NCBI RefSeq assembly: GCF_000167195.1
Contig: NZ_AADV02000011.1
Coordinates: 1-42,731, forward strand
Direction of reading: 5' to 3'
Source of the DNA: Crocosphaera watsonii WH 8501
Lineage (GTDB): Bacteria; Cyanobacteriota; Cyanobacteriia; Cyanobacteriales; Microcystaceae
DNA length: 42,731 bases
Under the pieces are notes generated by a model. The model made no database searches and had not been told where the DNA came from. It worked only from the letters and a program-made list of their open reading frames with translations. Shown piece after piece: positions 1 to 42,731 of this stretch (its first letter is position 1; each line of letters opens with the position of its first letter). The translations under genes were made by a program, and so were the position numbers.

Positions 1-21
1 TTAGGTGGGTCCCCCCCCAAA

Positions 22-148
22 CAGGGCAATCGCATTAAAATCTGAGATGCGTGATCCAGTAAAGATTTTAGAGTTTCAGTACAAATGAACGGCGATCGCG
101 AAACCTCTTATGCAGTCAGCTTTTCAAAAATTAAATGCGATTGCCCTG
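22..148. repeat. 15-bp inverted repeat pair beside the IS4-like transposase
   Basis: CAGGGCAATCGCATT at 22-36 is the exact reverse complement of positions 134-148, leaving about 97 bases between the arms. A C-rich tract followed by AAAC also occurs in direct orientation near both arms (11-22 and 149-158). A HIP1 octamer lies in the interior. The pair lies just ahead of the transposase gene at 259, so it may belong to the left end of that element or be an independent MITE-like sequence. The outer boundary is not visible because the window starts here. Confidence 0.45.
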
Positions 149-258
149 CCCCCCCAAACTGTTTTGATGCGCGAGCGTCAACTCCTAAAAGAGAGAAAAC
201 AATCCGATTTTATGCTAATAATAATCAGATTGTCCTTAATCGTTTTATAACTTAAATC

Positions 259-1001
259 ATGAGCTTTTTAGCAGTTTATGAATCTCATTTTACCAAACAT
301 TTAACACAAACACAGTTCGAGGCTTTTAGAATTTTACTGTGGTTGCTGACAGTACATAAACAGGTTAGAATAGAAAGGTTAGCAGCTTGTTTTCCTTTAC
401 CAATCCTTTATCAAAGTCGTCGTAAACATATCCAGAGATTCCTAGTTTTGTCAGCTTTAGCCATTCCCAGATTCTGGTTTCCTGTGATTAAAGCTATTAT
501 TTGTAAAGAATTTAAGACTGGCTCTCGTCTGATTATAACAATTGACCGAACCCAATGGAAAGATAAAAATGTTTTCATGGTTGCTGTTATCTGGAAAAAG
601 CTGGCTTTACCCATCTATTGGACACTTTTAGGGAAAAGAGGAGCTAGCAGATTATCTGAACAACAGGCATTAATTCAACCTGTTCTTTGTCTTCTAAAAA
701 ACTATGAGTTAGTCATTCTTGGAGACCGAGAATTCCACAGTGTTAAATTAGCTTATTGGTTGAAACAAAAAAAGTAAAAAACAAAAGTTATTCTTCGCTT
801 TTCGTCAGAAACAAGGTACAAACCAGAAAAAAGATGATGAAGATTATCAAACTTTTTCGCAGTTAGGAATGAAACCTGGGATGAAGATGTTTTTAACTGG
901 GGTTTCAGTCACTAAAAATAAAGGGTTTGGAAACTTTAATGTGGGAGCATATTGGAAAAGAAAATACAAGGGCAAACAGGAAAAAGAGCCTTGGTTTATT
1001 C
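259..1001 (+). pseudogene. Decayed IS4-like DDE transposase, 3' end cut by IS66
   Basis: The first 172 codons encode the N-terminal two thirds of an IS4-type DDE transposase. The DDE first-Asp region is visible as TIDRTQWK (about residues 94-101), and the second Asp region as VILGDREFHS (about 150-160). An in-frame stop follows at 775-777. The same reading frame is picked up for a few codons (KVILRF) and then continues in another frame from about 800 to 1001 (GMKPGMKMFLTGVSVT, later EKEPWFIR), so at least one frameshift is present as well as the stop. The gene is then cut by the left end of the IS66 element at 1002. It cannot make a full transposase. Family assignment rests on motif recall, not on a search. 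Confidence 0.75.
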
Positions 1002-2873
1002 GTAATTGCTCACCGCAATAAAGAATCTGTCTTGACAACATAAAGGTAAAATCGGGGATTTTTATGTATAGTGGGGGTTATGACCACAAATGCTACCATT
1101 GATTCAAAGCTAGTTAGAGCTATCGCCGATGAACAGTTGGCGAACAATGTCTTCATGATTGAGTGGCTAGTCAAGGCACAACAACAGTTATCTCTTCAAC
1201 AAAGACTGATTGACCAGCAACAACAACAAATCTCTACACAACAGCAAGAAATTGAAAAATTGAAAGAAGAGAGAGATAAGCTAAAAAACCGTAACTCAAA
1301 AAACAGTTCAGTCCCCCCATCATCAGACCCACTAAAAAAGCCTTCTGACAAAAAGAAACGCAAAAAAGGATTTAAACGCGGACCAAAATATGACCACCCA
1401 GGGAAGACCCGTAATGGTTTTGGTCAGCCCGATAAGATAGTCCCTTTAGAACTAGAAAACTGTCCTGTTTGTGGGGGTTCAGTGGAACGAGATGAAGTAG
1501 TTCCCGAAAAAGTCCAGCAAGTGGCTGAAGTAGTAGACCAACCCATAGAAATCAGGGAATATCGTCGCGGATTCTATAAATGTCCTAGTTGTGGATGGTC
1601 AGATTACAGTCCTGTTCCATTGGGAGTTAAAGAAGGATTCAGTTATGGGGTGCGATTAAGTAGCATCGTGGGCTGGCTTGGCTATGGGGGTAATCTTACA
1701 TGGCGTAAACAGGAACATTTTATAGAGTATGTCTTTGGCATTCCCATTTCTCAAGGGAGCCTTGCCAAAATGCACAAATGGTTTCAAGAAAGTTTAGAAC
1801 CCTTGACCCAACAGTGGTTAAAGTACATCCAGCAGCCAGGAATCCGATGTGTTGACGAAACCAGTTATTGCATCGATGGCATCAAGTATTGGGTTTGGGT
1901 AGCCACATCAAATGAGGTCTGTGTGTTGATGTTGGCTCCCACTAGAAGCTCCGCAGAAGTCGAGAAATTGTTAGGAGCAGATTTTAAGGGCATCCTCACC
2001 AGTGACTGCTATAGTGCCTACTTTAGACAAAGTGCGATGGCCAAACAGAAATGTCTGGCACATTTAGAACGAGAGTTAGAGTCCCTTAAAACCAGTCGTT
2101 TTCAAGCGAATCGAGAATTTGCTGCCGATGTACAGCAAGTTTTAGCAACCGCCCGTATCCATTATCGTCATTATCATGCTCGAAATTTAACCCTTGAAGA
2201 CTTAGGCTCCAAAAGAACAGAAGTCGAGAACTCACTGCAAAAGATTTTTAAAGCAACTCCCAAAAAAGGATGGCCTTATGATGCACAAAGATTGATTAAC
2301 CGTCTCAAACGTCATTGGGAAGAGTGGTTCACCTTTCTAACTTATCCTGAAGTCAAACCAGATAATAATGATGCTGAGAGAGCTTTACGTCCCATTGTCA
2401 TTCACCGCAAAGTAAGTGGGGGAGTAAGAAGCGACTGGGGTGCAGAGTTAGTCACCCAAATGTTCAGTTTTTTAGAGACCATGAGATTACAGGGGCAAAA
2501 TGCCATTGTCCAATTATGCGAATTATTGTCATTAGCTGGTCGGAGTCCCCCAGGATTAGAGATGTAAAAGGCTCCGGAGCCGATGGGGGATAGATTTTTC
2601 TTGATCGCCCTATCTCTCTGCACAAAAATACAAAAGGTTAGCTGATAATCTCCGCTAACAAAAAACTATCTTACTATTCTTTTTTTTTCTCATATTGTTG
2701 TTTTTATTTGAGGTTTTTAAAAGACTTGATTCTGGGAATGTTAGTCATTAAAATAGCCGTAATAAATTAGCTTAAATTTTACGCTAAATCACAGGGCTTA
2801 TATTTTTGTTGACTCAACTGATGTTGTTTGTAGTGCTTTTCAATAAGACTTTTTTGTTGCGGTGAGCAGTTAC
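1002..2873 (+). mobile_element. IS66-family insertion sequence, copy 1
   Basis: The element runs from GTAATTGCTCACCGCAA at the left to TTGCGGTGAGCAGTTAC at the right, imperfect inverted repeats. The same ends bound a second copy at 23816-25686, which fixes the limits. It holds a single transposase gene and no tnpA/tnpB, as in the simpler IS66 (ISBst12-like) group. Downstream of the transposase is a perfect 12-bp palindrome (2570-2581) and an AT-rich tail of about 290 bases with no gene. The 8 bases on the left (gtttattc) and right (aaaattag) do not match, although IS66 elements normally make 8-bp duplications. The left neighbour is an IS4-like transposase and the right neighbour a different element. 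Confidence 0.9.
1080..2567 (+). CDS. IS66 family transposase (TnpC), copy 1
   Basis: The protein is about 495 residues and looks complete. It begins with a glutamine-rich coiled coil (about residues 40-75), followed by a basic KKKRKKGFKRGPK stretch. Next come two CxxC pairs (CPVCGG and CPSCGW), the IS66 zinc-finger-like region. The DDE catalytic core follows, seen as CVDETSY, LTSDCYSAYF and PDNNDAERALRP. It would cut and join the element's ends. I prefer the ATG at 1080; an in-frame GTG at 1071 would add three residues. It differs from copy 2 at only five residues (for example P/Q after SSD and V/A in SYGxRL), so the two copies diverged recently. Nothing suggests inactivation. Confidence 0.93.
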   Translation: MTTNATIDSKLVRAIADEQLANNVFMIEWLVKAQQQLSLQQRLIDQQQQQISTQQQEIEKLKEERDKLKNRNSKNSSVPPSSDPLKKPSDKKKRKKGFKRGPKYDHPGKTRNGFGQPDKIVPLELENCPVCGGSVERDEVVPEKVQQVAEVVDQPIEIREYRRGFYKCPSCGWSDYSPVPLGVKEGFSYGVRLSSIVGWLGYGGNLTWRKQEHFIEYVFGIPISQGSLAKMHKWFQESLEPLTQQWLKYIQQPGIRCVDETSYCIDGIKYWVWVATSNEVCVLMLAPTRSSAEVEKLLGADFKGILTSDCYSAYFRQSAMAKQKCLAHLERELESLKTSRFQANREFAADVQQVLATARIHYRHYHARNLTLEDLGSKRTEVENSLQKIFKATPKKGWPYDAQRLINRLKRHWEEWFTFLTYPEVKPDNNDAERALRPIVIHRKVSGGVRSDWGAELVTQMFSFLETMRLQGQNAIVQLCELLSLAGRSPPGLEM

Positions 2874-3358
2874 AAAATTAGTTTACCTTTATTTTTTATT
2901 TTTTCTCCTTTTTCTTGGAGACAATCCTTTTTTTTTACTTCTTTATCACTCTTGTCTATTTCTCTTTTTACTATTTTTTTATTGATTTTGCTTATCAATT
3001 CTCCATCAATTCTTTTCCTAAAATGAACTAGCATTGAAGATTCCAGTGGTGGCTCTTGTTGATAACAATTTAAACCTATAAAGTATTGTAGATAGGGATT
3101 TTCTCTAATCTGTTCTATAGTTTCTCTATCACTTGTTCCTAATTTTTCCTTAATAATTAATGTCCCTAATGCCATTCTAAATAGTTTGGCTGGCGCACCT
3201 TTTTCTGCTGAAAAAAGTTTAGCATATTCTTCCTCAAAATCATCCCAAGGTATCAACTCTGCCATGATTACCCAACGATTATTGGGGGACAATTTGCCCT
3301 CGAAAGGTAATTCAAATTTTTCTGGGGGCGGTAAAGGTTGCTCCTCTTTTCGATACAT
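2874..3358 (-). pseudogene. DUF772-type transposase, N-terminal fragment
   Basis: About 160 codons remain of a transposase that is about 440 residues or more in copy 2. The fragment carries the DUF772 N-terminal domain (IPWDDFEEEYAKLF, then LFRMALGTLIIKEKL and SSMLVHFRKRI). The DDE catalytic part, which begins soon after LILDATCAP in copy 2, is missing because IS66 copy 1 joins at LIL. It cannot be active. The start at 3358 is intact here (MYRKEEQ), unlike copy 2. Confidence 0.85.
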
Positions 3359-3495
3359 TTGTTCTTGACCAACAACTGGGAGGTGTTTCTACCAATTATA
3401 GCGGTTTGTAGCCGACAAAGCTGATCTTTTTTGCGATCGCGAATATGGGTGTAACCTTTTAAAGAATAGGGTTTTGCTTTTATTCAGCAAACCCT
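2874..3495 (-). mobile_element. DUF772-type (IS5/IS1182-like) element, copy 1, truncated
   Basis: This is the 5' part of an insertion sequence that occurs three times in the window (copies at 25687-27129 and from 42013). The shared outer end reads AGGGTTTGCTGAATAAAAGC on the minus strand, followed by a noncoding leader of about 130 bases with a HIP1 site. Here the element stops where IS66 copy 1 ends at 2873, so about two thirds of it is missing. Its outer end lies directly against the broken P450 gene. Confidence 0.85.
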
Positions 3496-4038
3496 AAATA
3501 ATCCTTTTACCCAGGTTTCAAAATAACTTGCTAATTTTGTTTGAGAAGCATTATCTATGCTAATTAAGAGACTACAAGCAACATCAAAGGTATAGTCTCT
3601 TAATTCTGGATACCAAGTTAACTCTTTGGTTTGTAACCACTTGTCTATATATTGTTGAGTAATTTCGGTCATTTTCGGAATATAACTATTTAACGCCCTG
3701 GGTTTAAACGCTTGGGCTAATAATTTCCGTCTAGAAGTATGAAAAGTACCATCGTTAGTGGACAAAGATAATTTTCCTAAGAGAATACGGGTACTTTTTG
3801 GCCAGGTTGAGACAACATATTGATTTTCGTTACGGAATAGAAATTGATTGGCCTCTGCACCAATCATGATAACAGCGTTATTACCAAAGATATTGGTTTT
3901 ATAAACGTGACCATATTTTTTTAGTTTCTTCTTCCCAAAATCAGGATCAAATAAAAAGCTAAGGCTTTCACCGATCAAGGGTAGTCCTTTATCTCCAGGG
4001 GGTAAAGATGCAGGTTTTTTGCTTTCTAATTGTGTCAT
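3496..4038 (-). pseudogene. Cytochrome P450 (CYP120-like), N-terminal fragment cut by an insertion sequence
   Basis: About 180 codons match the N-terminal part of cyanobacterial CYP120-type P450s: SLPPGDKGLPLIGESLSF proline-rich start, FGKKKLKKYGHVYKTNIFG, STRILLGKLSL, HTSRRKLLAQAF (helix C, heme-propionate contact), and ELRDYTFDVACSLL. Reading stops at WVKGLF, where the end of DUF772 copy 1 begins; the last residues of the open frame are supplied by the element. The I helix, ExxR motif and heme-binding cysteine loop, all needed for function, are missing from the window. CYP120A1 of Synechocystis acts on retinoids; that role cannot apply to this fragment. I prefer the start at MTQLESKK; an upstream ATG at 4092 would add 18 unusual residues. 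Confidence 0.85.
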
Positions 4039-4117
4039 TTTTGATGGATTAAAATTAAATTTTGATCTACTAACCTTTAATTTTAATACCAATTCCTAAA
4101 GTTTGGCTATACATCTC

Positions 4118-4147
4118 TGTAGGGGTCAACGGCCGTTGACCCCTACA
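4118..4147. repeat. 30-bp perfect palindrome, family 1 (copy 1)
   Basis: TGTAGGGGTCAACGG is followed at once by its exact reverse complement. An identical 30-mer is at 34365-34394, and looped relatives are at 11261-11302 and 16152-16193. It lies downstream of ndhF, beyond that gene's terminator. Confidence 0.9.
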
Positions 4148-4194
4148 AGATCAACTTATTTAGTCTAAGTTGGTGAAAATGATCTAAAAGTAAA

Positions 4195-4220
4195 AGAAAA
4201 AGGGGCAATTTTGCCCCTTC
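4195..4220 (-). terminator. Intrinsic terminator of ndhF
   Basis: AAGGGGCAA at 4200-4208 pairs exactly with TTGCCCCTT at 4211-4219. On the minus strand the stem is followed by a T run, and it begins about 23 bases past the ndhF stop codon. Confidence 0.85.
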
Positions 4221-4242
4221 CAACCAACTTTAAAAAAGTCAG

Positions 4243-6297
4243 TTAAACCACACTAAAAACAATCACAAATCCTAACACTGCCCCAAATACAATTAAGGCA
4301 TAAAATTGGGCGCGACCATTTTCTAGATATTTCAAACCTTCTCCACTGACTAGAGTAGCTAAACCGGTCAAATTAACCGCGCCATCAATAACACGATAAT
4401 CTACTTCCATAATTTGACGGGCTAAGCGACGACATCCCATAATAAAGACATTATGGTAAAGATCATCGAAATACCACTTATTCAGGGAAAACTTATACAA
4501 GGAAGGTAATTTATCGGCGATCGCTTTGGGATCAATTTTGTGTTGTAAATACGTCAAAGAAGCGATGGTAATACCAATCAAAGCAATACCCACAGAATTT
4601 CCGGCCATAATCCCAAACTCAGTCCAGTCGAAGTGAGAAACCTCTTCTATCACCTCTCCAGGGGCGTGTATAAAGCCCTCAAAGGTATTATCCCAAGGTT
4701 TACCCAATAAACCGATTAACGTGGAAGGAACGGCTAAAATAAGCAGGGGTAAGGTCATGGTTAAAGGAGACTCATGGGGATATTCGCTGTGGCCGTGGCC
4801 ATGATCATCGTGGCCATGATCTTCGCTATCATGTTCCAATTCTTTCACATCCATAGCCCCAGGACCAAACACAGGGGCAACTGCTGCTGATAACTCAGCC
4901 CGAATGTCCATATCATTGCCTCGGAAGTCTCCTTCAAAGGTCATAAAATACATCCTGAACATATAAAAAGCGGTTAAACCAGCAGTCAACCAACCCACTA
5001 ACCATAAACTGGGGTTTGCTTCAAAAGCTAAGCCTAAAATCTCGTCTTTTGACCAGAAACCAGCAAAGGGAGGTATTCCACAAATAGCTAGGGTTCCGAT
5101 CAAAAATGCTAAGGAAGTTAGGGGCATATATTTTCTTAGTCCCCCCATTAAACGCATATCCTGGGCTAATACTGGATCATGACCTACAACCTCTTCCATG
5201 CCATGAATAACGGACCCAGAACAGAGGAATAACATGGCTTTAAAATAAGCATGGGTCATTAGGTGAAATAGTCCGGCAGTATAAGCACCGATACCCATGG
5301 CCATCACCATGTAACCCAGTTGGGAGATAGTAGAGTAAGCTAAACCCTTCTTGATATCGTTTTGGGTTAAAGCGATGGTTGCCCCCAAAAAGGAGGTAAT
5401 AGCCCCAGTCCAAGCGATGGTTGTCATAGCTACGGGGATGTTCTCGAATACAGGATACATCCGCGCCACCAAGAAGACACCTGCTGCTACCATGGTGGCA
5501 GCGTGAATTAAGGCAGAAATAGGTGTGGGGCCTTCCATTGCGTCTGGTAGCCAAACATGGAGAGGAAACTGTGCTGACTTTGCCACTGGTCCCAAAAAGA
5601 CTAAAACAGCGAATAATGCGGCTAATGCCGGGGCAATCATTCCAGAAGAGACTAAATCTTCTAATCTTTCCCCCATCACATCAAATTCAAAGCTTCCTGT
5701 TGCCCAGTAAATGCCTAACATTCCCAAGAGGAGGCCAAAGTCACCCACACGGTTAGTAACAAAGGCCTTTTGACAAGCATCGGCCGCCGCTTTGCGATCG
5801 AACCAGAAACCGATGAGGAGATAGGAACACATCCCCACCAGTTCCCAGAAGATATACACTTGCACTAGGTTGGGACTTATTACTAAGCCCAACATAGAGG
5901 CACTAAAAATACTTAAATAAGCATAGAAACGGACATAGCTTGGATCGTGGGCCATGTATCCATCGGTGTACACCATCACTAACAAGGCTACCGTAGTTAC
6001 GATAACACACATCAAAGCACTAATATGATCCAGGGTGTATCCCATTTGTAGGCTAAAATTGCCTGCGGCTGCCCATTCGATCATACGGGTGTATTCCCCA
6101 TGACCTTGAATTTGACTCCACAATAGGGTAAAGGATAACACCATCGATGCCCCTATCAGGGAAATAATAAATACTGCGTTGACTTGTCTGAGGCGGTTGG
6201 TTGCTTCATTAAAGGAAATTAAGCCTAACCCCACCACCATCGCCCCCAACAAGGGCAACACTGGAATAAGCCAGGCGTATTGATAAATAGGTTCCAT
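4243..6297 (-). CDS. ndhF: NAD(P)H-quinone oxidoreductase subunit 5 (NdhF)
   Basis: This 684-residue protein is the NuoL/NdhF antiporter-like subunit of the NDH-1 complex in the thylakoid membrane, which couples electron flow to proton pumping. It has the usual many hydrophobic helices. Typical segments include YIFWELVGMCSYLLIGFW (about 148-165), GPVAKSAQFPLHVWLPDAM, PTPISALIHAATMVAAGVF and LTQNDIKKGLAYSTISQLGYM, which carry the conserved membrane lysines and histidines of the proton path. The C-terminal part holds the long lateral helix and final membrane segment. A cytosolic-type loop at about residues 488-508 is very rich in His and Asp. Length and the C-terminal region fit NdhF1 of respiratory/cyclic NDH-1L rather than the CO2-uptake forms, but this is not proven. 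It is followed by its own terminator. Confidence 0.95.
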   Translation of the reverse strand: MEPIYQYAWLIPVLPLLGAMVVGLGLISFNEATNRLRQVNAVFIISLIGASMVLSFTLLWSQIQGHGEYTRMIEWAAAGNFSLQMGYTLDHISALMCVIVTTVALLVMVYTDGYMAHDPSYVRFYAYLSIFSASMLGLVISPNLVQVYIFWELVGMCSYLLIGFWFDRKAAADACQKAFVTNRVGDFGLLLGMLGIYWATGSFEFDVMGERLEDLVSSGMIAPALAALFAVLVFLGPVAKSAQFPLHVWLPDAMEGPTPISALIHAATMVAAGVFLVARMYPVFENIPVAMTTIAWTGAITSFLGATIALTQNDIKKGLAYSTISQLGYMVMAMGIGAYTAGLFHLMTHAYFKAMLFLCSGSVIHGMEEVVGHDPVLAQDMRLMGGLRKYMPLTSLAFLIGTLAICGIPPFAGFWSKDEILGLAFEANPSLWLVGWLTAGLTAFYMFRMYFMTFEGDFRGNDMDIRAELSAAVAPVFGPGAMDVKELEHDSEDHGHDDHGHGHSEYPHESPLTMTLPLLILAVPSTLIGLLGKPWDNTFEGFIHAPGEVIEEVSHFDWTEFGIMAGNSVGIALIGITIASLTYLQHKIDPKAIADKLPSLYKFSLNKWYFDDLYHNVFIMGCRRLARQIMEVDYRVIDGAVNLTGLATLVSGEGLKYLENGRAQFYALIVFGAVLGFVIVFSVV

Positions 6298-6459
6298 AGA
6301 GTAATGCCTAAGTTTTGTGTTCTCTACTTTAGTTGATAACGCTAACTCTTCTGTTATAGACTTTTTTTAAGGAATTTTTCAAATCCATAATAATAAGAGA
6401 AGAAGTTTTGTCTTAAAATACGGCTGAAGATAAAAAACAATTTCTAAAGCCTCAATTCC

Positions 6460-6750
6460 TCACACTGACATAAATTCAATTCTGGGTACTAGGGGATCTT
6501 TGACTAAGCCAATGCCTTGAAAATCCCAGCGTTCTAAAATGGTTTTTAATTGGGTTCCTGATGTAGATTCTACAATAAAGCGATCGCTGACATCGGAACC
6601 GTGAGTATTAAGATAACTTAGTGCCTCAAAATTTTCTGGAAATACCAATACATAACTCACAGGGGCTTCGTCTTCTCCTTTATCAATTTGGGCAACTAAA
6701 TATTTGCCATCTACTTTGGAACGAACGATATAATAAAGTTGTGAGAGCAT
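6460..6750 (-). CDS. Small conserved cyanobacterial protein of unknown function
   Basis: A 96-residue soluble protein beginning MLSQLYYIVRSKVDGKYL. I do not recognise a named domain. Sequence is mixed alpha/beta in character, with no signal peptide, no membrane segment and no cysteine. Its start codon lies only 6 bases after the stop codon of the upstream permease gene, so the two are almost certainly cotranscribed and perhaps translationally coupled. It may be a partner or regulator of the permease, but nothing in the sequence shows that. Confidence 0.75.
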   Translation of the reverse strand: MLSQLYYIVRSKVDGKYLVAQIDKGEDEAPVSYVLVFPENFEALSYLNTHGSDVSDRFIVESTSGTQLKTILERWDFQGIGLVKDPLVPRIEFMSV

Positions 6751-6756
6751 ATTTGT

Positions 6757-7806
6757 CTATTTAATATTTTCCAATTTAATGCGAGGATCGACTGCTTTCA
6801 ATAATAAGTCAGCTAATAAATTACCCACAATTAACATAGTAGCACCCATAGTTAAACTTCCCATTACTAAATACAAATCCTGTGCCGTTACCGCCTGTAA
6901 AATCAGTCTTCCTAGCCCTGGCCAATTAAAGAAAAATTCGGCAATAAATGATCCCCCTAATAAACTAGCAAATTCAAATCCTAAGAGGGTAATTAAGGGG
7001 TTAATAGCATTGCGTAACCCATGGACATAGATAACCTTATATTCTGGTAGTCCTTTGGCCCTAGCAGTCTGAATATAATCCTGTCTCATCACGTCTAACA
7101 TTTGTCCCCGCATTAAACGCATTAAACCAGCAAAGCTGGTAATACTCAAGGCAATAGTAGGCAAGATCATGTGCCAAGCAATATCTAATATTTTGCCTAT
7201 GGGAGATAATTCTGTATGGTTTAAACTGGTCATATTTCCCACTGGTAATAACGGGGATAAATATTGAGCAATAATCAGTAAAACTAAGGCTGTTATAAAA
7301 CTAGGAAATCCTTGTCCTAAATAACTAACAACCCTTAGTATTTTATCAGTCCAACTACTCTGTTTAACTGCGCTTAGAATTCCTAAAGGAATGGCTATTA
7401 ACCAAGTAATAATAATAGAAGAAATTGCTAATAATAAGGTTGCGGGTATTCTTTCGCCTAGTAAAGAAGCAACAGAACGGTTATAAACAAAGCTTGTGCC
7501 AAAATCTAATTGAGTAACAACCTGCACAAACCATCGCCAATATTGAACATACCAAGGTTTATCTAAGCCAAATTGATTAGTTAATTGTTTGATAGTTTCC
7601 TCAGCAATTTTCGGATTCTGTTTTAAGGTATCTAAGTAGTCTCCTGGGGCAAGTTGAATGATAATAAAACTAAGAATAGAAGCCAATAATATAGTTAATA
7701 AGCCTTGTAAAATTCGCTTTACAACATAGACAATGTTTTCCGCATCTAACCAGTTTTCTAACTTATTTGAAGGTTTATTAGGTTCAGGGGATAGGGTTTG
7801 AGTCAT
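6757..7806 (-). CDS. ABC transporter permease, DppB/OppB type
   Basis: A 349-residue inner-membrane permease of the dipeptide/oligopeptide/nickel class. After a cytosolic N-terminus of about 30 residues comes the first helix (LLTILLASILSFIIIQLAPGD), then the usual periplasmic segment with FGLDKPWYVQYWRWF. The binding-protein-dependent transport domain with its coupling-helix (EAA-like) motif is seen as YIQTARAKGLPEYKVIYVHG. Such permeases normally pair with a DppC-type permease, a binding protein and ATPases. None of these is in the window, so the rest of the system must be elsewhere. The gene lies 63 bases downstream of apt and 6 bases before a small conserved gene. The transported solute is unknown. 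Confidence 0.9.
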   Translation of the reverse strand: MTQTLSPEPNKPSNKLENWLDAENIVYVVKRILQGLLTILLASILSFIIIQLAPGDYLDTLKQNPKIAEETIKQLTNQFGLDKPWYVQYWRWFVQVVTQLDFGTSFVYNRSVASLLGERIPATLLLAISSIIITWLIAIPLGILSAVKQSSWTDKILRVVSYLGQGFPSFITALVLLIIAQYLSPLLPVGNMTSLNHTELSPIGKILDIAWHMILPTIALSITSFAGLMRLMRGQMLDVMRQDYIQTARAKGLPEYKVIYVHGLRNAINPLITLLGFEFASLLGGSFIAEFFFNWPGLGRLILQAVTAQDLYLVMGSLTMGATMLIVGNLLADLLLKAVDPRIKLENIK

Positions 7807-7869
7807 GATAATTAGAAAAGATATTAATCTAGGTAATTTATTCCTTATTAAATCAGCAAATTTAATCTC

Positions 7870-8388
7870 TTAATATTCTATCAGAGTAATAATGGGAACA
7901 TCAGGCAGCTTTTTACGACCTTCTAAGGCTTTTAATTCAATAATAAAGGCAAAGCCCAAAACATTACAACCAATTTTTTCCAATAACTCTGCCGTTGCTT
8001 TTGCCGTTCCTCCTGTTGCCATTAAATCGTCTACTATTAAAACATTATGATGATCCTCTAAAGCATCTTGATGAATTTCTAAACTATCCGTACCGTATTC
8101 TAACTCGTACTCTACCTTATGCACAGCAGCAGGTAACTTACCTGGTTTTCTCACAGGAACAAACCCTGCATTTAATTGATAGGCTAAAGGAGCTCCAAAT
8201 AGAAAACCACGGGACTCCATCCCCACAATATAATCAGGGGATAAATTAGCACTCAAACATTTTTCCTTCAAGGTGTCAATGGTATAACGTAAACCTTCCG
8301 CATCACTGAGTAAGGTGGTAATATCTCGAAAAACAATACCCTGTTTAGGAAAATCAGGAATATCACGAATTAAAGCTTTAAGATCCAT
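7870..8388 (-). CDS. apt: Adenine phosphoribosyltransferase
   Basis: This 172-residue enzyme converts adenine and PRPP to AMP and pyrophosphate in purine salvage. The PRPP-binding signature [14 protein letters not shown] lies at about residues 116-129. The N-terminal [19 protein letters not shown] and [13 protein letters not shown] are both characteristic of Apt. Length is normal for the family and the ATG at 8388 begins the conserved N-terminus. It is the first gene of a leftward group with the permease and the small gene downstream. Confidence 0.96.
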
Positions 8389-8450
8389 TGATTCTTTCTG
8401 AGCAAATTTTCCTATGTATTATATATGAAGACACCCCTCGATGGAAAAAT

Positions 8451-8651
8451 CTAACGTTGATACTCAAAAATTAACGGGACGGTATCTAATCCAGCCAGTT
8501 CATAGTTTTTCATCATCTGCTGAAAAGCATCCCAGGCTGGTTTATTTCTGATAACGACACAAGCAGCACTTCCAGGAGCATTTGTATCAAAGTGTATCCC
8601 AAAGTCTCCCCTGGTCTTTCCCCAAATGTCGACTTCTTCTACTTCAATCCG
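8451..8651 (-). pseudogene. C-terminal remnant of a YkuD/L,D-transpeptidase-like protein
   Basis: About 66 codons are open on the minus strand and end in TAG at 8451-8453. They read IEVEEVDIWGKTRGDFGIHF, then TNAPGSAACVVIRN and finally AWDAFQQMM. The order His, then Gly-Ser-x-x-Cys-Val-Val, resembles the catalytic HxxN..SxGC region of YkuD-type L,D-transpeptidases and related peptidoglycan enzymes, with an Ala in place of the usual Gly before the Cys. The frame closes at about 8652, exactly where the IS110-like fragment begins on the other strand. I take it to be the tail of a gene destroyed by that insertion. The family assignment is tentative; the existence of a coding remnant is more secure. 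Confidence 0.5.
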
Positions 8652-8663
8652 AGATCAGCTTAA

Positions 8664-9464
8664 GAGAGTGTACGGGAATTGGTTTTAGAGTTAGAACAAC
8701 TCGACAAATTAAGAACAACATTGGTCAATCAGTTAAGACAACGGTTTGCCTTAGAATACCCAGAAGCGGCCGCACAAACATGGCAAACGAACGATCACGG
8801 TATGACCCCTATAATTGAGTGGTTAATCGGCAAGAATCATCACGGAAGACGAGTAAACCATTGCAACAATTCTGTCGCTAACAGCTTAGGTATTGACATC
8901 TCAGAATATTCTCTAGATCACGGTTACGCTATACATCACATAGAGCAGCGTCGTAGAGACACAGAAAGGATGTTAGATGAAGCGATGGATCAAGAGTGCT
9001 TTATTCCCTACCTACAAGCTTTTAAGGGGTTTCGGTGGGGTATAGGAATGGAAGCTTTAACATTAATGAAAGTGTACCCCTTCGAGAAGTTCTTAGTAGA
9101 TGGATTTCCTGTGGTTGAGTGGATAGAAACTAAGAACAATGGGAGACAAAAGCGCAACCGCAGTTTACAACATTTTCAATCCTACTTAGGGTTGTCCCGT
9201 CAAGTTGAGCAATCAGGTGATAAAGAGAATATACGGTGGTTTAACTCAAAAATGATGCGGTCACACTATTATATATGGTGTCTATCCAGTATTTGTCCTA
9301 AACCACCTAAGCGGTTAAATACAGAGATAGGGAAAAAGTTGGGGAAGAAATGGGACAATTTCAAGGACGCTAAGCAAGCTAAGGGGAAAGATGCTATTAT
9401 GCGCTTAACGTTCTATGCCACTCGCTTGCTTTTCCAACAACTCAAGGATAATATCTGCTTTTAG
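8664..9464 (+). pseudogene. IS110-like transposase, C-terminal part
   Basis: The open frame starts at about 8664 without a good ATG; a TTG at 8679 is the first candidate start. SVRELVLELEQLDKLRTTL resembles the linker after the DEDD catalytic domain in IS110 transposases, with the PEAAA that often ends that linker. FKGFRWGIGMEALTLMKVYP and LQHFQSYLGLSRQVEQSGDK resemble the C-terminal Transposase_20 region, which carries the catalytic serine. The N-terminal DEDD (RuvC-like) half is missing, so the protein should be inactive. It directly abuts the minus-strand remnant at 8451-8651. Assignment is by motif only. Confidence 0.6.
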
Positions 9465-9477
9465 CTCTACAGCAATA

Positions 9478-9506
9478 ACCCACCAGCTTGTTATGGTGGG
9501 TATAAT
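9478..9506 (+). terminator. Hairpin after the IS110-like fragment
   Basis: ACCCACCA at 9478-9485 pairs exactly with TGGTGGGT at 9494-9501, followed by ATAATTTT. It lies 14 bases after the transposase stop, so it may end that transcript or be part of the element's end. Confidence 0.55.
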
Positions 9507-9585
9507 TTTGACAGAAGTTTGATTTAGACAGATACTGGGGAATAATAAGAATGTCAACAGCAGTAAGAAAGATACTTTAATAACC

Positions 9586-10359
9586 ATGAATTTAATCAGA
9601 ATCTGGATCATTGCTAGTAACGGATTTCGAGAAGTTATTCGCGATCGCATTCTTTATATAATTGGATTTTTTGCCGTTGTTTTAGCCCTATCTTTGCGCT
9701 TACTTCCTGAAATTTCGGTGGGGACAGATGGTAAAATTTTTCTCGATGTTGGTTTAGGGTTAACCTCTTTTTTAGGGGCGATCGTTGCTATTTTCGTAGG
9801 AACTGCTTTAATTAACAAGGAAATTGAAAAAAGAACCGTTTTGATTTTAATTCCTAAACCCATTAGTCGGGCAGAATTAATTGTGGGTAAACATCTAGGT
9901 TTATGTGGCGTTTTAGCCGTTGTTATTGCCATTATGACGGCGCTTTATTTAGGGGCATTAACTTGGGCAAATATTATATTCTCTCCTTTTAGTTTATTAG
10001 TTTCTCAGGTTTATCTCTTACTAGAATTGGCTGTGTTAACAGCCGTTGCCATAACGTTTGGGACTTTTACAAGTTCAATTTTAGCTACTTTGTTAAGCTT
10101 TGGTATCTATATTATTGGACATCTCAGTAGTGACTTACTCGAATTAGCACAAATAAGCAAAAATCCCCAAATTACCGCCTTAACAGAAAGCATCTATTTA
10201 GTTGTGCCTAACCTAGAAAGATTTAACCTCAAAAATACAGCAGTTTATGGAATTCTTCCCAGTAGTTCTGATTTATTAGTTAATGGGGTTTATGGGATGA
10301 TTTATATTGTTCTCCTACTGACCATTTCTAGCTTTATTTTCTCTCGTAGACAGTTCTAA
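9586..10359 (+). CDS. ABC-2 type transporter permease
   Basis: A 257-residue membrane protein with about six hydrophobic helices, of the ABC-2 (NosY-like) permease class. The N-terminal RIWIIASNGFREVIRDRILY is the usual amphipathic elbow before the first helix. The region INKEIEKRTVLILIPKPISR, typical of these permeases, follows the second helix. No ATPase is adjacent, so the partner must be encoded elsewhere. The ATG at 9586 gives a normal N-terminus. The gene may be cotranscribed with cysE 115 bases downstream, but the gap is large enough for a separate promoter. Substrate is unknown. Confidence 0.88.
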   Translation: MNLIRIWIIASNGFREVIRDRILYIIGFFAVVLALSLRLLPEISVGTDGKIFLDVGLGLTSFLGAIVAIFVGTALINKEIEKRTVLILIPKPISRAELIVGKHLGLCGVLAVVIAIMTALYLGALTWANIIFSPFSLLVSQVYLLLELAVLTAVAITFGTFTSSILATLLSFGIYIIGHLSSDLLELAQISKNPQITALTESIYLVVPNLERFNLKNTAVYGILPSSSDLLVNGVYGMIYIVLLLTISSFIFSRRQF

Positions 10360-10474
10360 AATCACCTTCAGGGAGATCCTAAACCGTCAAATCAACCAAC
10401 TGGGTGAGCCGTCAACCGCCCCCAGTGGTAAAATAGGTATGAGATCCATTCTTTAAGTCAGGAAATTCAGTTTG

Positions 10475-11236
10475 GTGCTATCATCCATGATTGCCGATTT
10501 TCGTGTTATCTTTGAGCGTGACCCTGCTGCCCGCAATTGGCTGGAGGTTCTTTTCTGCTACCCTGGGTTACAAGCAATTATGCTTCATCGTGTTGCCCAT
10601 AGTCTTTATAAACAAGGAATGCCATTCTTGCCTCGTTTAATCTCCCATCTGGCAAGGTTTTTTACTGGTATTGAAATTCATCCAGGGGCCCAAATAGGTA
10701 CTGGTGTATTTATCGACCACGGCATGGGTGTGGTCATCGGTGAAACTGCCGAAGTTGGTGACTATAGTTTAATCTATCAGGGTGTCACTCTTGGGGGAAC
10801 TGGCAAAGAAAGCGGTAAACGTCATCCTACCCTTGGTAAAAACGTGGTAGTAGGCGCAGGGGCTAAAGTCCTCGGCAACCTTAATATAGGTAATAGTGTG
10901 AGAATTGGAGCAGGTTCTGTAGTATTACGGGACGTTCCCTCTGACTGTACCGTTGTGGGAATTCCAGGGCGCATAATTTATCAATCCGGGGTCAAAGTCA
11001 ACCCCCTAGAACATGGCAACTTACCTGATTCCGAAGCGAAGGTAATTCGGTTATTACTCGACAGAATTGAAGCTTTGGAAAAACAGGTTGAAGCATTACA
11101 AGAAGATAAGTTAAAACAACGAGAATTAGTGGTTAGTGGTATATCTAAGCTAACAGCTAGTTCTGATCATGATGAATCTCATAGTTGTTATATAAAAGAT
11201 AAAGAAATCGAGGAATTTCTCGGCGGTACCATGTGA
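10475..11236 (+). CDS. cysE: Serine O-acetyltransferase
   Basis: The enzyme transfers acetyl from acetyl-CoA to L-serine, the first step of cysteine synthesis. After an N-terminal helical part ([19 protein letters not shown]) comes the left-handed beta-helix of hexapeptide repeats. Its landmarks are [31 protein letters not shown] (catalytic His-Asp region) and [11 protein letters not shown]. The C-terminal tail of about 70 residues is longer than in the bacterial minimum, rich in charged residues, and may form a coiled coil. I choose the GTG at 10475 (VLSSMIADF) because cyanobacterial homologues begin MLSxxIADF and an AGGAA lies 10 bases upstream; TTG at 10472 and ATG at 10487 are alternatives. 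Confidence 0.94.
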
Positions 11237-11260
11237 CTTTTTATCTGATTAATTCCAACT

Positions 11261-11302
11261 GTAGGGGTCAACGCTTCGACTAAGCTCAGCGTTGACCCCT
11301 CT
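11261..11302. terminator. Family 1 palindromic repeat with loop, between converging genes
   Basis: AGGGGTCAACGC at 11263-11274 pairs exactly with GCGTTGACCCCT at 11289-11300 around a 14-base loop. It sits between the 3' ends of cysE and lepB, 24 and 30 bases from them, so it could act as a two-way terminator. Its arms match the 30-bp palindrome at 4118 and 34365. Confidence 0.7.
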
Positions 11303-11329
11303 ATTTATTTTTTTCTGCTGATCTCATTC

Positions 11330-11926
11330 TCAATTTATTGTGCTTAAAATACTACCGATACGTGGCCAAGGAAAGAAGCGAAAAATAGCATGACCAATGA
11401 CATTTTTTTCTGGTAAAAATCCCCAGATATGAGAATCGTTACTATTATTTCGATTGTCCCCCATGACGAATAAATAACCTTCAGGAACTTGTACAGAATC
11501 CAAATTATAGTTAGGAGATTCTAAAATATAATTCTCTTCAAGAGGGGTATTATTCACATAGACTATGCCATTTTCCACAGCAACTATATCACCTCCAGTC
11601 CCAATAATTCTTTTAATAAAAGCTTGCTCTTTTTCGTACCCTTGCATTTGTAATTGCGTGGGAGGTTCAAAAACAATAATATCTCCTGTTTGGGGTGGAT
11701 GAAAATAATAAGAAACTTTTTCGACAACTAGGCGGTCTCCAGTTTCTAGAGTGGGAGACATAGACTCAGAAGGAATATACCTGGGTTCGGCAATAAAAGT
11801 CCTAATAATGAACGCTAGAATAACAGCAATGACCAAAATTTGTACATTTTCCCAGACAGTTTGCCAGATGCTATTGTTGGTGTTTGAGCTTGAGTTGGAT
11901 TGTTCTTTTTCTGGATCGATGGTCAT
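11330..11926 (-). CDS. lepB: Signal peptidase I
   Basis: This 198-residue membrane protease removes signal peptides from exported proteins. One membrane segment lies at about residues 29-46 (VQILVIAVILAFIIRTFI). The catalytic serine is Ser55 in SESMSPTL and the catalytic lysine is Lys105 in FIKRIIG. The MGDNRNNSNDSHIWG box (signature 3) is also present. Length fits the single-pass cyanobacterial/chloroplast type. It lies 33 bases downstream of mazG and is probably in the same leftward transcript. A looped palindrome follows 30 bases beyond the stop. Confidence 0.96.
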   Translation of the reverse strand: MTIDPEKEQSNSSSNTNNSIWQTVWENVQILVIAVILAFIIRTFIAEPRYIPSESMSPTLETGDRLVVEKVSYYFHPPQTGDIIVFEPPTQLQMQGYEKEQAFIKRIIGTGGDIVAVENGIVYVNNTPLEENYILESPNYNLDSVQVPEGYLFVMGDNRNNSNDSHIWGFLPEKNVIGHAIFRFFPWPRIGSILSTIN

Positions 11927-11959
11927 AGATATTACCGAAAATTACTCTTTAATTATAAC

Positions 11960-12793
11960 TTATTGATTCAGTTGTTTTTTAGCTTGTTGCCAAAGCTTTT
12001 CTAAATCTTCTAAAGCATAATCATTTAAGGGGCGATCTGCAATTTTTTCCATTTTAGAAAGTCTTTGAATAAATCTTTCATTCGTACCTGATAATGCTTC
12101 TGAAGCATCTAAATCATACCACCTGGCTAAATTAATAATAGTGAACAATAAATCCCCTAATTCCGCTTGTTGATGGCTTTTGTCATCGGTTTCTAATGAC
12201 TCTTTAAACTCGGTTAACTCTTCAGAAAATTTATCCCAAACTCCCTCGACATTTTCCCATTCAAAACCAGCTTTTGCAGCCTTAACTGAGATTTTACTAC
12301 TAGCCATTAAAGGGGGTAAAGTACGGTGATAACGATCTAATTTTCGACTCAATAACTGAGCCATTTCTTGGGTTTCTCCTTTTTCTTCTGCCTTAATTCT
12401 TTCCCAATTTTGACGAACTTCTTCGCTATTTTCAACGGTTACATCGCTAAAGACATGAGGATGGCGACGGATTAACTTTTCTGTGATGCCTTCTGCCACT
12501 TCTTGTAAGCTAAAATGACCGTAATCTTTGGCTATTTGTGCTTGTAATACCACTTGTAATAGTAAATCCCCTAATTCTTCAACAATGGCTTTTTGATCTT
12601 CGCTTCTAAGGGCATGAACTACCTCATAAGCCTCCTCTATGATATAAGGTATCAAAGTTTGGGGAGTTTGAGCCAGATCCCAAGGACATCCTCCGTCAGG
12701 CGATCGCAGTTTGGCTACCACATTAATCAAATGATTTAATGCTTCTAATATAGCGTGATAGGTTTGGTTTTGAGTGGTTTGAGGGTTAGACAT
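11960..12793 (-). CDS. mazG: Nucleoside triphosphate pyrophosphohydrolase MazG
   Basis: A 277-residue protein with two MazG domains, which hydrolyses nucleoside triphosphates to monophosphates and pyrophosphate. The first domain (about 20-125) has PWDLAQTPQTLIPYIIEEAYE and EELGDLLLQVVLQAQI, whose Glu and Asp residues bind magnesium. The second (about 170-265) has VEGVWDKFSEELTEFKES and AELGDLLFTIINLARW. The segment after GEIAEKL-like residues is normal in length. It is followed closely by lepB. Confidence 0.95.
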   Translation of the reverse strand: MSNPQTTQNQTYHAILEALNHLINVVAKLRSPDGGCPWDLAQTPQTLIPYIIEEAYEVVHALRSEDQKAIVEELGDLLLQVVLQAQIAKDYGHFSLQEVAEGITEKLIRRHPHVFSDVTVENSEEVRQNWERIKAEEKGETQEMAQLLSRKLDRYHRTLPPLMASSKISVKAAKAGFEWENVEGVWDKFSEELTEFKESLETDDKSHQQAELGDLLFTIINLARWYDLDASEALSGTNERFIQRLSKMEKIADRPLNDYALEDLEKLWQQAKKQLNQ

Positions 12794-12877
12794 AAATGGT
12801 TAGAATAAAACTTACCTATTTATTGTTAACTAAGTTAGCATTTTTTTCAATGATTATTGATAAACAGCTCTAATTTA

Positions 12878-13990
12878 CTATGTTGCTTCCTGCATTTTAG
12901 TTTGAGCTAATTTTAACAATTTTTGTGCTTCTTCATAAGCAGTAGTTCCTGTTTTTACTTTTTTGAGTTGTTCCATGGCTGTTTGTATTTTACTAATAAA
13001 TAATTTTCTTTGATCCGCTTCAACTCCATCTGCGAATTGTTCTTGAATAGCCTGGATATCTTTTTTAGCAATTTCTAAGGCTGCTACTGATTGCTTTTCA
13101 ACTTTACTGTTTAGTTTAACTATACTTAAATTGGTTTCATATTCTGCTAATAAAGCTTGTGTTTCTAAATAGCCTATATCATTTTGAGAAATAGTCTCTA
13201 AGCGACTAATAGCCTTTTGCCAAAGTTGTTGACATTCTTGCCATTTATCCACCGAATGAGGAGGGTTTTCACATAATTTTGTGGCTGATGAAGAAAAGCT
13301 TTTAGCTGCTGTTATCATTCTATTAGTTCTTTGCTGATCTGTTATAGTTCCTGTTACAGATTGAAAGTCTCCCTGATAACTATTTGATTTTGGACTAACT
13401 AACGTTGCTGCAAAAGTTTGAGGAGGTAATTGTTGTAATTCATCTAAAGATTGCTGCCAACTGTTTATAATTGTTTGTTTTTGTTCCGGTTGAATTGCCT
13501 GTTGATAGTTTTGTTTGGCTTTTTGGAGGTTTTCTTCTGCTTGTTGATATGTATTAAAAGCATTTCTTTGTTGAAAAATAATCGCTTCCATTCTTCCTAT
13601 TTTTTTTCTAGCTGCTTCAAATTCATCGATGGTAAACTGCCAACTACAACTAAACATTTGACAGTATCTTTGAGGTTCATAACCAATAAACCAAACAGGT
13701 AGTTTATCTAAGTTTTCTTGAGCAAGTTTAACCTTTTTTTCCCCTAATTTGATATCCTCAAAACTAGAAACATGATGAATAAGTTGATCCGCTTGTTCCA
13801 CATGGGCGATCGCTTCTCGATAAGGATGATCCATCTCGATATAACTAGGTAATAATAACAGTGGAGCAACTTTTGAGACGGGACGACGTATCATAGGATA
13901 GGGTAAATTAACGAGGGAAATAAGTCCCACTAAACCCGCAGTTGTAACCGTTGTAATGCCTAGACCCCAAGCAATTAGTTTTAGTTTCAT
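12878..13990 (-). CDS. Membrane-anchored coiled-coil protein of unknown function
   Basis: A 370-residue protein I cannot assign to a named family. A hydrophobic segment at about residues 5-29 (LIAWGLGITTVTTAGLVGLI) looks like an N-terminal anchor or uncleaved signal. The rest is mostly helical, rich in Gln, Glu, Lys and Ala, with heptad-like stretches (AEENLQKAKQNYQQAI; AQKLLKLAQTKMQEA). Four cysteines are present (CQMFSC; CENPPHSVDKWQEC). It lies between lnt (124 bases upstream) and mazG (84 bases downstream), all leftward. Similar anchored helical proteins are common in cyanobacterial envelopes; no enzymatic motif is seen. Confidence 0.75.
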   Translation of the reverse strand: MKLKLIAWGLGITTVTTAGLVGLISLVNLPYPMIRRPVSKVAPLLLLPSYIEMDHPYREAIAHVEQADQLIHHVSSFEDIKLGEKKVKLAQENLDKLPVWFIGYEPQRYCQMFSCSWQFTIDEFEAARKKIGRMEAIIFQQRNAFNTYQQAEENLQKAKQNYQQAIQPEQKQTIINSWQQSLDELQQLPPQTFAATLVSPKSNSYQGDFQSVTGTITDQQRTNRMITAAKSFSSSATKLCENPPHSVDKWQECQQLWQKAISRLETISQNDIGYLETQALLAEYETNLSIVKLNSKVEKQSVAALEIAKKDIQAIQEQFADGVEADQRKLFISKIQTAMEQLKKVKTGTTAYEEAQKLLKLAQTKMQEAT

Positions 13991-14095
13991 AATTGATAAT
14001 AGTAAGTATACTCAACATTAGTATTCCCCATATTGATCAATTTGTTATCACACAGCATTAGCTATCATGACTAGGGGATTAGAGAGATTCCTCGT

Positions 14096-14131
14096 TTCCT
14101 CGCAATGATAATTATCAATTATCAATTATCC
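14096..14131. repeat. AT-rich short repeat family 2 (copy 1), overlapping the lnt stop
   Basis: A run built from TTATCAA/TTATCC units follows the words TTCCTCGCAATGA. A related stretch with ATTATCC units lies at 29812-29864 (CTCACAATGACAACTATCC). Here it supplies the last codons of lnt (IIDN and the stop). Confidence 0.6.
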
Positions 14132-15764
14132 ATAATATTCCTGATAAAATAGTTAAAATTATGGTTAACCAGTCTCCCCATTTAACATATAAAGTTTGGC
14201 TATTTCGAGGATAAATAGTACCTTGATGTAGTTGGTAAGTATTCATTTCTGATATCCATAAAGTATCTCCTTTTGGGTTAACAATAGCAGAGTATCCAGT
14301 ATTAGTTGCCCTTGCCATCCATCTGTCAGTTTCAATGGCACGAATAACATCTTGTGCATGATGTTGTGCTGGCATAATTTCACTATAATGGGCATTATTA
14401 GAAGCTGTAAGAATAAACTGTCCCCCTGCATTTGCTTGGCGACGAAAATGCTCACTAAATGCAGATTCATAACAAATTCCTGTGATTGCTTGACCAAAAG
14501 GTGTCTCAAATATTTGGTCAGATGTTCCTGCTATTAAACGACTATCTAATGGTGATAATCTATTAATTATTTTCCCTAAAATATCCTCAAACGGAATATA
14601 CTCTCCAAGGGGAACTAACTTTACTTTATCAAAACGACTTAAAATATTCCCTGTCTCTGTCATCATAAATAAACTATTAGTATAACTTCTCTTTTCACTA
14701 CCAAAAGCACCAAGAATGACAGGGACTTTTTGCTTTAAAATAGCACTATAAAAAGAGCTATTTTTGATGATATACTCTACATCGAAAGGGAGAGCAGTTT
14801 CTGGTGTAATAATTAGATCAACCTTTTGATTACTAAGTTTTTCATATCCGTTTGTATAACCCTCAATCGCTTTTCTCCATCCTGAAGCATAGAGTTTGAT
14901 CGTATTAGGAATATTTCCTTGAATAATCCCCACATTTATCTCTTTGCTTAGATCATTAATTAAAGGTTGTTTATATAAGTAAAATCCCCCTAAATGTAAT
15001 AAGATTATTCCTAATGTTCCTGTCAAAATCAATAATGAAAACTGTTTTTTGTTTACTCCCAAAACAAAAATGGACTCTGCAAAAATACCATTGATAGCTA
15101 CGATAGCGGCAGTTACTGTGGAATAACCTGATAATTTTGTTAACTGTAAAATAGTTAAGTTATTAGGACTTTGAGTGTAAGATAAAGAAGTCCACCACAA
15201 ATCACCTTGATTCCAAAGCAATTCTAATAAACACCAAACAGCTACCCCAAAAACAACCCTACTTATAGATTGAAAAAGATTATTATTTAACCATGTTTTC
15301 TTTTTAATTCCCATTCCCTGTTCCTCTCCACCCTTAGTAAGTGGGGGCAGGGGGGAATTACCTATTTCTTTACTTCCAATAAATAAACGAAAAATAACCG
15401 ACCAAAGGGTAACTAATATAGCTCCCCATATAGTAATAAATAACCAGCAAAAAATAGCAATTAATAAACTAAATAACCAAGGAACTCCCATCCAAGTCAT
15501 AGGATGAATACCCGTTATCCAAAATAAAGAAAAACCATGATAAGCAAATCCCCAAATAAAAGCAATTAATGTTTTTTCATTAACAATTATATTTCTAATT
15601 TTTAACTTATTTTTAACTCCTGGTGTTAACGATGTAGTCTTATGAGATATAGTAAATAACCATAAGGGAATTAATGCTATCCAAGCTAAATACGAAGCAG
15701 AAAAGGGAGCCGTTGTCAAGCCCATTAATAGACCACTTATAGCAGTTAATAATAATTTCATCAA
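14115..15764 (-). CDS. lnt: Apolipoprotein N-acyltransferase
   Basis: A 549-residue inner-membrane enzyme that adds the N-terminal acyl chain to lipoproteins. The N-terminal half is hydrophobic with several helices; the C-terminal half is the nitrilase-like catalytic domain. The catalytic triad can be seen as Glu in ITPETALPF (about residue 319), Lys in KVKLVPLGEYIP (about 380) and Cys in GICYESAF (about 428). Between the helices, residues about 136-150 (NSPLPPLTKGGEEQG) look foreign and come from an inserted short repeat, in frame. The last residues come from an AT-rich repeat. The gene begins 9 bases from an IS200/IS605-type relic, so its native promoter may have been replaced. The ATG ATG start allows residue 1 or 2. 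Confidence 0.93.
   Translation of the reverse strand: MMKLLLTAISGLLMGLTTAPFSASYLAWIALIPLWLFTISHKTTSLTPGVKNKLKIRNIIVNEKTLIAFIWGFAYHGFSLFWITGIHPMTWMGVPWLFSLLIAIFCWLFITIWGAILVTLWSVIFRLFIGSKEIGNSPLPPLTKGGEEQGMGIKKKTWLNNNLFQSISRVVFGVAVWCLLELLWNQGDLWWTSLSYTQSPNNLTILQLTKLSGYSTVTAAIVAINGIFAESIFVLGVNKKQFSLLILTGTLGIILLHLGGFYLYKQPLINDLSKEINVGIIQGNIPNTIKLYASGWRKAIEGYTNGYEKLSNQKVDLIITPETALPFDVEYIIKNSSFYSAILKQKVPVILGAFGSEKRSYTNSLFMMTETGNILSRFDKVKLVPLGEYIPFEDILGKIINRLSPLDSRLIAGTSDQIFETPFGQAITGICYESAFSEHFRRQANAGGQFILTASNNAHYSEIMPAQHHAQDVIRAIETDRWMARATNTGYSAIVNPKGDTLWISEMNTYQLHQGTIYPRNSQTLYVKWGDWLTIILTILSGILWIIDN
15315..15359. repeat. Short G/C-rich repeat inserted in frame inside lnt
   Basis: On the coding strand the segment encodes NSPLPPLTKGGEE, a peptide that I recognise as the translation of a dispersed cyanobacterial repeat. 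Base composition is far more G/C-rich than the surrounding gene. It adds about 14-15 residues in a loop between membrane helices and keeps the frame. Confidence 0.65.
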
Positions 15765-15772
15765 AAAATTGG

Positions 15773-16148
15773 GTAGAAACCCCGTCCTTCTAGGACGGCT
15801 TTACTTGTGTTAGAATGTCTTGGTTGGCGAGTCGCAGTGACTTCTAGATTTGGGTGAAACTCCTAGTAGTAGGACGCTCTAGTTAAATGCCTAGTTCTAG
15901 CCAGGACAAGCAACAGGTCCCGATTGAGCGAAACAAAAAAGAAGCCAACACAAAAACTAAAAGTATGCTGCGGACCCTTTTGGGGGCGAGAGAGTAGGGG
16001 CAATTGGTATCGCCCAGCGAGCAGTATTTTAGTACTTATTTTTGTTTTCACCTTCCTAAAGTCTACTCGCCCTAGAATATGTTTATTATTGGTCGAGATT
16101 CACCACATCGGCATAGCCGAGAGTCCTCTCTCGACATTTAAGATAAAA
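15773..16148 (-). mobile_element. IS200/IS605-type relic without a transposase
   Basis: The right end, next to lnt, shows the hairpin CCGTCC/GGACGG (15782-15787 and 15793-15798), a form typical of IS200/IS605 ends. Next to it is a G/C-richer stretch that resembles the 3' region of tnpB-type elements. The far end has an inverted repeat GTCGAG...CTCGAC (16090-16134) with CGGC/GCCG inside. No transposase or complete tnpB can be read in between, only short broken frames. I interpret it as a non-autonomous derivative or a decayed element. Exact limits are uncertain. Confidence 0.5.
15775..15890 (-). ncRNA. Possible omega-RNA-like right-end RNA of the IS200/IS605 relic
   Basis: Read on the minus strand, the segment ends in the hairpin at 15782-15798 and contains a second small hairpin (TCCTA/TAGGA around 15861-15874). 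In tnpB elements the guide scaffold lies at this place and the guide is the flanking DNA. Here the flank is the lnt start region. No expression signal is visible, so this is a structural inference only. Confidence 0.3.
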
Positions 16149-16151
16149 AGA

Positions 16152-16193
16152 TAGGGGTGAACGCTGAGCGTAGTCGAAGCGTTCACCCCTACA
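16152..16193. repeat. Family 1 palindromic repeat with loop
   Basis: AGGGGTGAACGC at 16153-16164 pairs exactly with GCGTTCACCCCT at 16179-16190. It lies 25 bases beyond the stop of the leftward cysteine-repeat gene and could end its transcript. One base pair of the stem differs from the copy at 11261 in a compensating way (TC/GA to GA/TC). Confidence 0.8.
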
Positions 16194-16218
16194 AATTTTC
16201 TACATCTTCTCACAATGA

Positions 16219-16758
16219 TTATTCATTATATGCCGGAAACAAACTGCGAGGAAAATCTTGTGCTGATAAACAAATATCCATTGCTCTAATGGGGTCCATA
16301 TCTGTAACTTCTCTAGCAGTAGCAATAACACATTCAGAATAAAAACCAGGTCGTGAACTGGTACGACAGGAATTTAATAAAGTTAATAAGTTAATCTCTT
16401 CTGTATCTGTGTCGGGATCAACCGTTGCTAAACTAGGTACAGCGTTATAAATATCAGCGACACAGTTTCCTAAATCAATAGGTCGCCTCACCTGAAAACA
16501 AGCATTTACAGAGTTATTTCCATCGATAGGAGTTGCATTTCCTATCATACTGACACACTCTGATAATTCTTTGGGAATCAGTGCATCAGAACAAGCAATA
16601 GCTGCATTATCTCCCGATACATTGAACTTTTGTAGTTGTGTCACACAGACACTATATTGGTTCCAGTCTCTGGCCTCTACCACAGGAACGGTAAACAAAC
16701 CTAAACCGAGAGAAACCGGAAACACTCCTAACCCACGCAATAAACGATTTAATGACAT
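16219..16758 (-). CDS. Secreted protein with four paired-cysteine repeats
   Basis: About 179 residues from the ATG at 16758 (a GTG at 16767 would add three). The N-terminus (LLRGLGVFPVSLGLGLFTVP then VVEARD) is a good signal peptide, so the mature protein is exported. The rest contains four repeats of about 30-45 residues, each with two cysteines: SVCVTQL/AIACSDA, SECVSMI/VNACFQV, GNCVADI/LNSCRTS and SECVIAT/MDICLSA. Eight cysteines in register suggest four intra-repeat disulfides. I know of no named domain with this pattern; it looks like a conserved cyanobacterial family. It follows the GerMN gene by 86 bases on the same strand. Confidence 0.8.
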   Translation of the reverse strand: MSLNRLLRGLGVFPVSLGLGLFTVPVVEARDWNQYSVCVTQLQKFNVSGDNAAIACSDALIPKELSECVSMIGNATPIDGNNSVNACFQVRRPIDLGNCVADIYNAVPSLATVDPDTDTEEINLLTLLNSCRTSSRPGFYSECVIATAREVTDMDPIRAMDICLSAQDFPRSLFPAYNE

Positions 16759-16765
16759 GATTATC

Positions 16766-16780
16766 ACTGTTTGAAACAGT
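16766..16780. promoter_or_regulatory. Perfect 15-bp palindrome just upstream of the cysteine-repeat gene
   Basis: ACTGTTTGAAACAGT is a perfect odd palindrome ending 7 bases before the ATG on the minus strand. Its position over the ribosome-binding region suggests an operator or an mRNA hairpin that hides the start. Confidence 0.4.
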
Positions 16781-16844
16781 CTTATAAAGTATCAAAATCT
16801 AATAGATCACTTGGATTCTAACAAAAGATTCGATGAAGTCACCC

Positions 16845-17450
16845 TTAAAGCTCAAAATTTTCTTCAAACCATTGACGAGTCATGGGTTGTTCTACGATTA
16901 AACCTTCTCCTCCCAATACCTTTAAGGGTTCCCCTTCAACGGATAACCAAACTTGTCCCTTCTCATCTAAACTGCTGGCTGTGTACAACAATTGGGCTAA
17001 ACGTCCTGTCATAGAAGCACTACCACCCTCAGTTGTGAATTCGGAAGAGAGATTAATCCTTACCCCTTCTTCGTCTATTTTTAGGCTTAATAACTTAGTA
17101 TTTGGGGGTATAGTGGTGTAATTTTCAGCAGTTTCAGTCCCCGATAATAACTCTTTGACCCCAGTTTCGAGAATGTCTTCGTCTGTTAAAGACTTTGAGA
17201 TGCTTAAAGGACTCTCTTGCAGTTGTAAGCGATCGCCTCTACTATTTAGCCAATATACTTGTCCTTGTTTGTTTTTGGCAGAAGGTTGACTGATAGGGTT
17301 TTCTCTAGGGGTTGGGGGGGTGATATCAGTAGAATTACTCAACGTATGTATAGCCCACCAAGTGGTTATAGTTCCGGTGGTAAGCATTGCAGCGAGAATA
17401 CCCGCAATAAAACCAGTAGAGGAACGATTGTGACGTTCATTATTTTGCAT
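16845..17450 (-). CDS. GerMN domain-containing membrane-anchored protein
   Basis: A 201-residue protein with an N-terminal membrane anchor (about 14-34, FIAGILAAMLTTGTITTWWA), a proline-rich linker, then a GerMN domain from about 60 to 190. The domain shows GQVYWLNSRGDRLQL, LSGTETAENYTTIPPNTKLL, GVRINLSSEFTTEGGSASM and QVWLSVEGEPLKVLGG, the usual order of strands. In cyanobacteria such proteins are extracytoplasmic and of unknown role. AGAGGA lies 7 bases ahead of the ATG. The cysteine-repeat gene follows on the same strand. Confidence 0.88.
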   Translation of the reverse strand: MQNNERHNRSSTGFIAGILAAMLTTGTITTWWAIHTLSNSTDITPPTPRENPISQPSAKNKQGQVYWLNSRGDRLQLQESPLSISKSLTDEDILETGVKELLSGTETAENYTTIPPNTKLLSLKIDEEGVRINLSSEFTTEGGSASMTGRLAQLLYTASSLDEKGQVWLSVEGEPLKVLGGEGLIVEQPMTRQWFEENFEL

Positions 17451-17932
17451 ATTATTTTCCTCTTAATCTTTCTCTATTCCTGATGACGATTCTAGCCTAG
17501 ATAACAGTTCCTCAGTTTATCTTCAATGTCGGGGTGAAGACCCCCGTTACACGGATGCGCTTCGGTGGTGGAACAGTTAAATTAATTGTTTAAATCTTTA
17601 CATTTAATATCAGTAAATATTCCATTCATCTCCAGTAAGAACATTTAAGTAGTAGAATTTTTAATTGTTTAAATCTTTATGTTTAATGTCAGTAAGAGCA
17701 CTATTTGCAAAAAAAATAAAGATTTACAATGTGATTATTAGAGACGAAATTAATTTTTTGTAAATAGTGAAATAATAGTTCACTCCCATAGAATGTAGGG
17801 ATAGTGTCTATTTTTATCAAAATCAGTAATTTTAGACCATGGATTAAAAGTGCTACGAAAACTAGCAAAATATTTTGTTAAAGTGGCAAATGTCTGCGCG
17901 GAAAAGTAAAAATTTACGGAGGAATTGTAAAA
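17451..17932. other. Gene-free 480-bp region with a 34-bp direct repeat
   Basis: It lies between the diverging GerMN and protease genes. A 34-base segment (TAATTGTTTAAATCTTTA...CAGTAA) occurs at 17583-17616 and again, with about three differences, at 17662-17695. A small hairpin GGGGTGAAGACCCC lies near 17530. GGAGGA at 17918-17923 is a good ribosome-binding site for the protease. I see no other gene. Confidence 0.7.
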
Positions 17933-19555
17933 ATGATTTTTAATAACCAGGGACAGCTTATGGATGGCAGTGGTCAGTCTATTGTGATTCTAGACACAGG
18001 AATTGACTTAGATCATCCTTTTTTTGGTCCAGATTTAGATGGAGATGGAGTTTCAGATCGTATTGTTTACCACTATGATTTTGCAGCAACACCATTAACA
18101 AATTATAATGATCCCACGAGTAATGATGATAACGATGCCAGCGACTCTAATGGTCATGGGAGTCATGTAGCCAGCATTGCTGCTTCAAGTGATTCCAATT
18201 ATCCAGGAATAGCTCCTGGTGCTGATATTATTGTCCTGAAAGTTTTTGATAATAACAATTCAGGGAATTTTTTTGATATAGAACAAGCTTTACAGTGGGT
18301 AGTTGCCAATCAGCAACAATACAATATTGCCAGTGTCAATATGTCCCTCAGCACTGGAGGCAACTATGTAAACCCCACCAATTTTGGGATTATTCATGAT
18401 GAATTACAACAATTAGCTCAAGAAGATGTTATCGTCGTTTCTGCTGCGGGTAATACTGGACAGTATGGTGTATCCTATCCAGCAGCCAACCCTTATTCTT
18501 TAGCGGTTTCTTCCGTAGATGATTACAATAATAGAAATATTTCTTCTTTTTCTCAACATCATGAGACTTTAACCGATGTCTTTGCCGACGGGAGAAGTAT
18601 TCGAGCCGCCAATCAAAACGGTGGAACAACGGTTAAATCAGGAACAAGTATGGCGGCTCCTGCGGTTAGTGGAGCCATCGCAGTAGCGCAACAGTTAGCT
18701 GAGCAAGAGTTAGGCAGAAGATTAACTTTTGATGAAATTAAAACTGTACTCGCACAAGGGGATGACATTGTCGGTCCAGTTCAATACACAGATGACTACG
18801 ATGGCAAAGTCTTAAACATCAACAAATTAGGGAATGCTATCCTCGACATGGTGGAAACTCCCAGTGAGATTATCATTGCTCAAGCAGGTGATATTAGCAA
18901 TTTAGACCATAATAGTCAAACCATTGTCTTTGACCATGAGTTTACTAACCCAGTTATCTTTGCTCAACCCTTATCTTATAATGGGAGTGATGCATCCACT
19001 ATCAGAATTACTGATATTCAAGGCGATCGCTTCTCTGTAAAACTTCAAGAAACCAATTTAAGAAACCAAGAGACTAACGAGGGCAATCATCTAAAAGAAA
19101 CTTCCGGTTTCTTAGTGCTTGAGAAAGGTATCTGGGAACTATCTGACGGCACTATTATCGAAGTGGGTACTACCACTACCGATGCCACCACTAAATCCGG
19201 TTGGGAAAGTATCACCTTTAACCATGATTTTGACGATGCTCCTATAATTTTAACCCAAGTTCAAACCGACAATGATGCTACCTTTGTGCAAACTCGTCAG
19301 AAGAATATCACCGAAAATGGATTTGAGCTTGCCTTAGAAGAAGAAGAAGCTTATCTTAATACTGGACATGGAGCAGAAACCATCGCTTGGTTAGCAATTT
19401 CTCCAGGACAAGGTGACTGGGATGGCAACGCTTTTATGGCAGGTAATACGGGGGATCAAGTTACCCATAATTGGCATACTGTTGACTTTGGCAACCTCTT
19501 CAACAACGCCCCTAAATTCTTTGGTAATATTGCTAGTGCAGCTTGGCGAAAGTAA
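17933..19555 (+). CDS. Subtilisin-like S8 serine protease, 3' end altered by IS630
   Basis: The catalytic triad of the S8 family is intact: Asp21 in VILDTGIDLDHP, His75 in NGHGSHVAS and Ser239 in SGTSMAAP, with the oxyanion Asn174 in SAAGNTG. The catalytic domain fills about residues 1-310. The C-terminal part (about 315-535) has two similar modules (SQTIVFDHEFTNPVIFAQPL; ITFNHDFDDAPIILTQVQ), which resemble the H-type-lectin-like modules found in cyanobacterial surface proteins. No signal peptide or prodomain is seen, which is odd for a subtilase. The last residues (SAAWRK) are encoded by the end of the IS630 element. Without the insertion the frame would end SLSRRKK. A third module may have been lost earlier. 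Confidence 0.88.
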   Translation: MIFNNQGQLMDGSGQSIVILDTGIDLDHPFFGPDLDGDGVSDRIVYHYDFAATPLTNYNDPTSNDDNDASDSNGHGSHVASIAASSDSNYPGIAPGADIIVLKVFDNNNSGNFFDIEQALQWVVANQQQYNIASVNMSLSTGGNYVNPTNFGIIHDELQQLAQEDVIVVSAAGNTGQYGVSYPAANPYSLAVSSVDDYNNRNISSFSQHHETLTDVFADGRSIRAANQNGGTTVKSGTSMAAPAVSGAIAVAQQLAEQELGRRLTFDEIKTVLAQGDDIVGPVQYTDDYDGKVLNINKLGNAILDMVETPSEIIIAQAGDISNLDHNSQTIVFDHEFTNPVIFAQPLSYNGSDASTIRITDIQGDRFSVKLQETNLRNQETNEGNHLKETSGFLVLEKGIWELSDGTIIEVGTTTTDATTKSGWESITFNHDFDDAPIILTQVQTDNDATFVQTRQKNITENGFELALEEEEAYLNTGHGAETIAWLAISPGQGDWDGNAFMAGNTGDQVTHNWHTVDFGNLFNNAPKFFGNIASAAWRK

Positions 19556-19605
19556 TCCACCAGATTTTTAATGAAACTAACGGAAGAATCTCGAAGTTGA
19601 TGTCC

Positions 19606-20142
19606 ATGATAAAAGCATTGCCAATTAACCTCTCCAACCTACAGAAAACAGTACTCCAACAAATAGTGAGAGGGACAACAAACCCCTATCGCCTTGTTAG
19701 ACGAGCCAAGCTAATCTTAGCCGCAGCATCAGGAGAGAGCAATAGTTCGATTAGTCGAAGATTAGAATTAGACCGAGTACAAGTGCGTCAGTGGCGATCG
19801 CGATGGTTTGAGGAGAGAGAAAAACTGAGTGCCGCCGAAGAACAACAGGTAACGGAGAAAGCATTAATGGTCTTGATCAAAGGAATTTTAAGCGATCGCC
19901 CAAGACCTGGAACAACAAAATCCTTTACGGTCGAACAAGTAGTCCAGATTGTAGAGATCGCTTGTGAAGAATGTGAAAAATCAGACAGACCAGTGAGCCA
20001 TTGGACACCTTCAGAGTTGGCGGATGAAGCCATAAAAAGAGGAATTGTCGAAAAGATTTCCCCCCGTAGTGTGGGGCGTTTTTTAAAAAGAAGCGACATT
20101 ACAACCACATCTCGTTCGTTACTGGTTAAATGCCAAAATTGA
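19606..20142 (+). CDS. IS630 transposase, first reading frame
   Basis: Encodes the N-terminal half of an IS630-type transposase from the ATG at 19606: a helix-turn-helix region (RAKLILAAASGESNSSISRR and LDRVQVRQWRSRW), then DRPRPGTTKSFTVEQ and SPRSVGRFLKRSD. The reading frame ends with about 13 out-of-family residues. The natural continuation (LQPHLVRYWLNAK) lies in the +1 frame, which is open from 20087. So a frame change between about 20087 and 20142 is needed to make a full protein. It may be a one-base mutation or a programmed shift, as described for some IS630 elements. Confidence 0.8.
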   Translation: MIKALPINLSNLQKTVLQQIVRGTTNPYRLVRRAKLILAAASGESNSSISRRLELDRVQVRQWRSRWFEEREKLSAAEEQQVTEKALMVLIKGILSDRPRPGTTKSFTVEQVVQIVEIACEECEKSDRPVSHWTPSELADEAIKRGIVEKISPRSVGRFLKRSDITTTSRSLLVKCQN

Positions 20143-20848
20143 TGATCCCTTAAAATTTAAAAAGCAAGTCAAATATATCTGTGAACTTCATCAAGAAGCT
20201 AAAACTTTGTTAGAACAAGGAATTCATTTAATTAGTACAGATGAAATGACAGGGATTCAAGCTCTTGAGAGATTATTTCCGAACAAAAGAATCAAGCCTA
20301 AACAAGTAGAAAAAATCGAATTTGAATATGAAAGACACGGAACTTTAAGCTTGATTGCGAACTGGGATGTGGCAAGAGGAAAAATTGTTAGTCCCTCTAT
20401 TGGACCGACAAGAACAGAACAAGATTTTTCTGAACATATCCAGAGAACGATTAAGATTGATGAAAAAGCAGAATGGATTTTTATTGTAGATCAACTCAAC
20501 ACTCATAAATCGGAAAGCTTAGTCAAATTAGTAGCAGAAAGCTGTGGAATTACTATTGATTTGGGGAGAAAAGGAAAGGAGGGGATTTTGCAATCTATGG
20601 ACAGCAGAGCAGATTTTTTATCAGATGAATCTCATCGAATTCGCTTTGTTTATATTCCCAAACATACATCGTGGCTTAATCAAATTGAGTGTTGGTTTTC
20701 GATCTTAGTCCGGCGTTTACTCAAAAGAATTACTGTCCGTTCAACTGAAGAACTATCCCAAAAAATTCTCAATTTTATTGATTACTTTAATCAACATTTT
20801 GCTAAGCCGTTCGTTTGGAAATTTAAGGGCTTTAAAGATCATAAGTGA
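20087..20848 (+). CDS. IS630 transposase, second reading frame with DDE core
   Basis: This frame holds the catalytic domain: first Asp in LISTDEMTGIQA, second Asp in IFIVDQLNTH and the final Glu in WLNQIECWFSIL, the IS630/Tc1-mariner DDE arrangement. The frame is open from 20087 but has no good start before an in-frame TTG at 20207, so it is probably made only as an extension of the first frame. It ends 30 bases before the right end of the element. I cannot tell from sequence whether the element is active. Confidence 0.8.
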   Translation, partial: KEATLQPHLVRYWLNAKIDDPLKFKKQVKYICELHQEAKTLLEQGIHLISTDEMTGIQALERLFPNKRIKPKQVEKIEFEYERHGTLSLIANWDVARGKIVSPSIGPTRTEQDFSEHIQRTIKIDEKAEWIFIVDQLNTHKSESLVKLVAESCGITIDLGRKGKEGILQSMDSRADFLSDESHRIRFVYIPKHTSWLNQIECWFSILVRRLLKRITVRSTEELSQKILNFIDYFNQHFAKPFVWKFKGFKDHK

Positions 20849-20915
20849 CTGGTGGATTATTTTTGCTAAGCTGCACTAGTTTGTCAAGACGAAAAAAATA
20901 ATTTTTTTGTACTAT

Positions 20916-23201
20916 TCAGTAAACAGTGTAAACCAAGACGGGGACTCGTTTATAAGCAGGGGTTTGCGATCGCTTATCGAGATGTGCTTTCATCAAGATA
21001 TTAGCTTCAGGATAGAACATTAACGCTGCACCTTGTTTAATTTCACCGCAAATAATCTCAATATTGTGCAATTTTCCTCCATCTCCTTGTACTGTTACCC
21101 GTTGATGTTCATTTAAACCAGCTTTATGCACATCATCAACATTCATTAAAATACAATAACGGTGAGGCATATTGCGATAGGGATCATCGTTACGATAGAC
21201 TACCGTGTTATGTTGACGATAACTGCGTCCAGTAATTAATGCAACCACCACCCCAGAAAAGGGTTGAGACACGCCAAACTCTTTGGGTTGGGGTAAAGTA
21301 ATGGTGGGTAAGGGTGTTTCCTGCATGATAGCTTTACCTGACGCTGTGGGAAACTTAGGTTCTGTAAAAATGCGTCCTGAAATAGTAAATTCTTCTTCTG
21401 TTTCGTCTATCTTGGCAATTTTTTCGTAACCCGGAATGGTTTCAGAAATAAGTTTTCTCACATAATGAGTGTCTTGTAACTTGCGCCAGTTTACGGGATC
21501 ATCTCCTAAGAGACGATGGGCTAATTCTGTGATAAAGTCTATTTCTGAGATAAGATCGGCGTTTTTTAGGTGAGTTTTCCCCTCATCATTCAACCTAACA
21601 AAATTATTCCCCGACTCAACAGTAGTTTTATGGGGGTTTTCAAACCTTGCATAGACAGGAAGGATAATAGTATTTTCTGCTGCGAGGCCGTGAAAATGTC
21701 CTAAGTTGGGTTTTGTGGAGAGATATATAACGGTTTCGATGTTATGTAATGCGCGTTTTGCTTGGGTTAAGTCAGGGTTAGCTGCATAAAGATTTCCTCC
21801 CAAACATAACAAAGTATCCACCTTGTTGTCATCTGCTGCATCTATTAGCGATCGCGCGTCATAACCTGGGGTACGATTAAGCGATCGCCCTAATAACCTT
21901 TCTAATGCTTCTTGGATCTCTTTTTTGAGGTTGTTGGTAACTCCCATAGATCCAAAACCTTGGACGTTAGAATGGCCACGAATAGGCATTAACCCTGCAC
22001 CTAATTTTCCCACATTTGCGGTCATTAATGCTGTGTTAGCAATACTAAAAATAGTTTCCACACCGTGTAACTGTTGCGTAACACCCATGGCCCAAGCAAA
22101 GACAACACCTTTTGCATTGCTGATGAGAGTTGCAGCAGTTTCTATGTCTTCTTGGGAAACACCACAAGTCTCTGTTATAGTTTCCCAGGAAGTTGCTTGA
22201 GACTGTTGTAGAATAGTCTGCCAATTTTCTGTATAATTTTGCAAGAAATCTTGTTTAACTAAACCTCTTTCTATTAAAGACTTTTGTATCCCCACAAAGA
22301 TAGCGAGATCGCTACCCGGATCAGGTTTTAAGAATAAAGATGCAATATTTGATCCCGAGATGAGAGACTTAACGGGAAATGCAGGAGAAGCGAACTTTTT
22401 TAACCCTATTTCTTCCACGGGGTTAATAACGATAACTGTCCCCCCGCGATCGCGTATTTTAATTAACTCATTCATCAGACGAGGGTGGTTTGCTGGTGCA
22501 TTGGAACCCACCAATACCACACATTCTGATGCTTTTAAGCTTTCCAAACTGACTAAAGATGTCCCTGTACCAAACACGGTTTTTAACCCTACTGCTGAGG
22601 CACGATGGCACAAATCAGAACAATCTGCTAGGTTATTAGAGCCAAGCGATCGCATCATCAACTGTAAGAGATAAGCTGCTTCGTTAGATGAACGTCCGGA
22701 ACTATAGGAAGCAATGCGATCTGAAGGTTTCTTAAATGCTGTTTCAACTAAGTTATAAACCTCATCCCAACTAATGCGTTGATAATGACTGTCCCCCTTG
22801 CGTAGAATAACAGGGAACGTTAAACGGCCGAGTCTATCTGCTTCTTGAGAGTTTAACTGTTGTAAGTCTGTGAGGGAATATTGTTCAAAAAAGTGGGGTG
22901 TTATTCCTGGTTGTAACTCGGATGATATTGCTTCGACACTTTTAACACACCGTTGTAGGGTTTCCCCGACTTCATTACTAAACCCACCTTTTTGGCCTCC
23001 GGTTCCCCACGCGCAAGATAAACAAGCACTTTTGTGAAATAGGGTTTTCCACAGTTGCACCCCATCAGCAGAAAGAGTGTAGTTGGCCCAGTCTTCTATT
23101 AAGGGTAAACCACCGCCCATTTTTTTGCCAGGGTGAGGGGTTAAGGGGTTGTTGTCGGGTTGGTTGGTGTTGTCCACAGTTAATGAATAATATTTGGACA
23201 A
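20916..23201 (-). CDS. YdeP-like molybdopterin-dependent oxidoreductase
   Basis: A 761-residue protein of the FdhA-like/YdeP branch of the molybdopterin oxidoreductases. It has the same length as E. coli YdeP, which is linked to acid resistance with an unknown substrate. Near the N-terminus SACLSCAWGTGG resembles the start of this subgroup, which lacks the complete four-cysteine Fe-S motif of true formate dehydrogenases. DCSDLCHRASAVGL marks the cofactor-binding region. There is no selenocysteine codon. VVLVGSNAPANHPRLM and GAGLMPIRGHSNVQG are molybdopterin-binding segments, and the C-terminal molydop-binding domain (ALITGRSYRQHNT) is present. No partner Fe-S or FdhD gene is in the window. 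The start at 23201 is fair, but a later Met is possible. Confidence 0.88.
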   Translation of the reverse strand: MSKYYSLTVDNTNQPDNNPLTPHPGKKMGGGLPLIEDWANYTLSADGVQLWKTLFHKSACLSCAWGTGGQKGGFSNEVGETLQRCVKSVEAISSELQPGITPHFFEQYSLTDLQQLNSQEADRLGRLTFPVILRKGDSHYQRISWDEVYNLVETAFKKPSDRIASYSSGRSSNEAAYLLQLMMRSLGSNNLADCSDLCHRASAVGLKTVFGTGTSLVSLESLKASECVVLVGSNAPANHPRLMNELIKIRDRGGTVIVINPVEEIGLKKFASPAFPVKSLISGSNIASLFLKPDPGSDLAIFVGIQKSLIERGLVKQDFLQNYTENWQTILQQSQATSWETITETCGVSQEDIETAATLISNAKGVVFAWAMGVTQQLHGVETIFSIANTALMTANVGKLGAGLMPIRGHSNVQGFGSMGVTNNLKKEIQEALERLLGRSLNRTPGYDARSLIDAADDNKVDTLLCLGGNLYAANPDLTQAKRALHNIETVIYLSTKPNLGHFHGLAAENTIILPVYARFENPHKTTVESGNNFVRLNDEGKTHLKNADLISEIDFITELAHRLLGDDPVNWRKLQDTHYVRKLISETIPGYEKIAKIDETEEEFTISGRIFTEPKFPTASGKAIMQETPLPTITLPQPKEFGVSQPFSGVVVALITGRSYRQHNTVVYRNDDPYRNMPHRYCILMNVDDVHKAGLNEHQRVTVQGDGGKLHNIEIICGEIKQGAALMFYPEANILMKAHLDKRSQTPAYKRVPVLVYTVY

Positions 23202-23292
23202 GAATAATTTTGAAGATGTCCTCTAATTATAGAGACTTTCTGGCGTTTATTTATCAATCGTTAAGATCATTTTATCTCAAAACTCATTGTAG

Positions 23293-23354
23293 GGTGGGTT
23301 AGACGGCGATAATTTAGGTTATCACAAGAATATAAAAATCCGTCGTAACCCACC
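23293..23354. repeat. Inverted repeat family 3 (GGTGGGTTA ends), copy 1
   Basis: GGTGGGTTAGACGG at 23293-23306 pairs with CCGTCGTAACCCACC at 23340-23354 with one bulge, around a 33-base spacer. It lies in the 289-base gap between the oxidoreductase and the exported-protein remnant, which otherwise holds no gene. A similar but weaker copy is at 34243-34300. Confidence 0.7.
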
Positions 23355-23490
23355 ATCTTCGTTAACATAATATATTACCATTTCCGTGTAATTACTGATA
23401 GAAAAATTTGTTACTGGGGAATACTTAGTGTGTAAGGAAAAAGTTATTTTTCTTCTGTTAATCTAGTCATTTAACTTAGGTAATATCTGT

Positions 23491-23815
23491 ATGTCTCGCA
23501 ATTTTTTATTCAACTTAACTACTCTTATCACGGGAACCACTGCTGTATTATTTCTGAGTCAAACTAATATCGCTGAAGCAGCAACCATTGAATTCTTTAA
23601 TTAAAGTGATTTTGCTAATGCTGCTGGAGATTTAACGTTAATTGATTTTGATTCATTAACTCCTGGTAATGGGGTAATAACAGGAAATGAATTTATCAAT
23701 GAAGGATTAAGTATTGTTCAAAGAGATGGTCAACCAATTAATGTTATTAGTACATCCTTCTTTTTTGGTGGAGGATTTAATGATAATCTATCAGAAAACT
23801 ATGACTTTATTTTAA
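23491..23815 (+). pseudogene. Exported (PEP-CTERM-type?) protein remnant, stop codon and IS66 insertion
   Basis: The first 35 codons give a clean signal peptide (FNLTTLITGTTAVLFLSQ, then IAEAAT). An in-frame TAA follows in EFFN*SDFA, where a CAA would give Gln. The frame then continues SDFANAAGDLTLIDFDSLTP and GNEFINEGLSIVQRDG up to the right end of IS66 copy 2. Two independent hits (nonsense change and insertion) make it a pseudogene. The sequence resembles cyanobacterial PEP-CTERM surface proteins, but the C-terminal sorting signal, if any, is lost, so that label is tentative. Confidence 0.7.
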
Positions 23816-25686
23816 GTAACTGCTCACCGCAACAAAAAAGTCTTATTGAAAAGCACTACAAACAACATCAGTTGAGTCAACAAAAATATAAGCCCTGTGA
23901 TTTAGCGTAAAATTTAAGCTAATTTATTACGGCTATTTTAATGACTAACATTCCCAGAATCAAGTCTTTTTAAAACCTCAAATAAAAACGACAATATGAG
24001 AAAAAAAAGAATAGTAAAATAGTTTTTTGTTAGCGGATATTATCCGCTAACCCTGTGTATTTTTGTGCAGAGAGATAGGGGGATCAAGAAAAATCTATCC
24101 CCCATCGGCTCCGGAGCCTTTTACATCTCTAATCCTGGGGGACTCCGACCAGCTAATGAAAATAATTCGCATAATTGGACAATGGCATTTTGCCCCTGTA
24201 ATCTCATGGTCTCTAAAAAACTGAACATTTGGGTGACTAACTCTGCACCCCAGTCGCTTCTTGCTCCCCCACTTACTTTGCGGTGAATGACAATGGGACG
24301 TAAAGCTCTCTCAGCATCATTATTATCTGGTTTGACTTCAGGATAAGTTAGAAAGGTGAACCACTCTTCCCAATGACGTTTGAGACGGTTAATCAATCTT
24401 TGTGCATCATAAGGCCATCCTTTTTTGGGAGTTGCTTTAAAAATCTTTTGCAGTGAGTTCTCGACTTCTGTTCTTTTGGAGCCTAAGTCTTCAAGGGTTA
24501 AATTTCGAGCATGATAATGACGATAATGGATACGGGCGGTTGCTAAAACTTGCTGTACATCGGCAGCAAATTCTCGATTCGCTTGAAAACGACTGGTTTT
24601 AAGGGACTCTAACTCTCGTTCTAAATGTGCCAGACATTTCTGTTTGGCCATCGCACTTTGTCTAAAGTAGGCACTATAGCAGTCACTGGTGAGGATGCCC
24701 TTAAAATCTGCTCCTAACAATTTCTCGACTTCTGCGGAGCTTCTAGTGGGAGCCAACATCAACACACAGACCTCATTTGATGTGGCTACCCAAACCCAAT
24801 ACTTGATGCCATCGATGCAATAACTGGTTTCGTCAACACATCGGATTCCTGGCTGCTGGATGTACTTTAACCACTGTTGGGTCAAGGGTTCTAAACTTTC
24901 TTGAAACCATTTGTGCATTTTGGCAAGGCTCCCTTGAGAAATGGGAATGCCAAAGACATACTCTATAAAATGTTCCTGTTTACGCCATGTAAGATTACCC
25001 CCATAGCCAAGCCAGCCCACGATGCTACTTAATCGCGCCCCATAACTGAATCCTTCTTTAACTCCCAATGGAACAGGACTGTAATCTGACCATCCACAAC
25101 TAGGACATTTATAGAATCCGCGACGATATTCCCTGATTTCTATGGGTTGGTCTACTACTTCAGCCACTTGCTGGACTTTTTCGGGAACTACTTCATCTCG
25201 TTCCACTGAACCCCCACAAACAGGACAGTTTTCTAGTTCTAAAGTGACTATCTTATCGGGCTGACCAAAACCATTACGGGTCTTCCCTGGGTGGTCATAT
25301 TTTGGTCCGCGTTTAAATCCTTTTTTGCGTTTCTTTTTGTCAGAAGGCTTTTTTAGTTGGTCTGATGATGGGGGGACTGAACTGTTTTTTGAGTTACGGT
25401 TTTTTAGCTTATCTCTCTCTTCTTTCAATTTTTCAATTTCTTGCTGTTGTGTAGAGATTTGTTGTTGTTGCTGGTCAATCAGTCTTTGTTGAAGAGATAA
25501 CTGTTGTTGTGCCTTGACTAGCCACTCAATCATGAAGACATTGTTCGCCAACTGTTCATCGGCGATAGCTCTAACTAGCTTTGAATCAATGGTAGCATTT
25601 GTGGTCATAACCCCCACTATACATAAAAATCCCCGATTTTACCTTTATGTTGTCAAGACAGATTCTTTATTGCGGTGAGCAATTAC
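23816..25686 (-). mobile_element. IS66-family insertion sequence, copy 2 (inverted relative to copy 1)
   Basis: It is nearly identical to copy 1 over 1.87 kb, with the same ends and the same palindrome after the transposase gene. Flanking bases are tattttaa and gttttgtc, which do not match. Its left neighbour is the exported-protein remnant; its right neighbour is the 3' end of DUF772 copy 2, cut inside the transposase C-terminus. Copies 1 and 2 form a 24-kb-spaced inverted pair. Confidence 0.9.
24121..25608 (-). CDS. IS66 family transposase (TnpC), copy 2
   Basis: Complete, about 495 residues, with the same domain order as copy 1: Gln-rich coiled coil, CPVCGG/CPSCGW zinc-binding pairs and the DDE core (CVDETSY, SDCYSAY, NNDAERALRP). 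It differs from copy 1 at five residues. I prefer the ATG at 25608; the in-frame GTG at 25617 is an alternative. Confidence 0.93.
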   Translation of the reverse strand: MTTNATIDSKLVRAIADEQLANNVFMIEWLVKAQQQLSLQQRLIDQQQQQISTQQQEIEKLKEERDKLKNRNSKNSSVPPSSDQLKKPSDKKKRKKGFKRGPKYDHPGKTRNGFGQPDKIVTLELENCPVCGGSVERDEVVPEKVQQVAEVVDQPIEIREYRRGFYKCPSCGWSDYSPVPLGVKEGFSYGARLSSIVGWLGYGGNLTWRKQEHFIEYVFGIPISQGSLAKMHKWFQESLEPLTQQWLKYIQQPGIRCVDETSYCIDGIKYWVWVATSNEVCVLMLAPTRSSAEVEKLLGADFKGILTSDCYSAYFRQSAMAKQKCLAHLERELESLKTSRFQANREFAADVQQVLATARIHYRHYHARNLTLEDLGSKRTEVENSLQKIFKATPKKGWPYDAQRLINRLKRHWEEWFTFLTYPEVKPDNNDAERALRPIVIHRKVSGGARSDWGAELVTQMFSFLETMRLQGQNAIVQLCELFSLAGRSPPGLEM

Positions 25687-26992
25687 GTTTTGTCATCACG
25701 AGATTTAGGCTAAATCTTCGTTTAGCTTGTCCAAACTTTCCCTCAATAGCATTACGGAAGCATTCATCGGAGTGGGCTTGTTTCTTTTCTTCTTCACTGA
25801 CATTTTTCGGAGGTCTTCCTAACTTCGGACCACTGATTCTTATCCCTCTTTCCTTACACCAATTTCTGTTTTCCCTAGTTCGATAAATTTTATCTACATG
25901 GACGGATTCGGGATAATAGCCAAACGTTTCTTTATACTTTTCTACTTGTTCTTTTAAATGACAAGATTCATTGAAGTTTTCCCAACTTATTTTATCTAGA
26001 AACACATAGTTATCTACACAGCTTACTGAGAGTTTAGCTCCAAACTCTATTGGTTTTCCTGCTTTTCCCCTCACTATTGGACGAATATGCGGTTGAGTTA
26101 AACTTACAATTCTTTGAGGAACACTCTGGGTTTTATTCTCCCACATTGACTGTTGTTGTTCATAAACTTTTTTGATAGTCTCTAGACAATTTTTCTGTCT
26201 TTTACTCAGATTTTCCAGGGAAGCCCCAGCTTGAATTAAGTCTTCTATATTTCCTAAATTTTTCTTAAGGTATTTTAACTGTTTCCCGATAGCTTTTCTT
26301 CTTTCTTGATAAGATACTTTTCGTTTTTTAGCTACTTTTAAGTATTCCTTTCTAGCAATTATTCTAGAAGTTCTCGGCTTTTTTCTCAATTTTACTCTTA
26401 ATGGTTTATAAAGATTATCTATTATTCTTTCTGTCTCAATTCTGGCTTGATTTAATATGCCTAAATCCGTTGGGTATTTGATGTCTGCTGGCGCACAAGT
26501 CGCATCTAAAATTAGTTTACCTTTATTTTTTATTTTTTCTCCTTTTTCTTGGAGACAATCCTTTTTTTTTACTTCTTTATCACTCTTGTCTATTTCTCTT
26601 TTTACTATTTTTTTATTGATTTTGTTTATCAATTCTCCATCAATTCTTTTCCTAAAATGAACTAGCATTGAAGATTCCAGTGGTGGCTCTTGTTGATAAC
26701 AATTTAAACCTATAAAGTATTGTAGATAGGGATTTTCTCTAATCTGTTCTATAGTTTCTCTATCACTTGTTCCTAATTTTTCCTTAATAATTAATGTCCC
26801 TAATGCCATTCTAAATAGTTTGGCTGGCGCACCTTTTTCTGCTGAAAAAAGTTTAGCATATTCTTCCTCAAAATCATCCCAAGGTATCAACTCTGCCATG
26901 ATTACCCAACGATTATTGGGGGACAATTTGCCCTCGAAAGGTAATTCAAATTTTTCTGGGGGCGGTAAAGGTTGCTCCTGTTTTCAATACAT
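25687..26992 (-). pseudogene. DUF772-type transposase, start codon region and C-terminus damaged
   Basis: Codon 3 of the normal start (MYRKEEQ in the other copies) is TGA here, so reading can only resume at an internal ATG at 26926 (MSPNNRW), losing about 22 residues. The DUF772 domain is followed by LILDATCAPADIKYPTDL (first catalytic Asp), a long basic helical region, then GKPIEFGAKLSVSCVDNYVF, PESVHVDKIYRTREN (second Asp) and ECFRNAIEGKFGQAKRRF (Glu). All DDE residues are thus present. The last residues come from IS66 copy 2. Probably inactive, although a shortened product is possible. Confidence 0.8.
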
Positions 26993-27129
26993 TTGTTCTT
27001 GACCAACAACTGGGAGGTGTTTCTACCAATTATAGCGGTTTGTAGCCGACAAAGCTGATCTTTTTTGCGATCGCGAATATGGGTGTAACCTTTTAAAGAA
27101 TAGGGTTTTGCTTTTATTCAGCAAACCCT
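25687..27129 (-). mobile_element. DUF772-type (IS5/IS1182-like) element, copy 2, nearly complete
   Basis: The outer end at 27129 matches that of the other copies. The leader (about 130 bases) and almost the whole transposase are present, but the 3' end is cut by IS66 copy 2. This is the best copy for seeing the full protein. The outer end abuts a coding remnant of an unknown gene at 27131. Confidence 0.85.
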
Positions 27130-27130
27130 A

Positions 27131-27355
27131 TATAGAGTCGTAAAAGCTGTTTGGATGCCATCAAAAGGCATTATGTGGGATGATGATCGTCTTCATCAAA
27201 AAGAGTTTTTTGGTTTAGATTACATTGTTTGAGATGGTCACGCTCATAGTTTAGCTGATAATAATAAAATGCCTCAGTTTCACGAATACTGGAATCAGTA
27301 CGGTGGTTTATCTGGATTTCAAAACCATGTTCTTGAAAAAATTACAAAAATTTAA
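27131..27355 (+). pseudogene. C-terminal remnant of an unrecognised gene
   Basis: A frame of 75 codons reads YRVVKAVWMPSKGIMWDDDR, then EFFGLDYIV, a TGA stop, and continues DGHAHSLADNNKMPQFHEYW to a TAA at 27353-27355. The TGA stands where TGG (Trp) would fit. The 5' end is cut by DUF772 copy 2. The even, non-repetitive residue make-up across the stop suggests true former coding sequence. I do not recognise the family. Confidence 0.5.
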
Positions 27356-27368
27356 AAAGAACACACTG

Positions 27369-27953
27369 TTAAACTCCTTCATCAAAATTAACTCGTTTAT
27401 ATAACTCCTCTAAACTAATTTCAAACTCAACGGAATCTAAAGATAATTTACTTTCTTTTGTTTCGTACTCTGTTAATATCCATTGATGCTCAGATGTTTT
27501 CACAAAATGTTCAACTAATAGACTATATTGATCGATTAAAATATATTCTTTAAACTCAGGAATAGACCGATAAAAACGAAATTTATCCCCTCGATCCCTT
27601 GCTTGAGTTGACTTGGATAAAACTTCCACAATAATAGTAGGATTAGTAATAGTGGTGGTTCCTGGAGTTTGATAAATGGGTTGTTCTTTAACTACCATAA
27701 TATCGGGATAAGTGTACTCACGATAATCAGGAATCCATAAACGAACATCTCCTGCAAATACTTCTGCATTTTGTTCCCTTAAAGCAAAGTTTAAATAAGT
27801 ACAAAATTCAAGAACAAGACGATTATGATTAGTAGTTCCTCCAGTCATTAGAACAATATCTCCCTGACGATATTCGTGTTTTTCTGCTGATTTTTCTTCT
27901 AATTGTAAATATTCTTCTGGTGTATAAATTTTTTTTTCTGATGCGATAGTCAT
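27369..27953 (-). CDS. Uma2 family (DUF820) protein
   Basis: About 195 residues from the ATG at 27953 (MTIASEKK); an ATG at 27968 would add five. The PD-(D/E)XK nuclease-like core is seen as YTYPDIMVV, NPTIIVEVLSKSTQ and RGDKFRFYRSIPEFKEYILID. The N-terminal YTPEEYLQLEEKSAEKHEYR is typical of the family. These proteins are very abundant in cyanobacteria, and most have no known target. It lies downstream of pgi, separated by a palindrome. Confidence 0.93.
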   Translation of the reverse strand: MTIASEKKIYTPEEYLQLEEKSAEKHEYRQGDIVLMTGGTTNHNRLVLEFCTYLNFALREQNAEVFAGDVRLWIPDYREYTYPDIMVVKEQPIYQTPGTTTITNPTIIVEVLSKSTQARDRGDKFRFYRSIPEFKEYILIDQYSLLVEHFVKTSEHQWILTEYETKESKLSLDSVEFEISLEELYKRVNFDEGV

Positions 27954-28016
27954 GATATTTTCCCTCAACTTTTTAAATACGCATAATTCTAGTTTAACAA
28001 TTTAAGATTAACTAAG

Positions 28017-28033
28017 GTGGGCAATGCCCACCC
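28017..28033. repeat. Family 4 palindrome (GGTGGGCA/TGCCCACC), copy 1
   Basis: GGTGGGCAATGCCCACC is an odd palindrome except for its central base, 6 bases beyond the pgi stop codon. A near-identical palindrome follows sdhA at 32519-32541. It may terminate pgi transcripts. Confidence 0.75.
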
Positions 28034-28039
28034 AAGTAA

Positions 28040-29626
28040 TTAACTAGCAGAAACTTTCAATGTTTTTAAGTCAGTTAACTCGCCTTCCAAACTTACCCCA
28101 CGACCATTTGCGGCGAGATGACGGACAATTTTATAAACAGATTCTACCTCATCAGGAGAACCAGCTTTTTCTGCTAAAGTTGCCATATCTAAGACTTCAG
28201 AAGTTTCTTTTATCACCGTTTGTACTTTAGTTTGTAAGTCCAAAATAGAGGCGGCCATTTTCTTACCTGCTTCTACTCCAGGTTGATGATAAGCATTAAT
28301 ATTAACCAGGGAAGCATAGAAACTAACCGTCCTTTCATACAAAGCTATTAAAGCCCCAACAATACGAGGATTAACTTGAGGAATAGTAATAGTAATCGAG
28401 TCACGATTATTCTCAAATAAAGCTTGTCTGGTTCCTTGTAAAAACCCCGATAAAAAGTCCCCAGAAGTCACTCCAGGTTCGATTTCAAAAAGGGTATCTC
28501 TGCCATCTTCTAAGACTTCGATAAAGGTTGCAAAAAAGTTAGGAACACCCTCCCTTAGTTGCTGTACATAAGCGTGTTGATCCGTCGAGCCTTTGTTACC
28601 ATAAACAGCAATCCCTTGATAAACAGTATTGCCATCGAGATCCTTTTCCTTACCCAAAGATTCCATGACTAACTGTTGTAAATAACGACTAAACAACAGT
28701 AAACTATCTTTATAAGGAAGAACTACCATATCCTTTTCTCCCTTACCATTGCCAGAATGATACCAAGCTAAAGCCAATAAAGCAGCAGGGTTGGTTTTGA
28801 GATCCTTAACCCGTGTCGCTTCATCCATTTCCTTGGCCCCAACCAACATTTCATCAATATTGATCCCTTGTAGGGCAGCAGGTAATAAACCCACGGCAGA
28901 TAGTTCAGAAGTTCTGCCCCCAACCCAGTCTTGCATAGGAAACCTTGCCAACCATTTATCATCCACTGCTACTTTGTCCATTTTACTGCCCGGCATGGTA
29001 ACAGCAACCGCGTTGGGTTCAAAAGCTAACCCCTTGCTTTCATAGGCGTTTTTAACTTCCAACATCCCGTTACGAGTTTCTGGGGTTCCTCCCGACTTAC
29101 TGGTGATGAGGACTAGGGTATTTTTGAGGTGATCACCAATTTGCTCGATAACCCGATCAATACCAGCCGGATCATTATTATCAATAAAATGAATGACCAT
29201 GGGAGGATCAACATCCGATAATGCTTCGGCCACAAATTGAGGACCTAAAGCCGATCCCCCAATACCTACGGAAAGAACATGAGTAAACTTGTCTGCTGTG
29301 GGGGGTTTAATGGTTCCTGCGTGGACTTTTTGCACAAATTCGCCAATATTAGCCAAAGGTTCGGTTATTTCCTTTCTCACATCATCATTGGGGGCTAATT
29401 CTGGGGCCCGTAACCAATAATGTCCCACCATGCGGCCTTCATCCGGGTTGGCGATCGCCCCACTTTCTAGGGTTTCCATATCTGCAAAGGCTTTCTCAAA
29501 TTTTGGGGTTAGTTGTGTTACCAAGCCATGATCGAAGCGCATTCGGCTAACATCAACATAAACCCCTAATCCTTCATGATAATAAAGCCAATCTTGGTAA
29601 CGTTGCCACAGTTGTTGTTTATCCAT
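28040..29626 (-). CDS. pgi: Glucose-6-phosphate isomerase
   Basis: The enzyme interconverts glucose-6-phosphate and fructose-6-phosphate. From the ATG at 29626 ([14 protein letters not shown]) it is 528 residues, the usual cyanobacterial length; an upstream ATG at 29680 would add 18 residues that do not look conserved. Key segments: [17 protein letters not shown] and [15 protein letters not shown] (sugar-phosphate binding SIS fold), [16 protein letters not shown] (family signature 1), and [18 protein letters not shown] (catalytic region). Nothing is missing. Confidence 0.96.
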
Positions 29627-30040
29627 AGGAATTATTGCACGAGTTTTTAACACAGGGGGAATTTTTTGACACTCCCTCAATCGATCATAGATATATTTGC
29701 TAGGAAGATAGGCTTAAGATTTCGTTATTTTTTTGGGTAATGATGACAATTTTTGCTTCTTTTTTCTCTTAGTTAGTTGTTTGATTTTTTTCTCAAAATT
29801 TATCTTAGTACCTCACAATGACAACTATCCATTATCCATTATCCATTCCTCAGAATGACAATTTCTAAGTTATATTCTCTACCATAATAATCATCAATAA
29901 GCAATATTTATAATATTTTCTTAATTATTGTCAGGATAGCTGATTGCGTACCATAGCCTTGAAAAAAAAGATAGATCCTTGTAAAGTTTATTAAAAATAC
30001 GTTACATTTAAGGTTTAATATTTGCGTCAGTCCATTTTAA
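29627..30040. other. Gene-free 414-bp region between diverging genes
   Basis: It separates pgi and the rightward membrane-protein gene, so it should hold promoters for both. From 29812 to 29864 there is an AT-rich repeat with three ATTATCC/TATCCATT units, related to the one at 14096. No further gene, RNA or clear promoter hexamers can be claimed. Confidence 0.6.
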
Positions 30041-30652
30041 ATGAATTTATTACATTCAACAAAACCCATTTTAAGACGAAAGCAGAGGGATATCTATTGC
30101 CAAGAATATCAATCTTTAGTGAGTCTTTATCTCAAAATTGCTGGTAAAACACTTTATTCTGGTTTATATAGCTGTTTAGATCAGGTTTTCATCATTTGGG
30201 GACTTATTGTGGCGGCTATATTTGTGACTGCGCAATTTTTACCCATTAGCTGGACAACTCAGGCCATCGTTTGGTCAATTTTAACCCTTGCCGGAACCTT
30301 GTCTATGATGATCCTCACCCATTTTTGGGTAAAGCAACAACAGCTTAATTGGATCTTGTACCTTTGGGTGATGTTGATGGTTAGTGGTGTTATCTTAACA
30401 GACTGTAGTATTTTTTTGGGTTGGGGTTGGTTATTGATCCATCTATCCCATCTTTGGTTAGGGTTATGTAGTCTCGGGTACATTATCACGGCCTTGGGGT
30501 TAAGTTCCCGTGCTTTATTATTGGTAGGGTTAGGACATTTATTGGGTATTTTTAGTTTACCTTATGTCATGGGTTGGGAATTTTTAGCCACAGCCGGGAT
30601 CATGGTGGTGAGTTTACTGGTATTAGCAGAGACACAATGGGATCATTCCTAA
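30041..30652 (+). CDS. Multi-pass membrane protein of unknown function
   Basis: 203 residues with a basic N-terminal tail (about 40 residues) followed by about six closely packed hydrophobic helices, for example VFIIWGLIVAAIFVTAQFLP and WILYLWVMLMVSGVIL. I recognise no named family. The C-terminus is short and acidic. It lies 89 bases ahead of sdhA on the same strand and may share its transcript, but no sequence feature ties it to the succinate dehydrogenase complex. It could be considered as a membrane-anchor candidate, though the classic heme-ligand pattern of SdhC/D is not apparent. Confidence 0.75.
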   Translation: MNLLHSTKPILRRKQRDIYCQEYQSLVSLYLKIAGKTLYSGLYSCLDQVFIIWGLIVAAIFVTAQFLPISWTTQAIVWSILTLAGTLSMMILTHFWVKQQQLNWILYLWVMLMVSGVILTDCSIFLGWGWLLIHLSHLWLGLCSLGYIITALGLSSRALLLVGLGHLLGIFSLPYVMGWEFLATAGIMVVSLLVLAETQWDHS

Positions 30653-30741
30653 TAAATTTATAAAATTTTAAGGTTTCTTTGGGGCTATAAGTCCCTTGAT
30701 AAGTTAGAGTCAAAAATAACCAAGCTCTAGCGTAATAAAAA

Positions 30742-32469
30742 ATGTTAAAACATGATGTCGTTATTGTGGGCGGTGGTTTAGCGGGATCTCGCGCTGCCCT
30801 AGAAATTAAACGCCTCAACCCTAGTATTGATGTAGCTGTTGTTGCCAAAACCCACCCCATCAGATCGCACTCAGTTGCTGCCCAAGGAGGGATCGCTGCC
30901 AGTCTAAAAAATGTTGATCCTGAAGACAGTTGGCAGTCTCATGCCTTTGATACCGTTAAAGGATCGGACTATTTAGCGGATCAAGACGCAGTAGCTTTAC
31001 TAACCCAACAGGCCCCCGATGTGATCATCGATCTCGAACATTTAGGGGTATTATTCTCCCGTTTAGACAATGGGAAAATTGCTCAACGGGCCTTTGGTGG
31101 CCATACCCATAACCGTACCTGTTACGCCGCCGATAAAACGGGCCACGCTATCCTTCATGAGTTAGTCAATAACCTACGACTCAACGGAGTGAAAATTTAT
31201 GATGAATGGTATGTGATGAAGTTGATCTTTGAAGATGAAGAAGCCAAAGGCATAGTCATCTATCATATCGAAGATGGAACCTTGGAAATCATTCACAGTA
31301 AGGTGGTGATGTTTGCAACAGGAGGTTATGGCAGGGTATTTAATACCACCTCCAATGATTATGCTTCCACTGGGGACGGTTTAGCCATGTCTGCGATCGC
31401 TGGGGTTCCCCTAGAAGACATGGAGTTTGTCCAGTTTCACCCCACTGGTTTATATCCCGTTGGTGTTTTAATTTCCGAAGCAGTTAGAGGGGAAGGGGCC
31501 TACCTTATCAATAGCGAAGGAAGGCGGTTTATGGAAGATTATGCCCCTTCACGCATGGAACTCGCCCCCCGTGATATTACCTCTCGCGCTATTACCCTGG
31601 AAATACGTGCTGGAAGGGGTGTACATCCTGATGGTAGCCCAGGGGGTCCCTTTATCTATTTGGATCTGCGACACATGGGGAAAGAAAAGATCATGAGTCG
31701 GGTTCCCTTTTGTTGGGAAGAAGCACACCGTTTAGTGGGAGTAGATGCGGTTTATGAACCCATGCCTGTGCGTCCCACTGCCCATTATTGTATGGGTGGT
31801 ATTCCAGTTAATACTCAAGGTAGAGTCAGGTTAAGCGGAGATCGCCTCACAGAAGGGTTTTTTGCTGCGGGAGAATGTGCTTGTGTTTCCGTACACGGGG
31901 CCAACCGTTTGGGCAGTAACTCTTTATTAGAATGTGTGGTTTATGGCAAAATTACAGGGGAAAATATCGCCTATTATGTAAAAGATCGTAAGTTTTCTGA
32001 TTTGGATGAGGAAGCTTATTTACAGGAAGCAAGACAGCGTATTTCTGGCCTGTTAAATAAAGGCGGAAGTATTCGTATTGGGGCATTACGTCAACAGTTT
32101 CAAGACTCTATGGCGGAACATTGTGGGGTATTCCGTACTGAAGAATTAATGCAGGAAGGAATTGAGAAAATTCAACAATTTAAAGCTCGATACGACAACA
32201 TTTATCTCGATGATAAAGAAAGTTGTTGGAATACAGAGTTAATTGAAGCCATGGAATTACGCAGTATTATGGTAGTAGGGGAAATGATTTTAACCTCTGC
32301 TTTAAACCGTAAAGAAAGTCGTGGGGCCCATTCACGGGAAGATTATACAAAACGGGATGATCCCAACTTCTTGAAGCATACTTTGGCTTATTATTCCCCT
32401 GCTGGTTTGGACATTCAATATATGGATGTGGTGCTTGATATGTTTGAACCTAAAGAACGAAAATATTAA
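30742..32469 (+). CDS. sdhA: Succinate dehydrogenase/fumarate reductase flavoprotein subunit
   Basis: This 575-residue FAD subunit oxidises succinate to fumarate and feeds electrons to the quinone pool. The FAD-binding Rossmann motif [15 protein letters not shown] lies at about 6-20. [13 protein letters not shown] contains the His that binds FAD covalently. Substrate and catalytic regions are [24 protein letters not shown] and [22 protein letters not shown] is the second FAD-contact motif. Length and C-terminus are normal. The iron-sulfur subunit (SdhB) is not next to it, which is usual in cyanobacteria. A perfect 23-bp palindrome follows 50 bases downstream. Confidence 0.95.
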
Positions 32470-32518
32470 TCCTTGTCAGGTGGGTAGTGCATCGGCCTAC
32501 GGTGAAATTTTTAGTTAG

Positions 32519-32541
32519 TAAGGTGGGCAGTGCCCACCTTA
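32519..32541. terminator. Family 4 palindrome after sdhA
   Basis: TAAGGTGGGCA, G, TGCCCACCTTA is a perfect 23-base palindrome followed by TTTC. A part of a similar word (GGTGGGTAGTGC) lies just upstream. Its stem can form on either strand and could stop sdhA transcription. Confidence 0.7.
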
Positions 32542-32637
32542 TTTCTAACCTTGTGTCAACATGAACAATTATTTTTATTACAATAAATGTAGAAGAGGCA
32601 TACTCTCACATAATTCGATCTAGTTGGAGATAATCAG

Positions 32638-33645
32638 ATGAAATATAAATTAGATCACGAAGCAAAAACGTTTGGAGATTGGGCTTATTTAGCGGTTGCT
32701 AAACATTATAAAAAATTCCTATCCCATGAATTAGCTGTGCTAGAAGATAAAGATCCCGAAGAATTACATCAAATGCGTGTGGGTATGCGACGCTTAAGAA
32801 GTGCTATTAATGGCTTTACTGCTGCTTTAAATTTGCCTGAAAATGGACAGGGTAAAAAAGTCGGTAAAATTGCTAAATCATTGGGGAATTTACGAGATTT
32901 AGATGTTTTAGAAGACACCTTAAAAAATAAATATTATCCTCATTTACCCAACAAAGAACAAAAACGGTTAAAAGAAGTATTATATAGTTTAGAAAAAAAC
33001 AGAAAAAAAGCCTTTAAAAAAGTAAGAGAAACGTTAAACAGTCAAAACTATTTTGATTTAAAACAAGCTTTTGCTCATTGGTTAAAACATCCCAAATATC
33101 ATGATATTGCTCAAGTTTCTATTGAGACAATTTTAGCGGATATTCTCTTACCAGAAGTGAGTCAATTAATGTTACATCCTGGATGGTTAATAGGTTTTGA
33201 CTTTGCATCACAGACGAATAATTTATCTAAAAAAGCAGTAGAATCTTTATTAGATAACGACGAATTGATTTTACACGATTTACGTAAAGTAGGGAAGCGA
33301 ACCCGTTATAATATGGAATTGTTTACTCAGTTTTATGATCACATATATCAAACCTATGTCACAGATGTTAAAGGTATACAAAGTATTTTGGGGGATATTC
33401 AAGATAGCTTTGTTTTAGCTGAGTTTCTTAACGAGATTTGTGATGATAATATTCTCAGTAATCTGCCAACTTTTTGCGAAACTTTACAAGATAGTCGTTA
33501 TCAAAAGTGGCAAGAATGGGAAAATTTACAGCAAAAATTTCTCAATCATCAAACTCGGAAAAACTTGTATCTTACTATTTTAGAACCTTGCTTTAGTAAC
33601 TCTCAGAAGGTTGTAGAGGAAATAGTAGCTACAAATATACCGTAA
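32638..33645 (+). CDS. CHAD domain-containing protein
   Basis: A 335-residue helical protein with the CHAD domain, whose conserved His and basic residues bind inorganic polyphosphate. Typical segments: ELHQMRVGMRRLRSAINGF (about 43-61), SLGNLRDLDVLEDTL and LHDLRKVGKRTRYNMELF. There is no CYTH phosphatase domain, so it is the stand-alone type. It may bind polyphosphate granules; no enzymatic activity is known for CHAD alone. The gene stands by itself, with a hairpin downstream. Confidence 0.92.
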   Translation: MKYKLDHEAKTFGDWAYLAVAKHYKKFLSHELAVLEDKDPEELHQMRVGMRRLRSAINGFTAALNLPENGQGKKVGKIAKSLGNLRDLDVLEDTLKNKYYPHLPNKEQKRLKEVLYSLEKNRKKAFKKVRETLNSQNYFDLKQAFAHWLKHPKYHDIAQVSIETILADILLPEVSQLMLHPGWLIGFDFASQTNNLSKKAVESLLDNDELILHDLRKVGKRTRYNMELFTQFYDHIYQTYVTDVKGIQSILGDIQDSFVLAEFLNEICDDNILSNLPTFCETLQDSRYQKWQEWENLQQKFLNHQTRKNLYLTILEPCFSNSQKVVEEIVATNIP

Positions 33646-33784
33646 CACAAGCAAGATAATTGTTACAGCCTAGAAGGCTATGTTACTAAATAACAACAAA
33701 AGTTTACCAATTTGTAACGAAAATAAAATAATTATCAAATAATATTTTCTCGTTTTCTAATAGCTTTAAAATCGGGTTACAATA

Positions 33785-33815
33785 TTTATTAGGGGAATAT
33801 TTCCCTAATATTTTT
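33785..33815 (+). terminator. Hairpin with T tract downstream of the CHAD gene
   Basis: ATTAGGG at 33788-33794 pairs with CCCTAAT at 33803-33809 (with two further A-T pairs inside), followed by ATTTTTG. It lies about 140 bases past the CHAD stop, so it could also be the leader of the next gene. Confidence 0.5.
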
Positions 33816-33872
33816 GTGATTAATTAATAGAGTGTGGCATGAGGAGATAGAAATCATACTGTTAGGAATGCC

Positions 33873-34211
33873 ATGAAAGTTATCCCCTCGATTTTGATTA
33901 CTGTTAGTGTTATTTTGGTTGCACCTAACGCTGTTGCTCAAGTTCTTCGTTCTTCTGATTTTAACACATTAGCAAACACATCCAGCGAAGATTTAGGAGG
34001 AGTTCAACCCAGAACTATAGAAGATTGGGATTGGGGAGTGGGGGGGCCATTTCCTACACCTCAAACCTCTACTCCTTTAGATTCTAGCACTTTGGACTTA
34101 GATTTGTACGAAACTAGAGTTAGAAGACTCAATGAAACTTATGAAGATTTGAATTATCAGGTAGGGGACTATTTTCGTCCTACCCATCGTTTTCCTGTGG
34201 TTGATTTTTAA
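33873..34211 (+). CDS. Small secreted protein of unknown function
   Basis: 112 residues: a clear signal peptide (VIPSILITVSVILVAPNAVA, cleavage after AVA), then an acidic, proline-containing mature part of about 90 residues with WDWGVGGPFPTP and YETRVRRLNETYEDLNYQ. No cysteine or known domain. It stands alone between the CHAD gene and the leftward transporter. Similar short exported proteins occur in cyanobacteria without known roles. Confidence 0.7.
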   Translation: MKVIPSILITVSVILVAPNAVAQVLRSSDFNTLANTSSEDLGGVQPRTIEDWDWGVGGPFPTPQTSTPLDSSTLDLDLYETRVRRLNETYEDLNYQVGDYFRPTHRFPVVDF

Positions 34212-34221
34212 CCTTACCATT

Positions 34222-34300
34222 CCCCTCCAGGGAGGGGCGGGAGTGGGTTGGTTTAGGGGTAGGTTAGACTAATATATTTAGATCATCCCTCCTAACCCAC
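34222..34300. repeat. Hairpin plus family 3-like inverted repeat
   Basis: CCCCTCC at 34222-34228 pairs exactly with GGAGGGG at 34231-34237, 10 bases after the small secreted gene. GTGGGTT at 34243-34249 pairs with AACCCAC at 34294-34300, resembling the repeat at 23293-23354. The region holds no gene. Confidence 0.55.
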
Positions 34301-34364
34301 TATTTTCGTTTTTTGGCGTATTAAATTAAGCTAATAAAGCCTACTTGAGTAAAGGTATTAACGT

Positions 34365-34394
34365 TGTAGGGGTCAACGGCCGTTGACCCCTACA
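34365..34394. repeat. 30-bp perfect palindrome, family 1 (second exact copy)
   Basis: Identical over all 30 bases to 4118-4147. It lies 42 bases past the stop codon of the leftward SulP gene, the same setting as the copy after ndhF. Confidence 0.9.
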
Positions 34395-34435
34395 GGACTG
34401 TGTAGCTTAACTTTAGGAAACTGATCTAAAAATAT

Positions 34436-36666
34436 CTAAGATAGAAGATTCTGCATATCTTGTTCTCGATATTGCACTCTTTCAATTAATAGTTTAACAA
34501 TGAATTTGTGGAACGCTGATGCTAGTTTAGGTTCCTCTCTTTCCATGCGTTTAAAAGCATGACTGGAAAAGAAATAGACAGAACTATGTTCATCAGCGAT
34601 GACAGAAGCAGAGTGATTAGACTGACTATAAAACCCCATTTCCCCGATAATGGTTTCACTTTTATAAGTTCGTAAACATTTAGTTTTATCCGGTGCTATT
34701 TCTTTGATAACACTGAGTTGTCCTGATCCTAAAAAATACATCCCTAAATTTAATTGTCCTTGACTAAATAAAAATTCTCCTGGTAAGAGTTTAAACGGTT
34801 TAAGATAACTGATAAGTTTAGGAATGTCCACAGAAGGAGGAAAATAGTTACTTAACTGTGTTTCCAATAATTGACAGGTTTTATGAATCGGATAATATTC
34901 CTCAAGCAGTTTTTCTTCACACCAAGCTAAACCAATATTTTTTTCTTCAACAAGATGAATAAAATCGTCTTGTAAACCTACTTGTTTGTCCAACTTTTCT
35001 TGATCTTTTATAGTCAAGCTAGTAAGTATAAAATTAACAGAATAACTTTTAAGTAGTTGCTTAATTTTAATAAAGTTAATTAAAGCAGAGGAATCTAGAC
35101 CATTAACCATATGAAAATCCAATAATACAAATTTAATAGAAGGTTGTTCTCCGTCATATAGACGGTTACGGATAGTATTGAATAATTGATTAGCAGTGCC
35201 GAAAAATAACCAACCCTGTAGTTCTAAAATATAAAGACTTTCGCCATGCTTTTTAATTATTTTTGTTTCTAAAGATGAACGTTGTACATGGGAAGAAGAG
35301 TGAAATAAAGAAGAACTATTTTTGATAATACTGAGACGACTAGATTTAATAACAAAAAGAATCATAGCTACAACAAAGCCAACAATAATACCTTGTAATA
35401 ATCCCCAAAAACCGATAGAGACTACAATCAATAAAACTAAAAAATAATCACTTTTGGATAAATTCCACCAACCATCATAAAGCCATTCTACCAAAAAATT
35501 TAAGCCTAAAAATAAAGTTAATCCTCCGATTAAAACTTCTGGTAATAAGGATAATATCGACATTCCTCCAAACAAAGCTAAGGCACAAAAGCCACTCAAG
35601 AACCAACCCACAACACGACTAGAAGCCCCTAGACGATGATTAAGAACCGAACGACTTAATGATACATAACTGGTTAACCCCCCTCCCATTAAGCCCGATA
35701 AAATATTAGCAATTCCTGTTATTTTTAATTCATGATTTAGGGCAATATCCTTTTGTAATGCTATCTCAATTCCACTAATATTTAAAAGGAGTCCTATCAC
35801 CCCTAAAAGAATAATAGAAAACATTTTTGGAAGATAATTAAACACTAAAGATAAATCAGCATTTTTCAAGGTATCAACCGTTAATGCTGGGAAGGAAGTA
35901 TTTTGTTGTATAGGTTCCATTAATAATCCCATTCCTCTTGCTTCATCCAGAGATATCCCTGTTATTCCTAAGAATAAATAGAAAGAAAATACTGTTAAAA
36001 ACATAATACCAGGTAAGACTAAACAATGTCTGAAAAAACGCAGGGTTATTAATAACAAAAAGCCAAATATAAACTCAGGCAGCCACTGGGATAAAATCTC
36101 CCAGGAAAATAATTGACTAACATTATTTAAACTAATTTCAATTCCTGCATAATTTTTGATAATACCCGACACTAATAACCAACCTGTCCCTGTTAAAAAT
36201 CCCCCAATAACAGGATAAGGAACATAGCGAACTAAACTTCCTAAACGAAAAAAAACGAGGGTAAAAAAACAATTCCACTGAGTATTCCAGTGACAATAAT
36301 TATTACAATAAGGGTTAAGAAAGTTGTTTCTATGTTATCAATAGATGATTGAGCCATAATGGTACTAGCAATAACGCTTAAAATGGCTACAGGCGGTTCT
36401 TGAATAGAGGGAATAATTCCAGGTAATGACGTTCTAGAAGCAATAAATAATGCTGTAACAATGTTACTAATTAGAATTAAAGCAATACCGATAGAAATGT
36501 AAGGAGATAAAGAACCAGCAAAAATTAAATGGCTACAAGAAACAGCCCAAATAATGGAAAGAGTTGCCCCTATTAAACTAGCAGTAAAACTAGAGAAAAA
36601 ACGGAGAGGATGAAACTCTTTTTCAATAAAAGTCGAAACTTTTGAAAAGTAAGAAGGATCTAACAC
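34436..36666 (-). pseudogene. SulP-type anion transporter with STAS and cyclic-nucleotide-binding domains, frameshifted
   Basis: Two overlapping frames together make one protein of about 740 residues. The first (36666 to about 36248) starts MLDPSYFSKVSTFIEKEFHP and covers the first SulP helices (SIQEPPVAILSVIASTIM). It runs into a stop just after an A8 run (T8 in the mRNA sense) at 36248-36255. In the other frame RLGSLVRYVPYPVIGGFLTG continues directly, the usual SulP sequence. The STAS domain (about 34930-35240; FVLLDFHMVNGLDSSALINF) and a Crp-like cNMP-binding domain (about 34480-34850; LLPGEFLFSQGQLNLGMYFL) follow. One extra A, or two fewer, would restore the frame. It may be a real mutation, a slippage switch, or a sequencing error. 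The transported anion is unknown. Confidence 0.82.
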
Positions 36667-36746
36667 AATTTTTAAATATGAAATTTATAAACTTTGGTGG
36701 ATTATCATAACGTAAATTGTCATTTTGAGCAGACAGTACAAGTAGT

Positions 36747-36768
36747 GCAAGCATCTTGCTTGCTTTTT
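36747..36768. repeat. Small GCAAGC/GCTTGC hairpin repeat
   Basis: GCAAGC at 36747-36752 pairs with GCTTGC at 36758-36763, followed on the plus strand by five Ts. It lies between trmB and the SulP gene. The nearby words CTAGCTCTAGCAGGACA resemble the end of the relic at about 15893-15907 (CTAGTTCTAGCCAGGACA), so it may be a piece of a dispersed repeat. Confidence 0.45.
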
Positions 36769-36803
36769 GTCTAGCTCTAGCAGGACAAAAATTAGTTAAG
36801 ATA

Positions 36804-37448
36804 TTAATCAGCAGCATTGAGTTGAAGAGAAACCCGATAAACAGGTTGATTTTTATTCAATGTGGCAATTTCTCGTTCTGTAGCAATGGGAAAAGGATTT
36901 TCTGTTAACCAAGTTTCTAGATGTTGTTTTTGGAAACAAGTATTAGCGAGAAAGTTATCGGCCATTTCTTGAGCAACGTCTTTAACATCTGATTGTAAAA
37001 AAACTGAACCATCAGAAACTAAATGGGTAGCGATCGCCTTAACTAAAGCAGGTTGTACCACCCTTCTTTTTAGGTGATTGCGTTTGAACCAGGGATCGGG
37101 AAATTGAATGGTGACGCAATGTAAAACTTGAGGGGGAAAAGACTCTAATATTTGTTCAATATATAGGTTAATATTACAAAAGAGAAAATGGAGGTTAGAT
37201 AACTGTAAATGATCCCGTTGTTCATTCGCTTCAATCACCAAAGGTTCTCTAATTTCTATGCCCAAAAAATTCATCTCAGGATATAATGGAGCCATCTTTA
37301 ATAAAAATTTGCCCCTAGCGCAACCAATATCTAAATGAAGGGGGCGATCGGGACAAGAATAAATCTTATCCCACTCAGGTAAAATCAGAGGTTGACGGTA
37401 TTTTCTGCTTAAAGGGTTAACGTGCTGACGGACACGGACTCTTGCCAA
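36804..37448 (-). CDS. trmB: tRNA (guanine-N7-)-methyltransferase
   Basis: This 214-residue enzyme methylates G46 of tRNAs using S-adenosylmethionine. The SAM-binding motif LDIGCARGKFLL is at about 39-50, with the acidic end of strand 2 in FLGIEIREPL. The signature IQFPDPWFKRNHLKRRVV (about 114-131) carries the catalytic Asp and the tRNA-binding basic residues. Length is normal. The IS200/IS605 tnpB element lies directly upstream (from about 37475), leaving about 25 bases before the ATG, so its original promoter is probably displaced. Confidence 0.95.
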   Translation of the reverse strand: MARVRVRQHVNPLSRKYRQPLILPEWDKIYSCPDRPLHLDIGCARGKFLLKMAPLYPEMNFLGIEIREPLVIEANEQRDHLQLSNLHFLFCNINLYIEQILESFPPQVLHCVTIQFPDPWFKRNHLKRRVVQPALVKAIATHLVSDGSVFLQSDVKDVAQEMADNFLANTCFQKQHLETWLTENPFPIATEREIATLNKNQPVYRVSLQLNAAD

Positions 37449-37474
37449 AATGACACTCTCCTATCTATGCTAAT

Positions 37475-37570
37475 TGACAACTCCACTGCCCTTATGGCGA
37501 GTGGATTCTTAAGAGACAAAAATCCTTAAAGGGTTAGCCAAAAACCCCCTAGACACTCGCTCAAAACTGA
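37475..37570 (-). ncRNA. Predicted omega-RNA scaffold at the tnpB 3' end
   Basis: In studied IS200/IS605 elements the guide RNA overlaps the tnpB 3' end and the element's right end, and the guide is the adjacent host DNA. By position, this is the end of tnpB and the hairpin at 37483-37504; the guide would be the trmB leader. Purely positional evidence. Confidence 0.35.
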
Positions 37571-38849
37571 GTCTGTGCTTACTTTTAACCAAAATATTGG
37601 CACTCCCATTAATATCGCTAGAAACCAGATGCTTATCTTTTGTCCGATACAAACCACGTTTAATTCTTTTACCAGAAAACTTCTGTTTACCTGGGTTATC
37701 GGCATTGTAAACAGGAATCTCATCTTGGTCGTAAAAACTAGCTTTAGACGAGTAAGACTCTTCTTGCTCCAAGTATTCGATACCATAGCGAGAACACAAA
37801 GCTTTAAGCTTCTGTCTCAGTTGCCAAAAAGGAATTTGAACAAAGTTGAGGTAGTGCGGTCTTGGGGTCTCCCCAAGTGGAGCAACTGCCGTCTGATTAT
37901 TGGAACGTCCGATATTAATCTCGTGTTTGATACCAGGGTTATACCCGACTACAAGCTTGCCAATTTGATAGGTCAAACAATGGTTAATTATTATTCGAGC
38001 CGTTTTGTTCAAATAATCTCTCACACGATCATTACGCCATTGATAAAGTCTAGCCTGTTGATTAGTAAAGCTTTTAATACCTTGTCTTGGTGCGCTTTCC
38101 TTAGCGGATTGAGAATCCGCAGGGTCGCACCGCTGTTTATCCTTGGCAGATTGAAGTTCAGCATTACGCTTGTTATACCACTGATTAATGCTTTTAAGTC
38201 TTTTCCCATCAATCAAAAATTGATGCCCCTCAGTGTCAAAACAAGCAGCCAAATTATCAACCCCCAAATCAATAGCCATCGCTTTGTCAGGAGTAACAGA
38301 TGTCTCTACTTTTTCATCCTCATAAATGTACTCGATCTCAAACCATCTCGCCGAGTATTTTGGATGTATTCTTACCTCCTTAATATCTTTATCTTTCAGT
38401 CTTTCAGGGAGTTGGATCTTAACCTCACCGTACTCCTTATTAAATTGTCGAGACATGGGAATTCTAAACACCCCATCTTTGACTTTGATTCTCGGAATAA
38501 TCAGAGGGAAATATCCGTCTTTCGGCAAGTATTTCGGAAGTTGTGGTTTTTGGTCATAGCGTCCTATGCTAATAGCCTTAAACAAACCCAAGAAAGACCT
38601 CATACTTCTATCCACCACCTTCATAGTCTGTTGCGCGATATCGGTGTTCAGAAGTCGATAGTTCTCGTTAGACTTACAAATATGGTAGTTAGATTCGTAG
38701 GTCAGCCGTTCTCTTTCTATAAAGAAATACTGCCTACATTCGTACAAGGCCACATTAAAAAGATTTTTGCTCAAACGACACAATACAGTCAGGGCTTTAA
38801 ATTCCTGCTGGCTAAGTCGTCTAAGTTGATTCTTTTGAGTGGCGTACAT
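37509..38849 (-). CDS. tnpB: RNA-guided endonuclease TnpB (IS605 OrfB), with two in-frame repeat insertions
   Basis: The 446-residue protein has the N-terminal TnpB helical/wedge part (QEFKALTVLCRLSKNLFN; about 1-185) and a split RuvC nuclease: Asp194 in AMAIDLGVDN, Glu363 or 364 in LEQEESYSSKASF, and Asp412 in SSDINGSANIL. The usual CxxC zinc-finger pairs before the last Asp are missing; instead KRIKRGLYRTKDKHLV follows, as in a known zinc-less subgroup. Two stretches look foreign: residues 240-256 (RCDPADSQSAKESAPRQ) split the common KDKQ-GIK junction, and 320-334 (TAVAPLGETPRPHYL) split NNQ-NFVQIPF. Both come from palindromic DNA repeats. Without them the protein would be about 414 residues. 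No stop or frameshift is present. Confidence 0.9.
   Translation of the reverse strand: MYATQKNQLRRLSQQEFKALTVLCRLSKNLFNVALYECRQYFFIERERLTYESNYHICKSNENYRLLNTDIAQQTMKVVDRSMRSFLGLFKAISIGRYDQKPQLPKYLPKDGYFPLIIPRIKVKDGVFRIPMSRQFNKEYGEVKIQLPERLKDKDIKEVRIHPKYSARWFEIEYIYEDEKVETSVTPDKAMAIDLGVDNLAACFDTEGHQFLIDGKRLKSINQWYNKRNAELQSAKDKQRCDPADSQSAKESAPRQGIKSFTNQQARLYQWRNDRVRDYLNKTARIIINHCLTYQIGKLVVGYNPGIKHEINIGRSNNQTAVAPLGETPRPHYLNFVQIPFWQLRQKLKALCSRYGIEYLEQEESYSSKASFYDQDEIPVYNADNPGKQKFSGKRIKRGLYRTKDKHLVSSDINGSANILVKSKHRLSFERVSRGFLANPLRIFVS
37848..37892. repeat. 45-bp palindromic repeat inserted in frame in tnpB (site 2)
   Basis: The core CTTGGGGTCTCCCCAAG (37861-37877) is a palindrome around its centre base, flanked by G/C-richer arms. 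It encodes 15 residues between two segments that are adjacent in other TnpB proteins of this type. Confidence 0.75.
38082..38132. repeat. Palindromic repeat inserted in frame in tnpB (site 1)
   Basis: Nested palindromes: GGTGCG at 38089-38094 pairs with CGCACC at 38126-38131, and GCGGATT at 38104-38110 pairs with AATCCGC at 38114-38120. The 51-base insertion encodes 17 residues in the linker after the first RuvC segment. Confidence 0.75.
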
Positions 38850-38855
38850 ATTTAA

Positions 38856-38894
38856 CAGTATTTCACTTTATATCTAGTATATAGCGAAATACTG
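38856..38894. promoter_or_regulatory. Inverted repeat in the tnpB 5' leader
   Basis: CAGTATTTC at 38856-38864 pairs exactly with GAAATACTG at 38886-38894, ending 6 bases before the tnpB ATG on the minus strand. The 21 bases between are AT-rich. It may be an operator, or part of the left-end structure. Confidence 0.4.
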
Positions 38895-38924
38895 TAATTG
38901 TCAAGCCGTCCTAAAGGCGGTCGG

Positions 38925-38988
38925 ATGAGGCGGAATTTATTTCCGCATCTCAGGTCGACCAAGAGAGGACTGGGTTTCAGTCCCAATT
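38925..38988. other. Two hairpins between the tnpB element and the phosphoesterase gene
   Basis: GCGGAA (38930-38935) pairs with TTCCGC (38941-38946), and GGACTG (38967-38972) pairs with CAGTCC (38978-38983), the latter followed by CAATTTTT. The second may be a terminator pointing right. They may also belong to the element's left end. Confidence 0.45.
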
Positions 38989-39029
38989 TTTCGATGATAA
39001 ATATATGCTTAAGTTGAAGAATTTTTGTG

Positions 39030-40121
39030 ATGAATTTTCGCTTTTCTATTATCAGTGATCCCCATGTAGCGGTTCCCCATACCCTCCCCGATCATACTAA
39101 ACGTTTTCATCTAGTCGAAGTTAGTATTCTTGCCCTAGAAAAAGTATTAAGTCATCTAGAACAGCTTAACTTAGATTTTCTCCTTTTGCCAGGGGATTTA
39201 ACCCAAGATGGAGAAGTGGATAATCATGATTGGTTAGGGAAACGATTGCGATCGCTGCCATTCCCTGTGTTTGTGGTTCCGGGTAATCATGATGTTCCTA
39301 GTGTGAACCCGACAAAAGCTAAGATTGGTTTGCATCAATTTCCGAGTTATTACGGTCATTGTGGTTACAGCAGTCAACAATTGTATTATACCCAAGAAAT
39401 TTTACCAGGGGTGAGAATTATTGGTTTAAATTCTAATGAATTTAATGAGGAAGGGAAACAGTTAGGTTGTTTAGATGAGCAACAATTAACTTGGTTAGAA
39501 AACTTATTACCCCAGGTGAAAGATCAACTACTTTTAGTGATGATTCATCATAATGTAATCGAGCATTTACCGGATCAAAGTCATCATGAATTAGGTAAAA
39601 GATATATGTTAGATAATGCTCCTCTATTACTAAAAATGTTGAATTCCGCTAACTGTAAATTAATTTTTACAGGCCATCTCCATGTACAAGATGTTGCTTA
39701 TCATCAAGGAATGTATGAAATTACAACGGGATCATTAGTTAGTTATCCCCATCCTTATCGTGTTATTGAAGTCAAACGACCCTTTGACGGTTCATTGAGC
39801 CTGAATATAACCTCTCATCGGGTCAAAAGTGTCCCAGGATGGGATAATTTAGAGGAAATTTCTCGTCTATGGTTAGGGGAGCGATCGTTTCCTTTCATGG
39901 TCAAATTACTAACAGCATCACCATTAGGAATATCTCTAGAAGAAGCAGAAAAATTGGCTCCATATTTACGATATTTTTGGTCAGATGTTGCCGCAGGGGA
40001 TGCCATTTTTGATTTTCCTAATTTTCCAGGTGAAATTCGTGATTATTTTCAGAGATTTAGTGCGATCAAGGCTGATGGAACAGTGGCTAAAATTGATAAT
40101 CAAGCCATCCTTAACTTATAA
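39030..40121 (+). CDS. Calcineurin-like metallophosphoesterase
   Basis: 363 residues with all five metal-binding blocks in order: ISDPHV (about residues 8-13), LLPGDLTQDGEVDNHDW, VVPGNHDVPS, MIHHNVIEH and FTGHLHVQD. This is the CpdA/Icc-like class III phosphodiesterase fold, which binds two metal ions. The last third (from about residue 265) is an extra helical region not found in minimal CpdA. The ATG at 39030 is preferred over the GTG at 39027. Substrate cannot be told; cyclic-nucleotide or phospho-diesters are possible. A strong terminator follows. Confidence 0.93.
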   Translation: MNFRFSIISDPHVAVPHTLPDHTKRFHLVEVSILALEKVLSHLEQLNLDFLLLPGDLTQDGEVDNHDWLGKRLRSLPFPVFVVPGNHDVPSVNPTKAKIGLHQFPSYYGHCGYSSQQLYYTQEILPGVRIIGLNSNEFNEEGKQLGCLDEQQLTWLENLLPQVKDQLLLVMIHHNVIEHLPDQSHHELGKRYMLDNAPLLLKMLNSANCKLIFTGHLHVQDVAYHQGMYEITTGSLVSYPHPYRVIEVKRPFDGSLSLNITSHRVKSVPGWDNLEEISRLWLGERSFPFMVKLLTASPLGISLEEAEKLAPYLRYFWSDVAAGDAIFDFPNFPGEIRDYFQRFSAIKADGTVAKIDNQAILNL

Positions 40122-40492
40122 AAGTAAATTTATTTTATATTTTAAATAAACATAAATAAACATAAATAAACAGAAAGGCTTGCTTCTTTCTGTTTTTAAA
40201 TATATTTACTTATCCGTGTCATAAGAGACTTTAAATAATCTTTATATTTTAACTAATTACATTTACGTATTCTCGTCAAAAGCTATGGATGAATACGATA
40301 AAGTCATGGGCTATATAATAAATTTTCAATAAAGAAAAAGCAGAAAAATACTTGATAATACTGATGCCTTTTTTGATAAAACTGTTAACAATAAAGGAAC
40401 AGAGAGTAAAAATCTATTGCCAAATTTTAAAGGTAAACCAAGTGAGCCTTCCATCCTAACAAGGGTTAACACAATTTACGAGAGAATTAATT
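40122..40492. other. Gene-free 370-bp region with tandem repeat and terminator
   Basis: Three 10-base units of AAATAAACAT lie at 40144-40170, followed by the terminator at 40170-40197. From about 40330 to 40490 a frame stays open (NTDAFFDKTVNNKGTESKNL) without a start codon; it could be an old coding remnant but this is not well supported. GTTAACACAATTTACGAGAG precedes the next ATG. Confidence 0.55.
40170..40197 (+). terminator. Intrinsic terminator of the metallophosphoesterase gene
   Basis: ACAGAAAG at 40170-40177 pairs exactly with CTTTCTGT at 40186-40193 around an 8-base loop, followed by TTTT. It is 49 bases past the stop codon. Confidence 0.85.
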
Positions 40493-42011
40493 ATGAGTGA
40501 GCAAATGACAAAATCTAATCAAGATATTTTTTATAATTCAACGGCGGAGAATTCTGGGGCTGGAGAACCCCTGGTTAATCTTGAGAATACTTATGCCTCG
40601 TCCTCTATAATGGGGACTGATATCACCTCCGATTTTGTCAAGGTAGATGAATCCTTACAGGGTTTACTAACAGATAGCGGCTCTTATACTGAGGCAACCA
40701 CAGAAGAAACGAACGTGGGAGATACTATTACTGGCATTAATGAAGCCGAACCATTGATTTTTAGTGATACAGAAACAGGAGTTTTAGATAATAGTGATCC
40801 TACTTATCAAGGAAGTTATAGCGATGTCTATCGCCTAGATGGTTTGGGGAATAATGAAGCTATTATATTACACCTAGAAGGGTTTGGCTTTAGTCATTCC
40901 TTAGAATTAATTAACGGTGGAACAGGAGAGATAATCAGTCAGTATGATGCTATAGAAAGCGAGGGAACTTCTTTTAATGAAGTGATGTTTAGCACCGAAA
41001 ACGATATAGAATATCTGGTAAGAATTACTTCCGTCGAGAACCAAATCACAGGAGAATATACCTTAGCAACCACTTCGGGAGAACTTACGGAAACCTTAAT
41101 TTTTAGTGATACAGAAACAGGAGTTTTAGATAATAGTGATCCTACTTATCAAGGCCGTCCTCAGGATGAATACATTTTGAGGGGTTTTGGGGATCAAGAA
41201 ACCGTTATTCTTAATTTAGATAGTGCAGTATTTAGCGGTTCCTTGCAATTAGTTAACCGTGAAACAGGAGAAGTGATTCATCAGTCTCAGGTCACAGAAA
41301 GCGACGAAAATGCTCCTGTACAACTGGCATTTACCAGCAGCAGTGATCTGGAATATTTGGTGAGGGTAATATCCTTAGAAGAAACAGCCATGGGAAGCTA
41401 TACTTTAGGAGCAACTTGAGGACAACTCACCCCTGGTGTCAGCGATCAAACCATTCAAGGCAGTATAACGGAGGATGATGAAGTGTACCGCTTCTGGGGT
41501 GGAAGGTACTCCGATCGATACGACATCACTAACTTATCTGACTTCCAAACCATCAATATTGAGCTTACTTCCTCTGATTACAATACCATGTTGTTTTTGG
41601 TTAATGCTGACACGGGACGTTATATAGTGCCTAATCGAGGTTCTTATAATAGTGAAGACGGCACTTACTCCTCAAATATTACCTACAAGGCCAGAGCAGA
41701 TGTTAATTACGCTATTGTGGTTAGTTCTTTTTCACGCCTACAAGTAGGAGACTATACCTTAGATGTCAAGACCAATTTCTCTGTTAATGCTGGATTTGAT
41801 CAAAATGATGACGATTTTCACCCTATCATCAGAAACCGTCTCATGGATAATTATCTCTTATCCGATGTACAGGTGGGAGAAGATGTTGAGATCAACTTAA
41901 ATAGTGGTTCGTCTAATAATCTTGTTCAGTTGATTAATAAAGATACGGGGGATGTTTTACAAAGTAGTAACCAACCTAATCTTAAGTTTACGGTAGAAGA
42001 TAATATTAATT
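40493..42011 (+). pseudogene. PPC-repeat (pre-peptidase C-terminal domain) protein, broken
   Basis: A frame of 506 codons interrupted by one TGA at 41417-41419; the same frame goes on for 198 codons with the same character (GQLTPGVSDQTIQGSITEDD). It encodes about 85 N-terminal residues rich in Ser/Thr/Glu without a signal peptide, then four PPC-like beta domains of about 110 residues each; the fourth is cut. Each has a start like DxYxLxGxGxxExIxLxL and an end like YLVRITSVENQITGEYTLAT. PPC domains are usual in secreted and calcium-binding cyanobacterial proteins, exported by type I systems with a C-terminal signal. That end is missing because DUF772 copy 3 begins at about 42012. A product ending at the TGA (308 residues) could still be made. 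Confidence 0.78.
40757..41154 (+). repeat. 56-bp exact direct repeat inside the PPC gene
   Basis: Positions 40757-40812 and 41099-41154 are identical over 56 bases (start ATTTTTAGTGATACAGAAAC, end TATCAAGG). They encode IFSDTETGVLDNSDPTYQG at the start of PPC domains 1 and 2. Sequence after each diverges, so identity is confined to this segment. Confidence 0.9.
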
Positions 42012-42012
42012 A

Positions 42013-42697
42013 GGATTTGCTGAATAAAAGCAAAACCCTATTCTTTAAAAGGTTACACCCATATTCGCGATCGCAAAAAAGATCAGCTTTGTCGGCTACA
42101 AACCGCTATAATTGGTAGAAACACCTCCCAGTTGTTGGTCAAGAACAAATGTATCGAAAAGAGGAGCAACCTTTACCGCCCCCAGAAAAATTTGAATTAC
42201 CTTTCGAGGGCAAATTGTCCCCCAATAATCGTTGGGTAATCATGGCAGAGTTGATACCTTGGGATGATTTTGAGGAAGAATATGCTAAACTTTTTTCAGC
42301 AGAAAAAGGTGCGCCAGCCAAACTATTTAGAATGGCATTAGGGACATTAATTATTAAGGAAAAATTAGGAACAAGTGATAGAGAAACTATAGAACAGATT
42401 AGAGAAAATCCCTGTCTACAATACTTTATAGGTTTAAATTGTTATCAACAAGAGCCACCACTGGAATCTTCAATGCTAGTTCATTTTAGGAAAAGAATTG
42501 ATGGAGAATTGATAAACAAAATCAATAAAAAAATAGTAAAAAGAGAAATAGACAAGAGTGATAAAGAAGTAAAAAAAAAGGATTGTCTCCAATAAAAAGG
42601 AGAAAAAATAAAAAATAAAGGTAAACTAATTTTAGATGCGACTTGTGCGCCAGCAGACATCAAATACCCAACGGATTTAGGCATATTAAATCAAGCC
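42013..42697 (+). mobile_element. DUF772-type (IS5/IS1182-like) element, copy 3, truncated
   Basis: The outer end (GGATTTGCTGAATAAAAGC) and the 130-base leader match copies 1 and 2. The match to copy 2 ends at about 42697 (after AATCAAGCCAG), leaving about 34 unrelated bases to the window end. So this copy is a 5' fragment in the opposite orientation to the other two. Confidence 0.85.
42149..42697 (+). pseudogene. DUF772-type transposase, N-terminal fragment with stop codon
   Basis: The start is intact (MYRKEEQPLPPPEKFELPFE). Codon 149 is TAA where copies 1 and 2 have GAA (KKDCLQ*KGEK), and the frame then continues through GKLILDATCAPADIKYPTDL until the break at about 42697. The DDE core beyond the first Asp is missing. 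Inactive. Confidence 0.85.
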
Positions 42698-42731
42698 AGC
42701 ATCATCTCATAAAACCCAGCAGCAACGGTAA
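42698..42731. other. Unassigned end of window
   Basis: These 34 bases (CATCATCTCATAAAACCCAG...) do not match the DUF772 element and are too short to identify. They may be the end of another mobile element or host sequence. Confidence 0.3.

What the first reader, a model, noticed from the sequence alone, without database searches (positions are those of the whole stretch)
37848..38132. Two different palindromic repeats have inserted in frame inside a TnpB nuclease gene
Residues 240-256 and 320-334 of the TnpB split two segments (KDKQ-GIK and NNQ-NFVQIPF) that I know as continuous in related zinc-less TnpB proteins. Each insertion is a multiple of three (51 and 45 bases), G/C-rich and palindromic, and the full frame is kept. 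One selfish element has thus been colonised twice by others without breaking the frame. This hints at repeats selected to be translatable, or at a protein tolerant to loops at these places.
Basis: partly seen in the sequence, partly recalled or inferred. Interest (0 to 1): 0.75.

Follow-up and report, generated by a model that had tools for sequence, protein, structure and literature searches.

The report
Readable hairpin repeats inside TnpB
Two tiny DNA hairpins, 51 and 45 bases long, have been inserted into a cyanobacterial transposon's nuclease gene without breaking its reading frame, and related hairpins sit in such genes far more often than expected: it looks like a parasite within a parasite.

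Summary
The TnpB gene (37509-38849, minus) carries inserts of exactly 51 and 45 bases. The 14 best homologues (L026-L039) lack both. Two same-genus relatives have only the 51-base insert, so history is stepwise: none, one, two. No target bases were duplicated.

Both belong to dispersed hairpin families. Family B (GC-hairpin-AAGACA) was matched in 76 of 388 genomes and family A in 124 of 376, with almost no control matches. Family B's inner stem varies with compensatory changes. A third such hairpin sits in the loop of the same transposon's left-end hairpin.

TnpB genes are a hot spot: 21 of 67 copies in eight genomes against 0.9 expected, at about a dozen positions. The gene body is under strong purifying selection (dN/dS 0.06-0.09), so the nuclease is probably functional.

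Selection on the repeats to be translatable is not separately shown: copies outside ORFs are also mostly 51 bases. In-frame palindromes are known in Rickettsia, Wolbachia and Neisseria. I found no print record of these sequences in the held library, so I rate them a new variant of a known kind.

The parts
37509..38849 (-). tnpB gene (446 aa, no zinc-finger CxxC motifs) carrying both inserts in frame
   Evidence: ORF; OrfB_IS605 E=2e-25; predicted model resembles TnpB and Cas12f structures
38083..38133 (-). Insert 2: family B hairpin element, 51 bp, GC-GGTGCG...CGCACC-AAGACA; residues 240-256
   Evidence: Empty in L026-L039; also present in L215 and L139/L220; family; covariation
37848..37892 (+). 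Insert 1: family A1 hairpin element, 45 bp, GAG...CGT, antisense to tnpB; residues 320-334
   Evidence: Empty in L215, L220, L203 and L026; same site filled in L354 (another TnpB subfamily) and in L002; family
38917..38966 (+). Third element of the same architecture (GC-GGTCGG...CGACC-AAGAGA, 50 bp), inside the loop of the IS left-end hairpin, upstream of tnpB
   Evidence: Scan; hairpin without it in L026 and L215; folds with z=-4.7
37474..38998 (-). Probable extent of the tnpB-only IS200/IS605-type element (left end near TCATCGAAAA, right end TCAA); ends inferred by eye from where relatives stop matching
   Evidence: Comparison of window, L026, L215 and (3' side) L139

Best explanation
The two inserts are members of two families of very small, non-autonomous, dispersed hairpin repeats of cyanobacteria. 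They inserted one after the other, without target duplication, into two flexible loops of the TnpB nuclease of an IS200/IS605-type element. The gene survived because the elements are 17 and 15 codons long and free of stops in the frame used, so they are read as extra loops. Copies of another length, or with stops, break the gene. TnpB genes are a preferred landing place, partly because they are rich in the A-runs that often precede the insertion point and probably because loop insertions are tolerated there; an element in a horizontally moving IS is also carried to new genomes. Shown: insertion, stepwise history, dispersal, hairpin covariation (family B), TnpB enrichment and purifying selection on the carrier gene. 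Inferred: that the inserts are translated and harmless to the nuclease, and that the hairpin is the mobile form (single-stranded DNA moved in trans by an enzyme such as a Y1/HUH transposase).
For: Gaps at both sites in 14 of 14 homologues; precise 51 and 45 bases with no target duplication; stepwise presence. Dispersed copies. Family B inner helix: 9 of 10 pairs with double changes, 95.4% of cells paired over the whole structure, 0 of 500 shuffles reach the covariation score (70 of 131 distinct 51-base elements used). TnpB residence: 38 of 156 distinct family B sites; 21 of 67 copies against 0.89 expected in eight genomes. In TnpB, 33 of 33 copies of 51 bases lie in a spanning ORF of at least 155 aa; the 5 copies of 53 bases have ORFs of 31-224 aa. 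dN/dS of the gene body 0.062-0.094 over six pairs; window branch 20 synonymous, 6 nonsynonymous. Inserts in low-confidence loops.
Against: No movement has been observed and no enzyme identified. The counts are not independent: an IS that has multiplied carries its insert along, so the probabilities are too small. The time of insert 1 on the window branch is unknown, so dN/dS tests function with insert 2 better than with both. The conserved motif NNQ-NFVQIP is split by insert 1, which could harm activity. In G660, with 5 TnpB matches, 0 of 11 copies are in TnpB. Element 1 folds only modestly better than shuffles, and covariation was not tested for family A.
Confidence: 0.85

Rival explanations
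1. The extra residues are ordinary protein loops of this TnpB lineage (ancestral or slipped duplications), and their palindromic DNA is incidental.
For: Indels between TnpB subfamilies occur; L029 and L039 have small extra residues near the insert 2 site.
Against: The same DNA occurs in unrelated genes and where no ORF is present, in several frames and orientations, and pairs covary at DNA level. Close relatives lack the inserts exactly.
Confidence: 0.03
2. TnpB enrichment is only survivorship: the repeats insert everywhere and persist where genes are dispensable, as transposon genes are.
For: Among 63 spanning ORFs other mobile-element genes also appear (3 DDE_Tnp_1, 1 Transposase_mut, 1 reverse transcriptase, first 25 of 68 families shown). 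TnpB genes also have more A-runs (6.8 per kb sense against 4.2 in other ORFs).
Against: The gene body around insert 2 is under strong purifying selection, so this copy is not treated as dispensable, and 33 of 38 copies in TnpB keep a long ORF with a length that is a multiple of three. A-run density explains less than a twofold excess.
Confidence: 0.35
3. The repeats were carried into these genomes by the IS elements themselves (hitchhiking after rare insertions), not by repeated insertion into TnpB.
For: Some TnpB sites recur with identical flanks in several copies.
Against: About a dozen different TnpB positions are filled, counted by eye. The NNQ site is filled by A1 in two subfamilies, and the insert 2 site holds a different repeat in L203. 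G660 has 11 copies with hardly any TnpB.
Confidence: 0.2
4. The hairpins are domesticated parts of TnpB regulation, for example mRNA hairpins that tune the nuclease or its guide RNA.
For: Sense orientation 33:3 by longest spanning ORF in TnpB, against 14:8 in other ORFs of at least 200 aa (p = 0.014).
Against: A-runs, a common left flank, are 78% on the sense strand of TnpB genes, which explains most of the bias, though not all (p = 0.045 against that share). Insert 1 is antisense. The own genome has 77 TnpB matches but only about a dozen filled.
Confidence: 0.05

Closest known systems
Rickettsia palindromic elements (RPE; Ogata 2000, seen only through passages of PMC2229807 and PMC3767692)
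   Same: Dispersed palindromes inserted in frame in protein genes and also between genes; the host protein stays active in the one tested case described (guanylate kinase)
   Different: RPE are about 100-150 bp in Rickettsia; these are 45-51 bp, cyanobacterial, and concentrated in a transposon nuclease
Neisseria Correia/NEMIS 107-bp repeats (passages of PMC2229807)
   Same: Short repeat with open frames found fused to other frames, including three classes of transposase genes; its 155-bp sister with stops is, with one exception, not in ORFs, which parallels the 51-bp against the Moorena-type contrast here
   Different: Correia repeats have target-site duplications, 5'TA3' termini and 24-bp terminal repeats in that review's table; here no target duplication at the two sites compared, and no such ends
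REP palindromes, GTAG- and CGTC-tagged (passages of PMC3733652)
   Same: Hairpin with short unpaired tagged ends, intragenic copies reported, families in cyanobacteria
   Different: Ends here are GC...AAGACA and GAG...CGT; that paper saw only a few fortuitous associations of CGTC repeats with transposase genes
Small dispersed repeats of Nostoc (Elhai 2008, recalled; paper not held)
   Same: Very small structured mobile repeats in cyanobacteria, nesting in one another (recalled)
   Different: 21-27 nt by recall; link to these families not tested

Membership tests
Protein-coding palindromic repeats (RPE-like kind) | Same repeat present in frame inside unrelated protein genes and where no gene is present | tested here: met
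   TnpB 38, TnpB on one side 18, other ORFs of at least 200 aa 22, ORFs of 100-199 aa 19, no ORF of 100 aa 59, of 156 distinct sites (ORF-based, no gene annotation)
Protein-coding palindromic repeats (RPE-like kind) | Homologues lack exactly the insert | tested here: met
Protein-coding palindromic repeats (RPE-like kind) | Insert is translated and the protein works | not testable with these tools
   Only dN/dS as indirect evidence
RPE sequence families proper | Sequence homology to the Rickettsia RPE families | not tested
   Sizes differ (45 and 51 against about 100-150 bp); not filed as RPE
REP (GTAG or CGTC superfamily) | Family B: unpaired GTAG or CGTC at one end of the hairpin | tested here: not met
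   Ends are GC and AAGA, then mostly C or G, then A
REP (GTAG or CGTC superfamily) | Family A1: unpaired GTAG or CGTC at one end of the hairpin | tested here: inconclusive
   A1 ends in CGT, but the next base varies (A 0.35, C 0.35, G 0.20, T 0.10)
MITE | Target-site duplication | tested here: not met
   None at the two tnpB sites compared; other sites not examined systematically
IS200/IS605 TnpB carrier | OrfB_IS605 domain and TnpB fold | tested here: met
IS200/IS605 TnpB carrier | Guide-RNA-directed cleavage activity | not testable with these tools
   None

The most novel reading that the evidence does not exclude
Cyanobacteria host a class of hyperparasitic hairpin elements (shared ends GC...AAGACA, freely exchangeable covarying arms) whose 17-codon, stop-poor design lets them live inside the coding sequence of working RNA-guided nucleases and travel with the transposons those nucleases serve; insertion may be steered to TnpB loops rather than merely tolerated there.
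Probability: 0.25. Interest if true: 0.85.

Novelty: new variant of a known kind. Interest (0 to 1): 0.62.

Why it matters
It extends protein-coding palindromes from the few groups described to cyanobacteria, with dozens of natural examples in one well-studied protein fold. TnpB and Cas12f are of wide interest as compact genome editors, and these natural insertions mark loops that appear to accept 15-17 extra residues in nucleases that selection still maintains. The exact empty and filled site pairs, different lengths and different arms at one site also make the old question of how tiny palindromes move, and whether translatability is selected, directly testable.

Tried and rejected
Length selection: tested whether copies inside TnpB are more often a multiple of three than copies outside ORFs; no (33 of 38 against 50 of 59). 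Stop-freeness: 56 of 156 elements are open in all six frames against a shuffle mean of 26 and maximum of 41 in 200 shuffles, but the elements share an ancestor and constant ends, so this is not proof of selection.

Sense bias as an RNA mechanism: largely explained by A-runs on the sense strand. Rfam match: none, best E=0.91 and irrelevant. Direct sequence match of the window TnpB to solved structures: best E=0.085; the fold search was used instead. Print records of the repeats: five sequence strings gave 0 papers in the held library, and term searches listed none that seemed to describe them, going by titles and abstract starts; subscription papers are not covered, and Elhai 2008 is not held.

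Dropped before counting: family B matches without GC/AAGA flanks (one own-genome copy, L019, was kept in spite of this), cores under 40 nt, copies too near a contig end, duplicates with the same flanks, and loci fetched by TnpB homology. In one search, G669 entered with 11 of its 12 matches and G680 with 3 of 4. G648, G680 and G651 (2 of 9 copies in TnpB) had no TnpB count and are outside the 67. The phasing labels are unreliable for elements whose length is not a multiple of three, and for family A because its ends were set too narrowly there; I used for frames. In one search the insert 2 range was off by one codon; one search repeats it corrected. One search also holds a test on family A in the own genome with 9 of 10; one of those ten places (C319) was never read, so I do not use that probability.

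Full report
What is there. The window holds a tnpB gene on the minus strand (37509-38849, 446 aa) with an OrfB_IS605 domain and no CxxC zinc motif in its C-terminal part (seen in the sequence). A predicted model (mean pLDDT 78) resembles TnpB and Cas12f structures (8h1j TM 0.68 and 8iaz TM 0.66 by target length). A search of 388 genomes gave 40 with a strong match. The best (L026, 82% identical, 414 aa) is exactly 32 residues shorter. In a 16-row alignment, 14 of 14 homologues L026-L039 lack residues 240-256 and 320-334; apart from small extra residues in L029 and L039 near the first site nothing else differs in length there. The inserts are 51 and 45 bases long, and the flanks read on as the empty site of relatives without any duplicated base.

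History. L215 (genome G680) and L220 (G669), both of the window's genus, carry insert 2 at the same place but not insert 1. L220 is identical over 777 bases to L139, recorded as Crocosphaera sp. MO_199.B6, so the window most likely comes from that genus; this is inferred, not stated by any tool. Order: none (L026), insert 2 (L215, L220), both (window). L203, recorded as uncultured Pleurocapsa sp., has a different 84-base insert next to the insert 2 site and a family A-like hairpin near the C-terminus. Insert 1 occurs at the homologous site in another TnpB subfamily (L354, genome G645) and in the own genome's contig C216 (L002). So the same loops have been filled more than once, by different repeats.

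A third hairpin. A scan for GC-stem...stem-AAGA finds two elements in the window: insert 2 and 38917-38966. The latter splits the loop of the left-end hairpin of the same IS; L026 and L215 show that hairpin without it. The IS has thus been entered three times.

The families. Family B (GC-GGTGCG...CGCACC-AAGACA) was matched in 76 of 388 genomes of the order, with up to 229 matches in one genome; I saw control matches in two genomes, one each. 109 of these have cyanobacterial titles (Moorena, Okeania, Hyella, Xenococcaceae, Crocosphaera, Leptolyngbya and others); the other five (L107, L135, L166, L172, L204) lack the GC flank and are probably chance. A Stanieria cyanosphaera plasmid holds a 98% match over 50 bases. 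Family A was matched in 124 of 376 genomes; the A1 form is 45 bases in 15 of 15 full copies found, but the search expression fixed that length. Some A2 copies have the same GC...AAGACA ends as family B, so the two belong to one wider group by architecture. On 70 of 131 distinct 51-base elements the hairpin is paired in 95.4% of cells; 9 of 10 inner pairs show changes on both sides, covariation score 0.42 against 0.11 in shuffles, 0 of 500 as high. The outer six pairs do not vary because the search pattern fixed them.

Where the copies lie. Of 156 distinct family B sites, 38 are inside TnpB (both flanks TnpB, same strand), 18 have TnpB on one side, 22 lie in other ORFs of at least 200 aa, 19 in ORFs of 100-199 aa and 59 in no ORF of 100 aa (no gene annotation was used). 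Independently, 27 of 63 spanning ORFs of at least 120 aa match OrfB_IS605. In eight genomes with counted TnpB genes, 21 of 67 copies lie in TnpB against 0.89 expected from TnpB's share of the genome at 1.25 kb per gene. For three of these genomes only the first listed places were read, and their TnpB counts are lower bounds because only 150 candidates were scored. In the window's own genome 3 of 5 family B copies are in TnpB, with TnpB about 1.5% of the genome. Of 10 family A places there, 9 are flanked by TnpB or lie in a TnpB ORF, some of them copies of one IS; the tenth, on C319, was not read. Copies inside one multiplied IS are not independent events, so probabilities overstate the case; but about a dozen different TnpB positions are filled, counted by eye, including KGK|QSNN, MVK|HRKL, PGK|GYPRF, KDKQ|GIK and KAK|GSLKL. 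G660, with 5 TnpB matches, has 11 copies and none in TnpB, so the element does not depend on TnpB.

Frame. All 33 copies of 51 bases in TnpB lie in a spanning ORF of 155-542 aa; the 5 copies of 53 bases have longest spanning ORFs of 31-224 aa. For the 36 of 38 with a spanning ORF of at least 100 aa, that ORF uses sense frames 2, 0 and 1 in 24, 8 and 1 cases and the antisense strand in 3; judged by TnpB homology, the listing has two antisense strict copies (L100, L114). The left flank is A-rich (last base A in 79%, AAAAA in 43 of 157 sites), and 78% of A-runs in TnpB genes are on the sense strand (801 against 227), which accounts for most of the sense bias (p = 0.045 remains). Length in multiples of three is no commoner in TnpB than outside ORFs (p = 1.0), while freedom from stops in the three sense frames is (24 of 38 against 23 of 59, p = 0.023; one of several tests). 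The Moorena-type relatives, with ends assumed as in family B, have other lengths (3 of 25 multiples of three) and 0 of 25 are open in all six frames; 0 of 22 were inside TnpB, 2 had it on one side, against 38 of 156 inside for the 51-base type (p = 0.005). The TnpB share of those genomes was not measured. The simplest reading is that the 51-base form happens to be readable and therefore persists in genes. Selection for readability is possible but not shown.

Is the nuclease still under selection? Over six pairs among the window, L215, L220 and L026, dN/dS of the gene body is 0.062-0.094. On the window branch since L215/L220 there are 20 synonymous and 6 nonsynonymous changes in residues 173-446. 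Within insert 2 itself changes are more often nonsynonymous (dN/dS 0.30-0.77 on few sites), consistent with a relaxed loop. Both inserts coincide with the stretches of lowest model confidence (245-258, 307-336), between helices and strands.

Mechanism. Shown: precise insertion of a hairpin with short unpaired ends, no target duplication at the two sites compared, A-rich left flank, arms that change in a compensatory way, and different arms at the same site. Inferred: a single-stranded hairpin intermediate handled in trans by an HUH/Y1-type enzyme, as is thought for REP elements (general knowledge); no enzyme was identified or searched for. One pair of copies (L153, L159) differs by what looks like an exact inversion of the hairpin apex (read by eye), which fits a single-stranded or cruciform intermediate.

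Comparison. In-frame palindromes are a known kind: Rickettsia RPE, Wolbachia WPE, Neisseria 107-bp repeats (also in transposase genes) and intragenic REPs (passages of PMC2229807, PMC3767692 and PMC3733652). Not known to me, and not found, are these families and their concentration in TnpB. I therefore call it a new variant of a known kind.

Noticed in passing
window 38917-38966: Third hairpin element of the same architecture, inserted in the loop of the IS left-end hairpin.
   Followed up: yes
L203 (TnpB on minus strand, about 504-1877): Same TnpB subfamily with an 84-base insert next to the insert 2 site that looks like a family B body with another outer stem and nested repeats, plus a family A-like hairpin near the C-terminus.
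   Followed up: partly
L153 and L159: Same insertion flanks, but the apical part of the hairpin looks like the exact reverse complement, as if the hairpin tip had flipped.
   Followed up: no
L144, L146, L084, L190 and L085/L334, L196/L339, L277/L278: Copies at one flanking site carry different 3' arms or lengths (43 or 45 core), suggesting arm replacement or gene conversion in place.
   Followed up: no
window TnpB residues 296-366: No glutamate at the usual RuvC-II place (VVGYNPG); invariant E361 and E364 follow nearby and may serve instead. An alternative catalytic glutamate in TnpB is recalled, not looked up.
   Followed up: no
L002 (own genome contig C216): A second TnpB in the own genome carries family A1 at the homologous site and is interrupted upstream by a stop and frameshift near another hairpin repeat.
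   Followed up: partly
G677 contigs C48, C152, C188, C304, C319, C407, C517: Family A1 copies lie within about 60 bases of contig ends, so these hairpins seem to break assemblies and their counts are lower bounds.
   Followed up: no
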